Source of the DNA: Prescottella equi | Lineage (GTDB): Bacteria > Actinomycetota > Actinomycetes > Mycobacteriales > Mycobacteriaceae | Direction: 5' to 3' | DNA: 64,000 nt | Assembly (NCBI RefSeq): GCF_020171745.1 | Contig: NZ_JAIVAH010000004.1 | Span: forward strand, 124,001-188,000 | Shown here: positions 1 through 64,000 of the stretch, in pieces | How the letters are laid out: the number at the start of each line of letters is the position of its first letter | How positions within the stretch are numbered: the stretch's first letter is position 1 | Made by a program: the position numbers and the translations under genes | The notes under the pieces: model-generated | The model's input: the letters and a program-made list of their open reading frames with translations, nothing else | Databases searched by the model: none | What the model was told of the DNA's origin: nothing

Positions 1-597
1 GACACGGCACGTCGCATCACCGCCGGTGTCCTGATCGTCGCCGCCGCGGCTCTCCTGCTGCGCGACGGCCTGCGCGACTCGGGAGCGCCCGTCCTCGTCG
101 CGGCGCGCGATCTGACGCCCGGCACCATCCTCACCCCCGACGACGTCCGGGCGGTCGATCGCTTGGATCCGGACCTGCCCGAGGGGTCCGTGCGCGTCGT
201 CGCCGACGCCTCCGGCCGCACCGTCGCCTCACCGGTCCGGGCGGGCGAGATCCTCACCGACGTCCGCCTACTCGGCCCTCGACTCACCGAGGCCGCCGCC
301 GGATCACCCGACGCGCGCATGGTGCCGGTCCGGCTGACGGATCCGGGTCTGTCCGAGCTCATCCGCGCCGGCGACCGTGTCGACGTCCTCACCGTGGATC
401 AGACGTCCGGGACCACCGAAGCGCGACGCCCCACCGCCACCGTGCTGGCGACCGATGCCACGGTCGTCCTCGTCGCCCCCGAATCGTCGGGTGGCGGACG
501 GCGCGACCGCGTGGTGATGCTCGCGCTGCCGGCACCGGCCGCGGGCGCGGTGGCGACGGCGTCGCTGACCGACGCGCTCACCGTGACACTGCGCTGA
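1..597 (+). CDS. SAF-domain protein, 5' truncated by the window edge
   Basis: The frame is open from base 1 and ends at TGA 595-597, so the N-terminus lies outside the window. The visible part begins with a hydrophobic stretch (ITAGVLIVAAAALLL), suggesting one membrane anchor. It continues with APVLVAARDLTPGTILTPDDV, the typical opening of a SAF domain, and ends in a mixed beta-rich region. SAF proteins of this layout in actinobacteria resemble the CpaB/RcpC family of Flp pilus assembly, and the role here is probably envelope-linked. An internal ATG or GTG start is possible, but the domain clearly extends upstream of the first internal candidates. No neighbour in view confirms a pilus role. 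Confidence 0.7.
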   Translation, partial: DTARRITAGVLIVAAAALLLRDGLRDSGAPVLVAARDLTPGTILTPDDVRAVDRLDPDLPEGSVRVVADASGRTVASPVRAGEILTDVRLLGPRLTEAAAGSPDARMVPVRLTDPGLSELIRAGDRVDVLTVDQTSGTTEARRPTATVLATDATVVLVAPESSGGGRRDRVVMLALPAPAAGAVATASLTDALTVTLR

Positions 598-643
598 CGA
601 CCCCCGCCTCGCATCCCGGTCAATTAGGGTCGCTGGTGCACTC

Positions 644-664
644 GACATCCGCATGACATCCGCA
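644..664 (+). repeat. Two copies of GACATCCGCA with 11-bp period upstream of mscL
   Basis: GACATCCGCA occurs at 644-653 and again at 655-664, separated by one base, 15 bases before the mscL ATG. An 11-bp direct repeat matches one helical turn, so it could be an operator for a tandem-binding regulator. It could also be chance. It differs from the MprA-type repeats elsewhere in the window. Confidence 0.35.
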
Positions 665-678
665 CCGAGGGGGCACAG

Positions 679-1113
679 ATGCTCAAGGGATTCAAGGACT
701 TCCTGCTCCGGGGAAACGTTCTCGATCTGGCCGTCGCCGTCGTGATCGGCGCGGCATTCACCGCGATCGTGACCGCGTTCACCGGGAACATCATCGAACC
801 GCTCATCGCGGCGCTCGGCGGCGACAACGACCTCGGCTTGGGAAAGGAGCTCGTCGAAGGAAACCACGCGACGTTCGTCGACATCGGTGCCGTGATCACC
901 GCGATCATCAACTTCGTCATCATCGCGGCGGTGGTCTACTTCGTCCTGATCGTGCCCGCGAACGCCGCGAAGGCCCGTTTCGCGACGGTGAAAGAGGACA
1001 AGAAGGCCAGCGAGGCCGATCTCCTCATCCAGATCCGCGACATCCTGGCCGAGGGAAGGATCGGCAAGTCGTCGGCCTCACCGGACGGCAAGCACACCCA
1101 GGTCGACGACTGA
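679..1113 (+). CDS. mscL: Large-conductance mechanosensitive channel MscL
   Basis: MscL forms a homopentameric pore in the inner membrane that opens under extreme tension and releases solutes on hypo-osmotic shock. The 144-aa product has the expected cytoplasmic N-terminal helix (MLKGFKDFLLRGNVLDLAVAV). TM1 follows with the conserved VIGAAFTAIV gating segment, then a periplasmic loop around residues 48-70 and TM2 (AVITAIINFVIIAAVVYFVL). The C-terminus is charged and lies in the cytoplasm. The length is normal for actinobacteria. An RBS-like GAGGGGG precedes the ATG. The gene converges on the moaB-side genes, as mscL (Rv0985c) does beside moaB2 in M. tuberculosis. Confidence 0.97.
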   Translation: MLKGFKDFLLRGNVLDLAVAVVIGAAFTAIVTAFTGNIIEPLIAALGGDNDLGLGKELVEGNHATFVDIGAVITAIINFVIIAAVVYFVLIVPANAAKARFATVKEDKKASEADLLIQIRDILAEGRIGKSSASPDGKHTQVDD

Positions 1114-1132
1114 CCTTTCCGCAGAACCGATC

Positions 1133-1303
1133 TCAGCCGTGGTGCGGCGGCACCTGACGACGCAGCCAGTCGTCCTGGGTGCCGCCTGCGTCGCCGCGTG
1201 AGTCGCCGTCACGGGACCGCTCGTCCGACGTCTGGTCGGGCAGGACCGTCCCGAACACGGCGTCCAGCCGTGCCCGGTCGATTCCCTTCTTCTTTTCCTG
1301 CAT
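1133..1303 (-). CDS. Small conserved-type protein downstream of moaB (56 aa)
   Basis: A 56-aa frame starts with ATG at 1303, two bases after the moaB stop, and ends at TGA 1133-1135. Translation gives MQEKKKGIDRARLDAVFG near the start and DDWLRRQVPPHHG at the end, with a hydrophilic Ser/Asp/Gly-rich middle. There is no signal peptide or membrane segment. The tight spacing and non-random ends suggest a real cotranscribed gene. I recall similar small proteins beside moaB2 in related actinobacteria but cannot name a function. It is shorter than most automatic cutoffs and could easily be missed. Confidence 0.6.
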   Translation of the reverse strand: MQEKKKGIDRARLDAVFGTVLPDQTSDERSRDGDSRGDAGGTQDDWLRRQVPPHHG

Positions 1304-1305
1304 CA

Positions 1306-1800
1306 CTACTCGTCGATCGCCGACAACTGGCCGATGACGTGGCTCGCGAGCGGCGTCAGCGTTGCCATGCCGTCACGCACGGCCGCGCGCGACGACGCGA
1401 GGTTGGCGACCAGGGTGCTGCCCGAGATGCCGACCAGCCCACGCGAGATCACCGCGTCGACCGCGCCGGCCGCCAGACCCGACGACCTGAGCGCCTCACT
1501 GATACCGGGCAACTCGCGATCGAGCACGTCGGCGGTCGCCTCCGGTGTGACGTCGCGCGGGGTGACGCCGGTGCCGCCGACCGAGATCACCAGGTCGACA
1601 CCGCCGATGACCGCGGTGTTGAGCGCGTTGCGGATCTCCACCTCGTCCGCGGTCACCGCGACCGTCGCGTCCACCAGGAATCCGGCTTCGGTGAGCAGTT
1701 CGGTGACCAGCGGGCCCGTCGAGTCGAGGTCGCCGTGGGCGGTGCGATCGTCGACGATGACGACGAGTGCCCGCCCGGCCATCGGTGATTCGAGTTCCAT
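1306..1800 (-). CDS. moaB2: MoaB/Mog-family molybdenum cofactor protein
   Basis: The family adenylylates molybdopterin before metal insertion, or is a paralogue of that enzyme. The product is 164 aa from ATG 1800. It shows the MoCF-binding fold, with ALVVIVDDRTAHGDLDSTGP at the start and the nucleotide/molybdopterin motif SVGGTGVTPRDVTPEA in the middle. The ATG at 1800 is chosen over an upstream in-frame ATG because homology begins there and a -10-like TACGGT sits 7 bases upstream, fitting a leaderless transcript. The gene lies between pepD and mscL, the position of moaB2 (Rv0984) in M. tuberculosis, and is probably a separate unit from pepD. Confidence 0.92.
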   Translation of the reverse strand: MELESPMAGRALVVIVDDRTAHGDLDSTGPLVTELLTEAGFLVDATVAVTADEVEIRNALNTAVIGGVDLVISVGGTGVTPRDVTPEATADVLDRELPGISEALRSSGLAAGAVDAVISRGLVGISGSTLVANLASSRAAVRDGMATLTPLASHVIGQLSAIDE

Positions 1801-1807
1801 GGTTCCC

Positions 1808-1813
1808 ACCGTA
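1808..1813 (-). promoter_or_regulatory. -10 element (TACGGT) of moaB
   Basis: TACGGT on the minus strand is 7 bases from the moaB ATG, placing the transcription start at or next to the start codon. No Shine-Dalgarno sequence lies between, which suggests a leaderless mRNA. Confidence 0.5.
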
Positions 1814-1880
1814 GTGGCAGCGCCCGACGACGTCCGGACGTGGCGGCGAATCCGCGGCGCCGGGCGCCTTCCGGAGTCCA

Positions 1881-3263
1881 TCAACGGCCGGCCGTGGTCG
1901 GCGCGGTGCCGAGTTCGACGTCGACGGTCTTGGTGTTGCCGGACTGGTCCTTGTACGTGACGCTCACCTTGTCGCCGGGCGCGTGCGACCGGATGGCGGC
2001 GATCAGCGAATCGCCGCTCGTGATCACCCGATCGTCGACCTTGGTGACGACAGCACCCTTGGGGATGCCGGCCTTCTCGGCCGGCCCGCCGCCGGTGACG
2101 TCGACGACCGTCGCGCCGCCCGCCGATTCCTTGGCCGACACCTGGACACCGATGATCGCCTGCGTCGCCTTGCCGGTCTTCACCAATTCGTCGGCGATGC
2201 GCCGGGCCTGGTCGACGGGGATCGCGAAGCCGAGGCCGATCGAACCGCCCTGTCCGCCGGCCGTCGCGATCGCCGTGTTGATGCCGATCAGCTGGCCATC
2301 CATGTTCACCAGCGCGCCACCCGAGTTACCCGGGTTGATCGCGGCATCGGTCTGGATCGCGTCGATCACGGTGTTCTGGTTGCCGGTCTCGCCGCTGGTC
2401 GACACCGGTCGGTCGAGCGCGGAGACGATGCCGGCCGTGACGGTGCCCGCCAGGCCGAGCGGCGAACCGATCGCGACGACCTCCTCGCCGACCTTGACGT
2501 CCTCGGAGGAGCCCAGTTCGATCGGCGTCAGCCCCGACTTGCCGTCGACCTTGATGACCGCGATATCGGACGTCGGGTCGGTGCCGACGAGTGTGGCCGG
2601 CGCCGTGCTGCCGTCGGCGAACGCGACCAGCAGTTTGCCGTCGGTGCCGCCGCCGGCGATGACGTGGTTGTTGGTCATGATCAGTCCGTCGGACGAGAGG
2701 ATCACGCCGGAACCCTCGCCTTCACCGCGGGTGCCCGCGACCTGGATCTGCACGACGCTCGGGACGACCTTCTCTGCGACGGCCTCGACCGAGCCCGCCG
2801 GCGCGTTCGACGCGGGGCTGGTGCTGGCCTTCGGCGCGTCTAGCGCGTTCGAGACGGGAGCGTTGCTGCCGTTGTTCGACGATGCGAGCGAGCCCACGAC
2901 ACCACCGATGCCGCCGCTCACGAGCGCGAGCGCGACGGCGCCGGCGACGAGGGCCGTCCGGCCCACCCGGCGAGGCTCGGAGGAGGGCAGCGGAGCACCC
3001 GTGGTGGGGAGGGTTCCCGTGGAGCCGACCGTCGGGATCTGCTCGGTCGGGCGGTAGCCCGCCTGGTAGCCGGGCTGCTGCGGGTAGCCCGGGTAGCCGG
3101 CGCCCTGCGGCGTCGTCGGGTGGTATCCGGCGCCTTGGCTCCACGGGTCGCGGGGAGCGGACGGCTGCTGCCCTTCGCCCTGCTGGTGGGCGTTCGGGGC
3201 GGGATGACCCTGGTAGGGATTGCCCTGGTTCGGGTCACCGTGAGGATTACGGTCGTCGGTCAT
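1881..3263 (-). CDS. pepD: HtrA-like membrane-anchored serine protease with PDZ domain
   Basis: This HtrA/DegP-type protease does quality control of exported proteins and feeds back on envelope-stress signalling. It has 460 aa. Residues 1-100 are Pro/Gln/Gly/Tyr-rich and cytoplasmic, one TM spans about 104-127, and the trypsin-like domain covers about 160-350. The catalytic triad is visible: H200 in TNNHVI, D233 in TSDIAV and S314 in GNSGG. A C-terminal PDZ domain covers about 365-455. The gene follows mprAB with a 165-base gap that contains an MprA-type box, so it probably has its own MprA-controlled promoter. It is the positional and domain equivalent of M. tuberculosis PepD (Rv0983). Confidence 0.95.
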   Translation of the reverse strand: MTDDRNPHGDPNQGNPYQGHPAPNAHQQGEGQQPSAPRDPWSQGAGYHPTTPQGAGYPGYPQQPGYQAGYRPTEQIPTVGSTGTLPTTGAPLPSSEPRRVGRTALVAGAVALALVSGGIGGVVGSLASSNNGSNAPVSNALDAPKASTSPASNAPAGSVEAVAEKVVPSVVQIQVAGTRGEGEGSGVILSSDGLIMTNNHVIAGGGTDGKLLVAFADGSTAPATLVGTDPTSDIAVIKVDGKSGLTPIELGSSEDVKVGEEVVAIGSPLGLAGTVTAGIVSALDRPVSTSGETGNQNTVIDAIQTDAAINPGNSGGALVNMDGQLIGINTAIATAGGQGGSIGLGFAIPVDQARRIADELVKTGKATQAIIGVQVSAKESAGGATVVDVTGGGPAEKAGIPKGAVVTKVDDRVITSGDSLIAAIRSHAPGDKVSVTYKDQSGNTKTVDVELGTAPTTAGR

Positions 3264-3337
3264 CGCACCGCTTTCTGTCCGGACCGCCTGTGTCGGGCGG
3301 CGCTGGTGGTCGCTGACTACCAGACTGCCCGGCCCGT

Positions 3338-3354
3338 CTGAGAGGCCGCTGAGA
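3338..3354 (-). promoter_or_regulatory. MprA-type box upstream of pepD
   Basis: On the minus strand the site reads TCTCAGCGGCCTCTCAG: two TCTCAG hexamers with 11-bp period. The same architecture, with the same CGG after the first hexamer, lies upstream of mprA. Tandem repeats one turn apart are typical of OmpR/PhoB-class regulators, and MprA is reported to bind direct repeats at its own and the pepD promoter. Confidence 0.75.
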
Positions 3355-3428
3355 CGGTCCTTTCAGTTTCCCGTGACCTTATCGCCCTGGCCAACAGGTC
3401 AATTCGGACACGAAACCGACCGGACGGG

Positions 3429-4895
3429 TCAGCGCCCGTCGGCCTCCGGCTCCCCCGGCAACACGATGCGGATCCGGGCGCCGCCCCGATCCGACGTCTC
3501 GACCGCGATCGTGCCGCCGTGCTTGACGACGACCTGCCGGACGATGGCCAGACCGAGGCCCGATCCCGGCATCGAGCGGGATGCGGTGGACCGGTAGAAC
3601 CGCTCGAAGACCAGTTCGCGGTCCTCGATCGGAATGCCGGGACCGGCGTCGTCGACGACGAGTTCGAGCAGCCGGTCGCCGATCTGCCGCATCGTGACGT
3701 CGACCCGTTCCCCGGTCGGGCTCCACTTGGCCGCGTTGTCGAGGACGTTGAGGACCGCACGGGACAGCCCGGCCTGGTCGCCGTAGATGAACCACGGCGT
3801 CGTCTGCGCCTCGAAGTCGATCTCGTTGCGGCGGCGCCGCGCCTTCTCCAGAGATCGTTCGACGACCTCGCTCAGATCGACGAGTTCGAACACCGTCTCG
3901 GGGGCGTCCTCGCGGGCCAGGTCGACGAGGTCGCCGACGAGCGTGGACAGCTCCTCGATCTGCGCGACGACGTCCGCGCGCAGATCGGCCATGTCCTCGT
4001 CGGGGATGCTCGGCGCACCGGGGCGGCTGGACGCGATCAGCAGCTCCATGTTGGTGCGCAGGGACGTCAGCGGCGTGCGCAGTTCGTGCCCGGCGTCCGC
4101 CACCAGGCGGCTCTGCCGATTCCGCGACTCCCCCAGTGCACGGAGCATCGTGTTGAAACTGGTGGTGAGTCGGGCGAGTTCGTCGTTGCCGGTCACCGGG
4201 ATGGGCGTGAGGTCGTCGGTGCGGGCGACGCGTTCGGCCGCGGCGGTCAGCCGGGCGATCGGCCGCAGACCGGTCCGTCCCACAGTGGTGCCGGCGGCCG
4301 CCGCGAGCACGACGCCGCAGCCGCCCACCACGAACAGCACCCATGCGAGGCGGTCGAGCACGTCCTCGGTGGGTTCGAGGCGCTGCGCGATCACCAGGGT
4401 GCTGCCGTCGCGGGTCCGCTCGGCCAGTACCCGGTTGCCCTCGACGGTCCGCAGCGACGAGTCGAGTTGCCCGCGGGCGACGGCGAGTTCGGCGGGTCCG
4501 ATCGGCACCACGGAACCCGGCGGAATGTACTTGTTCAGGTCCGGGAAGATCAGCGCCACACTGATATCGGTGGTGTAGAGGGTGGCGCCCGCGATGTACC
4601 GCGGATCGAACGTGATGAGGTCGTTGTCGACGATCGCCGATGCGCGGGAACGCAGTTGGTGGTCCACGTCCGCGTACAGCGCCCGCGACACCACCGCGTA
4701 CGCGGCGAACGCCATCAGCGCCACAGCGATCGCGACGACCGACGTCGCGAGCAGCGTCACGCGCCAGCGCAGCGACACCGACCGCGTCAACGGCATCGGG
4801 GGCCGCATCTCGTGCTGCACGGGCCGCATGGGGCGGAACGGGGGCAGCGGACCGGGCTGTGGCGCCGGACCGGACCGGCCGAAGGGCGTACCCAT
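3429..4895 (-). CDS. mprB: Envelope-stress sensor histidine kinase MprB
   Basis: MprB senses surface stress and phosphorylates MprA. The 488-aa product has a proline-rich cytoplasmic N-terminus, TM1 at about 43-67, an extracytoplasmic sensor region of about 115 residues and TM2 at about 186-204. A HAMP linker (RTGLRPIARLTAAAERVA) follows, then the dimerisation box with phospho-acceptor H270 in DAGHELRTPLTSLR, and a HATPase domain with N box (DNAAKWSP), G1 (DDAGPGIP) and G2 (GSGLGLAIV). ATG 4895 shares one base with the mprA stop (TGATG), so the two genes are translationally coupled. Domain order and many segments match M. tuberculosis MprB. Confidence 0.96.
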   Translation of the reverse strand: MGTPFGRSGPAPQPGPLPPFRPMRPVQHEMRPPMPLTRSVSLRWRVTLLATSVVAIAVALMAFAAYAVVSRALYADVDHQLRSRASAIVDNDLITFDPRYIAGATLYTTDISVALIFPDLNKYIPPGSVVPIGPAELAVARGQLDSSLRTVEGNRVLAERTRDGSTLVIAQRLEPTEDVLDRLAWVLFVVGGCGVVLAAAAGTTVGRTGLRPIARLTAAAERVARTDDLTPIPVTGNDELARLTTSFNTMLRALGESRNRQSRLVADAGHELRTPLTSLRTNMELLIASSRPGAPSIPDEDMADLRADVVAQIEELSTLVGDLVDLAREDAPETVFELVDLSEVVERSLEKARRRRNEIDFEAQTTPWFIYGDQAGLSRAVLNVLDNAAKWSPTGERVDVTMRQIGDRLLELVVDDAGPGIPIEDRELVFERFYRSTASRSMPGSGLGLAIVRQVVVKHGGTIAVETSDRGGARIRIVLPGEPEADGR

Positions 4896-5581
4896 CACGG
4901 AGGCGTCTCCCGCAGGACGTAGCCGACACCGCGCACCGTGTGGATGAGGCGCGGCTCGCCGTCCGCCTCGGTCTTGCGGCGCAGGTAACCGACGTACACC
5001 TCGAGCGCGTTGCCCGACGTCGGGAAGTCGTAGCCCCACACCTCCTCGAGGATGCGGCTGCGGGACAGGACCCGGCGCGGGTTCGCCATCAGCATCTCGA
5101 GCAGCGAGAACTCGGTGCGGGTGAGGCTGATCGATCGCCCGCCGCGGGTCACCTCCCGGGTCACCGGATCCAGCGTCAGGTCCTCGAACGTCATCGCCTC
5201 GGAGTCGTCACCGGCCACCGGCGCCGTCCGGCGCAGCAGCGCGCGCAGGCGGGCCAGCAACTCCTCGAGCGCGAACGGCTTGGGCAGGTAGTCGTCGGCT
5301 CCGGCGTCCAGGCCGGCCACTCGCTCCGACACCGAATCACGGGCGGTGAGAACGAGAATCGGCAGATCGTCGCCGGTGCTGCGCAGGCGACGGCAGACCT
5401 CGAGGCCGTCCAGGCGCGGCATCATCACATCGAGCACGAGCGCATCGGGGCGCGACGCCGTGACCTTCTCGAGGGCGTCCATCCCGTCGACAGCGAGGTC
5501 GACCGTGTAGCCGTTGAAGCTCAGGGATCGCCGCAGCGACTCCCGCACCGCCCGGTCGTCGTCGACCACCAATATGCGCAT
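4895..5581 (-). CDS. mprA: OmpR-family response regulator MprA
   Basis: MprA is the DNA-binding partner of MprB and controls stress genes such as pepD and extracytoplasmic sigma factors in mycobacteria. The 228-aa product has a receiver domain with the acidic pocket D7-D9, phospho-acceptor D51 (LVLDVMMP), a conserved LTARD segment and Lys in PKPF. A C-terminal winged helix follows, with [20 protein letters not shown] and the terminal VRGVGYVLR wing. Its stop overlaps the mprB start. A box of two TCTCAG repeats ends 23 bases upstream of the ATG, indicating autoregulation. Confidence 0.97.
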
Positions 5582-5603
5582 GCCGACATTTTGACCCCAC
5601 CGA

Positions 5604-5620
5604 CTGAGATCCCGCTGAGA
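5604..5620 (-). promoter_or_regulatory. MprA-type box upstream of mprA
   Basis: The minus strand reads TCTCAGCGGGATCTCAG, differing from the pepD box only in the two bases before the second hexamer. It sits 23 bases upstream of the mprA ATG, a position suited to autoregulation of the mprAB operon. Confidence 0.75.
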
Positions 5621-5643
5621 GGATCCCGTTCACGCGTGTCGGG

Positions 5644-6255
5644 TCACTCCCGGGACAACCGCGGACCGGGCAGGGACCATCGCCGCCACATCGCGAGCAG
5701 GCGCAACCCCGACGCCACCACCGTGCCGATCACGAGCGAGGTGTCGTCGGTCAGACCCGCCGACGTCCCCGCCACCACGAGCCCGGCCCCCAGCAGCGCC
5801 GGGATGGCGTACAGGTCGCGGTGCAGCAGCAGCGGCACCTCGTTCACCAGGACGTCGCGCAGGATGCCGCCGCCGATGGCGGTGGTGGCCCCGATCAGCA
5901 CCGACGCGAGTACCCCGGCACCGGCGTCGAGCGCGATCACGGCGCCGGTGCTCGCGAACAACCCCATGCCGAGCGCGTCGAGCACCAGGATCTCCCGGCG
6001 CAGCTTGCCGAGCGCCGAGTGCAGGAAGAACACCACGACGGACGTCGCGACCGCCGTCCCGAACAGCGGCCAGCTGGTCAACGACGTCGGCGGATGGATC
6101 CCGAGCAGGATGTCACGCACGATACCGCCGCCGATGCCTGTGAAGACTCCGACGACGCACACCCCGAAGACGTCGAAGCGCTTGCTGACCCCGACGAGGG
6201 CACCGGACGCGGCGAACGCGACGATGCCCACCAGCTCGAGGATCTTCAGCAGCAC
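5644..6255 (-). CDS. TRIC-type cation channel / YicG-family membrane protein
   Basis: The 203-aa protein is almost wholly membrane-embedded, with about six to seven hydrophobic helices. It shows the internal duplication of the UPF0126/TRIC family: the loop GGGIVRDILLG near residues 43-53 recurs as GGGILRDVLV in the second half. Prokaryotic TRIC proteins form trimeric channels for monovalent cations, though the physiological role in actinobacteria is not established. The start is GTG at 6255. The gene lies between mprA and the ribosomal-protein island in the same orientation, so readthrough from rpmF is possible. Confidence 0.88.
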   Translation of the reverse strand: MLLKILELVGIVAFAASGALVGVSKRFDVFGVCVVGVFTGIGGGIVRDILLGIHPPTSLTSWPLFGTAVATSVVVFFLHSALGKLRREILVLDALGMGLFASTGAVIALDAGAGVLASVLIGATTAIGGGILRDVLVNEVPLLLHRDLYAIPALLGAGLVVAGTSAGLTDDTSLVIGTVVASGLRLLAMWRRWSLPGPRLSRE

Positions 6256-6288
6256 GCCGACAGCCTCGCACGGACGCCGTGTCGACGA

Positions 6289-6461
6289 TCACAGGCGCGA
6301 CGGATCGATCACCCCCAGTCGAATACCGCGGACCAGCCGTCGCGGTACGCGGAACGACTGTCCGCCCACGGTCACCGTCACCAGATCGGGGCAGCCGTCT
6401 TCCACTGTGCTCGCCGGCTTCGGGTGTTGGCACGCGACAGGCGCCGCTTCGGTACCGCCAT
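6289..6461 (-). pseudogene. rpmF: Ribosomal protein L32 gene with an internal -1 frameshift
   Basis: From ATG 6461, three bases after the rpmE2 stop, the frame gives a perfect L32 N-terminus (MAVPKRRLSRANTRSRRAQW, then KTAAP) but hits TGA at 6378-6380 after 27 residues. The L32 C-terminus (DLVTVTVGGQSFRVPRRLV, ending DPSRL) continues in another frame to the stop at 6289-6291. Adding one C to the CCCC run just before the GATCTG segment would rejoin both halves into 57 aa, the normal L32 length. This is therefore either a one-base deletion or a sequencing error in a C homopolymer. M. tuberculosis rpmF (Rv0979A) also lies near mprA, so this may be the main L32 copy. Confidence 0.85.
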
Positions 6462-6464
6462 CGC

Positions 6465-6734
6465 TCAGTCCCCCAGGCTTCCACGACGGACCCGGCGGCC
6501 GTATCGGCGCTCGAACCTCTCGACCCGGCCCTCGGTGTCGACGATGCGGTCCGCTCCCGTCCAGAACGGGTGGGACGCGCAGGTGACGTCGACGACGACC
6601 AGCGGATAGCTTCGACCGTCCTCCCACACCACGGTGCGGTCGGTGCGTGCCGTCGACCTCGTCAGAAACGCCGTCCCGGTGTTCGCGTCCTGGAACACCA
6701 CGGGTCGGTAGTCGGGATGGATTCCGGTTTTCAC
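6465..6734 (-). CDS. rpmE2: Ribosomal protein L31 type B (zinc-independent)
   Basis: L31 type B replaces the zinc-binding L31 in the 50S subunit when zinc is scarce. The 89-aa product begins [19 protein letters not shown] and carries the type-B signature ASHPFWTG. It lacks the CxxC zinc knuckle and has one Cys only. The start is GTG 6734, which overlaps the stop of the CobW-like gene by four bases (GTGA), so the two are translationally coupled. It is the second gene of a minus-strand operon (cobW-like, rpmE2, rpmF) that diverges from four more zinc-free ribosomal protein genes over shared Zur-type sites. Confidence 0.95.
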
Positions 6735-7975
6735 GATGCCTTCTCTCCGTTCTTCTCGAGCGCGCCCAGGGGTGCCCCGGCGCACGGGTCGGTGTGGAAC
6801 TCGCCGAACGGGTCGTCCCAGGTGGGCCACGACGCCTCGTCGACGAGTTCGCGTTCGGTGAGCAGCGCCCACCCGAGTGCGGCGGTGATCTCCGCGGGTT
6901 CGACGTCGTGAACCAGGGCCACGATCGAGGTGTCCCGGTCGCCGAACCGCGCATCCCACCCGAGGGCCGCGAGAGCCAGGCGCTCCGGATCGACGACCGA
7001 AACTTCTTCGTCGGTCATGTCGGCGCGCCAGCGGTCGGCAGCGGCCACTCGTAGTCCCCCGCCGGCGGATTCGAGCCACAGCGCGACGTCGGGGCGGGTC
7101 GCGAGCCAGAGTCGACCGCGGGCGGTGACGACACCGTCGAGCAGGACGTCGATCGCCTCGTGCAGTCGGCCCGGATGGAACGGGCGGCGCGCCGTGAACT
7201 CGACGAGCGCGACGCCGTGATCCTCGTCGAGCGGCGGGCGCCCGCGCAGCAGCGGCGAGTGGGCACCGTCGACTCGACCGCGCCGGGCGTCGGCGCCGAT
7301 GCGCGGCACGAGCGCGGGTCCGTCCGCGACCGACGAGATCGGGGCGCCCGGCGCGAGCCGGGCGAGCACCGCGCGAACCCTGTGTATCGACCACGGGTCG
7401 GACGCGGCGTCGTCGACCACGAGCGCGTCGGCGAACGCGACCTGCCCCACCGCGACCTGCGCGACGGTCCGGTCGTCGTCGAGGTCCTCGTCGCCGGTCA
7501 CCGCGTCCCACCACCCGTCGACGTCGAGGCAGGTGACGACGCCCTCGACCCGGACGTCGCGGGCGGCCGGCCCGTCGATCTGCCCGACGACGCCTACCAC
7601 CGGCACGTGTTCGATCGCCCAGCACACCGCCTCGGGCTCGAACGCGGGGTCGAGTTCGAGGACGACCCGATGCACCGAGCTGCGCGCATGCAACTTCCGT
7701 AGCAATGGCAGCAGGTCGTACCGCAGCGTGCAGGACACGCACCCGTGGGCGAGTTCGAGGATCTCCACGGTCACCGCCGGGGCGTCGACCGATCCGGTCG
7801 TGATCGTCCGGCGCACGACCCCCTGCCCCAGGTCGGCGAGATCGTGACGGACCACGACGGTGCCCGTGTCCGCGTCACCGAGGAACGAGCGGGCCGTTTC
7901 GTGCACCGGCCCGCTCCACCCGCTCACGAGCACCAGTGGAGTGCGGCCGTCCGGTAGCTCCGACAGCGCAGCCAC
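6731..7975 (-). CDS. CobW/COG0523-like protein of the zinc-starvation operon (Mrf-like)
   Basis: The 414-aa protein has the CobW layout. The GCVSC segment (residues 78-82) matches the family metal-binding GCxxC motif, and the CobW C-terminal domain is recognisable (about 270-400, including [16 protein letters not shown]). The N-terminal P-loop is degenerate: [14 protein letters not shown] occupies the Walker A site without GxxxxGK[ST], so canonical GTP binding looks lost. In M. smegmatis the CobW-like gene beside the zinc-free ribosomal proteins encodes Mrf, which helps load a hibernation factor onto ribosomes; by context this is a candidate equivalent. GTG 7975 is chosen because AAAGGGG lies 6 bases upstream and an earlier in-frame ATG would place the start beyond the first Zur box. 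Confidence 0.82.
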
Positions 7976-7989
7976 AATCAACCCCTTTC

Positions 7990-8002
7990 GAAAACGATTG
8001 TC
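7990..8002. promoter_or_regulatory. Zur-type box 1 in the divergent ribosomal-protein promoter region
   Basis: GAAAACGATTGTC is an imperfect inverted repeat (GAAAA-N3-TTGTC) within an AT-rich patch that stands out in this GC-rich sequence. It resembles actinobacterial Zur sites with a GAAAATGATTTTC core. It overlaps the upstream region of the CobW-like operon. Confidence 0.7.
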
Positions 8003-8040
8003 ATTAACGATTGAGGAGGATACGCTCATTCCGTGTTATC

Positions 8041-8053
8041 GACAACTGTTTTC
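8041..8053. promoter_or_regulatory. Zur-type box 2 upstream of rpmB
   Basis: GACAACTGTTTTC is the reverse complement of GAAAACAGTTGTC, which differs from box 1 at two central positions only. Two such sites in opposite orientation fit independent zinc-dependent repression of the two divergent operons. Confidence 0.65.
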
Positions 8054-8088
8054 AACAACCCGCCGTTCGTGGCCGGAAAGGAGCCCCC

Positions 8089-8325
8089 GTGTCCGCTCAC
8101 TGCCAGGTGACCGGCAGACGCCCCGGCTTCGGCCGATCCGTGTCGCACTCCCATCGACGGACCAGTCGGCGCTGGAACCCCAACATCCAGAGCAAGACGT
8201 ACTTCCTGCCCGGGGAGGGCCGCCGCGTCACCCTGCGCGTGACACCGAAGGGCATTCGAACGATCGACCGCGACGGCATCGAAGCCGTCGTCGCCCGCAT
8301 CCGGGCGTCCGGAGAGAAGGTCTGA
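8089..8325 (+). CDS. rpmB2: Ribosomal protein L28, zinc-free paralogue
   Basis: The 78-aa product has the L28 signature ([21 protein letters not shown], then [19 protein letters not shown]). It carries a single Cys and none of the CxxC pairs of the zinc-binding form, so it belongs to the C-minus class made when Zur is derepressed. The GTG at 8089 is preceded by GGAAAGGAG. It is the first gene of a tight four-gene operon (spacings of 3-9 bases), transcribed away from the CobW-like gene over the two Zur-type boxes. Confidence 0.95.
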
Positions 8326-8330
8326 AAACC

Positions 8331-8495
8331 ATGGCAAGCAACGAGATCCGCCCGCTCACCAAACTCGTCTCGACGGCGGGAACCGGCTACCGCTACTACA
8401 CCCGGAAGAACCGGCGCAACGACCCCGATCGGCTGATACTCCGCCGCTACGACCCGGTGGTTCGCCGACACGTCGACTTCCGAGAGGAGCGCTGA
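8331..8495 (+). CDS. rpmG2: Ribosomal protein L33, zinc-free paralogue
   Basis: This 54-aa 50S protein contains [20 protein letters not shown] and [19 protein letters not shown], a full-length L33. No cysteine remains, so the zinc ribbon of standard L33 is absent. ATG 8331 lies five bases after the rpmB2 stop. It is expected to replace the zinc-binding L33 under zinc limitation and is cotranscribed with rpmB2, rpsN2 and rpsR2. Confidence 0.95.
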
Positions 8496-8498
8496 CCC

Positions 8499-8804
8499 GT
8501 GGCGAAGAAATCGAAGATCGTCCGGAACGAACAACGCAAGGTGATCGTCGCGCGCTACGCGCCGCTCCGCGCGGAACTGAAGGAGACGATCCGGCGTCCG
8601 TCCAGCACGCCGGAGGAACGCGCCGCAGCACAGTTTCTGCTGGCAGGGCTGCCGCGGGACGCGAGTCCGGTACGATTGCGCAATCGAGACACCGCGGATG
8701 GACGTCCGCGCGGTCACCTGCGAAAGTTCGGCCTCTCCCGCATACGGGTACGCGAGATGGCCCACCGCGGGGAGCTGCCAGGCGTGCACAAGTCGAGCTG
8801 GTAA
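8499..8804 (+). CDS. rpsN2: Ribosomal protein S14, zinc-free paralogue
   Basis: The 101-aa product is the long S14 type: it starts [13 protein letters not shown], contains a central [23 protein letters not shown] insertion, and ends [21 protein letters not shown]. The short zinc-binding S14 is about 61 aa with two CxxC motifs, and here there is no cysteine. GTG 8499 lies three bases after the rpmG2 stop, with GAGAGGAG upstream. It is a 30S component for zinc-poor conditions. Confidence 0.95.
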
Positions 8805-8813
8805 GGAAGAACA

Positions 8814-9068
8814 ATGGCAGTCAAGAGATCACCGTCGAGGAAGCCGCGCGGCGAGCAGGGCCGCCGCCCCAAGAAGAACCCGCTGTTCGCGGCCAAGATC
8901 GAGTACGTCGATTACAAGGACGTCAACCTGCTCCGCACGTTCATCTCGGATCGCGGCAAGATCCGCAGCCGCCGCGTGACGGGCCTGACGCCGCAGCAGC
9001 AGCGCCAGGTCGCCATCGCCGTGAAGAACGCCCGCGAGATGGCGCTCCTTCCCTTCACCAGCCGCTAG
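8814..9068 (+). CDS. rpsR2: Ribosomal protein S18, zinc-free paralogue
   Basis: The 84-aa product has the S18 core ([21 protein letters not shown], then [31 protein letters not shown]) and no cysteines. It is the last gene of the operon. ATG 8814 follows GGAAGAAC, and a strong GC-rich hairpin starts eight bases after the stop. It replaces standard S18 when Zur repression is lifted. Confidence 0.95.
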
Positions 9069-9076
9069 ACACTTCC

Positions 9077-9117
9077 CCGAGAGGCCGCGCAGTCCGAGTG
9101 ACCGCGCGGCCTCTCGG
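9077..9117 (+). terminator. Rho-independent-type hairpin after rpsR2
   Basis: A perfect 14-bp stem (CCGAGAGGCCGCGC with GCGCGGCCTCTCGG) with a 13-base loop closes the ribosomal-protein operon. The downstream sequence lacks a clear T-run, as is common in actinobacteria. Confidence 0.8.
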
Positions 9118-9158
9118 CGTTCCGGGCGAGTGCCGCACGGACCGTCGCCGCTGCACGC

Positions 9159-9164
9159 TAGATT
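9159..9164 (+). promoter_or_regulatory. -10 element (TAGATT) of the FecB-like gene
   Basis: TAGATT ends 6 bases before the GTG at 9171, with no Shine-Dalgarno sequence between, fitting a leaderless transcript. No Zur-like GAAAA/TTTTC repeat is seen in the 53 bases between the upstream terminator and the start. Confidence 0.5.
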
Positions 9165-9170
9165 CTCCGG

Positions 9171-10358
9171 GTGTCGTTTTCGTTCCGTACCGCTGTTCTT
9201 CTCGCCGCGACTGCCCTGACCGTGGGCGGTGTCGCGGCGTGCTCGTCCGATGGCTCGGGTGATTCCGCGTCCGCCGCCGGCGCCGACTGCATCACCGACT
9301 TCGATGCGAGCACCGACTACTTCCCGGACAAGCAGACCGTCGAGTACGCCGAGAACTTCGACATCGAGTACCACAACTCGTACCAGGTGGTGACGGTCCG
9401 TCAGCCGGGTCAGGCCGACGAGTCGTACGTGCTCACCCGGTGCGGCGCCCCGGCGCCCGAGCTGACCGGCGATCTCGCCGACGCGCAGCAGGTATCCACG
9501 CCGGTGACCAGCCTGTTCGCCGAGTCGACCACCCACCTGCCCAGTCTCGAAGCCCTCGGCAAGCTCGACGTGCTCACCGGTTTCGCGAGCGCCGACTACG
9601 TCTACAGCGAGGCCGCGCGCGAGCACATCGCCGACGACGGCGTCACCCAGTTCGCCACCGCCGGGCAGGTCGACGCGGAGGCCGTCGTCGCGCAGGCGCC
9701 GCAGGCGTTCGTGACCGGCGGCTTCACCGATCCCGCCTTCGCGGTGATCGAGCGCTCGAAGATCCCGGTCCTCGACAACTACGACTGGCTGGAGACCGAC
9801 CCGCTGGGCCGCGCCGAGTGGATCAAGTTCTTCGCGGCACTCACCGGCACCGAGCAGCAGGCCACCGAGGCGTTCGACGGGATCGTCTCCGAGTACGGCA
9901 AGTACACGACGCTCGCCGCGAACGCCGAGGCCGCGCCGATCGTGCCGGGTCTGCCCTACCAGGGCGCCTGGTCGGTGCCGCTGGCCAGCTACTCCAACGC
10001 CCTGTACTCCACCGCCCGCATCACGCACCCGTGGATGACGGAGCCTGGCACCGGCAGCCTGCAGACCGACCTCGAGACGGTGTTCGCGAAGGCCGGTGGG
10101 TACCCGCTGGCGATCAGCACGTCGTCGAACAAGACCAAGGCCGAGGCGATCGCCGCCGAACCGCGGCTCGCCGAGTTCGCGGCGTTCCGCGACGGCCAGG
10201 TGTGGACGTCGTCGGCGCGGATGACCGACGCCGGCGCGCTCGACATCTACGAGCAGGGCGTGCTGCGACCCGATCTGGTGCTCGCCGATCTCATCGCGAT
10301 CGCCCACCCGGGCCTGCTGCCCGGTCACGAGTTCACCTTCTACCGCCAGCTGCAGTGA
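9171..10358 (+). CDS. FecB/BtuF-type substrate-binding lipoprotein
   Basis: This is the extracytoplasmic binding protein of an iron-siderophore, haem, cobalamin or other metallophore ABC importer. The 395-aa product has a lipoprotein signal with lipobox VAAC (C24) followed by a Ser/Gly/Asp linker. A class III periplasmic-binding fold covers about 115-385, with LEALGKLDVLTGFASADYVYS and RPDLVLADLIAIAHPGLLPG as recognisable parts. GTG 9171 is preceded by a -10 element. It overlaps the permease start and forms a three-gene operon. Its position next to the zinc-starvation island raises the possibility of zinc or zincophore uptake, but the sequence alone does not identify the ligand. Confidence 0.88.
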   Translation: MSFSFRTAVLLAATALTVGGVAACSSDGSGDSASAAGADCITDFDASTDYFPDKQTVEYAENFDIEYHNSYQVVTVRQPGQADESYVLTRCGAPAPELTGDLADAQQVSTPVTSLFAESTTHLPSLEALGKLDVLTGFASADYVYSEAAREHIADDGVTQFATAGQVDAEAVVAQAPQAFVTGGFTDPAFAVIERSKIPVLDNYDWLETDPLGRAEWIKFFAALTGTEQQATEAFDGIVSEYGKYTTLAANAEAAPIVPGLPYQGAWSVPLASYSNALYSTARITHPWMTEPGTGSLQTDLETVFAKAGGYPLAISTSSNKTKAEAIAAEPRLAEFAAFRDGQVWTSSARMTDAGALDIYEQGVLRPDLVLADLIAIAHPGLLPGHEFTFYRQLQ

Positions 10359-11392
10359 ACCGCACCGCCGCTGCCGTCACCGCGCTGGTCGCGTTCGTCG
10401 TCGCGGCCACGATCCTCGCGGTGTCGGTCGGGTCGGTGACGATCCCGTTCGGCACCACCGCGCGCTACCTGTTCACCGGTGACGCGGGATCCGAACGCTG
10501 GACCACGCTGATCGCGGACATCCGCCTGCCCCGCGTGGTCACCGCTGCGTGCGCGGGCGCGGCGCTCGCGGTCGCCGGCCTGCTGATGCAGACGCTGTTC
10601 GCGAACCCCCTCGCCGACCCGTACATCCTCGGGGTGTCGTCCGGCGCGAGCCTGGGTGTCGCGCTCGTGGTGCTGGGCTCCGGCACCGGCGCCGGTGTCT
10701 TCGCCGCCGTCGCAGGCACCGGCCGGCTGGGCGTCGCGGCGGCCGCCGCGATCGGCGCGCTGGCGGTGCTGCTGCTCGTGCTCGCCATCTCGCGCTGGAT
10801 CCGCTCGGTCGTCACGCTGCTCATCGTCGGTGTGATGGTCGGGTCGGTCACCAGCGCGATCGTCTCGCTGCTGGTCGCCTTCTCGCAGCCCGCGCAGATG
10901 CAGCAGTTCATCCTGTGGACCCTGGGGTCGTACGCGGGCGCGTCGTGGTCGGACCTGCGGGTGCTCGTGCCTGCCGTGATCGTCGGTATCGCGCTGGCCG
11001 CGACGCTGGTGCGGCCGCTCAACGCGATGCTGCTCGGCGAGGACTACGCCCACTCGATGGGCGTCCACCTGGTCCGCACCCGCACGATCGCGATCACGGC
11101 GGCGGCGCTGCTGGCCGGTGCCGTCACCGCATTCTGCGGCCCCATCGCGTTCCTCGGCATCGCGGTTCCGCACCTCGCCCGGCTCGCGCTCGGCACGTCC
11201 GATCATCGGATCCTGCTGCCCGGCGCCGTGCTGATGGGCGCCGGAGTGTCGCTGCTGTGCTCGGTGGTCGCCCAGTTGCCCGGACGGGACGGCGTCCTGC
11301 CGCTCAACGTGGTCACCGCACTCGTCGGCGCCCCCGTCGTGATCCTCGTGCTGCTGCGGTCGCGGCGCGCGCAGGCCGGGAGCGTCTCATGA
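10355..11392 (+). CDS. FecCD-family ABC transporter permease
   Basis: The 345-aa product is the membrane subunit of the importer and probably acts as a homodimer. It has about ten TM helices and the FecCD signature ANPLADPYILGVSSGASLGVAL. The cytoplasmic coupling segment AFCGPIAFLGIAVPHLARLALG contacts the ATPase. GTG 10355 overlaps the binding-protein stop by four bases (GTGA), showing translational coupling, and homology begins there. Its own stop overlaps the ATPase start as ATGA. Confidence 0.93.
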   Translation: MNRTAAAVTALVAFVVAATILAVSVGSVTIPFGTTARYLFTGDAGSERWTTLIADIRLPRVVTAACAGAALAVAGLLMQTLFANPLADPYILGVSSGASLGVALVVLGSGTGAGVFAAVAGTGRLGVAAAAAIGALAVLLLVLAISRWIRSVVTLLIVGVMVGSVTSAIVSLLVAFSQPAQMQQFILWTLGSYAGASWSDLRVLVPAVIVGIALAATLVRPLNAMLLGEDYAHSMGVHLVRTRTIAITAAALLAGAVTAFCGPIAFLGIAVPHLARLALGTSDHRILLPGAVLMGAGVSLLCSVVAQLPGRDGVLPLNVVTALVGAPVVILVLLRSRRAQAGSVS

Positions 11393-12165
11393 CACTGGTC
11401 CTCGACGACGTGACCGTCGGCTACCCGGGCCGTCCGGCGCGCACGATCCTGCGGGACGTGCGGCTGACCGCGCACGCCGGCCAGGTCACGGCCCTGCTCG
11501 GCCCCAACGGCGCGGGCAAGTCGACGCTGCTTCGGTCGGTGGCCGGACTGCAGCGGGTACTCGGCGGGTCGGTGCTGCTGGACGGCGACGACGTCACGAA
11601 GCTGTCCCCGGCGCACCGCGCGCGGAGGATCGCGGTGGTCCTCACCGACCGCGTCGACGGCGGCCTGCTCACCGGCGGCGAAGTGGCCGCGCTCGGACGG
11701 CTCCCCCACCAGGGCTTCACGTCGCGGCTCAGCGCAAACGAAAAGCAGTTGATCGCCGAGAGCCTCGACCGGTTGGGCGCCGCCGATCTCACCGACGTGC
11801 GCCTGCACGAGATGTCCGACGGTCAGCGCCAGCGCATCCTCATCGCGCGGGCCCTCGTGCAGCAACCGGCGCTGCTGGTGCTCGACGAGCCGAGCGCGTT
11901 CCTCGACGTGGCCGCCCGGGTCGAACTGTTGGCGCTGCTCGACGAGATCGCCACCGACACCGGGATCACCGTGCTGCTGTCGACGCACGACGTCGAGCTG
12001 GTGCTGCGCACGTCGCAGCACGTGTGGCTCGCGGCCGGCGACGGCACCGTCGTCGACGGCAGTCCCGCCGCCCTGGTCGAATCGGGCGCCATCACACGGG
12101 CCTTCGACTCGCGGCGCGTCCACTTCGACGCGCGCGACGGAATCTTCCGCCTGGGGGACATCTAG
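11389..12165 (+). CDS. ABC transporter ATP-binding subunit (FecE/BtuD type)
   Basis: The 258-aa ATPase powers the FecBCD-type importer. Walker A is GPNGAGKS (residues 38-45), the signature is the variant MSDGQRQRILIARAL, Walker B is LLVLDEPSAF, and the switch His is in LSTHDVELVL. The ATG overlaps the permease stop by four bases. MSDGQ rather than LSGGQ is seen in this siderophore and cobalamin transporter class. The gene ends the operon and converges on the minus-strand genes at 12182. Confidence 0.94.
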   Translation: MTLVLDDVTVGYPGRPARTILRDVRLTAHAGQVTALLGPNGAGKSTLLRSVAGLQRVLGGSVLLDGDDVTKLSPAHRARRIAVVLTDRVDGGLLTGGEVAALGRLPHQGFTSRLSANEKQLIAESLDRLGAADLTDVRLHEMSDGQRQRILIARALVQQPALLVLDEPSAFLDVAARVELLALLDEIATDTGITVLLSTHDVELVLRTSQHVWLAAGDGTVVDGSPAALVESGAITRAFDSRRVHFDARDGIFRLGDI

Positions 12166-12181
12166 CGGACACCGCGCCAGG

Positions 12182-12496
12182 TCAACCGGATTGCGGGCTG
12201 TCCCGCTCGGCGATGAACAGTTCCATCATGGCCGCCGACCTGTCGGCCGGGCTGCCTTCAGTGAAGATGGCGTCCACCAGTTCTGTGACAGGAAGTGGCT
12301 CGGCGATCTCGTCGAACCGATCGCTGACCCGTCCCAGCCGCAATCGGTCGCTGGTATCGACGCAGTCGAGGATGCGTCGAACGTCGTCTCGGTCGGCCAC
12401 CCAGGACGTCGTCCCCATCGCCTTGAGAACATCGGCGATGGAGACCCAGTCCTCGAACGCACGCATCTCGTCGAGGACCAGCTCCGTCAGGTTCAT
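12182..12496 (-). CDS. Hypothetical protein, 104 aa, helical
   Basis: Not recognised. ATG 12496 gives a soluble acidic 104-aa protein starting MNLTELVLDEMRAFEDWVSIADVLKAM. The pattern (AFEDWVSIADVLKAMGTT, then DDVRRILDCVDTSDRLRLG) resembles a winged-helix or DNA-binding-like helical repeat, but this is only a visual impression. No signal peptide or metal motif is seen. It lies 17 bases downstream of the cold-shock-like gene and is probably cotranscribed with it. Confidence 0.6.
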   Translation of the reverse strand: MNLTELVLDEMRAFEDWVSIADVLKAMGTTSWVADRDDVRRILDCVDTSDRLRLGRVSDRFDEIAEPLPVTELVDAIFTEGSPADRSAAMMELFIAERDSPQSG

Positions 12497-12513
12497 CGCC
12501 TCAGCTCCCGTCG

Positions 12514-12738
12514 TCACAGGTCCAGCGGATCCACCCGGACCGCACGGAATCGGAACCCGTCCTGCTCCGCGAGTTCCCAGTCGAGTTCGACTGCGGCTCC
12601 CACCGTCAACGCGCGGTAGCCGGTCCCCTCGATGTTGCTGAAGTGCGCCCAGCATCCACCGGGTGTTTCAGGAGAGTCCAGAACTCCCCATCCCAGCTCA
12701 CCGTGCCACTCACGTACCGTTGCCGTCGTCCGCCCCAC
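12514..12738 (-). CDS. Cold-shock-domain-like small protein
   Basis: The 74-aa product has the length and strand pattern of CspA-type single-stranded nucleic-acid-binding proteins: WHGELGWGVLDSPETPGGCW, then AHFSNIEGTGYRALTVGAAVELDWE. The usual aromatic RNA-binding motifs (KGFGFI and VFVHF) are altered to GWGVLD and CWAHF, so binding may differ from classical Csp proteins. The start is GTG 12738. Short minus-strand genes of unknown function lie on both sides. Confidence 0.72.
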   Translation of the reverse strand: MGRTTATVREWHGELGWGVLDSPETPGGCWAHFSNIEGTGYRALTVGAAVELDWELAEQDGFRFRAVRVDPLDL

Positions 12739-12778
12739 GGCACCGAGGATGCCACGATCCGATCGTCGGAGGCGTCGA

Positions 12779-13174
12779 TCAGGCGTCCGCGTCGTTCTCC
12801 GGCTCCGGCCTCGGCGCGATCTCGTGGAACATCGCGTCGGACGACACCCACTTGCCGGTGCTGATCAGTTCGGCGATCACGAGGTCGAACGCGTCGGCGA
12901 GCCATTCGTGACGCGCCCGGACGAGTTCGATGTCACCCGTCGATTCGTCCGGTGTCTGCTCGAAGAATCGCACCAACCAGAAGTCTCGCGCGTCGGGGTC
13001 GCTGCTCAGGCCGTGTTCGGTATTGGTCGCGAGCACGTACATCCCGAAGGCGAAGTCGACCCGGATCGCGTACTCGCCGCCGATGTTGACGACGTTGGTG
13101 GGTCGATGCGTCGCGGCGGCCAGCGCGGTCAACGCGTCGGCGTAGCGGTCTGCGTGTTCCTGTGTGCGTGGCAC
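12779..13174 (-). CDS. Hypothetical protein, 131 aa
   Basis: Not recognised. The protein is acidic and soluble, starting at GTG 13174 (MPRTQEHADRYADALTALAA). Its middle (EYAIRVDFAFGMYVLATNTE, then FWLVRFFEQTPDESTGDIEL) looks like a beta-rich domain of immunity or SMI-type small proteins, but the resemblance is weak. Helices fill the C-terminal third, which ends Asp/Glu/Pro-rich. It belongs to the same minus-strand cluster as the cold-shock-like gene. Confidence 0.6.
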   Translation of the reverse strand: MPRTQEHADRYADALTALAAATHRPTNVVNIGGEYAIRVDFAFGMYVLATNTEHGLSSDPDARDFWLVRFFEQTPDESTGDIELVRARHEWLADAFDLVIAELISTGKWVSSDAMFHEIAPRPEPENDADA

Positions 13175-13223
13175 TCGATCGTCCTCTTCGGTTGGCGCGG
13201 GATCGGACTCGGCGGTCTCGCCA

Positions 13224-13544
13224 CTACACGGCCGATTCGGCCGCCGCCCTCAACCGGGCGTTCTCTGCGCTCAGCTGGTCGCGCTCGTCCTCGAGCGCCA
13301 GGATCAGTCCGATGCCGGTGAGGTTGACCCCGAGCGCGACGAGTTCACTGATCCGGGTCAGCCGGTACAGGTCGTCCTCGCTGTACCGGCGGGTGCCGCC
13401 CGAAGTGCGCGACGGCGTGATCAGTCCGCGGCTTTCGTACAGACGAAGCGTCTGCGGACCGATACCGGACAGCTCCGACGTCACCGAGATGCCGTAGACG
13501 CCACGCTTCGAGCGTGAAGATTCCTCCGGCGGTTGAATTCCCAC
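13224..13544 (-). CDS. MerR-family regulator, HspR-like
   Basis: The 106-aa regulator has a MerR-type winged helix (LSGIGPQTLRLYESRGLITPSRTSGGTRRYSEDD) and a short helical tail. The wording (SELSGIGPQTLRLYESRGL, then GVNLTGIGLILALEDE) is close to HspR, the repressor that binds HAIR elements upstream of dnaK and clpB. No chaperone gene is adjacent, so its targets are unknown. GTG 13544 is the best start, although homology begins nearer GVYGISVTSEL. It is divergent from the AEC transporter over 145 bases. Confidence 0.8.
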   Translation of the reverse strand: MGIQPPEESSRSKRGVYGISVTSELSGIGPQTLRLYESRGLITPSRTSGGTRRYSEDDLYRLTRISELVALGVNLTGIGLILALEDERDQLSAENARLRAAAESAV

Positions 13545-13689
13545 GAAACGAACGGTAGCAGTGCCGGACACGCCGAATGAGCAGCGGCTCGTGCAACCGG
13601 CCCGGCGCGGCGCGGCGACGGCCCGCGAGTAGAGTTCCCCGCGGTATGTGCAGTTCAGCGGCGCCTCGGTAGATCGGCGGATGTAGGCA

Positions 13690-14616
13690 GTGTCGGGTGT
13701 GGTCGCAGGCTTCACGGTCATCTTCGTCGTCATCGCGATCGGGTACTTCCTCGGTCGCAGCGGCACTCTCGGCGAGCACGGGCAGTTCGTACTCAGCCGG
13801 CTCGTGTTCTTCGTCGCGACGCCCGCGCTGCTGTTCGACACCCTCGCGAACTCCGACCTGTCGGTGGTGTTCTCCCCCACCCTCGCGGTCGCGGCAGCCA
13901 CCGCCTTCGCGGTCGCCGGCCTCTATCTCGTGATCGCGAAGCTATGGCTGCGCCGGCCACTGCCGGAACTGACTATCGGCGCGCTCTCGTCGTCGTACGT
14001 GAACTCGGCGAACCTCGGCATCCCCATCGCCGTCTTCGTGCTGGGCGATGCGTCGTTCGTGGCGCCGCTGCTGCTGTTCCAGATCATGATCTTCTCGCCG
14101 ATCGCGCTGACCGTGCTCGACGTCAGCACGATGCGTCAGGGCGCGTCCCGGCTCGAGACGATCACCGCGCCGTTCAAGAACCCGATCGTGCTCGCCGGCG
14201 CGGCCGGCCTCGCGGTGGCCGTGTCGGGGTGGACGGTGCCCGAGGCGCTGATGCAGCCGTTCCGGCTCATCGGCGGCGCCTCCGTCCCCGGCGCCCTGCT
14301 GGCCTTCGGCCTGTCCCTGTACGGGGTGCGGGTGCTCGAGAAGGGTGCGAGCCCGCGCCGCGACGTCGCGCTCGCGTCGGTCCTCAAGATCTGCGTGCAG
14401 CCGGTGCTCGGTTACCTGATGGCCCGCTACCTGCTGGGCCTGGAGGGCCACGAACTGTTCGCGATCGTCGTCGTCTCGACACTGCCCACCGCGCAGAACG
14501 TGTTCGTCTACGCCAGCCGCTACCAGCGCGGCATGGTCCTCTCCCGTGACGCGGCCTTCGTCACCACGCTGGCATCGATCCCGGCGATCGCGCTCGTCGC
14601 GGCCCTGCTCACCTGA
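13690..14616 (+). CDS. AEC-family (auxin efflux carrier-type) transporter
   Basis: The 308-aa integral membrane protein has about ten TM helices. It carries the AEC hallmarks: a Gly-rich first helix followed by GRSGTLGEHGQFVLSRLVFFVATPALLFDTLA, and SSYVNSANLGIPIAVFVLGD in the crossover region. Bacterial members export or exchange organic anions such as malate, and the substrate here is unknown. It starts at GTG 13690. The VOC gene follows after 16 bases but has its own -10-like CATACT. Confidence 0.88.
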   Translation: MSGVVAGFTVIFVVIAIGYFLGRSGTLGEHGQFVLSRLVFFVATPALLFDTLANSDLSVVFSPTLAVAAATAFAVAGLYLVIAKLWLRRPLPELTIGALSSSYVNSANLGIPIAVFVLGDASFVAPLLLFQIMIFSPIALTVLDVSTMRQGASRLETITAPFKNPIVLAGAAGLAVAVSGWTVPEALMQPFRLIGGASVPGALLAFGLSLYGVRVLEKGASPRRDVALASVLKICVQPVLGYLMARYLLGLEGHELFAIVVVSTLPTAQNVFVYASRYQRGMVLSRDAAFVTTLASIPAIALVAALLT

Positions 14617-14632
14617 TGACATACTCGATGCC

Positions 14633-15019
14633 ATGAAGATCAGCCTGACCAGCGTGTATGTGGACGATCAGGACAAGGCCCTCGCCTTCTACACCGACGT
14701 CCTCGGCTTCATCAAGAAGAACGAGATCCCTCTCGGCGAACACCGGTGGCTCACGGTCGTCTCGCCCGAGGAGAGCGACGGCGTCGAACTGGTGCTCGAG
14801 CCCGACCAGCATCCGGCCGCGAAAGTGTTCAAGGAAGCCCTCGTCGCCGACGGCATCCCGTTCACCGCATTCACCGTGCCGGACGTCCGGGCCGAGTACG
14901 AGCGGCTGAAGGAACGCGGCGTGGTCTTCACGCAGGAGCCCCTGCAGATGGGCCCGGTGACCGTCGCAGTCCTCGACGACACGTGCGGCAACCTCATCCA
15001 GATCGCCAGTCAGGGCTGA
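14633..15019 (+). CDS. VOC / glyoxalase-like domain protein
   Basis: The 128-aa product is a single vicinal-oxygen-chelate domain made of two beta-alpha-beta-beta-beta units: MKISLTSVYVDDQDKALAFYTDVLGF starts the first and VAVLDDTCGNLIQI ends the second. Members include glyoxalase I, dioxygenases and resistance proteins; this small stand-alone type is usually of unknown substrate. ATG 14633 is chosen because homology begins there and CATACT lies 7 bases upstream, giving a leaderless transcript. It converges on the VWA gene. Confidence 0.88.
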   Translation: MKISLTSVYVDDQDKALAFYTDVLGFIKKNEIPLGEHRWLTVVSPEESDGVELVLEPDQHPAAKVFKEALVADGIPFTAFTVPDVRAEYERLKERGVVFTQEPLQMGPVTVAVLDDTCGNLIQIASQG

Positions 15020-15026
15020 CGCGCCG

Positions 15027-16976
15027 TCACCGACCCGGGCGGCGCATCCGCATGTAGTCGCTGACCACGGCGGCGCCGAGTCCGTCGAGGTCGGGGGCGA
15101 CGACGCGGCCGCCGACTCGCTGCGCCATCCGGTCCACGACGCGCGCCAGTCCGGGATCGTCGCCGAGCCGGAAGATGGTGACCTGCGCGCCGAGCCGGGC
15201 GAGGGTGTCGAGTTCGCGCACCGTCAGCCCCAGCGTCCGCACGCTCGGCGGGTAGTCGAAGAAGGCCTGCCCGTCCGGCTCGAGGTGCGCGGTCGGCTCG
15301 CCGTCGGTGACGATCAGCACGACGGGCTGGGCGTTGGGATGTTTGCGCAGGTGCCGGGCCGCGAGCAGCAGCGCGTGGTGCAGGTTGGTGCCCTGATCCC
15401 AGGCACCGTCCAGGCCGGCGAGCTCGGTGGCGGACAGGGCCTGCGCATAGCGTCCGAAACCGATGAGCTGCAACGCGTCTCCCCGGAACCGGGTGGTCAC
15501 CAGGTGGTTCAGCGCGAGCGCGGTGCGTTTCATCGGCACCCAGCGCCCGTCCATCACCATCGAGAACGACGTGTCCACCAGCAGCGCGACCGCTGCCTGC
15601 GCGCGCTGCTCGGTCTCGGCGACCTCCACGTCGGCGACCGTCATCCGCACCGGCATCCGGCCGGGCTCGCGCAGGATCGCATTCGTCAGTGTCCGGGTGA
15701 CGTCCCACGGTTCGGTGTCGCCGAACTCCCACGCCCGCGACGCCCCGGTCGGCTCCCCCATCGACCCGGCGCGGCGGGTCTCCCGCTGGCCGCCGCGGTG
15801 CGCGAGACTCCCGGCGACGTCCCGCAACGCGCTCTGCCCCAGCTGGCGCATCGCCTTGGGCGAGAGCCGCCACTGGCCGTCGGGGGCCCGGTCGAAGAAG
15901 CCCTGCTGCTGCAGCGCCTTCTCGAGGTCGGCGAGGGTGCGGGCGTCGGCGACGGCCTCGTTGCCGAGCTGCCGGGCCAGCGCCTCGGTGTCGATGTCGT
16001 CGAGCTGGGCACCCGGATACTGTTGCGACAGTTGCTCGGACAGCCGTTCCAGATCGGCGACGTCCGCGACCGCCGATGTCCCTTCCCCCAGCCCGAGGCC
16101 CTCGTCGCCGCGGAACTCCGCCGAGCCGGTCCAGTCCTCACCGGGCCGGGCCGCCTGCAGGTGCGCGTCCAGACGGTCCAGCTGGTTCATCAGCGACGGA
16201 TCGCCGAACGCCTGCTGCGCCAACGCATCCAGCTCCGCGCGCTGGTCCGGGGTGAGCGAGTTCCGCAGCCGCTGCGCGGCGGCCGCCCGGCGGGCCAGCG
16301 AGTCCAGCAGTTCCTCGGTGTTGCGCGGGTTCTCGGGGAAGAACTCACCGTGCCGGTCCATGAACTCGTCGAACTGCCGCGTTGTGTCCTCGCCGCGAGC
16401 ATGGCTGTCCAGCAACGAGTTCAGATCCTCGAGCATGTCCCGGATGCGCTGGCGGTCCTCCTCGGTGGCACCCTCGAGGGCCTGCTTCATCCCGTCGAAC
16501 CGCTGGTCCAGCAGTTCGCGGCCCAGCAGGTCGCGGATCTTCTCGTAGTCCTCGAGGGCCTGGCTGCTGCGCCACTCGTAGTCGGCGAGGTCCGCGACGG
16601 CCTGCGCCGTCGACGGCGGCAACTCCTCGATCCGCATCTCCGCGAACCGGGCGTCGTCGTCCAACGCGCGGGCCAGCGCCTTGCGTTCCTCGAGCACCGC
16701 CCGGTCGAGCAGTTCACGCACCTCGTCGAGGGTCCCACCGAGGTTGTTGCGCTGCAGCAACTCCCGACGTCGCCGGTTGGCCTGCGCGGCGAGGTCGTCG
16801 AGCCCGTTCCGGTCCCCGAAGCCGCGCCGCAGCAGCTCGCGCAACGCCTGCCGGGGCGAGGCCCCCTCGAGCACGTCGTCCCCGATCGCGGCCAGCGCGT
16901 CGCGCAGATCCACCGGCGGCGCCAGTGGATCGCCGCCCTCGTACGGGCCGTACCGTGCGCCGCGGGACGGGCTCAT
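15027..16976 (-). CDS. VWA-domain protein partnered with an AAA+ ATPase
   Basis: The 649-aa protein has a long charged helical N-terminal part (about 1-430) and a C-terminal von Willebrand A domain. The MIDAS motif is visible as LLVDTSFSMVMDG (DxSxS), with IVTDGEPTAHL further on. Such proteins pair with MoxR/BchI-type ATPases as metal-insertion or remodelling machines. The ATPase gene lies immediately upstream and overlaps it by four bases (ATGA), and the pair matches Rv0959/Rv0958 in M. tuberculosis. It has no signal peptide and is cytoplasmic. The client protein is unknown. Confidence 0.9.
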   Translation of the reverse strand: MSPSRGARYGPYEGGDPLAPPVDLRDALAAIGDDVLEGASPRQALRELLRRGFGDRNGLDDLAAQANRRRRELLQRNNLGGTLDEVRELLDRAVLEERKALARALDDDARFAEMRIEELPPSTAQAVADLADYEWRSSQALEDYEKIRDLLGRELLDQRFDGMKQALEGATEEDRQRIRDMLEDLNSLLDSHARGEDTTRQFDEFMDRHGEFFPENPRNTEELLDSLARRAAAAQRLRNSLTPDQRAELDALAQQAFGDPSLMNQLDRLDAHLQAARPGEDWTGSAEFRGDEGLGLGEGTSAVADVADLERLSEQLSQQYPGAQLDDIDTEALARQLGNEAVADARTLADLEKALQQQGFFDRAPDGQWRLSPKAMRQLGQSALRDVAGSLAHRGGQRETRRAGSMGEPTGASRAWEFGDTEPWDVTRTLTNAILREPGRMPVRMTVADVEVAETEQRAQAAVALLVDTSFSMVMDGRWVPMKRTALALNHLVTTRFRGDALQLIGFGRYAQALSATELAGLDGAWDQGTNLHHALLLAARHLRKHPNAQPVVLIVTDGEPTAHLEPDGQAFFDYPPSVRTLGLTVRELDTLARLGAQVTIFRLGDDPGLARVVDRMAQRVGGRVVAPDLDGLGAAVVSDYMRMRRPGR

Positions 16977-18367
16977 GAGTAGACGGCCTGCCCGTTCTCG
17001 TCCGGATTCTTCGAGATCCGCCGGGCCAGGTAGAGCCCCTCGAGCGCGAGTTCCGCCGCCGACGCCCGTTCCCCGTCGGTCTGCGCCGCGAGCCGGGTCG
17101 CGACCTCGTCGAGCACGTCGAGTTCCGGCAGTTCCCCGAGCAGCGCCTTCGCGGTGACCCGCTCGCCGGTGACGACCGGCCGGCCCTGTTCGACGGCGGT
17201 GACGAGGGGTGCCAGATCGATGCCGCCGAGCCGGGTGCGGGCGGTGTCCGCGGTCGCGCGCCGCAGCAGGTGCTCGAGGATCTCCAGTTCCCTTCCCTCC
17301 TCACCGGATTCGAACTCGACCTTGCCGCGCAGCACCTCCACGATGGTGCCGAGGTCGATCGGCCGGGCCACCGCCTCCGCCTCCCCGAGCACCGCGCTGC
17401 GATGCACCGCGGCGGCGCTCACCGTCTCGGCCCCGGCCACCGCGAAGCGAGCCGAGACACCAGACCGCTGGTCCACCGACGTCGATTCGCGCAGCAGCCG
17501 GGTGAACCGGGCCAGCACCTCGAGCAGGTGGTGCGGCACCGACGCCTGCAGGTTCGCCTCCTGCCGGATCACCGCGATCTCGTCGTCGAGCAACGACGGG
17601 TAGTGCGTCCGGATCTCGGCGCCGAACCGGTCCTTGAGCGGGGTGATGATGCGGCCACGATTGGTGTAGTCCTCGGGGTTGGCGCTGGCCACCAGCAGCA
17701 CGTCGAGCGGCAGCCGCAGCGTGTACCCGCGGACCTGGATGTCGCGCTCCTCCATGACGTTGAGCAGTGACACCTGGATCCGCTCGGCCAGATCGGGCAG
17801 CTCGTTGATCGCGACGATGCCGCGATGCGCCCGCGGCACGAGCCCGAAGTGGATGGTCTCCGGATCGCCCAGGCTGCGCCCCTCGGCGACCTTGATCGGG
17901 TCGACGTCGCCGACCAGGTCGGCCACCGACGTGTCGGGCGTCGCGAGCTTCTCGGCGTAGCGCTCGGTGCGGTGCCGCCACACCACGGGCAACCCGTCAC
18001 CGAGTTCGGCGGCCCGCCGCAGCGAGATCGGCGTGATGGGTTCGTACGGGTGCTCGCCGAGTTCGGATCCGTCGATCACCGGAGTCCACTCGTCGAGCAG
18101 CAACGGCAGCGTGCGCAGCAGCCGCGTCTTGCCCTGACCGCGTTCGCCGAGCAGCACGACGTCGTGGCCGGCGATGAGCGCGCGCTCGAGCTGCGGCAGC
18201 ACCGTCTCCTCGAAACCGACGATGCCGGGCCACGGATCGACGCCGTCGCGGAGGGCTGCGAGCAGGTTCTCGCGCATCTCGTCCTTGACGGAGCGCTGGA
18301 CGTGGCCGGACGACCGGAGTTCGCCGAGAGTCCGGGGCAGGTGCGCGGGCGGTGTGGCAGTCACCAC
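16973..18367 (-). CDS. Magnesium-chelatase/MoxR-type AAA+ ATPase
   Basis: The 464-aa ATPase has Walker A GERGQGKT (residues 74-81) and a Walker B-like strand followed by AINELPDLAERIQVSLLNVMEERDIQVRG, the BchI-type sensor region. It also has ANPEDYTNRGRIITPLKDRFG. It resembles the small subunit of magnesium chelatase, but no bacteriochlorophyll genes are present. The role is most likely chaperone-like remodelling with the overlapping VWA gene. It starts at GTG 18367 (GTG 18364 is equally possible). It is divergent from the hydrolase gene at 18454. Confidence 0.9.
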   Translation of the reverse strand: MVTATPPAHLPRTLGELRSSGHVQRSVKDEMRENLLAALRDGVDPWPGIVGFEETVLPQLERALIAGHDVVLLGERGQGKTRLLRTLPLLLDEWTPVIDGSELGEHPYEPITPISLRRAAELGDGLPVVWRHRTERYAEKLATPDTSVADLVGDVDPIKVAEGRSLGDPETIHFGLVPRAHRGIVAINELPDLAERIQVSLLNVMEERDIQVRGYTLRLPLDVLLVASANPEDYTNRGRIITPLKDRFGAEIRTHYPSLLDDEIAVIRQEANLQASVPHHLLEVLARFTRLLRESTSVDQRSGVSARFAVAGAETVSAAAVHRSAVLGEAEAVARPIDLGTIVEVLRGKVEFESGEEGRELEILEHLLRRATADTARTRLGGIDLAPLVTAVEQGRPVVTGERVTAKALLGELPELDVLDEVATRLAAQTDGERASAAELALEGLYLARRISKNPDENGQAVYS

Positions 18368-18453
18368 TCCAAGTTACGAGTGTTCGGGTGATTCGGCACG
18401 TGGTCCCGTCGCCGCATACGAATCGGACGTGTCGCTCTGAGAGACTCGATCTC

Positions 18454-19419
18454 ATGGCCGACACCGAGATCACCTTCACCACCGGCGCGATCACCCTGCA
18501 CGGCAGCCTGCGCCTGCCGGCCGGGTCGGGTCCCGACGCACCCGCCCCCGCCGTCCTGCTCCTGGCCGGCAGCGGGCCGACCGACCGCAACGGCGACAGC
18601 GCCCTGCTCCCGGGTTCGATCGGCACCCTCGAGTTCCTCGCGGACCTGCTCGAGCAGCACGGCTTCGCGAGCCTGCGCTACGACAAGCTCGGCAGCGGCT
18701 CCACCGGCCTCGGCCCGTACGAGCTCGAGGACATCGGTGACCTCGGCTTCTCGGTGTTCACCGACGCTGCCGGCGCCGCGCTGACGTTCCTGTCCGACCG
18801 CGCCGCGGTCGACCCGGACCGGGTGTACGTCGTCGGGCACAGCGAGGGTGCACTCATCGCGCTCGCACTCGCCGACAGCGGTGCGAAGGTCGCCGGCATG
18901 GGGCTGCTCGAACCGCTCGCCGTCCGGCTGCTGGACCTGCTCACCACCCAGATCGACGGTCAGCTCACCGCGGTCGTCGGCGCGGGGCATCTGCCGGTGG
19001 AGCTGGCCGACGAGCTGCGGGTCGCGCTCGCCGGCGCCGTCGAGTCGCTGCGCACCGACGGCACCCTCAGCGACGACCTGCCCGACCCGCTGCGCGCCGC
19101 GGGCCTGGTCCCGGCCAACGCCAAGGCGCTCGCGGAGGAGGACGCGCTCGACCCGCGCGAGCTGGCCGGACGCCTGCCCGCGGGCCTGCCGGTGGTGACC
19201 AGTTGCTCGGCCAAGGACATCCAGCTGATCAGCAGCGACGTCGACGCGCTCGACGCCGCCCTCGCCCACACCGCCCTGACGCCGGTGCGCATGACGACGG
19301 CGAACCACGTGCTCAAGGAGATCGGCGACGCCCCCTCCACGGGCGCAGACTACGTCGAGCCGCTGCCGTGGTCGACCGAGTTCACCAAGGGTTTCGAGGG
19401 CTGGCTCCGCAGCCTCTGA
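18454..19419 (+). CDS. Alpha/beta-hydrolase family protein
   Basis: The 321-aa serine hydrolase is probably cytoplasmic, as no signal peptide is seen. The oxyanion-hole region is LLAGSGPTDRNGD, the nucleophile elbow is VVGHSEGAL with S130, and the terminal His is probably in TANHVLKE. The PTDRNGD segment is typical of the acyl-peptidase-like (DAP2-type) group. Its substrate cannot be told. ATG 18454 follows a GAGACT element by 7 bases, so the mRNA may be leaderless. A 15-bp-stem terminator follows. Confidence 0.85.
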   Translation: MADTEITFTTGAITLHGSLRLPAGSGPDAPAPAVLLLAGSGPTDRNGDSALLPGSIGTLEFLADLLEQHGFASLRYDKLGSGSTGLGPYELEDIGDLGFSVFTDAAGAALTFLSDRAAVDPDRVYVVGHSEGALIALALADSGAKVAGMGLLEPLAVRLLDLLTTQIDGQLTAVVGAGHLPVELADELRVALAGAVESLRTDGTLSDDLPDPLRAAGLVPANAKALAEEDALDPRELAGRLPAGLPVVTSCSAKDIQLISSDVDALDAALAHTALTPVRMTTANHVLKEIGDAPSTGADYVEPLPWSTEFTKGFEGWLRSL

Positions 19420-19441
19420 TCCCCCTCCGATCCGGGACTCC

Positions 19442-19492
19442 GACGGCCCGGCGACACGCTCGACGCAGAAACCGAGATGTCGCCGGGCCGTC
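19442..19492 (+). terminator. Terminator hairpin after the hydrolase gene
   Basis: A perfect 15-bp stem (GACGGCCCGGCGACA with TGTCGCCGGGCCGTC) and a 21-base loop lie 22 bases after the stop codon. There is no downstream T-run. Confidence 0.75.
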
Positions 19493-19548
19493 ACTGCTGT
19501 ATGGTTCTCCGTTAACCAACGGGCACACACGAGAAAGGTACGGTCGCG

Positions 19549-19698
19549 ATGCAGTCGATGAGCTCGGCAAACGCCTTGAAGCACGTAGGCACCAAGCACA
19601 TTTCACAGCACATCTCCGAGCACGCGTATCCGGCCGTACCCGCCTGGCACAGCCACGCAGCCTTCTTCAGGTGGCCCCGAGAGACGAGTTCCCCGTAA
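19549..19698 (+). CDS. Putative His-rich leader peptide (49 aa)
   Basis: A 49-aa frame runs from ATG 19549 to TAA 19696-19698, with GAGAAAGG 11 bases upstream. Six of the 49 residues are His (ALKHVGTKHISQHISEHAYP, then AWHSHAAFF), and there are two Trp. The stop lies 15 bases before an intrinsic terminator, and the next gene starts 25 bases after the T-run. This arrangement (short ORF, terminator, structural gene) fits a ribosome-dependent attenuator. Alternatively it is a free-standing small protein with its own terminator. The His codons are spread out rather than consecutive as in hisL, so the sensed signal is uncertain. Confidence 0.45.
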   Translation: MQSMSSANALKHVGTKHISQHISEHAYPAVPAWHSHAAFFRWPRETSSP

Positions 19699-19713
19699 CC
19701 GGAACCTCTCTCG

Positions 19714-19753
19714 GGCACCCGAAGGCACACCGCCTCGGGTGCCTTTTCTTTTA
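19714..19753 (+). terminator. Intrinsic terminator / possible attenuator before the 90-aa gene
   Basis: A 9-bp stem (GGCACCCGA with TCGGGTGCC) with a 12-base loop is followed by TTTTCTTTTA. This is the most classical terminator in the window. It sits between the short His-rich ORF and the gene at 19779, so it must be bypassed unless that gene has its own promoter. Confidence 0.85.
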
Positions 19754-19778
19754 CCTACTTCCAGTCAGGAGAAATCAC

Positions 19779-20051
19779 ATGAAGCTTCGACTCGGCGCCG
19801 GTGGCGCCACGAGACACGGTGCCGGTGGCACCACCACCCAGGATCTGCCCGGCGATCTCACCGGACAGATCGTCACGATCGACCTGCGGCACGTCGAACC
19901 CGGCCAGGACGCCGGTGCTGCGGCACTGCTCAACGAGCTGATCGCCCGCGGCGCGGCCCGCCTGGTCGTCGAGGGCACCGACGCAGCCCGCGCCCGCGCG
20001 CTGGTCGAGTCCGCACAGCACAGCGCTCCCCCGTCCGGGCTCGCGGCCTGA
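19779..20051 (+). CDS. Hypothetical protein, 90 aa
   Basis: Not recognised. The ATG has a strong AGGAG eight bases upstream, so translation is likely. The N-terminus is Gly/Thr-rich with basic residues (MKLRLGAGGATRHGAGGTTT). The rest looks like a small alpha/beta unit (LTGQIVTIDLRHVEPGQDAG, then ALLNELIARGAARLVVEGTD) somewhat like half a STAS or ribosomal-silencing fold. No membrane segment is present. It is preceded by the His-rich leader ORF and terminator and converges on purH. Confidence 0.65.
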   Translation: MKLRLGAGGATRHGAGGTTTQDLPGDLTGQIVTIDLRHVEPGQDAGAAALLNELIARGAARLVVEGTDAARARALVESAQHSAPPSGLAA

Positions 20052-20094
20052 GGCTCGCGAACTCCGGACGAGGGAGCGCTGCGGAAGGTGTCGA

Positions 20095-21648
20095 TCAGTG
20101 CGCGAAGTGGCGCGCACCGGTCAAGTAGAGGGTGACGCCGGCCTCGCGGGCGGCCTCGATGACCTCGTTGTCGCGGACCGAGCCGCCCGGCTGGACGACC
20201 GCGCGGACACCGGCGTCGAGCAGGACCTGCAGTCCGTCGGGGAACGGGAAGAACGCGTCGGACGCGGCCACCGAACCCTTGGCGCGGTCACCGGCACGCT
20301 GCACCGCGAGATGCGCGGAGTCGACGCGGTTGACCTGGCCCATGCCGACGCCCACCGAGGCGCCGTCGTTGGCGAGCAGGATCGCGTTGGACTTCACGGC
20401 GCGGCAGGCGCGCCACGCGAACTCGAGGTCCGCGAGGGTCTTCTCGTCCGCGGCCTCGCCGACGACCAGCGTCCAGTTGGCGGCGTTGTCGCCCTCGGCG
20501 TCGAGGACGTCGCGGTCCTGCAGCAGCGCGCCGCCGGAGATCGGACGCAGCTCGATACCGGTCTCGGTGGGGGCAGCCGCCTCGAGAACGCGGACGTTCT
20601 TCTTGCGGGCCAGCACCTCGACGGCGCCCGGTGCGTACGACGGGGCGATGATGACCTCGGTGAAGATGTCGGCGACCTGCTCGGCCATCTCGACGGTCAC
20701 CTCACGGTTGGCGGCGATGACGCCACCGAACGCGGAGACCGGATCGCACGCGTGCGCCTTGCGGTGCGCCTCGGCGATGTCGGAGCCGACCGCGATGCCG
20801 CACGGGTTGGCGTGCTTGATGATCGCGACCGCGGGCTCGGAGTGGTCGTACGCGGCACGCCATGCGGCGTCACCGTCGGTGTAGTTGTTGTACGACATCT
20901 CCTTGCCGTGGAACTGCTTCGCCTGCGCGAGGCCCGCCGGACCTGCCGGGCTGTCGTACAGCGCCGCGGCCTGGTGCGGGTTCTCGCCGTAACGCAGCAC
21001 CGCGGAGCGGTCCCAGGTGGCACCGACCCAGCGCGGGAACTTGTCGTCCGTCTCGATCAGGCTCTCGGTCATCCAGGTGGCGACCGCGACGTCGTAGGAC
21101 GCGGTGTGCTGGAACGCCTGCGCCGCCAGCGCGGTGCGCTCGAAGAGGTTGAAGCCACCGGCCTCGACCGCAGCGAGCACGCCCTCGTACTTCGCGGGGT
21201 CGACGACGACCGCGACGGACGGGTGGTTCTTGGCGGCGGCGCGCACCATCGACGGGCCGCCGATGTCGATCTGCTCGACGCACTCGTCCGGGGTGGCACC
21301 CGACGCGACGGTCTGCGTGAACGGGTACAGGTTCACGATCACCAGCTGGAACGCCTCGATGCCCAGCTCCTCGAGCTGCGCGAGGTGCTCCGGCTTGCGG
21401 GTGTCCGCGAGGACACCGGCGTGCACGCGCGGGTGCAGCGTCTTGACGCGGCCCTCGAGGCACTCGGGGAAGCCGGTCAGGTCCTCGACCTTGGTGACCG
21501 GGATGCCGGCATCGGCGATCTTGGCTGCGGTGGAGCCGGTGGACACCAGCTCGACACCGGCCTGGTGCAGGCCGGTGGCCAGTTCGACCAGTCCGGTCTT
21601 GTCGTAGACGCTGACAAGTGCGCGGCGCACAGCCTTGCGTTCACTCAC
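20095..21648 (-). CDS. purH: Bifunctional AICAR transformylase / IMP cyclohydrolase
   Basis: PurH carries out the last two steps of de novo IMP synthesis: formylation of AICAR with 10-formyl-THF, then ring closure. The 517-aa product has the N-terminal MGS-like cyclohydrolase domain ([18 protein letters not shown], then [20 protein letters not shown]) and the C-terminal transformylase domain ([18 protein letters not shown], then [14 protein letters not shown]). The start is GTG 21648, and purN overlaps this start by eight bases, so the two are coupled. This is the same order as Rv0956-Rv0957. Confidence 0.98.
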
Positions 21649-22252
21649 TGGGGATCACGGCCTTTCGTCCGTCGGAAACAACACCTCGGAGGGCGACGGC
21701 GGCCACGACCTGGGCCAGCAGTCGCCGCTCGACAATCTTGATGCGCTCGTGCAGCGCGGCCTCGTCGTCGTCGACGCGGACCTCGACCGGCTCCTGCGCC
21801 AGGATCGGTCCGGTGTCGACGCCGGAATCGACCAGGTGCACCGTCGAGCCGGTCACCCGCACGCCGTAGGCGAGGGCGTCCCGCACCGCGTGCGCGCCGG
21901 GGAACGACGGCAGCAGCGCGGGATGCGTGTTGATGATGCGGCCACCGAAGCGCTCCATGAACGCCGGGCCGAGGATCTTCATGAAGCCGGCGCTGACGAC
22001 CAGGTCCGGTTCGTGCGCGGCGACGGCCTCGGTGAGCGCGACGTCCCACGCGGCACGGTCGGCGTGATCGCCGAGCGAGACCTTGAAGTGCGCGACGCCG
22101 GCATTCGCGGCATGGTCGGTGGCGGCGCAGTCCCGGTCGACCCCGACCGCGACGATCGCCGCGGGGTAGCCGTCGGTGCGCGTGGCCTCGAGGAGTGCCT
22201 GCAGCAGGCTGCCCGTCCCCGACGCGAGTACGACAATCCGAGCGGGCACCAT
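21641..22252 (-). CDS. purN: Phosphoribosylglycinamide formyltransferase
   Basis: PurN transfers a formyl group from 10-formyl-THF to GAR, the third step of purine synthesis. The 203-aa product shows the nucleotide-binding start [15 protein letters not shown] and the catalytic residues N108, H110 ([14 protein letters not shown]) and D146 ([10 protein letters not shown]). Its 3' end overlaps purH. The ATG at 22252 is used; homologues in this group have a short extra N-terminus, but no better in-frame start is obvious. The upstream DUF6350 gene is separated by 84 bases. Confidence 0.97.
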
Positions 22253-22336
22253 GGGCCGCAGCTGGTCACGCGTGGCAGTCAGCGCACTACTCCTGGTTTT
22301 CGAGACGATCCGGCCGCGTCACGGGCCGCCCCAAGC

Positions 22337-23848
22337 CTAGTCTCTGGGGGTCACCGGACCGTCCGGCAGGTCGCCTTCCGCGTCCGTCTCGACGGCGACC
22401 TCCACCTCGACGACGTCGAGAGCCTCGTCCTCCGACTCTCCGTCCGCGGGCTGAGGGTCGGGTGTCTCGCCCTCGACGACCTCGGCCTCGAGCGGCTCCT
22501 CGACGCCGTCCGCGCCATCCGGGGTCTCGCTGTCGGATTCAGGCTCGGGCTCCGAGCGGTAGCGCATCGACGGCAGTTCGAGGCGCTTCACCTCGAACCC
22601 GAGTTCCTCCCCCGCTCCGGGTTCACCGGACTCGCCCGGCGATGTCTCCGCGACTCCGTCGGTGGACTCGGCGTCCACGGCATCGCCGCCGTTCCGGCGC
22701 GCGAGCACGGTCGCGACGGCCAGGCCCGGCAGCACCAGCCACCCGAACGTCAGCAGGCCCAGGGCCCACGGCTCCACCCCGACGAATCCGTAAGCACCCA
22801 GTTCGCCGCCCGCGGCGAAACCCACGACGGTGGCGAGCACACCGGCGACGGCCGCCGCGGCGAGCACCGCGAACGCGGTGTCCTGCACGGCGAGCCGGAG
22901 CCGACCGCAGTCCCGTCCGAGGAGGACCCCGACGGCCACCGGAACGAGGAGCAGGACCGGCCACGCCGGACCGGCCAGATCCGCCGGAACTCCGCCCAGG
23001 ACGGGCACCGGAGGCACCGGGCCGGAGACGATCTCGAAGACACTCAGCGACGTCCCGCCGGCACTCGCCGTCCCACCGAGGAGCACCGCGACGCCGCCCA
23101 CGGCGACGTTGGGCAGGTACAGCACCGACAGCAGGGTCAGCCCCAGCACCCCGACCACACCGCCGCCCTCGCCGAGCAGCTCGCCGACCTCGGACCACGA
23201 CCACACGAGCGACGCCAGCGCGAGCACGCTTCCGGCCGCGAACAGCAGCAGCGCGGCGCGCACCGCGGGCCGCACCACGGACGGCAGCCACGCGGGTGCC
23301 CCCAGCGCTGCGCACTGGGTGCGTCCGACGACCGACACGACGCCGGCCCCCGCCGCCAGGACGTGGATCGCCATCACCCAGGCGAGTGCCGCCGCGGCGT
23401 TCGGGGAGCCGAGCGGCGTGACGGCGGACGCGTCGGTCACGACCGCGAGCGCGATGAGCGTCGCGACGAGCGGCCCGGCGACAGCGGCACCGACGACCTT
23501 CGCGGCCTCGCGCAGATCGGTGTCCGGTTCCACCGCCCGCGCGCAGCCCCGCGCCACCACCCACATCAGCACCGCAGTGGGCAACAACGGGAGGATGCCG
23601 AGCGGCGCGTCGGTGATCGTCAGCGAAACCTGGTGCAGCGCGAGCCAGCTCGCTGCGATCGCACCGATCGCCCCTGTCAGGTCGCTGTTCGACGACACCA
23701 GCGTGACGAGCACGACCGCGGACAACAGCACGATCGCGGTGCCGGTCGGTCGCAGCGCGACACCGACGAGCGCGCGTGCGTCGCCGGGACTCGGGTCGGG
23801 ACGGGTGGGGGTGTCGCGGCGGGTGCCGCGACCAAGCAGAGAAGTCAT
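22337..23848 (-). CDS. DUF6350-type polytopic membrane protein
   Basis: The 503-aa protein has about ten to eleven hydrophobic helices in residues 30-410 and a soluble, very acidic tail of about 90 residues (Glu/Asp/Pro-rich). It occupies the position of Rv0955 next to purN, where a family of unknown function is conserved in Corynebacteriales. There are no transport or catalytic motifs I can name. The acidic tail is probably cytoplasmic. Envelope biogenesis or cell-division-linked functions have been suggested for this neighbourhood in mycobacteria, but the sequence gives no direct clue. Confidence 0.85.
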   Translation of the reverse strand: MTSLLGRGTRRDTPTRPDPSPGDARALVGVALRPTGTAIVLLSAVVLVTLVSSNSDLTGAIGAIAASWLALHQVSLTITDAPLGILPLLPTAVLMWVVARGCARAVEPDTDLREAAKVVGAAVAGPLVATLIALAVVTDASAVTPLGSPNAAAALAWVMAIHVLAAGAGVVSVVGRTQCAALGAPAWLPSVVRPAVRAALLLFAAGSVLALASLVWSWSEVGELLGEGGGVVGVLGLTLLSVLYLPNVAVGGVAVLLGGTASAGGTSLSVFEIVSGPVPPVPVLGGVPADLAGPAWPVLLLVPVAVGVLLGRDCGRLRLAVQDTAFAVLAAAAVAGVLATVVGFAAGGELGAYGFVGVEPWALGLLTFGWLVLPGLAVATVLARRNGGDAVDAESTDGVAETSPGESGEPGAGEELGFEVKRLELPSMRYRSEPEPESDSETPDGADGVEEPLEAEVVEGETPDPQPADGESEDEALDVVEVEVAVETDAEGDLPDGPVTPRD

Positions 23849-23945
23849 CGATTCGAGGGTCGCACCCTGGCGCGGCGCGGCCGATCAGGCGCGCCGGGAC
23901 GTGGTCTTCCCCACTGCCCCACGAAACGCGTGACGCCGCGGCGGG

Positions 23946-24848
23946 TCACTTTCCGTCGTCGCTCTCCTCGTTCTTGTCGTTCTTGTCGCTCTGGGCACCG
24001 AAAGCCTGGGTGGGCGCGCTGCCGGCCGCGTCGTCCTGCGCGGGCTCGGGCCGCGCCGACGTGGGCGCCGACGGCTCCGGTTGCTGCTGCTGGGACATCT
24101 GCTGCGTCGGCTGCTGCGACTGGTAGGGCTGCCCGGCCTGGAACTGTCCGTAGCCGGCCGTGGGCTGCGGAGCCTGCTGGGACTGCGGGTAGCCGTACTG
24201 CTGCTGCGGCTGTCCGTACCCCGGCACCTGCGGGTAGCCCTGCTGCGGCCCGTAACCCTGCTGCGGCGCATAGCCCTGGGGCGGCCCGTAGCCCTGGGGC
24301 GCGGCGTAACCCTGCTGCGGTGCGTAACCCTGCGGGTGGCCGTAGGCAGCGGGATGGACGTGCGTGCGACTGGGGCGAGTCGTCGGCTCGCTCACGATGC
24401 CGGCAGAGAACAGGAACACGGCGACCGCGAGAACGGTCTGGACGAACCCGAGAACGAGGATCGCGATTCCGCCGCCGGCGAGTTCACTGTTGCCGGGAAG
24501 GTTGAGCATGAGCGCGAACGCCGAGAAGAAGCCGGCCACCGCGGCCGCTGCAGCAGGACCGGCGAAGTTCTGCTTCGGCAGCAGCGAGATGCCTGACAGC
24601 AGACCGCCCAACAGCAGCAGCGCCAGTGGTACCACCGCGTTGCTGAGAGGCTCGAACGCGTTCAGCGTCATCCCGTACATCGTCGCGGAGCCCGGTGAAT
24701 CGAGATACGGCGCGAAGCCGAGGAGAAAGATCACGACGCCCAACGCCGCCGCCCCGAGTCCGAGGTAGAAGGAGAGTCCCCGCGAATCGGACTCTCCCGA
24801 CGTCTGCGGGGGCTGGCTGTAGCCGGACCCTGCATCGCTGTAAGTCAT
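23946..24848 (-). CDS. Rv0954-like membrane protein with Gln/Gly/Tyr-rich repeats
   Basis: The 300-aa protein has four to five TM helices in residues 25-160 (FYLGLGAAALGVVIFLLGFA begins the first). They are followed by a low-complexity cytoplasmic tail with repeats of the form PQGYAPQQGYGP and an Asp/Lys-rich end. The first part fits the DUF5336 family, like M. tuberculosis Rv0954, which has been linked to the cell-division site. ATG 24848 is preceded by GAGGAGCG, so it is preferred over the upstream in-frame ATG. The disordered QGY tail may phase-separate or bind partners, which is inference only. Confidence 0.87.
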   Translation of the reverse strand: MTYSDAGSGYSQPPQTSGESDSRGLSFYLGLGAAALGVVIFLLGFAPYLDSPGSATMYGMTLNAFEPLSNAVVPLALLLLGGLLSGISLLPKQNFAGPAAAAAVAGFFSAFALMLNLPGNSELAGGGIAILVLGFVQTVLAVAVFLFSAGIVSEPTTRPSRTHVHPAAYGHPQGYAPQQGYAAPQGYGPPQGYAPQQGYGPQQGYPQVPGYGQPQQQYGYPQSQQAPQPTAGYGQFQAGQPYQSQQPTQQMSQQQQPEPSAPTSARPEPAQDDAAGSAPTQAFGAQSDKNDKNEESDDGK

Positions 24849-24937
24849 CTGCGCTCCTCGTCGATGTGTCGAAACCCCCATGAACGCTACCCCGATCCGG
24901 CACGGCTCTCACCGGACAGCACAGCGCCCCCGCCGCG

Positions 24938-26335
24938 TCAGGTCGAGGTGTCGACCGCCACCCGGCCATCCGCGACAGCCTCGGCGAGCAGAGCGTGATC
25001 CCGCTCCGTCCGGTCCGCGTAGACCCGCGCGAAGGCGGCCATCGCCTCGTCGAATCCGGTGCCCGCTCCGAGATAGTCGGCGATGGCGAACCGGTCGCCC
25101 CCACGAGCGTGCGCGTAGCCGAGCACACGGCCGCACAACCTCGCATACTGTTCCATCCCGGTCGGGGTCATCGACTCGACCGTCGCCGATCCCTTGCCGT
25201 CGCGCAATTGCCTGACGTAATAGTCCCGTTGCACGCCGTCGTGGCCGACGCCCTGCTGCCAGCCGAGGAAGATGTCGCTTGCGGCCTGCATGATCCGCTG
25301 CCCCTCGACTACCCGCTGCCCTTGGTTCGAGTGTTCCGGTCCGTCGAGGTAGTCCGCCAGGACCGCGGGGCCGGCCTCCTTCGCCTGGAGGAACAACGGG
25401 TCACTGTCGTCCGCACCCAGCAGCAACAGGATCCAGCTTCGCGTCCCCACACTGCCCACCCCGACAACCTTGCGGGCGGCCTGCACGAAGGTGTACCGGT
25501 CGAACGGCACACGGTGGTCGGGGCGCAGCGTCTCGCTGTACTCGGCGAGACGCTCGGACAACTCCCGGTACAGCGCACGCGCGTCCTGTGTCGCGAACAC
25601 CTCCTCGATCGGCACCAGCAGCGGTGGCCGGGAGACGATCCGGCGGTGGCCGTCGGTCACCGTGGTCAGCTTGCCGAGAGCCTGGAGACTGTCGCGCCGC
25701 CACGACTTCGCGACCAGCTTCCGGGAACTCCGTCGGCTGGCCGCATCGAGCGTCTCGCGCAGGTCGGCGAGTTCCTGCTCGGCCTCGACGTGGGAGTACC
25801 AGACCGCCAGGTTGCCGCGTCGCGCCTGGGCCAGCATCGTCTCGCGGTAGGCAGCCGCGCACGCGAGGGCGATGCGATGACGTCGCTTGCCACCGAACGA
25901 CAATGCCCTCGCCGCAACCTCGACGCTGGCCACGAGCCGCTTGACGTCCCATTCGAACGGTCCCGGGTAGGTCTCGTCGAAGTCGTTGACGTCGAAGGCC
26001 AGCCGTCGTTCCGGGGTCGCGAAGATCCCGAAGTTGCCCAGGTGCGCGTCACCGCACAGATGCGTGTGCAGTCCCGAGTTCGGCGTGCGGGACAGATCGT
26101 CGGCCATCAGCGCCGCGGCGCCACGGTAGAACGCGAAAGGCGTCGAGACCATGCGCCCGTAGCGGATGGGAAGAAGTTCCGGAATTCGTTGCAGATCTTG
26201 CTTCTTCAGAATATCGACCGGATCACGGTCGCTCTCCGCGAGATCCGCCAGCGCATCGAACGGCACGCGGGGGCGGGCCGCCTCGCCACGGTCGGCGCGG
26301 TCGGTCCGGATCGAAGACTCGGCGACGTCTGACAT
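24938..26335 (-). CDS. DUF2252-family protein
   Basis: The 465-aa soluble protein has the DUF2252 pattern: RIPELLPIRYGRMVSTPFAF, then YRGAAALMADDL, HLCGDAHLGNFGIFATPERR and FDVNDFDETYPGPFEWDVKR. The GDAHLGNF and DVNDFDE segments resemble the catalytic loop and metal-binding DFD of aminoglycoside-phosphotransferase-like kinases, so an atypical kinase activity is plausible. ATG 26335 (MSDVAESS) is chosen because it has a GCGAGG upstream; an in-frame ATG nine codons earlier is possible. It is divergent from the YigZ gene. Confidence 0.85.
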   Translation of the reverse strand: MSDVAESSIRTDRADRGEAARPRVPFDALADLAESDRDPVDILKKQDLQRIPELLPIRYGRMVSTPFAFYRGAAALMADDLSRTPNSGLHTHLCGDAHLGNFGIFATPERRLAFDVNDFDETYPGPFEWDVKRLVASVEVAARALSFGGKRRHRIALACAAAYRETMLAQARRGNLAVWYSHVEAEQELADLRETLDAASRRSSRKLVAKSWRRDSLQALGKLTTVTDGHRRIVSRPPLLVPIEEVFATQDARALYRELSERLAEYSETLRPDHRVPFDRYTFVQAARKVVGVGSVGTRSWILLLLGADDSDPLFLQAKEAGPAVLADYLDGPEHSNQGQRVVEGQRIMQAASDIFLGWQQGVGHDGVQRDYYVRQLRDGKGSATVESMTPTGMEQYARLCGRVLGYAHARGGDRFAIADYLGAGTGFDEAMAAFARVYADRTERDHALLAEAVADGRVAVDTST

Positions 26336-26409
26336 CGTGCCTCGCTCGGGTGGGGACCCCATTGTCTCCCCCCGACGGCGGTCCGGGGCCGGAAAGGGAA
26401 GATGAAATC

Positions 26410-27048
26410 ATGCCTTTCACGCTGCCCGCCGGGTCCGACGTCGTCGAGGAGACCGAGGTCAAGCACTCCCGGTTCATCGCGGCGCTGCGACGGGTCGACT
26501 CCCCCGCCGACGCGCAGGCGTTCCTCGACGAACAGCGGCGGGTCTACCCGGACGCCCGGCATCACTGTTGGGCGTACGTGACGGGCAACGAACCGTCCGA
26601 GCGGGCCGAACGGTCGGGCGACGACGGTGAACCCGGCGGCACCGCCGGCGTGCCGATGCTGCAGGTGCTGCGGGCGCGCGACCTGGTGGACGTCGCCGTG
26701 GTGGTGACCCGCTACTTCGGCGGCATCAAGCTCGGCGCGGGTGGACTGGTGCGCGCCTATTCCGGCGCGGTCGCGGTGGCCGTCGATACAGCTGCAGCGG
26801 CCGGCACAGGTCTGCTCAGCCGTGAGCGCCTCGATCTGCTGTCGCTCGAAGTCGGGCACGACACCGCGGGCCGGATCGAGGCCGAACTGCGCGGCCGCGG
26901 GATCCCCGTCGTCGATACCGCCTACGGCGCCGAGGTCACCTTCACCCTGGCGACGAAGGACCCCGCGCAGCTGGCCGCGGTCGTCGCCGAACTCACCTCC
27001 GGCGCAGGCGAACTGGAGCCTGCCGGTGTCCGGTGGGTGGACGTGTGA
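26410..27048 (+). CDS. YigZ/IMPACT-family protein (UPF0029)
   Basis: The 212-aa product has the IMPACT N-terminal domain (VKHSRFIAALRRVDSPADAQ, then RHHCWAYVTGNEPSERAERS) and the hallmark DDGEPGGTAGVPMLQVL and VTRYFGGIKLGAGGLVRAYS. A C-terminal DUF1949 ferredoxin-like domain completes it. In eukaryotes IMPACT regulates translation via GCN2; bacterial members bind RNA or ribosomes, with an unclear role. ATG 26410 is chosen by homology and a GGAAAGGGAAG upstream. A long hairpin follows. Confidence 0.92.
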   Translation: MPFTLPAGSDVVEETEVKHSRFIAALRRVDSPADAQAFLDEQRRVYPDARHHCWAYVTGNEPSERAERSGDDGEPGGTAGVPMLQVLRARDLVDVAVVVTRYFGGIKLGAGGLVRAYSGAVAVAVDTAAAAGTGLLSRERLDLLSLEVGHDTAGRIEAELRGRGIPVVDTAYGAEVTFTLATKDPAQLAAVVAELTSGAGELEPAGVRWVDV

Positions 27049-27053
27049 GACGC

Positions 27054-27103
27054 CGAACGGCGCCCGTAGCCGGACGAAACGTCCTGGCTACGAGCGCCGT
27101 TCG
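27054..27103. terminator. Long bidirectional hairpin between yigZ-like gene and sucD
   Basis: Arms CGAACGGCGC/GCGCCGTTCG and CGTAGCC/GGCTACG pair over about 22 bp with small mismatches around a GACGAAACGTC tip. The stem lies between convergent genes and can serve both. Confidence 0.8.
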
Positions 27104-27144
27104 CTCGATCGCTGCGCGGGCGCGAGCGCCCGCTACACAGCGGA

Positions 27145-28047
27145 TCAGAGGGTCTTCAGGATCTCCCGAGCGAGAGCCGCGGTCTCGGACGGCGTCTTGC
27201 CGACCTTGACACCGGCAGCCTCGAGGGCGTCCTTCTTGGCCTGCGCGGTGCCCGAGGAACCGGAGACGATGGCGCCGGCGTGGCCCATGGTCTTGCCCTC
27301 GGGAGCGGTGAAGCCCGCCACGTAGCCGACGACCGGCTTGGTGACGTTGGCCTTGATGTAGTCGGCGGCACGCTCCTCGGCGTCGCCACCGATCTCACCG
27401 ATCATCACGATCAGCTTGGTCTCGGGATCCTTCTCGAACGCCTCGATGGCGTCGATGTGGGTGGTGCCGATGACCGGGTCGCCGCCGATGCCGATGGCGG
27501 TCGAGAAGCCGTACTCACGCAGCTCGAACATCATCTGGTAGGTCAGGGTGCCGGACTTGGAGACCAGGCCGACCGGGCCCTTGCCCGCGATGTTCGCCGG
27601 GGTGATGCCGACGAGGGCCTCCTCCGGGGTGATGATGCCCGGGCAGTTGGGGCCGATGATGCGGGTCTTGTTGCCCTTCTCCACGTTGTAGGCCCACGCG
27701 TAAGCGGAGTCCTGCACCGGGATGCCCTCGGTGATGACCACGAGCAGCGGGATCTCCGCGTCGATGGCCTCGACGATGGCGTCCTTCGAGAAGGCCGGGG
27801 GAACGAACGCGATCGAGACGTCCGCGCCGGTCTCCTTCATGGCCTCGGCGACGGTCGCGAAGACCGGCAGCTCGACAGCGTTGCCGTCCTTGTCGGTGTG
27901 CGAGACCGTGGTGCCGGCCTTGCGGGCGTTGACGCCACCGACGACCTGGGTGCCGGCCTTGAGCATCAGCGCGGTGTGCTTGGTGCCCTCGCCGCCGGTG
28001 ATGCCCTGGACGATGACCTTGGAGTCCTTGGTCAGGAAGATAGCCAT
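27145..28047 (-). CDS. sucD: Succinyl-CoA synthetase alpha subunit
   Basis: SucD with SucC converts succinyl-CoA to succinate with substrate-level ATP or GTP formation in the TCA cycle. The 300-aa product has the CoA-binding Rossmann domain ([20 protein letters not shown]), the [13 protein letters not shown] segment and the phospho-histidine H256 in [11 protein letters not shown]. The ATG at 28047 lies 15 bases after the sucC stop. It is the same gene pair and position as Rv0951-Rv0952. Confidence 0.98.
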
Positions 28048-28062
28048 TGTTGTGTGTGTCCC

Positions 28063-29232
28063 TTACTTCGCGGCGAACGCGAGCTCGGCAGCCTTGTCGG
28101 CAGCCTCGTCCATGGTTGCGACGACCGTCACCAGCGGGTGGTTGGCCTCGGCGAGGATGCGGCGACCCTCTTCGACGTTGTTGCCGTCCAGGCGCACGAC
28201 GAGCGGCTTGTTGGCCTCGTCGCCCAGGGTCTCGAGGGCGCCGACGATGCCGTTGGCGACCGCGTCACACGCGGTGATGCCACCGAAGACGTTGACGAAG
28301 ACGCTCTTGACCTGCGCGTCGTTCAGGATGACGTCCAGGCCGGCAGCCATGACGGCAGCCGAGGCGCCGCCACCGATGTCGAGGAAGTTGGCGGGCTTGA
28401 CGTTGCCGTGCTTCTCGCCCGCGTACGCGACGACGTCCAGGGTCGACATGACCAGGCCGGCGCCGTTACCGATGATTCCGACCTCGCCGTCGAGCTTGAC
28501 GTAGTTGAGGTCGTTCTCCTTGGCCTTGAGCTCGAGGGGATCGGTGGCGTCACGATCCTCGAAGGCCTCGTGGCCGGGCTGACGGAACCCAGCGTTCTCG
28601 TCCAGCGTCACCTTGCCGTCGAGGGCCAGGATCTGGTCGTCGGGCGTACGGACGAGCGGGTTGACCTCGACCAGGAGAGCGTCTTCCTTGATGAAGACCT
28701 CCCACAGCTTCTGGATCGTGTTGGCCGCGGCGTCGAGCACCTCGGCGGGCAGCTTGCCGGCCTCTGCGATGCTGCGCGCGAACGCGAGGTCGACACCCTT
28801 GACGGCGTCAACGGGGATCTTCGCGAGAGCGTCGGGGTTCTCCTCGGCGGTGACCTCGATCTCGACGCCACCCTCGACCGAGCACATGGCCAGGTAGGTG
28901 CGGTTGGTGCGGTCGAGCAGGAAGGAGATGTAGTACTCCTCAGCGATGTCGCTCGCCTCTGCGACCAGCAGCTTCTTGACGACGTGGCCCTTGATGTCCA
29001 GGCCCAGGATCGCCTCGGCGTTCGCCTGTGCGGCGTCCGCGTCGGGCGAGTACTTCACGCCACCGGCCTTGCCGCGGCCGCCGACCTTGACCTGCGCCTT
29101 GACCATGACCGGCTTGCCGATTTCCTCCGCGATCTCGCGGGCACCGGCAACCGTGTCGGTAACACGGCCGGCCGACGTCGGCACGTCATGCTTGGCGAAG
29201 AGTTCCTTCGCCTGGTATTCGAAGAGATCCAT
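28063..29232 (-). CDS. sucC: Succinyl-CoA synthetase beta subunit
   Basis: SucC supplies the ATP-grasp nucleotide-binding domain and part of the active site. The 389-aa product starts [18 protein letters not shown], contains [16 protein letters not shown] and [18 protein letters not shown] (Mg/nucleotide ligands), and ends with the ligase domain ([19 protein letters not shown], then [15 protein letters not shown]). ATG 29232 is the homology start; an earlier in-frame ATG would add an unrelated leader. The operon promoter must lie within the 540-base upstream gap, which holds a palindrome at 29329-29344. Confidence 0.98.
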
Positions 29233-29328
29233 CTGCTCACCGTCTCGTCTGCGTTGACGCCCGCTCGGGGTAGGAGCGGGTCCGTGTCGGACTTTAACTA
29301 GTTCAATCAATCGACTATCGCTCGCCTA

Positions 29329-29344
29329 TGCGCCATGTGGCACA
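29329..29344. promoter_or_regulatory. Inverted repeat upstream of sucCD
   Basis: TGCGCCATGTGGCACA is a 7-bp inverted repeat with one mismatch (TGCGCCA against TGGCACA) and a TG spacer, 97 bases upstream of the sucC ATG. It sits in an AT-richer promoter-like patch with -10-like GATAGT downstream on the minus strand. The binding protein is unknown; the half-site is not the CRP consensus. Confidence 0.45.
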
Positions 29345-29654
29345 TATCACGCACTCCAGTCGACGGCGGCACTCCGTCGCGGCCACCACATCGGAGGAGC
29401 GGCGGCACCACGATTCGAACCGGGTGCGCACTCGGTGCGGCCGCGCCAGAAGGCGCCCCCTCAAGGATTGCAGGTGCCTCGAAGCCTGTCGCGATCGGTC
29501 CGCCCGAAAAGCCCCCGAGAAGCCCCCGAGCCACCACCCCGGAACGCCACTGCGACCGTCCCGGCGATTGCCGAGATTGGGCTGTAACAAAGACGCGCCG
29601 TCCCGATATATGAACGAGACCATTTGGGATGTTCGGCATCCCCCCAGCTCACGG

Positions 29655-29670
29655 TGTGACACCGGTCACA
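29655..29670. promoter_or_regulatory. CRP/GlxR-type binding site upstream of the M23 peptidase gene
   Basis: TGTGACACCGGTCACA fits TGTGA-N6-TCACA perfectly and is itself a near-complete palindrome. It lies 107 bases upstream of the M23 start. Actinobacterial CRP/GlxR regulators control cell-wall hydrolase genes such as rpf in relatives, so cAMP-dependent control of this gene is plausible. Confidence 0.75.
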
Positions 29671-29776
29671 TCTCCATGTTGCGTGCGCGGTACAGGTTGC
29701 CCCGCCGCAACCGTTTCGTTACCGTCGCCAGGGTCTAAGTCACAGGCAGGTCACGAGCAGGAGGACGGCAGGGCAC

Positions 29777-30778
29777 ATGCACCACCGCACTCAGTTCACC
29801 GCCAGCCGATTCGTGAAACAGCACGCCGACGCGGAGCCCACCCGGGCGTTCCCACCCGCGGCAGGTCCGGAAGCCACTGGCTCCGGGGCGGAAAGAACCG
29901 AGATTCACAGCGTCATGCTCCACAGCACCGAAGTTCCCACCGCCCGCGAGGATGCCCCCGGCACCGGCGAGGCCCCCACCGAGATCACCGGCGTCACCAC
30001 GATCGCCGACGTGACCCCCTCCGGACACGGCGGTCGCCACCGCCTCCCCACTCCCCCCACCGCCCTCAAGGGCCGCGCAGCGGTCATAGCAGTGGCAGCC
30101 GGCGCAGTCGTCGCCGCCGGGCAGGCCGCAGTCAGCGGGCCGTCCCAGAATTCCGATCATTCCGAGGTCGCCCTCGACGAGGCCGGGTCGGTCGCCACCA
30201 CCGCGACGCCCCAGGCGGCACAGTTCAGCAACGTCGCGCAGACGACCTCCACCAGTTCCGCCCCGCAGGTGCTCGCGCTCGCGAATCCGACGGATCTGAA
30301 CCAGTTCTCCAACCTGCTGGCCAAGGGCCAGCGCTTCAGCGAGGAGCGGGCCGCCCGCGAGGCCGCCGCCCGCCGCCCGCTGTTCGTCCTGCCCGCCAAG
30401 GGCACCTACACCTCGTCCTTCGGATCCCGCTGGGGCACCCTGCACGCCGGCGTCGACATCGCCAACGCGATCGGCACCCCGATCTACTCGGTGGCCGACG
30501 GTGTCGTCGTCGACTCGGGTCCGGCCTCCGGCTTCGGCATGTGGGTCCGCGTCCAGCACGCCGACGGCACCATCACCGTCTACGGCCACATCAACGAGAC
30601 CCTCGTGACGGTCGGCCAGAAGGTCATGGCCGGCGATCAGATCGCCACCATGGGCAACCGCGGCTTCTCCACCGGCCCGCACCTGCACTTCGAGGTCCAC
30701 CTGGCCGGCGACAACAAGATCGACCCGCTGCCGTGGCTCGCGACCCGCGGCATCAGCCTCGGCGTCGAGCAGCCCTGA
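29777..30778 (+). CDS. M23-family (LytM) peptidoglycan endopeptidase, membrane-anchored
   Basis: The 333-aa protein has a long N-terminal cytoplasmic region, one TM at about 101-119 and an extracytoplasmic linker. The C-terminal M23 domain covers about 205-325. The zinc ligands H223 and D227 (HAGVDIA) and H304 (HLHFE) and the catalytic H271 (VYGHINE) are all present, so it should be an active glycyl or D,D/D,L endopeptidase acting on the cell wall. It matches Rv0950c by position. A perfect CRP-type site upstream suggests nutrient-linked control. A perfect 20-bp terminator follows. Confidence 0.93.
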   Translation: MHHRTQFTASRFVKQHADAEPTRAFPPAAGPEATGSGAERTEIHSVMLHSTEVPTAREDAPGTGEAPTEITGVTTIADVTPSGHGGRHRLPTPPTALKGRAAVIAVAAGAVVAAGQAAVSGPSQNSDHSEVALDEAGSVATTATPQAAQFSNVAQTTSTSSAPQVLALANPTDLNQFSNLLAKGQRFSEERAAREAAARRPLFVLPAKGTYTSSFGSRWGTLHAGVDIANAIGTPIYSVADGVVVDSGPASGFGMWVRVQHADGTITVYGHINETLVTVGQKVMAGDQIATMGNRGFSTGPHLHFEVHLAGDNKIDPLPWLATRGISLGVEQP

Positions 30779-30800
30779 TCCGGCTGCCACCCAGAACCGC

Positions 30801-30845
30801 AAAACGCCTCCGGCCCAAGCATTTCGCTTGGGCCGGAGGCGTTTT
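30801..30845. terminator. Perfect bidirectional terminator between the M23 gene and pcrA
   Basis: A perfect 20-bp stem (AAAACGCCTCCGGCCCAAGC with its complement) with loop ATTTC, flanked by A- and T-tracts, serves both convergent genes. Confidence 0.95.
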
Positions 30846-30864
30846 CACATCCTGAGAGGACGCC

Positions 30865-33339
30865 TCAGAGCTTGACCATCGGCACGCCGCCGATCAGCAT
30901 CAGACGCACCTTGCCCGCCGAGCCGAAGTCGATCGTCACCGTCGCGGTGGGACCTGCACCCTTGGTCTCGAGCACCTTGCCGAGGCCGTACTTGTCGTGG
31001 CTGACGCGGTCGCCGACCGCGAGCACCAGGTTGTTGTTGCGACCGCGTGGCGCCCCGAAACTCGGCGACGCGCCGCCGGAGCGGCCCGTGGAACCGAAAC
31101 CCGACCCGCCACCGAAGCCCCCGCCGAAGCCGGAACCGCCGTAGCCCTGTCCGCGGGGCCGACCACCACCGATCGCACCGCCGGCACCGAGGACACCGGG
31201 ATCCTCCCGGCGCCAGTTCACGAGATCAGCCGGAATCTCTTGCAGGAAGCGCGATTCCGGATTGGTGACCGGCTGCCCCCAGGCCGACCGCACGATGGCA
31301 CGAGTCAGGTACAGCCGGTGCCGCGCACGGGTGATCCCGACGTACGCCAGGCGCCGCTCCTCGGACAGTTCCGCTGGATCGCCGAGTGCCCGCATGTGCG
31401 GGAACTGACCGTCCTCCCAGCCCGTGACGAACACGACGGGGAACTCGAGGCCCTTCGCGGTGTGCAGCGTCATGAGTGTCACCACGCCCTCACCTTCGTC
31501 GGGCACCTGGTCCGAGTCGGCGACCAGCGACACCCGCTCGAGGAACGCGGCGAGCGAGCCGGGATCGGGCTGCCCCTCGTCCTCGACGACGTCGTCCTCG
31601 GTCGCGTTCTCCTCGGCGAACGCGGCGGCGTTGCGGGCGTCGGAGCTGAACTCCCGTGCGACGCTAACCAATTCGTTGAGGTTGTCGAGGCGCGCCCCGT
31701 CCTGCGGGTCGCTGCTGGCCTCGAGTTCGCGACGGTACCCGGTGCGGTCGAGCACGCCCTCGACGACCTCGCCGATATCGGTGAGATCGTTGCCGTCGGC
31801 GTCGGTGCTCGCCATCAGCACACGCAGTCCGTCGAGCAGTTCGAGGAACGACGCGATCGCCTTCTGGGAGCGGGTGTTGAGCAGCGGCACCGCGCCCTCG
31901 GCACCGGCCCGCAACGCCTGCGCGAACCCGATGCCCTTCTGCTCGGCGTACACCGACACGCACGCCTCGGCGCGGTCACCGATGCCGCGGCGCGGGGTGT
32001 TGAGGATCCGGCGCAGGCTCACCGCGTCGTCCTCGTTCGCCAGCACCCGCAGGTACGCGACGATGTCGCGCACCTCCTTGCGCTCGTAGAACCGGGTGCC
32101 GCCGACCACCTTGTACGGGATGCCGAGCCGGATGAAGATCTCTTCCAGCGCGCGGGAGGAGTTGTTGGTCCGGTAGAACACCGCGACGTCGCCGAACTTC
32201 GCGTCGCCGGCGTCGACCAGACGGTCGATCTCCGACGCCACGAACTGGGCCTCGTCGTGCTCGTTGTCGGCGACGTACCCGGTGATGAGCTCGCCCTCGC
32301 CGGAGTCGGTCCACAACCGCTTGTCGCGGCGGCCGGTGTTCCGGGAGATCACCGAGTTCGCCGCGGACAGGATGTTCTGCGTCGACCGGTAGTTCTGCTC
32401 GAGCAGGATGGTCCGGGCGTCCGGGTAGTCGCGCTCGAACTCCTCGATGTTGCGGATCGTCGCACCGCGGAACGCGTAGATCGACTGGTCCGCGTCACCG
32501 ACGACGCACAGCTCACCCGGCGGCACGGCGTACGGGTCGTCCGACTCCTCGCCCACGAGCTCGCGGACCAGGACGTACTGGGCATGGTTGGTGTCCTGGT
32601 ACTCGTCGACCAGCACGTGCCGGAACCGGCGCCGGTAGTACTCGGCCACCTGGGGGTTGGCCTGCAGCAGGCCCACCGTCTCGCCGATCAGGTCGTCGAA
32701 GTCGAGCGCGTTCGCGGCCCGCAGTCGCTGCTGGTAGTGCGCGTACACCCGGGCCACCAGCTTGTCGAGGTCGTTGGAGTCGCGGTCGGCGTCCGCCGCG
32801 GCCTCCTCCGGGTCGATCAGCTCGTTCTTGAGGTTCGAGATCTTGGTCGCGAGCAGCCGCGCCGAGTAGCGCTTGGTATCGATCTCGAGATCCTTGGAGA
32901 TCATCGTCAGCAGACGGCGCGAGTCGTCGGCGTCGTAGATCGAGAAGTTCGAGTTCAGGCCCTGCAGCAGACCCGCCTGCGCGCGCAGGATCCGCACGCA
33001 GCTCGCGTGGAACGTCGACACCCACATGCTGTTGGCGCGCGGACCCACGAGCTGGGCGACGCGCTCACGCATCTCCGCCGCGGCCTTGTTGGTGAACGTG
33101 ATCGCGAGGATCTGGCCGGGCATGACGCCGCGCTCGGCCAGCAGGTACGCGATCCGGCGCGTCAGCACCGCGGTCTTGCCCGACCCGGCTCCCGCGACGA
33201 TGAGCAGCGGCGATCCCGCGTGCTCGACCGCCTCGCGCTGGTGCGGGTTGAGCCCCTCGAGCAGTGCGTCGACAGGGACGCGCGATCCGCCCTGGGAACT
33301 GCCGGGAGTACCGAGCGTGGAACCGGAAATTGTGTTCAT
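30865..33339 (-). CDS. pcrA: UvrD/PcrA-type ATP-dependent DNA helicase
   Basis: PcrA/UvrD1 is a 3'-to-5' superfamily 1 helicase for nucleotide-excision repair and clearing of replication-transcription conflicts; in mycobacteria the homologue works with Ku. The 824-aa product has Walker A GAGSGKT (50-56), TFTNKAAAEMRERV (motif Ia), VDEYQDTN (motif II), GDADQSIYAFRGA (motif III), and later VTLMTLHTAKGLEFPVVFV and YVGITRARHRLYL. The tail is Gly-rich (GGGRPRGQGYGGSGFGGG) and leads to the small RNA-polymerase-binding Tudor-like end (VGDRVSHDKYGLGKVL). It is positionally equal to Rv0949. Confidence 0.97.
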   Translation of the reverse strand: MNTISGSTLGTPGSSQGGSRVPVDALLEGLNPHQREAVEHAGSPLLIVAGAGSGKTAVLTRRIAYLLAERGVMPGQILAITFTNKAAAEMRERVAQLVGPRANSMWVSTFHASCVRILRAQAGLLQGLNSNFSIYDADDSRRLLTMISKDLEIDTKRYSARLLATKISNLKNELIDPEEAAADADRDSNDLDKLVARVYAHYQQRLRAANALDFDDLIGETVGLLQANPQVAEYYRRRFRHVLVDEYQDTNHAQYVLVRELVGEESDDPYAVPPGELCVVGDADQSIYAFRGATIRNIEEFERDYPDARTILLEQNYRSTQNILSAANSVISRNTGRRDKRLWTDSGEGELITGYVADNEHDEAQFVASEIDRLVDAGDAKFGDVAVFYRTNNSSRALEEIFIRLGIPYKVVGGTRFYERKEVRDIVAYLRVLANEDDAVSLRRILNTPRRGIGDRAEACVSVYAEQKGIGFAQALRAGAEGAVPLLNTRSQKAIASFLELLDGLRVLMASTDADGNDLTDIGEVVEGVLDRTGYRRELEASSDPQDGARLDNLNELVSVAREFSSDARNAAAFAEENATEDDVVEDEGQPDPGSLAAFLERVSLVADSDQVPDEGEGVVTLMTLHTAKGLEFPVVFVTGWEDGQFPHMRALGDPAELSEERRLAYVGITRARHRLYLTRAIVRSAWGQPVTNPESRFLQEIPADLVNWRREDPGVLGAGGAIGGGRPRGQGYGGSGFGGGFGGGSGFGSTGRSGGASPSFGAPRGRNNNLVLAVGDRVSHDKYGLGKVLETKGAGPTATVTIDFGSAGKVRLMLIGGVPMVKL

Positions 33340-33459
33340 CGTCTGTCCACGCTACCGGCGAAGTCCGACACTCCGGCAGGTACCCGATCGTGCTGGTCGT
33401 GAAGGCAGTCACCCTTGCTTGGGTTGGCCTTGTACGCGTGGCAAACTGGAGTGGTGATC

Positions 33460-33558
33460 ATGGCCGCAACGACGCGAGCATCCGGTGCACGATGGCGCGA
33501 GTGCCGTCTGCACTGGCGATTTCCCAGCGGGTACCGACCGATGGTGCCCGCGGCCTGA
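33460..33558 (+). CDS. Aromatic-residue leader peptide upstream of chorismate mutase
   Basis: A 32-aa frame from ATG 33460, with GGAG eight bases upstream, to TGA 33556-33558 is rich in aromatic residues in one cluster: W12, W19, F21 and Y25 within RWRECRLHWRFPSGYR. The stop lies 10 bases before a GC-rich hairpin, and the chorismate mutase gene follows 77 bases after that hairpin. This is the layout of ribosome-mediated attenuation by aromatic amino acids. I recall that an attenuator of this kind (aroR) has been described upstream of the chorismate mutase gene in Corynebacterium glutamicum. Translation is inferred, not shown. Confidence 0.65.
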   Translation: MAATTRASGARWRECRLHWRFPSGYRPMVPAA

Positions 33559-33568
33559 TCCCCCGCGA

Positions 33569-33596
33569 GCCCCGAGGTCCACATGGATCCCGGGGC
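33569..33596 (+). terminator. Putative attenuator hairpin before chorismate mutase
   Basis: GCCCCGAGGTCC pairs with GGATCCCGGGGC over 12 positions (one mismatch, one G-U) around an ACAT loop, followed by GTTCTTG. The T-tract is weak. The hairpin directly follows the aromatic leader ORF and fits an attenuation terminator. Confidence 0.6.
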
Positions 33597-33673
33597 GTTC
33601 TTGTGAGCAGGACCCGGATTCGTAACGACTCGAGGGAACCGAACGAACCTAGTTCCGACACGAGGAGCAGACT

Positions 33674-33967
33674 ATGAGCAGCCCCACCACGACTTCTTCA
33701 TCCGATTCGCCGCTGCCCGCGAGCGAAGCCGAGATCGCCGAACTCCGCAAGGAGATCGACCGCCTCGACGCCGAGATCCTCGCCGCCGTCAAGCGCCGCA
33801 GTGAGGTGTCGCAGATCATCGGCCGCACCCGCATGGCCTCCGGTGGTCCGCGTCTGGTGCACAGCCGGGAGATGAAGGTTCTGGAGCGGTTCAGCGAACT
33901 GGGCCAGGAGGGCCACACCCTCGCGATGCTGCTGCTGCGTCTCGGACGCGGCCGCCTGGGGCACTGA
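33674..33967 (+). CDS. Chorismate mutase (AroQ-delta type)
   Basis: The enzyme converts chorismate to prephenate, the branch point to Phe and Tyr. The 97-aa all-helical product starts with a Ser/Thr-rich extension and continues IAELRKEIDRLDAEILAAVKRRSEV, then SQIIGRTRM, the AroQ fold. The C-terminal LLLRLGRGRLGH tail is the type that allows activation by DAHP synthase in mycobacteria (Rv0948c). There is no secretion signal, so it is the cytoplasmic form. ATG 33674 follows GGAGCAG. Expression is probably limited by the leader and hairpin at 33460-33596. Confidence 0.95.
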   Translation: MSSPTTTSSSDSPLPASEAEIAELRKEIDRLDAEILAAVKRRSEVSQIIGRTRMASGGPRLVHSREMKVLERFSELGQEGHTLAMLLLRLGRGRLGH

Positions 33968-34001
33968 CCGCTACCAGCTCACAACCTCCACAGCGCGAAC
34001 T

Positions 34002-34039
34002 CGAGAAACGCCCGGTCCGTTCGGACCGGGCGTTTCTCG
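34002..34039. terminator. Bidirectional terminator between chorismate mutase and gabD-like genes
   Basis: An 18-bp perfect stem (CGAGAAACGCCCGGTCCG with its complement around TT) includes AAA and TTT stretches in the arms. It lies between convergent genes and can end transcription from either side. Confidence 0.9.
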
Positions 34040-34060
34040 TCGCTCACTGCTTCTCGTGGC

Positions 34061-35524
34061 TCACTGCAGCGCGATGTACTTGGTCTCGAGGTACTCGGCG
34101 ATCCCCTCGCTGCCGCCCTCACGTCCGAACCCGGAGGACTTGACGCCTCCGAACGGCGCGGCGGTGTCGGAGATGACGCCGCGGTTGACGCCGACCATGC
34201 CGGTCTCCAGGGCGTCGGAGACACGCAGCGCCCGGTCGAGGTCGCGGGTGTAGATATAGGCGGCGAGACCGAACTCGGTGTCGTTGGCGGCCGCGACGGC
34301 TTCCTCCTCGGTGTCGAAGCCGGTGATCGCGGCGACCGGGCCGAACACCTCCTCACGCAGGATCCGCGCCGACGCGGGGACGTCGGCGAGGACGGTCGCG
34401 GGATAGAACCAGCCCGGCCCGCCCGGGGCCTCGCCGCCGAGCAGCACCTTCGCTCCGGCCTGCACGGCGTCGTCGACCAGTTCGGACACGGTGGCGAGCT
34501 GGTCACGATTGATCAGCGGGCCGAGCGTCGTCTCCGGGTCGATACCGGGGCCCATCTTCGACGCTGCCATCCGTTCGGTCAGTTTCGCGGTGAACTCCTC
34601 GCGGACGCTGTTCGCGACGTGGAAACGGTTCGCGGCCGTGCACGCCTCGCCGCCGTTGCGGAGCTTCGCGAGCATCGCACCGTCGACCGCGCTGTCTACG
34701 TCGGCGTCGTCGAACACGACGAACGGCGCGTTGCCGCCGAGCTCCATCGACGTGCGCAGCAGCCCCTTCGCGGACTTCTCGACCAGCAGCCGGCCGACGC
34801 CGGTGGACCCGGTGAAGGTGAGCTTGCGCAGCCGCGGATCCTCGAGCAACGGCTCGGTGACCGCACTCGAATGTGACGTCGGCAGCACCGACAGCACACC
34901 CTGCGGCAGCCCCGCCTCGACGAACAGTTCGGCGAGCGCGAGCATCGTCAGCGGCGTCTCCGACGCGGGCTTGACGATCATGGTGCAGCCGGCGGCCAGC
35001 GCGGGCCCGATCTTGCGGGTACCCATCGCGAGCGGGAAGTTCCACGGAGTGATCGCCAGGCACGGCCCCACCGGCTGCTTCGAGACGAGGATGCGGCCGT
35101 TGCCCGCCGGTGCGGCCTGGTAGCGGCCCTCCATCCGGACCGCCTCCTCGGCGAACCACCGGAAGAACTCGGCGCCGTACTTCACCTCGGCACGGCTCTC
35201 CGGCAGCGCCTTGCCCATCTCGAGCGTCATCAGTTGAGCGAACGTCTCCGCCCTGGTCGTGATCTTGTCGAACACCGACCGCAGCAGCTCGCTGCGCTCA
35301 CGTGCGGGGGTCGCGGCCCAGTCCGCCTGCGCGGCGGCCGCGGCGTCGAGGGCCTTGACGGCGTCGCCGGGACTGGCGTCGGCGACCTCGGTGAGGACGT
35401 CACCGGTCGCGGGGTCGTATACGGGGAACGTGGCGCCGTTCTCGGCATCCACCGGGGTGCCCCCGATCCACAGCTTGGTAGGAACGGCACGAATCAGTTC
35501 GGCTGGGTTCATGACCTCCATCAT
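34061..35524 (-). CDS. gabD: Succinate-semialdehyde dehydrogenase (GabD-type)
   Basis: This aldehyde dehydrogenase family member is expected to oxidise succinic semialdehyde to succinate with NAD(P)+, linking GABA and the 2-oxoglutarate decarboxylase bypass to the TCA cycle. The 487-aa product has catalytic C295 (GGEACTAANR), general base E261 (MELGGNAP), the ITPWNFPLAM cofactor segment and FTGSTGVGR. The C-terminal PFGGVKSSGFGREGG is the GabD signature. ATG 35524 is given; a second ATG four codons later lies too close to GGAGG to be certain. It is divergent from pgi over 77 bases. Confidence 0.92.
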   Translation of the reverse strand: MMEVMNPAELIRAVPTKLWIGGTPVDAENGATFPVYDPATGDVLTEVADASPGDAVKALDAAAAAQADWAATPARERSELLRSVFDKITTRAETFAQLMTLEMGKALPESRAEVKYGAEFFRWFAEEAVRMEGRYQAAPAGNGRILVSKQPVGPCLAITPWNFPLAMGTRKIGPALAAGCTMIVKPASETPLTMLALAELFVEAGLPQGVLSVLPTSHSSAVTEPLLEDPRLRKLTFTGSTGVGRLLVEKSAKGLLRTSMELGGNAPFVVFDDADVDSAVDGAMLAKLRNGGEACTAANRFHVANSVREEFTAKLTERMAASKMGPGIDPETTLGPLINRDQLATVSELVDDAVQAGAKVLLGGEAPGGPGWFYPATVLADVPASARILREEVFGPVAAITGFDTEEEAVAAANDTEFGLAAYIYTRDLDRALRVSDALETGMVGVNRGVISDTAAPFGGVKSSGFGREGGSEGIAEYLETKYIALQ

Positions 35525-35601
35525 GCGCCGGATGAGCGTGCCGCGTGTCGCTCAACGAGAGTCGGCAAGATGTTCGGGAGGACTGCCGATAAGCTTCCTC
35601 C

Positions 35602-37251
35602 ATGAGCACAGACATCACCGGTACCGCAGCCTGGAAGAACCTGGATGCGCATCATCGAGTGATCGAATCTGCCCATCTGCGAGACCTGTTCGCACAGGAT
35701 CCCGCCCGAGGTACCGATCTGACGGTGTCGGCGGGCGACCTGTACGTGGACTACAGCAAACATCGCGTCACCCGCGAAACCCTTGGCCTGCTGGTGGATC
35801 TGGCGCGCGCCGCGCAGGTCGAGCAGCGCCGCGACGACATGTTCGCAGGCGCCCACATCAACACGTCCGAGGACCGCGCGGTGCTGCACACCGCGCTGCG
35901 TCTGCCCGCGGACGCGCAGCTCACCGTCGACGGGCAGGACGTGGTCGCCGACGTGCACGACGTGCTGCGCCGGATGGGCGAGTTCACCGACCGGCTGCGA
36001 TCCGGGCAGTGGCGCGGCGCGACGGGCGAGAAGATCCGCACTGTCGTCAACATCGGTATCGGCGGTTCGGACCTGGGCCCGGTCATGGTGTGCGGCGCGC
36101 TGCGCCACTACGCCGACGCCGGCATCTCGGCGCGCTTCGTCTCCAATGTCGATCCCGCCGACCTGGTGGGCACGCTGGCCGACCTGGACCCGGCCACGAC
36201 GCTGTTCGTCGTCGCTTCCAAGACGTTCTCGACGCTCGAGACGCTGACCAACGCGTCGGCGGCACGCCGTTGGCTGGTCGACGAACTCGGTGAGGACGCG
36301 GTACCCAAGCACTTCGTCGCGGTCTCCACCCATGCGCAGCGGGTCGCGGAGTTCGGCATCGACACCGCCAACATGTTCGGTTTCTGGGACTGGGTCGGCG
36401 GACGCTACTCGGTGGACTCGGCGATCGGGCTGTCGGTGATGGCGGTGATCGGCAAGGAGCGGTTCGCGGAGTTCCTCGACGGTTTCCACACCGTCGACGA
36501 GCACTTCCGGACGGCGCCGCTCGAGCAGAACGCGCCCGCACTCCTGGGCCTGATCGGGGTCTGGTACTCGAGCTTCTTCGACGCCGAATCCCGTGCCGTT
36601 CTTCCGTATTCGAACGATCTGGCGCGATTCGCGGCATACCTGCAGCAGCTCACGATGGAGTCGAACGGCAAGTCGGTGCGCGCCGACGGCTCCCCCGTCA
36701 CCACCAAGACGGGCGAGATCTTCTGGGGCGAGCCTGGCACCAACGGCCAGCACGCCTTCTACCAGTTGCTGCACCAGGGCACCCGTCTGGTGCCGGCCGA
36801 CTTCATCGGGTTCGCCGAGCCCACCGACGACCTGCCCACGTCCGACGGCACCGGCAGCATGCACGACCTGCTCATGAGCAACCTGTTCGCGCAGACCAAG
36901 GTGCTCGCGTTCGGCAAGACCGCCGAGGAGATCGCCGCCGAGGGCACGCCCCCGGAATTGGTGCCGCACAAGGTGATGCCGGGCAACCGTCCGACCACCA
37001 CGATCCTGGCGCCGCGGCTGACGCCGTCGGTGATCGGTCAGCTCATCGCGCTGTACGAGCACCAGGTGTTCGTCGCGGGCGTCATCTGGGGCATCGACTC
37101 GTTCGACCAGTGGGGCGTCGAACTCGGCAAGACCCAGGCACTCGAGCTGGGCCCCGTGCTGACGTCCCCGGAAGCACCTCCGCAGCAGGATGATTCGTCG
37201 ACCGACACGCTGGTGCGCTGGTACCGGAGCCAGCGCGGGCGAGCAGTCTGA
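35602..37251 (+). CDS. pgi: Glucose-6-phosphate isomerase
   Basis: Pgi interconverts glucose-6-phosphate and fructose-6-phosphate. The 549-aa product has [16 protein letters not shown], the signature [19 protein letters not shown], and ESNGKSVR. The terminal region ([20 protein letters not shown]) carries the catalytic Lys and matches family length. The neighbours pcrA, chorismate mutase and pgi reproduce the Rv0946c-Rv0949 block. A TAAGCT element lies just upstream of the ATG and no clear RBS is seen. Confidence 0.98.
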
Positions 37252-37253
37252 GA

Positions 37254-38054
37254 TCACGCGGCGTGCGGATGGCTCCATCCGTACGTCGTGTAGACGCGTC
37301 CGTCGCGGTCGACGAGCCGGGCAGCCAGTTCCTGCTGTTCGAGCCACGTGACGGCACCGACGCCGCGCCGGAGCGCCGCTCCGGCCGCGCCGTGAGCCCA
37401 CAGCGCATCCTCCGCCAGCACCGACACCTGCTCCCACTCCCCGCCGACAGGGTCGTGGCCGGCGAACGTGGCGTCCGTGCCGGCGGTGGCGAGGGCAGTC
37501 TCCGTCGGCAGTTCGATCGCACCGTTGCCCGGCACCGGTACCTGCCAGCCACCGGCCGGGCAGTGTCCCTCGGTGGCGACGTCGAAGCCGATCCGCACCA
37601 ACACCCCGCACTCGAGTTCGTGGGCCACGAGCGCCGCCGCCCGATCGACCGTGTCGGCCTTCGCGATGCCCGCGATGTCGAACGACGCACCCCACGGCGC
37701 GAGGACGGTGTCGTCGTCGATCTGGACGTCCGCGAACGTCGGCGTCGGATGGATCGACGGCACGCCGGCCAGTGAGTCCTCGACCGCGAGCGGACTGACC
37801 GCCCCGTCCGTCATCCGCGCCACCCACAGCGCCGACCGCAGCAGTCTCGCCAGACGGACACTGACCCGGACGGGCAGCCCCTGGGCCAGGTTGACGGCGT
37901 GGATCTCGGCGTCACCCCGCTGCAGGCTGCAGGCGGCTTCCGCCTCGGCGACCAGGGAGCCCACCAGCGCCACCGCGGGCCCGAGGGCCGCTCCCTCCGT
38001 CACCTGGACTTCGATCTCCTCGCCCCAGGCGCTCCATCGCGTGTCGACCAACAT
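37254..38054 (-). CDS. ApbE-family FAD:protein FMN transferase, divergent
   Basis: ApbE-family proteins covalently attach FMN to Thr or Ser of target proteins in the envelope. The 266-aa product has the family core in altered form: DIAGIAKADTVDRAA replaces the usual DLGGIAKGYAVDR, and RIGFDVATEGH and ATAGTD replace the Mg/FAD-binding segments. No lipoprotein signal is present, so it may act in the cytoplasm or have lost export. ATG 38054 has GGAGGCACGGAG upstream. The frame stays open far beyond the start, but that part is antisense to the crotonase. The gene ends three bases after the pgi stop, convergent with it. Confidence 0.8.
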   Translation of the reverse strand: MLVDTRWSAWGEEIEVQVTEGAALGPAVALVGSLVAEAEAACSLQRGDAEIHAVNLAQGLPVRVSVRLARLLRSALWVARMTDGAVSPLAVEDSLAGVPSIHPTPTFADVQIDDDTVLAPWGASFDIAGIAKADTVDRAAALVAHELECGVLVRIGFDVATEGHCPAGGWQVPVPGNGAIELPTETALATAGTDATFAGHDPVGGEWEQVSVLAEDALWAHGAAGAALRRGVGAVTWLEQQELAARLVDRDGRVYTTYGWSHPHAA

Positions 38055-38214
38055 GACGTGCTCCGTGCCTCCGTGCGAACCGGTTGGGCACCGGCGCGGA
38101 CAAACGGGTTCATTTCCTCCAATTATGCGCTCGCAGGCAACGGACCGGATCGGCCGCGATGCCGATTCGACGTCGAACTCGCTGATTCGGCCCAGCCGCG
38201 CGGACGGCCGCGGG

Positions 38215-38220
38215 TAGCGT
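38215..38220 (+). promoter_or_regulatory. -10 element (TAGCGT) of the crotonase gene
   Basis: TAGCGT lies 6 bases before the ATG with no Shine-Dalgarno sequence, a leaderless arrangement. Confidence 0.5.
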
Positions 38221-38226
38221 CGAATC

Positions 38227-38994
38227 ATGCCGGTACGCAGCGAGAAGACCGGGCCCGTCACGACGATCGTGCTGTCTCGACCCGAGGTCCGCAACGCCGT
38301 GGACGGTCCCACCGCCGCGGCCCTCGCCGCTGCCTTCCGGGAGTTCGACGACGATCCGGACGCCGCGGTCGCGGTGCTGTGGGGCGAGGGCGGCACGTTC
38401 TGCGCCGGTGCCGATCTCAAGGCGCTCGGGACCGAGCGGTCCAACCACGTCACCCCGGACGGTGACGGCCCGATGGGACCCACGCGGATGTGCCTGTCCA
38501 AGCCGGTGATCGCCGCCGTGTCCGGCCATGCGGTGGCCGGCGGCCTCGAGCTGGCGTTGTGGGCGGACCTGCGAATCGCGGAGGCGGACAGCGTCTTCGG
38601 AGTGTTCTGTCGGCGCTGGGGAGTACCGCTCATCGACGGGGGCACCGTGCGTCTGCCGCGCATCGTCGGCGCCGGGCGGGCGATGGACCTCGTGCTCACC
38701 GGGCGGGCGGTCGGCGCCGAGGAGGCCCTCGCGATCGGCCTGGTGAACCGCGTGGTGCCACCCGGTCGGGCCCGCGCCGCCGCCGAGGAACTGGCGGCCG
38801 AACTGGCGGCGTTCCCGCAGACGTGCCTGCGGGAGGACCGCATGTCGGTGCTCGAGCAGGAAGGCCTGTCCGAGCAGGACGCGCTGGCAGGCGAGTTCCG
38901 GCACGGGATGGTGGCCGTGACCGTCGACGCCATGTCCGGTGCGGCGCGATTCACGGCCGGCGAGGGACGGCACGGCAGCTTCGACAACGCCTGA
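38227..38994 (+). CDS. Enoyl-CoA hydratase/isomerase-family protein (crotonase fold)
   Basis: The 255-aa protein has the crotonase core: GGTFCAGADLKAL (oxyanion hole), AVSGHAVAGGLELALWADLRIA and RLPRIVGAGRAMDLVLTGRAV. The first catalytic Glu (GGLE) is present, but the second, usually in FGxPE, is replaced by Cys (FGVFCRRWG). A standard hydratase reaction is therefore doubtful, and another crotonase reaction on a CoA ester is more likely. ATG 38227 is leaderless. The gene is followed after 17 bases by the acyltransferase gene, which could share the acyl-CoA substrate. Confidence 0.87.
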   Translation: MPVRSEKTGPVTTIVLSRPEVRNAVDGPTAAALAAAFREFDDDPDAAVAVLWGEGGTFCAGADLKALGTERSNHVTPDGDGPMGPTRMCLSKPVIAAVSGHAVAGGLELALWADLRIAEADSVFGVFCRRWGVPLIDGGTVRLPRIVGAGRAMDLVLTGRAVGAEEALAIGLVNRVVPPGRARAAAEELAAELAAFPQTCLREDRMSVLEQEGLSEQDALAGEFRHGMVAVTVDAMSGAARFTAGEGRHGSFDNA

Positions 38995-39011
38995 CGGTAA
39001 CGTCCGCCCTC

Positions 39012-40283
39012 ATGGACCGGCTGACGATGGTGGACGAGATCTTCCTGCGCAGGCACCACGGCTACGGGATGCCGATCGTGATGCAGGGCCTGTGGCGCAC
39101 CGCCGACGCGGTGGACATCCGGGTGCTCGAGGCGGTGCACGACGCCCTCTCGCGGGGTGCGCTCGGCCGCCGTGTGGTCCGGCCCCAGGTGCCGGGCGCC
39201 CGAATGCGGTGGGAGGCGTCCACCGCCACCCTCCCGCTGCGCTACGAGACGCACCCGGTCGACGACGTCGTGGCGTGGGCCGACGCGCGCGCCGACGTGG
39301 ACGTCGATCCGGAGCACGGGCCCGCGTGGGCCCTGTCCGCGGCGCCCACGCCCGACGGCGGCACCGCGATCTCGCTGGTGTGTTCGCACGTCGTCGCGGA
39401 CGCGCGCGGGCTCATGGCGGCCGCGGGCGCCGCGATCACCGGCAGGTCCCCGGCCCCCTCCCCGGCTCGGACCTCGGACGTCGCCGATGCCGCGCGGACC
39501 GTCGGTGCCGTGCTGATCGACGGCGCGACGGCCTCGCTGGGCCTGGCGTTCAGCGCGAACCGGCGCCGGGAGCTGCGCGAATTCCGCGCGGCCGCGGCGG
39601 CCGATCGCCGGCCGGACAGCACGCACGTCACGACCGGGACGGTCACCGCGATCGTCGACGTCGACGCCGCGGCGTGGGAGGCGGCGGCCGCAGCGGAGGG
39701 CGGCACCGCGAACGGCCTGTTCATCGCGCTGGTCACTGCGATCGCGGACGCGGCCGGTGTTCCGATGCCGCTGCACATCAGCGTGCCGGTCGACACCCGC
39801 GCGTCCGACACCGTCGACAACGCGATGGTGATCACCGAAGTGGTTGTGACACCGAACGATTCGCTGGCCGACATCCGCCGGCTGAGCCGGGAAGCGTTCG
39901 CCCGGCCACCGATGGGTGCCCCGTCGGGCTTCCCCGAGGAGATCGCGCAGATCCTGCCCGACCGCATCGCGAACCGCCTGACCGCCGGGGCCGGGGAGCG
40001 CGACGCGCTGTGCTCGAACATCGGCCGGATCCCCGACTCGCTGGCATCACTCGGCCCCTATCGGACCACCGGCGTCGCGACCCGCGCGATGCACCCGGGA
40101 CTGTCCGCGGATCGTCCGGCGTCGACGACCACGCGAGTGTCGGGCTACCTCTCCTCGCACGGCGACACGTACACGTTGTCGCTGGTCGGGGTGGATCCAC
40201 AGCATTTCGGAAACTCCGAACGTCTCCGCGACCTGGCCGTCGCGCAGCTCGAGAAGTGGGGGCTCGCGGCGCGCCCGTGGTGA
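39012..40283 (+). CDS. Condensation/PapA-like acyltransferase-superfamily protein
   Basis: The 423-aa soluble protein has the chloramphenicol-acetyltransferase-like fold used by NRPS condensation domains, PapA5 and WS/DGAT enzymes. The catalytic-type motif is CSHVVADARG, with H126 and D130 (HxxxD). LHISVPVDTRASDTVDNAMV matches the conserved second-half segment, and a final DxxG-like region follows. It probably makes an ester or amide from acyl-CoA or acyl carrier substrates, but the product is unknown. There is no carrier domain nearby. TAACGT lies 8 bases upstream of the ATG. The RHH operator array begins five bases after the stop. Confidence 0.72.
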   Translation: MDRLTMVDEIFLRRHHGYGMPIVMQGLWRTADAVDIRVLEAVHDALSRGALGRRVVRPQVPGARMRWEASTATLPLRYETHPVDDVVAWADARADVDVDPEHGPAWALSAAPTPDGGTAISLVCSHVVADARGLMAAAGAAITGRSPAPSPARTSDVADAARTVGAVLIDGATASLGLAFSANRRRELREFRAAAAADRRPDSTHVTTGTVTAIVDVDAAAWEAAAAAEGGTANGLFIALVTAIADAAGVPMPLHISVPVDTRASDTVDNAMVITEVVVTPNDSLADIRRLSREAFARPPMGAPSGFPEEIAQILPDRIANRLTAGAGERDALCSNIGRIPDSLASLGPYRTTGVATRAMHPGLSADRPASTTTRVSGYLSSHGDTYTLSLVGVDPQHFGNSERLRDLAVAQLEKWGLAARPW

Positions 40284-40287
40284 GGAG

Positions 40288-40370
40288 TGGTGCCACGCGG
40301 CACCAAACTGGCACCACATTTTTCTCGATGATCATTTACATGGCACCAAACTGATGCCATAGTGGTGCCA
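40288..40370. promoter_or_regulatory. Operator array of six TGGTGCCA/TGGCACCA half-sites
   Basis: Half-sites lie at 40288-40295, 40298-40305, 40309-40316, 40341-40348, 40352-40359 (one mismatch) and 40363-40370. They form two blocks of three on either side of an AT-rich core (40317-40340). Block A contains TGGTGCC-ACGC-GGCACCA, a perfect inverted repeat. Block B reaches the ATG of the RHH gene. Short repeated half-sites are typical of ribbon-helix-helix operators, so autoregulation by the adjacent gene is likely. Confidence 0.8.
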
Positions 40371-40885
40371 TGAACCTGGAACCGTACGTCAGCGCCCTGC
40401 AACACGACCTCGCGGTCGCGGCCGAGGCCGGCGGCCCCGAAGCCCGCGACCTTGCGGAGCGACTGACCGCGCCGCTCGACTCGGCGGTGCGCCTGGCTCT
40501 GCTCGACGCCCTGTCCGCGGCAGCCGGCGAGATCACCCGCGATCTCGCGCCGGGCTCGGTCGATCTGCGCCTGCGTGGTCGCGAGCCGAGTTTCGTCGTC
40601 ACTCCCCCGCCCGCGGAACCCGCGCGCGACAGCGACGAACTACCGAGCCCCGAACCGTCGTCCCGGGGCGCCGAGGTCGACGAGGGCCCGATGACCCGGA
40701 TCAATCTCCGCCTGCCGCAGGACCTCAAGGACCGGGTCGAGGATGCGGCCCGAGTCGCCGGGATGTCCGTCAACGCCTGGCTCGTCCGCTCCGCCGCAGC
40801 AGCCCTCGAGGAGGTCGGCGGACCGCGCCGGCCCGAGCGTCGCGCCCCGACGGGCGGCGACCGCTTCACCGGCTGGGTCCGCTGA
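40370..40885 (+). CDS. Ribbon-helix-helix (HicB/CopG-like) regulator
   Basis: The 171-aa protein has a helical N-terminal domain (1-60), a Pro/Glu/Ser-rich linker and a C-terminal ribbon-helix-helix at about 108-148 (MTRINLRLPQDLKDRVEDAA, then RVAGMSVNAWLVRSAAAALEE). It ends in a conserved-looking basic tail (GGDRFTGWVR). Although HicB-like, no HicA toxin gene is present. It is followed by DUF4097 and a DrrAB-type exporter, and its start codon overlaps the last half-site of the operator array. It is most likely the autoregulator of this cassette, perhaps responding through the N-terminal domain. Confidence 0.82.
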   Translation: MNLEPYVSALQHDLAVAAEAGGPEARDLAERLTAPLDSAVRLALLDALSAAAGEITRDLAPGSVDLRLRGREPSFVVTPPPAEPARDSDELPSPEPSSRGAEVDEGPMTRINLRLPQDLKDRVEDAARVAGMSVNAWLVRSAAAALEEVGGPRRPERRAPTGGDRFTGWVR

Positions 40886-40929
40886 CCTCTCGCCGCCCGC
40901 ATCCCGAACATCACACACCGAGGATCACG

Positions 40930-41775
40930 ATGCCCACTTTCAGTACCACCGAACCGATTTCGGCCACGCTCTCGTTCGTGGTCGGCGAAGCCACCGTCAC
41001 CGCCTCCGACCGCGACGACACGGTCGTGGAGATCCGCCCGAGCGACCCGCACCGCGAACTGGACGTACGCGCGGCCGAGCAGACCCGCGTCGAGTACGCG
41101 TCGGGACGACTGGTCGTCAAGGCGCCCCGGCCCCGCGTGCTCGGCGTGTGGGGCAAGGTCGGGTCGATCGACATCGCCGTCGAACTGCCGACCGGCTCCG
41201 CGGTCGAGTCCGACACGTCCGTGGGCGCATTCCGTTCCACCGGCCGACTCGGCACCTGCCGACTGAAGACCGCGACGGGCGACATCCGGCTCGACGGCAC
41301 CGGCGATCTGACCGTGAACACCGGCGCCGGCGCGATCACGGTCGAGAGCGTCGGCGGTGACGCCGATCTGTCGACCGCTTCGGGCCGGATCGAGGTCCGC
41401 CGCATCGACGGCAACGCCCTCGTCGAGAACTCCAACGGACACAACCGGATCGGCTCCGTCGCCGGGAATCTTCGGGTCAAGACCGCCAACGGCGACGTCG
41501 TCGTCGGCAGCGCCGGGGGTGACGTCGACGCCGCGACCGCCAACGGCGAGATCCGGATCGGCGAGGTGACGCGGGGCGTCGTGGCGCTGCGCACCGGGAA
41601 CGGCGAGGTCGAGGCCGGTATCCGCGCGGGCACCGCCGCGCGCGTCGACGCCCACACCTCGTTCGGCCAGGTCCACAACCTTCTCACCGAGGCCTCCGGC
41701 CCCGCTGCGACCGAGGAGCGGGTCGAACTGCGGGCGCGGACGAGCTTCGGCGACATCATCGTTCGCCGCTCCTGA
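40930..41775 (+). CDS. DUF4097 beta-strand repeat protein
   Basis: The 281-aa protein is made of short beta repeats of the DUF4097 (putative adhesin) type. Recurrent units are LKTATGDIRLDG, LSTASGRIEVRRI, VENSNGHNRIGSV, VKTANGDVVVGSA and ATANGEIRIG. These should build a right-handed beta-solenoid of about eight to nine turns. No signal peptide is seen, so it acts inside the cell or through a partner. In actinobacteria this family often stands between an RHH regulator and a DrrA-type exporter, as here. The function is unknown; a scaffold or sensor role is inference. Confidence 0.85.
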   Translation: MPTFSTTEPISATLSFVVGEATVTASDRDDTVVEIRPSDPHRELDVRAAEQTRVEYASGRLVVKAPRPRVLGVWGKVGSIDIAVELPTGSAVESDTSVGAFRSTGRLGTCRLKTATGDIRLDGTGDLTVNTGAGAITVESVGGDADLSTASGRIEVRRIDGNALVENSNGHNRIGSVAGNLRVKTANGDVVVGSAGGDVDAATANGEIRIGEVTRGVVALRTGNGEVEAGIRAGTAARVDAHTSFGQVHNLLTEASGPAATEERVELRARTSFGDIIVRRS

Positions 41776-41807
41776 CCGGGGCGGACCACCACTCGAAAGG
41801 CGGAACT

Positions 41808-42770
41808 ATGACGGCCACGGTTTCCACAGCATCAGCAGTTCGAGTTCGATCCCTCCGGAAGTCGTTCGGGGACAAGGTGGTTCTCGACGGCATCGACCTC
41901 GACATCACCGAGGGCACCATCTTCTCCCTACTCGGCCCCAACGGCGCCGGCAAGACCACGGTGGTAAGTATCCTGTCCACACTCGTCCGGCCGGACGCCG
42001 GCGAGGTTCGGGTGGCGGGCCACGACCTGGGGCGCAATCCCGACGCGATCCGGTCGGCGATCGGTGTCACCGGCCAGTTCTCGGCGGTGGACGGCCTGCT
42101 GACCGGCGCCGAGAACCTCACGCTCATGGCGGATCTCCATCGCCTCGATCGGCGCGACGAGCGCCGGCGCACCGCGGAACTGCTCGAGCGGTTCGACCTC
42201 ACCGAGGCCGCGTCCAAGCCGGCGGCGAGCTACTCGGGCGGCATGCGGCGCCGACTCGATCTCGCGATGACGCTCGTCGGGCGTCCGCGCATCATCTTCC
42301 TGGACGAGCCGACGACGGGACTCGACCCGCGCAGTCGCCGCACCATGTGGGACATCGTGCGAGAACTGGTGGCCGACGGCGTCACCATCTTCCTCACCAC
42401 GCAGTACCTCGACGAGGCCGATCAACTGGCGGACCGGATCGCGCTGCTCGATCAGGGCCGACTGGTCGCCGACGGCACCCCGGCCGATCTCAAGCAACTC
42501 GTGCCCGGCGGCCACGTCCGCCTGCGATTCGCGGACATCGACGAACTGTCCTCGGCTGCACTCTCGCTCACCGATTCCACCCGCAACGACGAGACGCTCA
42601 CCCTGCAGGTCCCCGGCGACGGGAGCATCCCGTCGCTGCGGTCGATCCTCGACCGTCTCGACGCCGATTCGATCGAGGTCGCCGACCTCTCGATCCACAC
42701 CCCCGACCTCGACGACGTGTTCTTCGCTCTCACCGCCCGATCCGACTCCCCGCAGGAGGCTTCACGATGA
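41808..42770 (+). CDS. DrrA-family ABC exporter ATP-binding protein
   Basis: The 320-aa ATPase is of the daunorubicin-resistance type, which exports hydrophobic compounds. Walker A is GPNGAGKTT, the signature is SYSGGMRRRLDLAMTL, Walker B is IIFLDEPTTGLDPRSRR, and the switch region is LTTQYLDEADQLADRI. The DrrA C-terminal domain with LDDVFFALT is present. ATG 41808 lies 32 bases after the DUF4097 stop. The stop overlaps the permease start (ATGA), so the two are coupled. The substrate is unknown. Confidence 0.94.
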   Translation: MTATVSTASAVRVRSLRKSFGDKVVLDGIDLDITEGTIFSLLGPNGAGKTTVVSILSTLVRPDAGEVRVAGHDLGRNPDAIRSAIGVTGQFSAVDGLLTGAENLTLMADLHRLDRRDERRRTAELLERFDLTEAASKPAASYSGGMRRRLDLAMTLVGRPRIIFLDEPTTGLDPRSRRTMWDIVRELVADGVTIFLTTQYLDEADQLADRIALLDQGRLVADGTPADLKQLVPGGHVRLRFADIDELSSAALSLTDSTRNDETLTLQVPGDGSIPSLRSILDRLDADSIEVADLSIHTPDLDDVFFALTARSDSPQEASR

Positions 42771-43558
42771 CCACGCTCTCCTATGCCGTCCAGGATTCGA
42801 CGACGATGCTGCGGCGCAACCTGCGGCACATGATCCGGTACCCGTCGATGACGGTCATGCTGATCGGGATGCCCGTCGTGCTCCTGCTGTTGTTCGTCTA
42901 CGTCTTCGGCGGCACGCTCGGCGCCGGACTCGGCGACCCGGCCGGTGGACGCGGCGCCTACATCGACTACGTCACGCCCGGCATCCTGCTGATGACCGTG
43001 GCCAGTTCCGCTCAGGGAACGGCGATTTCGGTCGCGACCGACATGACGGAGGGCATCATCGCCCGGTTCCGGACGATGGCGATCTCGCGCGCGTCGGTCC
43101 TGACCGGGCACGTCGTCGGCAGCCTGATCCAGACGATGCTCAGCCTGGCCGTGGTGACCGGCGTCGCCGTTCTCATCGGTTTCCGGCCCACCGCCGACCC
43201 GGTGGAGTGGGCGGCCGCGATCGGGCTGCTCGCGGCCTTCACGCTCGCGATCACGTGGCTGTCCGTCGCGCTCGGGCTGGTCTCGCAGAGCGTCGAGACG
43301 GCGAGCAATCTGCCGATGTTCCTCATCCTGCTGCCGTTCCTGGGCAGCGGCTTCGTCCCCACCGACTCGATGCCCACCGCGGTGCGCTGGTTCGCCGAGT
43401 ACCAGCCGTTCAGTCCGATCATCGAGACGCTGCGCGGCCTGCTCCTCGGCGCGCCGATCGGCGCGAACGGCGCGCTCGCGGCGGCGTGGATCGTCGGGAT
43501 CGGCCTGTTCGGGTACGTCTGGGCGAAGCGTCTGTTCGAGCGTCGCTCTCCCCGCTGA
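42767..43558 (+). CDS. DrrB-family ABC-2 type permease
   Basis: The 263-aa membrane protein has six TM helices of ABC-2 type. It contains YIDYVTPGILLMTVASSAQG and FRTMAISRASVLTGHV in the conserved cytoplasmic coupling region, and LLPFLGSGFVPTDSMPTAVRWFAEYQPFSP, the ABC-2 signature near the last helices. It works with the DrrA-like ATPase, whose stop overlaps its ATG by four bases. It completes the RHH-DUF4097-DrrAB cassette. Confidence 0.93.
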   Translation: MTTLSYAVQDSTTMLRRNLRHMIRYPSMTVMLIGMPVVLLLLFVYVFGGTLGAGLGDPAGGRGAYIDYVTPGILLMTVASSAQGTAISVATDMTEGIIARFRTMAISRASVLTGHVVGSLIQTMLSLAVVTGVAVLIGFRPTADPVEWAAAIGLLAAFTLAITWLSVALGLVSQSVETASNLPMFLILLPFLGSGFVPTDSMPTAVRWFAEYQPFSPIIETLRGLLLGAPIGANGALAAAWIVGIGLFGYVWAKRLFERRSPR

Positions 43559-43608
43559 CGCCGTCCGGAACCAGCGCGAAACCGTTCTCCCCGGCCTACC
43601 GTGGATCC

Positions 43609-45063
43609 ATGGCTCCCGAAGAATTCGACGTCATAGTGATCGGAGGCGGGCCGGCCGGGGAGAACGCGGCGGCCTACGCCATCGCCGGAAGCAACCGCAC
43701 CGCGGCACTCGTCGAACACCAGTTGGTGGGCGGCGAGTGTTCGTATTGGGCGTGCATGCCGTCGAAGGCGCTGCTCAGACCCGTCGAGGTGCTGAGCACC
43801 GCCCGACACATGCCGGGCGTGGAGGAGAAGGTCAACGCGTACGGCCTCGACACCGAGGCCGTCCTGGCCCGCCGGGACGGGTTCACCCACAACCTCGACG
43901 ACTCCTCGCAGGTGCTGTGGGCGGATTCGGTCGGCATCGACGTGATCCGCGGCAGTGCGGCGATCACCGGGGTCCGCGAGGTGACGGTGGGCGAGCGCGT
44001 GCTGCGGGCCCGGCACGCGGTGGTCCTCGCGACCGGCACCACGGCGAGCGTGCCCGACCTGCCGGGCCTGCGGGCCGCGCTGCCGTGGACGTCGCGGGAT
44101 GCCACCAACGTCCGGGAGGTGCCGAAGCGTCTCGCGGTCGTCGGCGGTGGAGTGGTGGCGTGCGAGGCCGCGACGTGGCTGCACGAGCTCGGCGCCGACG
44201 AGGTGACGCTCCTGGTCCGCGGGCCGGCGCTGCTCGACCGGACCGAACCGTTCGCGGGCGAACTGGTCGCCGAGAAGATGCGCAAGCACGGCGTGAACAT
44301 CCGCTTCGGCACGTCGGTGCAGTCGGTGTCCCGACCCGACGTCGCCGACACCGGCATCGGCCGGGTCCACGGCGGACCGGTCACCCTGAACGTGAGCGGC
44401 GACGGCTCCGACCCCGAGCTGACGGTCGACGAGATCCTCGTCGCGGCCGGTCGCACGCCCGCCACCGCGGGCCTGGGCCTCGACCGGGTCGGGCTCCCCG
44501 ATCACGGCTACGTCACCGTCGACGACCACCTCACTGCGACCGGGGTGGACGGCGATTGGCTGTACGCGGTGGGCGACGTCAACGGCCGGGCCCTGCTCAC
44601 CCACATGGGCAAGTACCAGGCCCGGGTCTGTGGCGACGTGATCGCGGCCCGCGCGGAGGGCCGGCCGTTGGACGGTCCCCGGTTCGTCGCGTCGGCCGAC
44701 CACGGCCAGGTGCCGCAGGTGGTGTTCACGACGCCGGAGGTCGCGGCCGTCGGACGCACCGAAAGCCAGGCCCGCGCAGACGGATTGGATGTCGAGTCGG
44801 TCGCGGTCGACATCGATGTCGCGGGTGCCGCACTGTCCCGCGACGACTACTCCGGGCGGGCGTCGCTGGTGATCGACCGCGCGACCGACACGGTCGTGGG
44901 CGCGACGTTCGTCGGCTCGGGTGTGGCCGAACTGGTGCACGCCGCGACCGTCGCGGTCGTCGGCCGGGTGCCGCTCGAGAGCCTGTGGCACGCGGTCCCG
45001 TCGTATCCGACGGTGAGCGAGGTGTGGCTGCGGCTACTCGAGGCGCGGCGCGCACCTTCCTGA
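43609..45063 (+). CDS. FAD/NAD(P)-dependent pyridine nucleotide-disulfide oxidoreductase
   Basis: The 484-aa flavoprotein has an N-terminal GGGPAGENAA dinucleotide fold, the redox-active disulfide C44-x4-C49 (GGECSYWACMPSK), a second NAD(P) site (VVGGGVVACEAATWL) and the YAVGDVNG FAD segment. A C-terminal dimerisation domain is present. The active-site His of the usual HPTxSE motif is replaced: the protein reads SYPTVSE. It is therefore related to mercuric reductase and dihydrolipoamide dehydrogenase, but probably with a different acceptor. TACCGT lies 6 bases before the ATG (leaderless). There is no metal-binding N-terminal domain and no mer gene nearby. Confidence 0.9.
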   Translation: MAPEEFDVIVIGGGPAGENAAAYAIAGSNRTAALVEHQLVGGECSYWACMPSKALLRPVEVLSTARHMPGVEEKVNAYGLDTEAVLARRDGFTHNLDDSSQVLWADSVGIDVIRGSAAITGVREVTVGERVLRARHAVVLATGTTASVPDLPGLRAALPWTSRDATNVREVPKRLAVVGGGVVACEAATWLHELGADEVTLLVRGPALLDRTEPFAGELVAEKMRKHGVNIRFGTSVQSVSRPDVADTGIGRVHGGPVTLNVSGDGSDPELTVDEILVAAGRTPATAGLGLDRVGLPDHGYVTVDDHLTATGVDGDWLYAVGDVNGRALLTHMGKYQARVCGDVIAARAEGRPLDGPRFVASADHGQVPQVVFTTPEVAAVGRTESQARADGLDVESVAVDIDVAGAALSRDDYSGRASLVIDRATDTVVGATFVGSGVAELVHAATVAVVGRVPLESLWHAVPSYPTVSEVWLRLLEARRAPS

Positions 45064-45070
45064 GACAGCC

Positions 45071-45084
45071 GGTACGCGGTACGC
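45071..45084 (+). promoter_or_regulatory. Tandem GGTACGC repeat in the toxin-antitoxin promoter
   Basis: GGTACGC occurs twice without spacing, 26 bases before the antitoxin ATG, and the second copy runs into a -10-like TACGCT (45080-45085). It may be the operator for autoregulation by the antitoxin. Confidence 0.5.
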
Positions 45085-45109
45085 TGGTGGCACATCTGGA
45101 GGTGTGACC

Positions 45110-45706
45110 ATGCTCGCCAACCGTGACCGTGCCCGCGACTCGATCCACGCCCTGTCCGATCAGGACCTGGTGGAGCTGCTGTCCGAGGAGTTCTCCCGGC
45201 GCCCCAACCTGCGCCCGGTACGCGACGACGTCACCGCGCTGCTGGCGATGGGACCGGCGCTGGCCCTGCAGCACGAACGCGCCGTCGCCAACCCGGCCGC
45301 CGCCGCGGTCGCCCGGACCCGCATCGTGTCGTCGGCGCTGCGCTCGTTGGTCGACGAGCACGAGATGCTCGACTCCACGGCCGTCAGCCGAGCTCTCGGC
45401 AAGGCGGCGACCAGCCGGAACACCGCCAGTCGCCTCGCGGCGGCGGGCACCGTCGTCGCGCTGCCCGCCGCCGGGCACAAGCTCTTCCCGGCCTTCCAGT
45501 TCGACCTCGAGCGGCGCGAGGTGCGGCCGATCGTCGCCGAGATCAACCAGACGATCGGCACCAAGGACGATCCGTGGGGCGCGGCGTCGTGGTGGCTCAA
45601 TCCGACCGCCTTCGCGGACGATCCCCGCTCCCCGGCAGAACTCGCCGCCGCCGGCGGCCACGACCAGGATCTACGGGACATGGCCGACGACCTCGTCGCG
45701 GACTGA
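45110..45706 (+). CDS. MbcA/Xre-type antitoxin partner of a RES toxin
   Basis: The 198-aa protein has a helical N-terminal half with a probable DNA-binding part (LDSTAVSRALGKAATSRNTASRLAA). The C-terminal toxin-binding module of the MbcA/ParS type reads FQFDLERREVRPIVAEINQT, then DPWGAASWWLNPTAF and SPAELAA. In characterised MbcTA systems this module blocks the NAD-binding cleft of the toxin. The ATG has GGAGG seven bases upstream. The RES toxin gene follows after four bases. Antitoxin-first order is usual for autoregulated type II pairs. Confidence 0.83.
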   Translation: MLANRDRARDSIHALSDQDLVELLSEEFSRRPNLRPVRDDVTALLAMGPALALQHERAVANPAAAAVARTRIVSSALRSLVDEHEMLDSTAVSRALGKAATSRNTASRLAAAGTVVALPAAGHKLFPAFQFDLERREVRPIVAEINQTIGTKDDPWGAASWWLNPTAFADDPRSPAELAAAGGHDQDLRDMADDLVAD

Positions 45707-45710
45707 CCCG

Positions 45711-46349
45711 GTGGACTACCCGGACCCGCCCGCCGTTCTGCCGTCCGCTCTCATCGCAACCGTCCCCGCCGACACGTCGGTGTGGCGCATCCACAGCGCC
45801 ACACGTGGCGCTGCCGATCTCAACCCGACCCCACGTCCACGCGTGCGGGTCGGCGGCCGGTTCGACAGCCTAGATGGCTCGTACGCGTACCTCTACGTGG
45901 GCGACAGCCCCGCGGCCGCCGTGGCCGAGACGCTGTGCCGCAACCTTCCGGTCGACCAGTCCCCCAGGCTGATTCCGCGCATCCAGGTCCGCGGCCGGGT
46001 CCTGAGTGAACTGCGCACCACCCGCCCGGTGCGGGTGGCCGACCTGACCGGCACCGGGTCCGCGCGCCTCAACGCCGACGTGTGGCTCACCAAGTGCGAT
46101 CCGTCCGGCTACCTCGCCACCCGGCGCTGGGCCGCCGCCGTCCTGGCCGCCAACCCCGGTATCGACGGACTGCAGTACCGGCCGCGGCACGACGAGAACA
46201 ATCTCGCGTGGATGTTCGCCGCCGCACCGGCGACCACCGCGCACCCCGCAGTCGCCGCGGTGGGCGGCGTCGTCCCGCTCGATTCGGCGGACGGGCACTA
46301 TCTCCTCGGGGCACTGCTCACCGCCCACAACGCCGCGCTCGCACCCTGA
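45711..46349 (+). CDS. RES-domain toxin (putative NAD+-degrading)
   Basis: The 212-aa RES protein contains [20 protein letters not shown], then [11 protein letters not shown], which carries the conserved Arg and Glu of the fold. Later comes [20 protein letters not shown]. Characterised RES toxins such as MbcT degrade NAD+ by phosphorolysis or otherwise modify it, causing growth arrest or death unless the antitoxin is present. The start is GTG 45711. The gene immediately follows the matching antitoxin, and no third gene is involved. Confidence 0.87.
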
Positions 46350-46389
46350 TCCGACCCGCGGCCGATTACCCGCGTGCCACACTCGCGGG

Positions 46390-46616
46390 GTGTCGTCGAC
46401 CAGAGTGGTCCGGGTCCTGCGTGCCCCGCGGGAACGGGTGTTCCGCGCGCTGATCGACCCGGACGCGATCGCGACGTGGCGCGTCCCGGCCGGGATGACC
46501 GCCGAGATCCACCGGGCGTCGATCCCGCGGACAACGAACTGGGCTGGAACGAGGCGCTGGATCGGCTGGCCGCGCTGGTCGAGGATTCCGACCCCACTCA
46601 CCGAGACCTCCCTTGA
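46390..46616 (+). pseudogene. SRPBCC/AHSA1-domain gene remnant with internal deletion
   Basis: GTG 46390 opens a good AHSA1 N-terminus ([20 protein letters not shown], then [16 protein letters not shown]). At about 46518 the frame continues into nonsense. The typical AHSA1 C-terminus ([20 protein letters not shown], then LVEDSD) then appears in another frame and ends at TGA 46614-46616. Some 70-80 central residues of the usual domain (about 140-150 aa) are missing. This is a deletion plus frameshift, so the gene is dead. It lies between the RES toxin and the acyl-CoA synthetase. Confidence 0.85.
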
Positions 46617-46683
46617 CAGGAAATCGGGCACCCTCGACTATGACGCACGTCACTCGAGAGTTGCCCGTCGAAAGGATCCATCC

Positions 46684-48342
46684 GTGACCCAGTCTGTCGA
46701 CCCCCAGGCCTACATCGCATCGGTCATGGCCGGGCTGACCGGCCCCGGCGGCCGTTTCGAGTTCGCCCCGGAGGAAGTCCTCGGCACGACCATGCCGGTC
46801 ATGAAGAACCGCGACAAGGCCCTGGGCGACGTCCTCGCCGCGTCCGCCGCGTACGGCGACCGCGACTACCTGGTGACCGAGGACCGCCGCATCAGCTACG
46901 CCGACCACCTGCGCGACGTCGCCGCCCTCGCGACCGCGCTGCGGGACCGGTACGGCGTCGGCCAGGGCGATCGGGTCGGACTCCTCGCCGCCAACACCCC
47001 CGAGTGGGTCGAATCGTTCTGGGCCGCGCAGGCACTGGGCGCGATCGCGGTCGGCTTCAACGCGTGGTGGGTGCCGCGCGAGATCGAGTACGGCGTGGAG
47101 CACACCCGCCCGTCGGTCCTGATCGTCGACGCCAAGCGCGCCGCCCTGCTCGACGGCCTCGACCTCGACGTCCCGGTCCTCACGATGGAGGACGACCTCC
47201 CCCGCCTCATCGCGGAGTTCGCGGGTGCCGAGCTGCCGAACACCGACGTCGCCGAGGACGACCCGGCGGTGATCCTCTACACGTCCGGCACCAGCGGCCG
47301 GCCGAAGGGCGCGGTGCACTCGCAGCGCAACCTGCTGGCCGTCATCGACTACCACCGCTACAGCGACGCCCTGCTCGCGGCGTTCTCCGGGTCGGCGCCG
47401 AGCGACGGCCCGAGCGACCTCCGGTACCTGCTGACCTCGCCGCTGTTCCACATCGCGAGCCTGCACAACCTTGTCGTCCCGCGCCTGGCGACCGGCAGCG
47501 CGGTGGTGCTCTACCAGGGCTCGTTCGACGCGGACCGGGTGCTGCGCCTCATCGAGCGGGAGAAGGTCACCAACTGGGGCTGCGTCCCCACGATGGCGGG
47601 CCGCCTGCTCGAGCACGAGGACGTCTCGCGCTACGACACGTCGTCGCTCACCGCGTTCGCGCTCGCGTCGGCCCCGTCGTCCCCCGGTTTCCAGCAGCGA
47701 CTGCGCGAGAAGCTGCCGTTCGCGTCCAACGCGCTGGTCGACAGCTACGGCCTCACCGAGTGCAGCACCGCGATCTCGGTCGCCACCCCGATGGACCTGC
47801 AGGCCTTCCCCGGCACGCTGGGCCGCCCGATCGTCGGCGTCGCCGTCGAGGTGCGCGACCCGTTCGGCGACCCGGTCCCCGAGGGCACCGAGGGCGAGAT
47901 CTGCGTGCGCAGCCCGTACGTGATGCTCGGCTACTGGGAGAACGACGCCGCCACCTCCGACGCGATCCGCAAGGACCGCTGGCTGCACACCGGCGACTTC
48001 GGCGTGATCGAGAACGGCATGGTCCGGCTCACCGGCCGGCGTTCCGACCTGATCCTGCGTGGCGGCGAGAACGTCTACCCCGTGGAGATCGAGCAGTGCC
48101 TCGACGAGCATCCGGCCGTCGCCGAGTGCGCGGTGATCGGCGTCGACCACCCCGACCTCGGACAGGAGGTCGCCGCGGTGGTCGTGCTGAAGCCCGGCGC
48201 CACGGCCACCGAGGACGAGCTCCGCGAGTTCGCCGCCGACCGGCTCTCGTACTTCAAGGTGCCGGCGCGCTGGCGGATCTCCGGGGAACCGTTGCCGCGT
48301 AACGCGACCGGCAAGACCATGCGCAAGCAGATCGTCATCTGA
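46684..48342 (+). CDS. AMP-dependent acyl-CoA synthetase / ligase
   Basis: The 552-aa ANL-superfamily enzyme activates a carboxylic acid to an acyl-adenylate and then to the CoA thioester. The P-loop motif [16 protein letters not shown] is intact. Further motifs are [27 protein letters not shown] followed by TGDFG, and the catalytic Lys near the C-terminus in [10 protein letters not shown]. The start is GTG 46684, the homology start, with GAAAGGA upstream. It is followed after 14 bases by an amidohydrolase gene, so the two may form an operon that releases and then activates a carboxylic acid. Confidence 0.92.
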
Positions 48343-48356
48343 GCGAAGGGGTCCCG

Positions 48357-50099
48357 ATGAACTACGACGCGATCGTCAAGAACGGCCGGTGGTTCGACGG
48401 GACCGGAGCGGGTTCGGCGACACGGAATCTCGGCATCCGGAACGGCCGGGTCGCCACCGTGTCGCGCGAACCGCTCGACGAAACCGGCTGTCCGCGGGTG
48501 ATCGACGCGGCCGGCAAGTGGGTGATGCCGGGGATGCTCGACATCCACACCCACTACGACGTCGAGATCCTGGTGCGGCCCGCACTCGACGAATCGGTCC
48601 GCCACGGGATCACGACGGTGTTCGTCGGCTCGTGCTCGCTGTCGACGGTGCACGTCGAACCGTCCGACGCCGGTGACCTGTTCGGCCGGGTGGAGGCGAT
48701 CCCGCGCCGCCACGTGGTCGAGGGGCTCGCCGCGCACAAGACGTGGGGTTCGGCGCGCGAGTACGTCGGCGCGCTCGAATCGCTGCCGTTGGGGCCGAAC
48801 GTCGCGGCGTTCATCGGGCACTCCGACATGCGGGCCGCGCTGATGGGTCTGGACCGCGCCACCCGCAAGGAGGTGCGTCCGACCGCGGCCGAACTCGCCA
48901 CGATGGAGGCACAGCTGACCGAGGCGCTCGACGCCGGCTTCGTCGGGATGTCGTCGCAGCAACTGATGTTCGACAAGCTCGACGGCGAGGTGTGCCGCTC
49001 CCGCACCCTCCCGTCGACGTACGCGACGACGCGGGAACGACGGCGGCTCAACGCCATCCTGCGTCGGCGCGGTCGGGCGCTGCAGGGCGGACCCGACGTG
49101 GCCCGCCCGCAGAGCCTGGTCGCGATGGCACTGAGCAGCCTCGGCATCGGCCGCAAGCGGTTGAAGGTGAGCCTGCTGTCGGCTGCCGACGTCAAGGCCA
49201 TTCCGGCTGTGGCGCACATCTTCCCGACCATGGCGCGGGTCATCAACCGGCTCGGTGGCGACTTCCGGTGGCAGCACCTGCCGGTGCCGTTCGAGGTGTA
49301 CTCGGACGGCATCGATCTGCCGGTGTTCGAGGAGTTCGGCTCGGGCGCCGCGGCGCTGCACCTGTCGAATCAGCTCGACGGGCGCCGCGCGCTGCTCGCC
49401 GACGCGGACTACCGTCGCCGCTTCCGCAAGGACTACGACAAGAAGTACGGGCCGCGGGTGTGGCACCGCGACTTCTTCGACGCCGAGATCGTCGAGTGCC
49501 CGGACGAATCCGTGATCGGGAAGACGTTCGGGCAGGTCGGGGTCGATCGCGGCGGGCTGCATCCGGTCGACGCGTTCCTCGACCTGGTCGTCGAGCACGG
49601 CACCAAGGTGCGCTGGCGCACCACGATCTCCAACCACCGGCCCGAGGTGCTCAACGTCTTCGCCGCCGATCCCGGTGTGCAGTTGGGCTTCTCCGACGCC
49701 GGCGCGCACCTGCGGAACATGGCGTTCTACAACTTCGGGTTGCGGTTCCTGCGCCGTGTCCGCGATGCCGAACGCGACGGCCGGCCGTTCATGACGGTCG
49801 AGCACGCGGTGCACCGGCTCACCGGCGAACTCGCCGACTGGTACGGCCTGGACGCCGGACACCTGCGCGAGGGCGACCGCGCCGACCTGGTGGTGGTCGA
49901 TCCGGAGCACCTCGACGCCACGCTGGACGCGTACGCCGAGTGCCCGATCCCGCAGTTCGACAACCTCTCCCGGATGGTCAACCGCAACGACGACGCCGTC
50001 ACCGCGGTGTTCGTGGGCGGCGAGTACGTCTTCGGAAACGGCCGGTCCGCCGAGGCCCTGGGGACACGGCGGACCGGGCAGTTCCTGAAGGCCCGGTGA
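48357..50099 (+). CDS. N-acyl-D-amino-acid deacylase-like amidohydrolase
   Basis: The 580-aa metal-dependent hydrolase has the amidohydrolase layout: an N-terminal beta-sandwich (YDAIVKNGRWFDGTGAGS), PGMLDIHTHYDVE with the metal-binding HxH, FSDAGAHLRNMAF with the catalytic Asp, and a C-terminal GDRADLVVVDPEHLD segment. It is closest to D-aminoacylases and dihydroorotase-like enzymes acting on N-acyl-D-amino acids. ATG 48357 overlaps a GGGGTCCCG RBS region. It probably works with the acyl-CoA synthetase just upstream. The exact substrate is not known. Confidence 0.87.
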   Translation: MNYDAIVKNGRWFDGTGAGSATRNLGIRNGRVATVSREPLDETGCPRVIDAAGKWVMPGMLDIHTHYDVEILVRPALDESVRHGITTVFVGSCSLSTVHVEPSDAGDLFGRVEAIPRRHVVEGLAAHKTWGSAREYVGALESLPLGPNVAAFIGHSDMRAALMGLDRATRKEVRPTAAELATMEAQLTEALDAGFVGMSSQQLMFDKLDGEVCRSRTLPSTYATTRERRRLNAILRRRGRALQGGPDVARPQSLVAMALSSLGIGRKRLKVSLLSAADVKAIPAVAHIFPTMARVINRLGGDFRWQHLPVPFEVYSDGIDLPVFEEFGSGAAALHLSNQLDGRRALLADADYRRRFRKDYDKKYGPRVWHRDFFDAEIVECPDESVIGKTFGQVGVDRGGLHPVDAFLDLVVEHGTKVRWRTTISNHRPEVLNVFAADPGVQLGFSDAGAHLRNMAFYNFGLRFLRRVRDAERDGRPFMTVEHAVHRLTGELADWYGLDAGHLREGDRADLVVVDPEHLDATLDAYAECPIPQFDNLSRMVNRNDDAVTAVFVGGEYVFGNGRSAEALGTRRTGQFLKAR

Positions 50100-50111
50100 C
50101 GCGCGGAGCTT

Positions 50112-50516
50112 CTAGTTCAGCGCCCTGAGGCTTTCGAGCCTGCGCGCGACCGGGGCGCGCCATTCCTCGAGATCCTCCGGACCGTTCTCGGCCCACAGCT
50201 CGTGCAGTTCCGAGGTGTCGCTGTCCGCGATCGCGCGTTCGAGGATGGTGAGGATCCACGCCCGCTGCTCCGGCGTCAGGGACGCGCTGAAGGCGGCGGC
50301 GTCGATGCCGTCGAGATGCGGGGACGCCGGCTGGATGCCGTGGCCCACCGCCACGACCTCCGCGAACGCGATGGCCGCCTGTGCGTCGTCCGCCTCGAGA
50401 TACTCGTCGTCGACGTGACCGGTGAAGTCGTCGATGGCGAAATCACCCGCCCGCAGCCCCGCGAGCAGGTCGCCCGCTCCGTCGTTCTCGAACGGTCCCG
50501 AACCCCATGTCCCCAT
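50112..50516 (-). CDS. DUF4259-family protein
   Basis: The 134-aa acidic protein begins with the family signature MGTWGSGPFENDGAGDLLAG. It continues in helices (DDAQAAIAFAEVVAVGHG, then TPEQRAWILTILERAIADSD). DUF4259 proteins are small, cytoplasmic and often occur as accessory or immunity-like genes, with no known activity. It converges on the deacylase gene with a 12-base gap. Confidence 0.85.
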   Translation of the reverse strand: MGTWGSGPFENDGAGDLLAGLRAGDFAIDDFTGHVDDEYLEADDAQAAIAFAEVVAVGHGIQPASPHLDGIDAAAFSASLTPEQRAWILTILERAIADSDTSELHELWAENGPEDLEEWRAPVARRLESLRALN

Positions 50517-50629
50517 GCCGGACTCCTCGTCGCTACTCGGATGATCTGTCGCGTGCCGAGCCTAAGGTCCAGCACCGACAGCCGCCAGACCGTCGACACC
50601 TCGCCTGCGCGCGATGTCATGCTGTCGCG

Positions 50630-51235
50630 GTGGCCTACAAAGGATCTCGCACCAAGTCCACCGCGATCTGGCTGGCACCCGAGGACGAGGCGCGCTTCGG
50701 CCGCGCCCTCGCGGAGGCGGCTCCCCGTGCAACCTGGCTCTGCAGCCAACCGGGCCCGGTCGGCCTGCATCCGGTTCACCTGCACCGGAACCCCGGGGAG
50801 GCGCTCGAGTGTGGGCCCCTGCAGGCGTTCCTGCTCCTTCCCTTCGGAGCCGAGCCGCCCGGCGACGTCCGGCCGGGCCCCGACGTCGAGGTCACGCCGG
50901 GGCTGACCGCGCGGGCGCTCGTGCAACTTCTGCGTTCCCGGCACGTGGACGACGAGTGGAGTCAGCCCGGCGGGCGCGGGAGTACCTTCCTGGCCGGGCG
51001 GCTCGCGGTGCGCTGGTCCGAACCCGAGGCGGGCCCGGAGGGGCATCGGCTCCTCTCCGAGCAGTCCGACATCGTGTGGGCGGCGATGCGCTCGACCACG
51101 CGTCCGGCGAGGCTCCTCGGCCCGGACGGACGTATCACTGCCGCCGGACGCATCGGAGGGGCGGCGTACGACGTGGCCACGACGACCGGGATCCCACTGA
51201 CGCGCGGCGGGCCGGAGCGCTGCGCGCTCGCCTAG
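50630..51235 (+). CDS. Hypothetical protein, 201 aa
   Basis: Not recognised. The start is GTG 50630, with CATGCT 6 bases upstream, a leaderless pattern. The product begins AYKGSRTKSTAIWLAPEDEA. It continues through a Pro/Gly/Leu-rich middle with three His (VGLHPVHLHRNPGEALECGP) and ends RITAAGRIGGAAYDVATTTG. It looks soluble, with mixed alpha/beta content. It lies between DUF4259 and the tandem esterases but is not obviously coupled to either. Codon use matches the neighbours, supporting a real gene. Confidence 0.6.
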   Translation: MAYKGSRTKSTAIWLAPEDEARFGRALAEAAPRATWLCSQPGPVGLHPVHLHRNPGEALECGPLQAFLLLPFGAEPPGDVRPGPDVEVTPGLTARALVQLLRSRHVDDEWSQPGGRGSTFLAGRLAVRWSEPEAGPEGHRLLSEQSDIVWAAMRSTTRPARLLGPDGRITAAGRIGGAAYDVATTTGIPLTRGGPERCALA

Positions 51236-51278
51236 CGACACCGCTCGCGACCCACCCGGCCGCGGCGCTCTGCCGCCG

Positions 51279-51284
51279 TATAGT
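51279..51284 (+). promoter_or_regulatory. -10 element (TATAGT) of the esterase pair
   Basis: TATAGT ends 7 bases before the ATG at 51292, so the esterase mRNA is probably leaderless. It is one of the strongest -10 matches in the window. Confidence 0.6.
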
Positions 51285-51291
51285 CGCGAAC

Positions 51292-52833
51292 ATGACCCCG
51301 AGTCTGGACGTGACCACCTCCGACGGCGTCGTCCGGGGCCGCCGGCTCGGTGACCTGCTGACCTGGCGCGGGATTCCGTTCGCGGCACCGCCCGTGGGGC
51401 CGCTGCGGCTGCGGGCGCCGCAACCGGCGGCGCCGTGGACCGGGGTCCGCGACGCCACCGAGTTCGGCAACGCCGCCCCGCAGTCCCGCATGGGCGTCAC
51501 GCTGCGACCGGGGAAGTACCAGCCGATCTCCGAGGACTGCCTCACGCTCAACGTCGTCGCGCCGGCGACACCCAGCAAATCGCCGCGGCCGGTGATGGTG
51601 TTCGTGCACGGCGGCGCGTTCGTCCTCGGGACCACCGCGATGGGCATCTACCGCGGCGATCGTCTGGCCCGCCGCGGCGACGTCGTGTACGTGTCGGTGA
51701 ACTACCGGCTCGGTGCCCTCGGCTACCTCGACTTCACCGAGTTCTCCACGCCCGAGCGGCCGTTCGACGCCAACCTCGGTCTGCGCGACCAGGTCGCCGC
51801 GCTGGAGTGGGTGCAGCGCAACATCGCGGCGTTCGGCGGCGATCCGGACAACGTCACGGTGTTCGGCGAGTCGGCGGGCGGCACGTCGGTCACGACGCTG
51901 ATGGCCACCCCGGCGGCGCGGGGCCTGTTCGCCCGCGCGATCGCCGAGAGTTCCGCCCCGAGCCTCGTCGGCGACGCTGTCCGGGCGCGGGAATGGGCCC
52001 GGCAGTTCCTGACGCTGCTCGGCAGCGACGATCCGGCCGATGCGGCGCGGGCCCTCGACGCGGCAACACCGGCCGAACTCGGCAAGGCCGGGACCCGGCT
52101 GGGCGCGAAGGTGCTGGCCGAGACGCCGGGCCTGCACCCGTTCGGCCCCGTCGTGGACGGTGACTTCCTGCCCGTCGCACCGCTGCAGGCGTTCACCGAC
52201 GGGAGCGCGCACCCGGTGCCGTTGATCATCGGCACCAACGCCCGCGAGGGCACTCTGTTCCCCAAGGTGATGGACGGTCTGCCCACGAACGCGGCCCGGA
52301 TCGACGCGATGTTCGCGCTCACCGATCCCGACGCCCGGGATCGCGTCGTCGCCGCGTATCGCGGCTACCCGGAGGCGGCGGCAGCGATCGATCTGGGTGG
52401 CGACCTCACGTTCTGGAAGCCGTCGGTCGACATCGCCGACGCGCATTCGGTCCACGCCCCCACCTACAGCTACCGCTTCGACTACGCGCCGCGGCTGCTG
52501 CATCGGCTCGACCTCGGAGCCACCCACGCGTTCGAGTTGTTCGCGGTGTTCGGCTACGGCGAGTCCGCGGCCGGGCGGGCGCTGACCGCCTACGGCGGCC
52601 GACGCGGACTGCGGGCGGTCACGGATCGGGTGCAGGAGAACTGGATCTCGTTCGCCCGCGGCGGCGTTCCGGAGCCGTGGTGGCCGCGCTACGACTCCGA
52701 GGACCGGCGCACCCTGATGTTCGACGTGCCCACCCGGGTCGAGCGGGATCCCAACCGGGACCGTCGAATCGCCTGGTCCGGCTACCTCGGCTACCTCGGC
52801 GAGGGCACCGCCGAAACCGAACAACGGCAGTGA
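51292..52833 (+). CDS. Type-B carboxylesterase, copy 1
   Basis: The 513-aa serine hydrolase is of the carboxylesterase/cholinesterase family. The start contains WRGIPFAAPPVGPLRLRAPQ, the oxyanion-hole HGGAF is at 106-110, the nucleophile is S194 in FGESAGG, and the catalytic His lies in LGATHAFELF. It has no signal peptide and is probably cytoplasmic. A strong leaderless promoter precedes it. The stop overlaps the GTG of a second, clearly related esterase by four bases. The pair is a tandem duplication; the substrates are esters of unknown type. Confidence 0.93.
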   Translation: MTPSLDVTTSDGVVRGRRLGDLLTWRGIPFAAPPVGPLRLRAPQPAAPWTGVRDATEFGNAAPQSRMGVTLRPGKYQPISEDCLTLNVVAPATPSKSPRPVMVFVHGGAFVLGTTAMGIYRGDRLARRGDVVYVSVNYRLGALGYLDFTEFSTPERPFDANLGLRDQVAALEWVQRNIAAFGGDPDNVTVFGESAGGTSVTTLMATPAARGLFARAIAESSAPSLVGDAVRAREWARQFLTLLGSDDPADAARALDAATPAELGKAGTRLGAKVLAETPGLHPFGPVVDGDFLPVAPLQAFTDGSAHPVPLIIGTNAREGTLFPKVMDGLPTNAARIDAMFALTDPDARDRVVAAYRGYPEAAAAIDLGGDLTFWKPSVDIADAHSVHAPTYSYRFDYAPRLLHRLDLGATHAFELFAVFGYGESAAGRALTAYGGRRGLRAVTDRVQENWISFARGGVPEPWWPRYDSEDRRTLMFDVPTRVERDPNRDRRIAWSGYLGYLGEGTAETEQRQ

Positions 52834-54305
52834 CCGACGTCGACGCGGACGTCACCCTCGCGGACGGAACCGTCCGTGGCCGACGGATCGCCGACCTGAT
52901 GTCGTGGCGTGGGATCCCCTACGCCGCACCACCCGTCGGGCCGCTGCGGCTGCGCGCGCCGCAACCGGTCATACCGTGGACGGGCGTGCGCGAGGCCCTC
53001 GAGTTCGGCCCGCCGGCACCGCAGCAGCGCCGCCCCGGCAGCGAGGACTGTCTCACCCTCAACGTCCTGCGGCCGGCCGCACCGAGTACCACCCCACGCC
53101 CCGTCATGGTCTACATCCACGGCGGGGCGCACACGGCCGGGACGTCGGCATCACCGATGTACAGCGGGGCCTCCCTCGTCCGCCGCGGCGACATCGTGTT
53201 CGTCTCGCTCAACTACCGGCTCGGCGCGCTCGGCTACATCGATTTCCGCGAGTTCTCCACGCCGGAGCGACCTTTCGACGTCAACCTCGGCCTGCGCGAC
53301 CAGATCATGGCGCTCGAGTGGGTGCAGCGGAACATCACGAGTTTCGGTGGGGATCCGTCGAACGTGACGCTGTTCGGTGAATCGGCCGGCGCGGACGCCG
53401 TCGTCACGCTGATGTGCACCCCGGCGGCACGGGGTCTGTTCGGCCGCGCGATCGCACAGAGTCCGCCGCCCGCCACCTCCAACGGCACCGAGCTGGCGCG
53501 GCTGTGGGCGCGGGAGTTCCTGGACCTCGCGGGTGTGGCGCGGTCGGACGCCGCCCACTACCTGACGACGGCGGCGCCGGCCGCGCTCGTGCGGACCGCC
53601 GTGAACCTCAGCGAGCGGGGGGCCGACGAGGTTCCCGGTGTGCGCCCGTTCGCGCCGGTCGCCGACGGCGAACTCCTGCCCACCCATCCGCTGGACGCGT
53701 TCGAGGAAGGCACCGAGCACCGCGTGCCGCTGATCATCGGCACCAATGCGGAGGAGGGCCGGATCTTCCCGCGGATGCTCGACATCCTGCCGACGAATCG
53801 CGCACGCATCGAGACGATGTTCGAGGGCACCGACCCGGCGATCGCGGCGCGGGTGATCGCGGCGTATCCCGGCTACCCGCGGCGGCGGGCGGCCGCCGAC
53901 CTCGGCGGGGACGTCGTGTTCTGGGAGCCGTCGCTGCGGTGCGCGCACGCGCACACCCGGCACACCGAGACGTACATGTACCGGTACGACTTCGCGCCGC
54001 GACTGCTGCGCCTGGCCGGGCTGGGCGCGACGCACGCGACGGAACTGTTCCCGGTGTTCGGCCGGCAGGGTTTCGGGGTCCGCACCCTGACCGCTCTCGG
54101 CGGGCGCCGCGGACTACGCGCGGTGACCGATACGATGCAGCGCCACTGGCTCGAGTTCGCCCGCTCGGGCCGCCCGCTGGAGTCGTGGCCGCGGTACTCG
54201 TCCGAGCGTCGTGACACCTTGATCATCGACGAGGTCTGCCGAGTGGAATCGGACCCACTGGGGCACCGCCGCGAGGCGTGGCTCGGATACCGACACCGCC
54301 ATTAG
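52830..54305 (+). CDS. Type-B carboxylesterase, copy 2
   Basis: This 491-aa paralogue of the preceding gene has matching blocks throughout (WRGIPYAAPPVGPLRLRAPQ, NLGLRDQIMALEWVQRNI). The oxyanion hole is HGGAH (97-101), the nucleophile is S185 in FGESAGA, and the catalytic His is in LGATHATELF. The GTG start overlaps the copy 1 stop (GTGA), so it is translationally coupled. The third Gly of the GESAGG motif is Ala here and the acyl-pocket segment differs, pointing to a shifted substrate range. Confidence 0.92.
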   Translation: MTDVDADVTLADGTVRGRRIADLMSWRGIPYAAPPVGPLRLRAPQPVIPWTGVREALEFGPPAPQQRRPGSEDCLTLNVLRPAAPSTTPRPVMVYIHGGAHTAGTSASPMYSGASLVRRGDIVFVSLNYRLGALGYIDFREFSTPERPFDVNLGLRDQIMALEWVQRNITSFGGDPSNVTLFGESAGADAVVTLMCTPAARGLFGRAIAQSPPPATSNGTELARLWAREFLDLAGVARSDAAHYLTTAAPAALVRTAVNLSERGADEVPGVRPFAPVADGELLPTHPLDAFEEGTEHRVPLIIGTNAEEGRIFPRMLDILPTNRARIETMFEGTDPAIAARVIAAYPGYPRRRAAADLGGDVVFWEPSLRCAHAHTRHTETYMYRYDFAPRLLRLAGLGATHATELFPVFGRQGFGVRTLTALGGRRGLRAVTDTMQRHWLEFARSGRPLESWPRYSSERRDTLIIDEVCRVESDPLGHRREAWLGYRHRH

Positions 54306-54363
54306 ATCTCGAATGGGTTACCGTTGCGAACTGCAACCAAATTTCAGGCTGTGGGAGACCTCG

Positions 54364-54804
54364 ATGGCGATGCTCGACCTGCGTCTGGGCGGCGACGGCT
54401 GGATCGCCCAGCTGACTCGGTTCGCCCTCGTCGGCGGATCGAGCAATGTCGTGTACGCGCTGTCGTTCGTCGTCCTCGACGCCTACGGGACCTTCCTGGC
54501 GAACGCGGTGGGCGTCGCGACCAGCACGATGCTGGCCAACGAGCTGCACCGCCGCCGCACGTTCCGCGCCGCCGACCGGGTCCGCTGGTTCTCCGCGCAG
54601 TGGGAGGGCGGCGCCCTCGCGCTGCTGGGCCTGATCGTCAGCTCGCTGGCCCTGGCGGGGCTGCACTTCTTCTTCCCCGACGCCACCGACCTCGTGTCGA
54701 TCACGCTGGTGATCGCCGTCAGCGCCGTCGTCGGCGGTCTCCGCTTCGTCGCGCTGCGCGGGTGGTGGTTCGGCCGCCGGGATCCGCTACTTCAGCAGTC
54801 GTGA
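54364..54804 (+). CDS. GtrA-family membrane protein
   Basis: The 146-aa protein has four TM helices typical of GtrA. Such proteins help move undecaprenyl- or decaprenyl-linked sugars across the membrane or anchor glycan modification. Conserved-type pieces are LTRFALVGGSSNVVYALSF and ANELHRRRTFR. ATG 54364 has GGGAG seven bases upstream and is preferred to an ATG 17 codons earlier. Its 3' end overlaps the end of the converging DNA glycosylase gene by 18 bases. Confidence 0.82.
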   Translation: MAMLDLRLGGDGWIAQLTRFALVGGSSNVVYALSFVVLDAYGTFLANAVGVATSTMLANELHRRRTFRAADRVRWFSAQWEGGALALLGLIVSSLALAGLHFFFPDATDLVSITLVIAVSAVVGGLRFVALRGWWFGRRDPLLQQS

Positions 54805-55653
54805 CATCCGCCGGTCGGCGAGGATCTTGCCGCTGGTTTGACACGTCGGGCAGTACTGGAACGACCGCTCGGCGTACGCCACCTCCCGCACCGTGTCCCC
54901 GCACACCGGGCACGGCATCCCGGTCCGTGCGTGCACGGTCATCCCGGCGCGCTTCTCGCCCTTGAGCCGGGCGGCCTCCTGTCCCACCGAACGTTCGACG
55001 GCGTCGGACAGCTCGGCGCGCATCGCGTCGTACAGCCGGTCCGCCTCGTCGGGCGTCAGTTTGGACGTCGTCGCGAACGGCGACAGCCGGGCCGCGTGCA
55101 GGATCTCGTCGGAGTAGGCGTTGCCGATCCCGGCCAGCAGCGACTGATCCACCAGCGCCGTCTTGATCCGGGCGGTGGTCCCGGCGAGGATCTCGCCGAA
55201 CTGCGGACGGGTCACCGCGAGCGCGTCCGGCCCGAGTCGCGCGATGCCCGGCACCTCCCGCGGGTCGGCGACCACCCACACCGCGAGCCGCTTTTTGGTG
55301 CCGGCCTCGGTGAGATCGAACGCGGGTGTCTCCCCGTCCGGGGTGAAGAAGTGCACGCGCAGCGCCAGCGGGCCTTTCCCCGGCTTGGGCGGCGCGGGGC
55401 TGGGATTGTCGATCCAGCGCAGCCACCCGCCGCGGGACAGGTGCGCGATCAGCCACAGCCCGTCGCAGTCCAGCGCGAGATGCTTGCCGAACCGGCCGGC
55501 CCCGGTCACGTTGCGGCCCTGCAGCGCGCTGATCGGCGGATCGAACGTCTTGAGCACGCTCAGCGCGGCGACGTCCACGCGTCCGACCACCGCGCCGACG
55601 GCATGGTCGCGCAGGAACTGTGCCAGGGCCTCCACCTCGGGCAGTTCGGGCAT
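54787..55653 (-). CDS. Fpg/Nei-family DNA glycosylase
   Basis: The 288-aa bifunctional base-excision repair enzyme removes oxidised bases and nicks the abasic site. It starts MPELPEVEALAQFL, giving the catalytic Pro2 and Glu3 after Met removal. It has the KHLALDCDG region, a helix-two-turn-helix segment (LLAGIGNAYSDEILHAARLS) and a C-terminal zinc finger (CPVCGDTVREVAYAERSFQY, then CPTC). The subfamily (Fpg versus Nei) is not settled by eye. The 3' end overlaps gtrA on the other strand. Confidence 0.93.
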   Translation of the reverse strand: MPELPEVEALAQFLRDHAVGAVVGRVDVAALSVLKTFDPPISALQGRNVTGAGRFGKHLALDCDGLWLIAHLSRGGWLRWIDNPSPAPPKPGKGPLALRVHFFTPDGETPAFDLTEAGTKKRLAVWVVADPREVPGIARLGPDALAVTRPQFGEILAGTTARIKTALVDQSLLAGIGNAYSDEILHAARLSPFATTSKLTPDEADRLYDAMRAELSDAVERSVGQEAARLKGEKRAGMTVHARTGMPCPVCGDTVREVAYAERSFQYCPTCQTSGKILADRRMSRLLK

Positions 55654-55693
55654 GGGGTCAGCGTAGGCCCGGGCGCCGACAGCCGTCGGGTGT

Positions 55694-56467
55694 TCAGCGA
55701 CGGATCAGGTAGATGTCCATGATCCAGCCCTTGCGCTCGCGCAGTTCGGCGCGCACGCGGACGATCTCGTCCTCGACGTCGCGGAGCCTGCCGGAGATGA
55801 GCACCTCGTCGGGCAGGCCGAGGTAGGCGCCCCACCAGATCTCCGCGTCCTTGTCCGGGACGTGGGTGAAGCTGCACTCGGCGTCGAGCATCACGACGGC
55901 GGTGCCGACGCCGTCGGGCAGGCCGTCGCGCAGTCGGCGCCCGGTGGTGACGTGGACCGGCTCACCGATCCGGTTGAGCACGATCCGGTGCTGCGCCGCG
56001 AGCGACTGGATGCTGGTGACCCCGGGGATCACCGTGTAGTCGAACGCGACATTGCCGCGGGCGAGGACGCGTTCGACGATCCGCAGCGTGCTGTCGTACA
56101 GCGACGGGTCGCCCCACACCAGGATCGCGCCGACGCCGCCCTCGGCCGCGAACTTCTGCTCGAACACCTCCGCGCGACGGTCGTGCCAGTCGTCGACGAC
56201 GGTGCCGTAGTCGGCCTGAGCAGAGCCTGCGGAGCGAACAGAAGGCACGTTCGTCCGGTCCCGCGGCGGGTCGAGGATGTCGACGATCCGGTAGTCGCGG
56301 TCCATGTGCTCGGACAGGATCGTGGTCCGCAGATCCACCAACTCCTGCTTCTCGTCACCCTTGCCGATGACGAAGAACACGTCGGCCCGGTTCATCGCCT
56401 TGACGGCCTGGATCGTCACCTGGTCGGGATCGCCGGCACCGATGCCGATCACGAGAAGCTCACGCAT
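55694..56467 (-). CDS. cobF: Precorrin-6A synthase (deacetylating), CobF
   Basis: CobF methylates precorrin-5 at C-1 with SAM and releases acetate, a step of the aerobic cobalamin route. The 257-aa tetrapyrrole-methylase-fold product has [38 protein letters not shown] and the [17 protein letters not shown] segment. ATG 56467 is the homology start. Other cob genes are not in view, so it stands alone here. The start lies 46 bases from the divergent thyA start, so the two promoters must overlap. Confidence 0.9.
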
Positions 56468-56500
56468 GGGGCAATTGTCCCGGCAGCCGATCGACCCACA

Positions 56501-56506
56501 TAGACT
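56501..56506 (+). promoter_or_regulatory. -10 element (TAGACT) of thyA
   Basis: TAGACT ends 7 bases before the GTG at 56514 with no RBS between, giving a leaderless thyA-folA mRNA. Confidence 0.55.
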
Positions 56507-56513
56507 CGGGTCC

Positions 56514-57790
<1,277 letters not shown>

Positions 57791-57899
57791 CGCACCGGAG
57801 ACGGTGGCCGAACCGTTAGGCCGATAGCCGGACCTTTCGCCGCGCGGTGGGTCATACTGCGGGAACCACCGTCCCTGCAGTCACCGGGAGTGACCTTTG

Positions 57900-58226
57900 A
57901 TGGACAAGACCTCGCTGACCGCACTCGCCCGCCAGCAGCTCAAGCTGGCGGCCACGTCGTCGAGCGGACGCAGCTCGCAGACCGTGTTCGGCGGTCACCA
58001 ACGCCACCTGCGCCAGACCGTCATCGCGCTGGGCGCCGGGAAGTCGCTGGCCGAACACGACAGCCCCGGGGAGGCGACGCTCCTGGTGCTCAGCGGCAAG
58101 CTCGCGCTGATCTGCGGTGAGGACTCGTGGAAGGGGTCGACGGGCGACCTGCTCATCATTCCCGCGGCGCGGCACAGCGTCGAGGCGCTCGAGGACGTGG
58201 CGTTCCTCCTCACCGTCGCGAAGTAG
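57900..58226 (+). CDS. Cupin-like small protein
   Basis: The 108-aa protein folds as a single double-stranded beta-helix: LRQTVIALGAGKSLAEHDSP carries the first-half His, and LLVLSGKLALICGEDSWKGS is followed by TGDLLIIPAARHSVEAL with the second-half His. Few metal ligands remain, so it may bind a ligand without redox chemistry. Small cupins like this often sense acids or sugars. ATG 57900 has GGGAG upstream. It is unrelated in sequence to thyA-folA and converges on the TetR gene. Confidence 0.75.
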   Translation: MDKTSLTALARQQLKLAATSSSGRSSQTVFGGHQRHLRQTVIALGAGKSLAEHDSPGEATLLVLSGKLALICGEDSWKGSTGDLLIIPAARHSVEALEDVAFLLTVAK

Positions 58227-58243
58227 TCACACCGGCGAAGCAG

Positions 58244-58858
58244 TCACACCAGCTGGGCGGCGGGGGCCGGGACGACGCCGATCGACAGCAGTCCGGACAC
58301 GAACTCGCGCAGCGCGGCATCGCTCGACGTGTCGACGACGCCGCCCGTCGTGATGAGCGAGGCCACCAGCCGGAACGCCCACTCGCACACCGCCCGCGGA
58401 TCGATCGACGTCAGCTGCTCGGCGGTCATCAATCGTTCGAACACCGGTGCGAGGTAGTCGGTGCCGCGCTCGACGAACGGTCGGGCCAGCACCGTGAACC
58501 ACGGCAGCACGACGGCCGGATCGTCGCGAAGACCCTTCTGCAGCAACATGTGCCGGCGCGCATAGCCGACGGCGAAGACGACGCAGTCGGTGAGTCCGGT
58601 GTCGAGCCGGTCGCTGTCCCGCAGCACGGGTGCCAGCAGCGTGAAGAACCGGGTGATCTCCCGCTGGAACAGCGCCTCGAAGATCTCGGACTGGTCGCCC
58701 ACGTACTTGTAGACCGTCGGCCGGGACAGCCCGGCGCGTTCGGCGATCACCGCGTGCAGTCGCGAGCTGTAACCGGACTCGACCAGGCAGGCCTCTGCGG
58801 CGTCGAGGATTCGTTCGCGAATCGCCACGGGGCTCAGATCTTGTGCGCGGGATCTCAT
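58244..58858 (-). CDS. TetR-family transcriptional regulator
   Basis: The 204-aa regulator has an N-terminal helix-turn-helix (IRERILDAAEACLVESGYSS, then VIAERAGLSRPTVYKYV) and a ligand domain of the usual length. It is divergent from the diiron oxygenase and Baeyer-Villiger-type genes, so these are its likely targets. ATG 58858 is preferred by the HTH position. The 201-base gap holds a palindrome (ACCGGCCGGT at 58887-58896) and two ACGTTCG copies, any of which could be the operator. Confidence 0.87.
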   Translation of the reverse strand: MRSRAQDLSPVAIRERILDAAEACLVESGYSSRLHAVIAERAGLSRPTVYKYVGDQSEIFEALFQREITRFFTLLAPVLRDSDRLDTGLTDCVVFAVGYARRHMLLQKGLRDDPAVVLPWFTVLARPFVERGTDYLAPVFERLMTAEQLTSIDPRAVCEWAFRLVASLITTGGVVDTSSDAALREFVSGLLSIGVVPAPAAQLV

Positions 58859-59059
58859 TCGCGGGAGTGTAGCGCCGACGACACCTACCGGCCGGTTCAA
58901 ATCTCGTCGATAAGTGTGCCACTGGATCACAGACACCATTGACGTTCGCGCCGGACACGCTTACGTTCGATGTGACACCGGCAACACCACGCCGCGTGGA
59001 CGCGGCGCTCGTTCCCACCCCCACCGCACCCGGCGGGGGTCCTCCGAGGAGGGACGATC

Positions 59060-59952
59060 ATGACACGCACGGTAGGCGCGCCCGATCGGGAAGCGTTCGC
59101 GGACAGACTGCTCCGGGGTTCGGTCAAACGCTCGTACGCCCCGGTCGTCGACATGGACTGGGACGCGCCGCTCGAGGACGGCAAGTACTTCCTCCCGCCG
59201 GACGTGCTCTCGCTCTACGGCACCCCGCTGTGGGAGTCGATGACCGAACCGCAGCGGATCGAACTGTCCCGCCAGGAGGCCGCGAACATCCTCAGCGTGG
59301 GCATCTGGTTCGAGAACATCCTCAACCAGGCGCTGCTGCGGCACCTGCTGCACAACGACCCGGGCTCCCTGCACACCCGGTACACGCTCACCGAGATGGG
59401 CGACGAGTGCCGGCACATGGCGATGTTCGGCCGCACGATCGAGCGGATGGGGGCCAAGCCCTTCCAGTTGCGGTGGTACCAGGCGGCCGCGGTCAACGTG
59501 CTGCCCAAGACCTTTCGCGGCACCATGCTGTGGGTTGCCGCGTTGATCGGCGAGGAGATCTTCGACGCCACCCAGCGTCGCGTGGTCGACGATCCGGAAT
59601 TGCAGCCCCTGATCTCCCGGCTGATGCGGATCCACGTCACGGAAGAGGCCCGCCACATCCAGTTCGCCCGCGCGGGCGTGCGGCGCCGGATCGCCGAGAC
59701 CCACCGCCTCGAGAAGGTCTGGGTCGGCACCGCGCAAGGACTCGGCGGGGTACTGCTCGAGCGCCTGTTCACGAATCCCGCCATGTACAAGCGGGCCGGC
59801 CTCGATCCGCGGGAGGCCCGGCGGCAGGCGCGGGCGAACCCGTGCTTCCGCGAGAACCAGCGTCGCGGCTTCGCCGATCTCGCCGCGTTCCTCGAGGACA
59901 CCGGGATGATGCGCCGCACGTCGCGCGCGCTGTGGCGCCGAGCCGGGTTCCT

Positions 59953-59956
<4 letters not shown>
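59060..59956 (+). CDS. AurF-like diiron oxygenase
   Basis: The 298-aa helical-bundle protein carries two E-x-x-H iron-binding motifs, DECRH (E116, H119) and EEARH (E196, H199). A first-helix Glu candidate lies in WFENIL and another at EEIFDA. This fits the AurF family of diiron N- or C-oxygenases. ATG 59060 follows GGAGG within a short GC-rich palindrome. The stop overlaps the start of a Baeyer-Villiger-type monooxygenase (GTGA), so the two form a coupled two-oxygenase module under the divergent TetR gene. The substrate is unknown. Confidence 0.82.
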
Positions 59957-62707
<2,751 letters not shown>

Positions 62708-62829
62708 CCCACGGGCCGCGTCGATATCCGGCAAACGCGATCTCGCGTCCGGCCCTTTGGCGGTGGCGGCGACAGGTACGAGTTCAGGGTACGGTCGCCA
62801 CCACGGCATGGGAGGTCGTGTGAGGACTA

Positions 62830-63684
62830 CTACTTGCCGCTGTAGACCGGAAAAACGCTGTCCTCGCCGTAGTCTCGGGCGCGCATGCCACGCAGGGTGT
62901 CCATGTCCTCGCCGGAAATGACGAAGTCCACCTCGGCGTTGCTGCGCATGTGCTCCGGATTGGCCGTCTTGGGCAGCGACACGGTTCCCAGCTGTACGGT
63001 GTAGCGGATACACAGCTGTGGCACCGTCACCGAGTACCGATCGGCCATCGCTGCGACCTCCGGGTTCTTCAGGATCCTGCCATGAGCGATCGGCGAATAC
63101 GATTCCACGAGAATGGAATTGCTTTCGCAGTAGGCGAGGAGTTCGGTCGGGGTGTTGCCCGCGTGGACCAGCAACTGGTTCACGTGCGGTGCAACGGTAC
63201 AGACTTCGAGGACGTTCTCGAGATCCTGCTGCTCGAAGTTGGACACCCCGATGGAGCGAAGCTTGCCCGCGTTGAAGGCGTCTTCGAGGGCCCGCCAGGC
63301 CTCGCGGTTGCCCTCGGCGTAGTCACCGCCCCGGAAATCGTCCCACGGCTGCGGGCTGTGGATCAGCATCAGATCGATGTAATCGAGCCCCAGGGCGGCA
63401 AGCGAACCTTCGATGGCGGCGACCGCCCCGTCGTAGTTCTTGATCTCGGCGGCCAGCTTGGTGGACACGAACAGTTCGTCACGCGCGACGCCGCAGGTGC
63501 GGACTCCTTCGCCGACTCCACGCTCGTTGCCGTAGGCCTGCGCGGTGTCGATGTTGCGGTATCCGATCGCGACAGCGTCCTTCACCGCGCGAGCAGCTTT
63601 GTCGTCGTCGATGAACCAGGTACCCAAACCCAGCTTGGGGATCTGGACCCCACCCGTCAGTGTGTATGCCTCGTTCAAGATCAT
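62830..63684 (-). CDS. Aldo/keto reductase, copy 2
   Basis: This 284-aa AKR has the same tetrad (Asp and Tyr in NIDTAQAYGNERGVG, Lys in VSTKL, His in LMLIHSP) and the cofactor motif SLPKTANPEHMRSN. It starts MILNEAYTLTGGVQIPKLGL, a typical AKR5-like opening. ATG 63684 is chosen by homology, with AGGAAGGAG upstream. It converges on copy 1 but is only moderately similar, so the pair is probably not a recent duplication. The substrate is unknown. Confidence 0.92.
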   Translation of the reverse strand: MILNEAYTLTGGVQIPKLGLGTWFIDDDKAARAVKDAVAIGYRNIDTAQAYGNERGVGEGVRTCGVARDELFVSTKLAAEIKNYDGAVAAIEGSLAALGLDYIDLMLIHSPQPWDDFRGGDYAEGNREAWRALEDAFNAGKLRSIGVSNFEQQDLENVLEVCTVAPHVNQLLVHAGNTPTELLAYCESNSILVESYSPIAHGRILKNPEVAAMADRYSVTVPQLCIRYTVQLGTVSLPKTANPEHMRSNAEVDFVISGEDMDTLRGMRARDYGEDSVFPVYSGK

Positions 63685-63872
63685 GCGGCTCCGCTCCTTC
63701 CTATCCTTCGGAGCGCACCATCGAGGCCCGCGCGGTTCCGGGCGCCACGAACGCTCACCCACTTCACGCTACGGCGCGACACCCGTCGGCGGCAGACCCT
63801 GTCAGGACCCCTCACGGCCGGCTTCAATCAGATCGAGATCGGAGAGCTGCACATTCGGCTCTACAAAAGGAA

Positions 63873-63912
63873 GTCCGGCGCCGACCCCCTCCCCCGAGGA
63901 TCGACGCCGGAC
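63873..63912. terminator. Hairpin near the right edge (1)
   Basis: GTCCGGCGCCGA pairs with TCGACGCCGGAC (12 positions, one mismatch) around a 16-base loop. It is probably a terminator for a gene beyond the window. Confidence 0.5.
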
Positions 63913-63921
63913 AGTCAAAGG

Positions 63922-63951
63922 CGGGAGCGGGCCACCACGATCCGGCTCCCG
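63922..63951. terminator. Hairpin near the right edge (2)
   Basis: CGGGAGCGGG pairs with CCGGCTCCCG with one mismatch around a 10-base loop, directly after the first hairpin. It is a likely second terminator stem. Confidence 0.45.
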
Positions 63952-64000
63952 TGCACTTCACCCCCTACATCGGGCGCCCACTGCAACGTGTTACACCCGG

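Follow-up and report, generated by a model that had tools for sequence, protein, structure and literature searches.

Cysteine-free paralogs of ribosomal protein L32 (rpmF2/rpmF) under Zur control are described in Streptomyces coelicolor and other actinobacteria (PMC6103462, PMC5472717, PMC2823685). The locus analyzed here resembles the actinobacterial Zur regulons in combining an L32 paralog with L31, L28, L33, S14, S18 and a COG0523 protein (PMC6103462, PMC5472717, PMC2823685). Unlike rpmF2/rpmF of S. coelicolor, the gene in the genome under study (G000) is frameshifted, and its putative control by Zur is deduced from DNA boxes. Alternative ribosomal protein operons are also present in mycobacteria; they are truncated in Mycobacterium avium and lacking in Mycobacterium leprae, while the four-gene operon of Mycobacterium smegmatis is dispensable in zinc-replete medium and matters when zinc is scarce (PMC5912738). 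The present case is similar to the reduced mycobacterial operons in the loss of zinc-independent paralogs, but it concerns another genus, other genes and another mutation (PMC5912738). Our literature searches revealed nothing on an rpmF frameshift in Rhodococcus, and, judged by title, none of the listed matches on bacterial L32 pseudogenes dealt with such a break.

The window, i.e., the whole stretch of DNA that was analyzed (G000:C4:124001-188000; 64,000 nt), carries on its minus strand (6461-6289) a cysteine-free rpmF gene, whose N- and C-terminal halves lie in different frames (Table 1). This break was read in one genome, G000, the single strain of its species among the genomes and loci compared. 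From the ATG at 6461, frame 0 comprises 27 codons followed by a TGA (6380-6378), and the C-terminal half, in the other frame, terminates at a second TGA (6291-6289). Relative to the intact copies, the gene lacks one base, which confirms, with the right coordinates and strand, the original prediction of an rpmF split by a one-base frameshift in a C-run. A tblastn search of the window with the intact L32 of Prescottella equi gave two abutting pieces, covering residues 1-25 (88% identity) and 25-57 (90% identity). The PF01783 profile did not match at full length in a single frame, its in-frame match being confined to profile positions 1-24, and the C-terminal half alone produced no Pfam match at E 0.001. 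No cysteine is encoded in either of the L32-like pieces. The window gene is the ortholog of intact 57-aa copies occupying the same place in relatives (the halves are 88-90% identical to those of P. equi), and two adjoining, well conserved halves at an orthologous place are not a product of chance. Outside the C-run, no further obvious decay was found in the gene, which fits a recent mutation and equally an error.

Table 1. Features of the rpmF region in the window (positions are those of the window).
Feature	Position	Strand	Evidence or remark
mprA-like regulator	4895-5581		one gene between regulator and rpmF
PF03458-family membrane protein, anchor for finding relatives	5644..6255	-	PF03458 E 5.1e-41
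L32 C-terminal half, shifted frame	6289..6387	-	90% identity to the unbroken P. equi L32 (residues 25-57)
L32 N-terminal half	6378..6461	-	PF01783 E 3.4e-7, profile 1-24 of 56; 27 codons + TGA
GTG in the frame of the C-terminal half, overlapping the premature TGA (GTGA)	6379..6381	-	sequence reading
C-run, one base fewer than in nine intact genus copies	6388..6391	-	alignment with relatives
L31 paralog, 3 bases upstream of rpmF	6465..6734	-	PF01197 E 5.3e-27
CobW/COG0523-type GTPase, start codon uncertain	6731..7981	-	PF02492, PF07683
Zur-like box, divergent region	7989..8003	.	2 mismatches to TGANNATSATNNTCA; aligned with 13 relatives
Second, weaker Zur-like site	~8040-8054	.	divergent region
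L28 paralog	8089..8325	+	PF00830
L33 paralog	8331..8495	+	PF00471
S14 paralog	8499..8804	+	PF00253
S18 paralog	8814..9068	+	PF01084

The surrounding cluster is composed of two divergent units: CobW-L31-L32 on the minus strand, with a CobW-L31 overlap of 4 bases and an L31-L32 gap of 3 bases, and L28-L33-S14-S18 on the plus strand, with a divergent region at approximately 7980-8090 between them. The proximity of rpmF to mprA, claimed in the original prediction, was confirmed for the window, where an mprA-like regulator lies one gene away; in M. tuberculosis, rpmF is presumably also placed near mprA. G000 is a Prescottella genome (Rhodococcus equi group) near P. equi, and its PF03458 membrane protein is 94-95% identical to the P. 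equi one. A scan of the whole window for Zur boxes, allowing 2 mismatches, gave 15 matches versus 3.7 expected, so that a box alone is not discriminating and proves little. Within the divergent region, the best Zur-like match has 1-2 mismatches in 14 of 14 aligned sequences (the window genome, nine others of the genus and four Rhodococcus loci), and two sites line up. The gene content and these conserved boxes support the predicted placement of rpmF in a zinc-regulated operon, with Zur as the putative regulator of the CobW-L31-L32 unit. Adjoining the cluster (9171-10358) is a gene for a Peripla_BP_2 (PF01497) binding protein, which is not of the usual ZnuA family; proteins of this type are usually siderophore- or cobalamin-linked.

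It had been argued that a strain with such a break, if real, must carry another L32 or tolerate its loss, and a search of the rest of the genome for a second intact rpmF had been proposed. The whole-genome search with PF01783 gave two matches above the cut-off. One is the N-terminal half of the window gene; the other, on contig C20, is intact (E 7.5e-24). The latter encodes a protein of 60 residues with four cysteines, arranged in a C-x4-C ... C-x2-C ribbon, and is flanked by genes for YceD (PF02620) and RNase III (PF00636, PF00035). The strain is therefore not devoid of L32, and the idea that the broken gene is its sole L32 was ruled out. With nine intact orthologues lacking cysteine and a separate four-cysteine copy on C20, the window gene has the characteristics of a zinc-independent L32 paralog. 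Among solved structures, those nearest to the unbroken P. equi protein belong to the groups of PDB 5o60 (E 7.8e-21) and 5v7q (E 5.8e-19), whose L32 chains contain no cysteine in the aligned part; we take these to be bL32 of the M. smegmatis and M. tuberculosis ribosomes, respectively. Whereas the mycobacterial protein is the L32 of the solved ribosome, G000 has a separate four-cysteine L32. The closest structures being mycobacterial, the copy that is spare here appears to be the standard L32 there.

The numbers of L32 genes were also determined across the family, for which 201 genomes were sampled from a larger group and at most 30 candidates were scored per genome. A single weak L32 was recorded in 96 genomes, a single strong one in 24, a strong one accompanied by one or more further copies in 77, several weak ones in 2 and none in 2, the weak and strong classes being separated by score alone (E 1e-15, our own choice) and not by cysteines. 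As 96 and 24 of the 201 genomes have one L32, genomes with a single type are common.

In the genus sample (14 genomes, G000 included), a second L32 match was present in ten genomes, intact in nine and broken in one (G000); the other four were without it. Comparison of the site in close relatives, also proposed with the original prediction, revealed that all nine other second-copy genes are open and unshifted, encode 57 residues and no cysteine, and, in the stretches that were fetched, are surrounded by the cluster neighbors. Beyond these, 79 named loci anchored on the PF03458 membrane protein were read. A full L32 was located no more than 700 bases upstream in 17 of them, and all 17 are open (three come from genomes also included as G001, G003 and G004). 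The first 44 loci were searched whole and yielded six more L32 genes farther off, each in one piece (54-57 of 57 residues). Apart from L034 and the remnants in L039 and L040, described below, a motif search detected no L32 in the other loci, a large share of which come from Streptomyces and other distant genomes. Thus, no L32 shift was encountered among the relatives read. In Rhodococcus sp. IEGM 1379 (L034, 1-155), L32 is cut by the contig end and contains a GTCACC run (Val-Thr repeats).

These comparisons bear on two ways in which the split gene might still function. Recoding, by a programmed shift or by polymerase slippage at the C-run, could yield some full-length L32, and the run does lie exactly at the frame junction; however, it is short, no classical slippery heptamer was seen by eye, and the shift occurs in none of the nine genus relatives, so the shift site is not conserved. 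Programmed frameshifting was rejected on this last ground, and recoding as a whole is very improbable. It is equally improbable that the halves are separate peptides, the C-terminal one restarted at the GTG (6381-6379), both of which enter zinc-starved ribosomes and together form a two-piece L32. This GTG belongs to the frame of the C-terminal half and overlaps the premature TGA (6380-6378), yet it is a plain Val codon: in eight of the nine other genus copies (G010 differs), GTG-AC forms ordinary Val-Thr codons, which, read out of frame, also make up the premature TGA. Moreover, no ribosome-binding site was evident by eye ahead of the GTG, and the arrangement is absent from all nine relatives.

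The other alternative is that the organism has an intact gene and that the C-run is wrong in the sequence or its assembly. The difference is a single base in a short homopolymer, a usual place for an indel error, both halves are otherwise well conserved (88 and 90% identity to P. equi), and G000 is a draft of 46 contigs (5.49 Mb). Assemblies with many split genes do exist in the genus: in P. defluvii SampleD3_15 (L148/G003, L069), four neighbors in this cluster (the genes for the membrane protein, CobW, L33 and S18) are each split into two matching segments, and this genome (G003, rated 79% complete) is probably a frameshift-prone assembly. Against an error stand the length of the C-run, merely four bases, the rating of G000 as 100% complete and 0.23% contaminated, and the outcome of a frameshift screen, in which the 441-kb contig of G000 was compared with 460 kb of P. 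equi and 359 ORFs (350 kb) were judged coding. Under a strict criterion, which required codon periodicity to either side of the shift, 8 of the 359 P. equi ORFs were flagged for a shift in G000, and rpmF was the one clear internal break. The other seven were inspected; six look antisense, start-extended, fused or shift-free, and one was ambiguous (G004 C2 472355-472840). In the opposite direction, 9 of 355 ORFs were flagged, as a raw count. With rpmF as the sole clear break among 359 ORFs, the G000 assembly is not frameshift-ridden. The scarcity of breaks argues for a real rpmF mutation, short of proof, and we infer that the change in the C-run is real; an error remains an unlikely explanation, though one with appreciably more weight than either form of residual function.

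Several apparent frameshifts were dismissed in the course of this comparison. The many flags raised by early screens, which had suggested a frameshift-ridden assembly, were mostly start-site extensions or antisense ORFs among those inspected, and a candidate near 56.4 kb of the window is really two neighboring genes with a gap between them. At another site, G000 has one ORF of 1356 aa (C4 97748-101818), and the corresponding region of P. equi DSM 20307 (G004 C2 201246-205302) is interrupted by a one-base difference.

The rpmF gene is not the sole casualty in this cluster. Orthologues of the cluster L31 are present in nine of the 14 genus genomes, G000 included, and missing in five. In the stretch fetched at the anchor genes, G008 has the whole cluster except L31; next to the anchor genes, G006 (L150) and G009 (L153) have kept S18 as the sole cluster gene, and G002 (L157) has kept S18 and a piece of S14. 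Both the second L32 and the cluster L31 were absent from G012 in a genome-wide search for these two proteins. For the genes lost from the cluster, presence elsewhere in the genome was examined for L32, L31 and S18, and each of the 14 genomes has at least two S18 genes. The S18 paralog of G002, G006 and G009 was thus retained despite another S18 in each genome, the cluster being otherwise gone (apart from the S14 piece in G002). A stop inside the L31 of G010 was ruled out as a break, being the gene's own end.

Remnants of rpmF were also detected in Rhodococcus koreensis (L039; the last 43 bases) and Rhodococcus jostii (L040; the last 34 bases), and the two losses may have a common origin. At approximately 5870-6000 of both loci, the remnants adjoin a 40-base palindrome, and a similar palindrome is located between L31 and the intact L32 in Rhodococcus wratislaviensis and Rhodococcus opacus (L041, L070). 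No L31 is present at the cluster site of R. jostii. The genus is losing its zinc-starvation cluster piecemeal and in different ways; with a spare zinc-independent copy and piecemeal loss across the genus, the rpmF break is unremarkable.

We therefore consider it probable that a recent one-base change inactivated the zinc-independent L32 paralog, a dispensable spare in a strain whose L32 is supplied by the C20 copy; in all likelihood, the break reflects ordinary decay of a gene kept as a backup. The window rpmF would be the zinc-independent paralog forming the third gene of the CobW-L31-L32 unit in a Zur-type cluster, and the loss of one base in its short C-run would stop translation after 27 residues. 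With zinc available, ribosomes would take up the four-cysteine L32 and nothing would change. Under zinc starvation, L31, L28, L33, S14 and S18 could still be swapped, and L32 could not. Because L32 is made from the intact four-cysteine gene, loss of the cysteine-free copy should be costless while zinc is available and would at most diminish the zinc saving in starvation. Since the M. smegmatis operon matters when zinc is scarce, some cost of L32 loss is possible; the fitness cost of losing L32 alone is presumably small.

As a single gene break, this case is ordinary. It is nevertheless a small and clear example of the piecewise loss of zinc-starvation paralogs, in which the main zinc-binding copy has been kept. 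One genus displays the cluster in several states (complete, short of a single gene, carrying a frameshift, or nearly all deleted), and this variety would permit a comparative test of the role of each paralog under zinc limitation.
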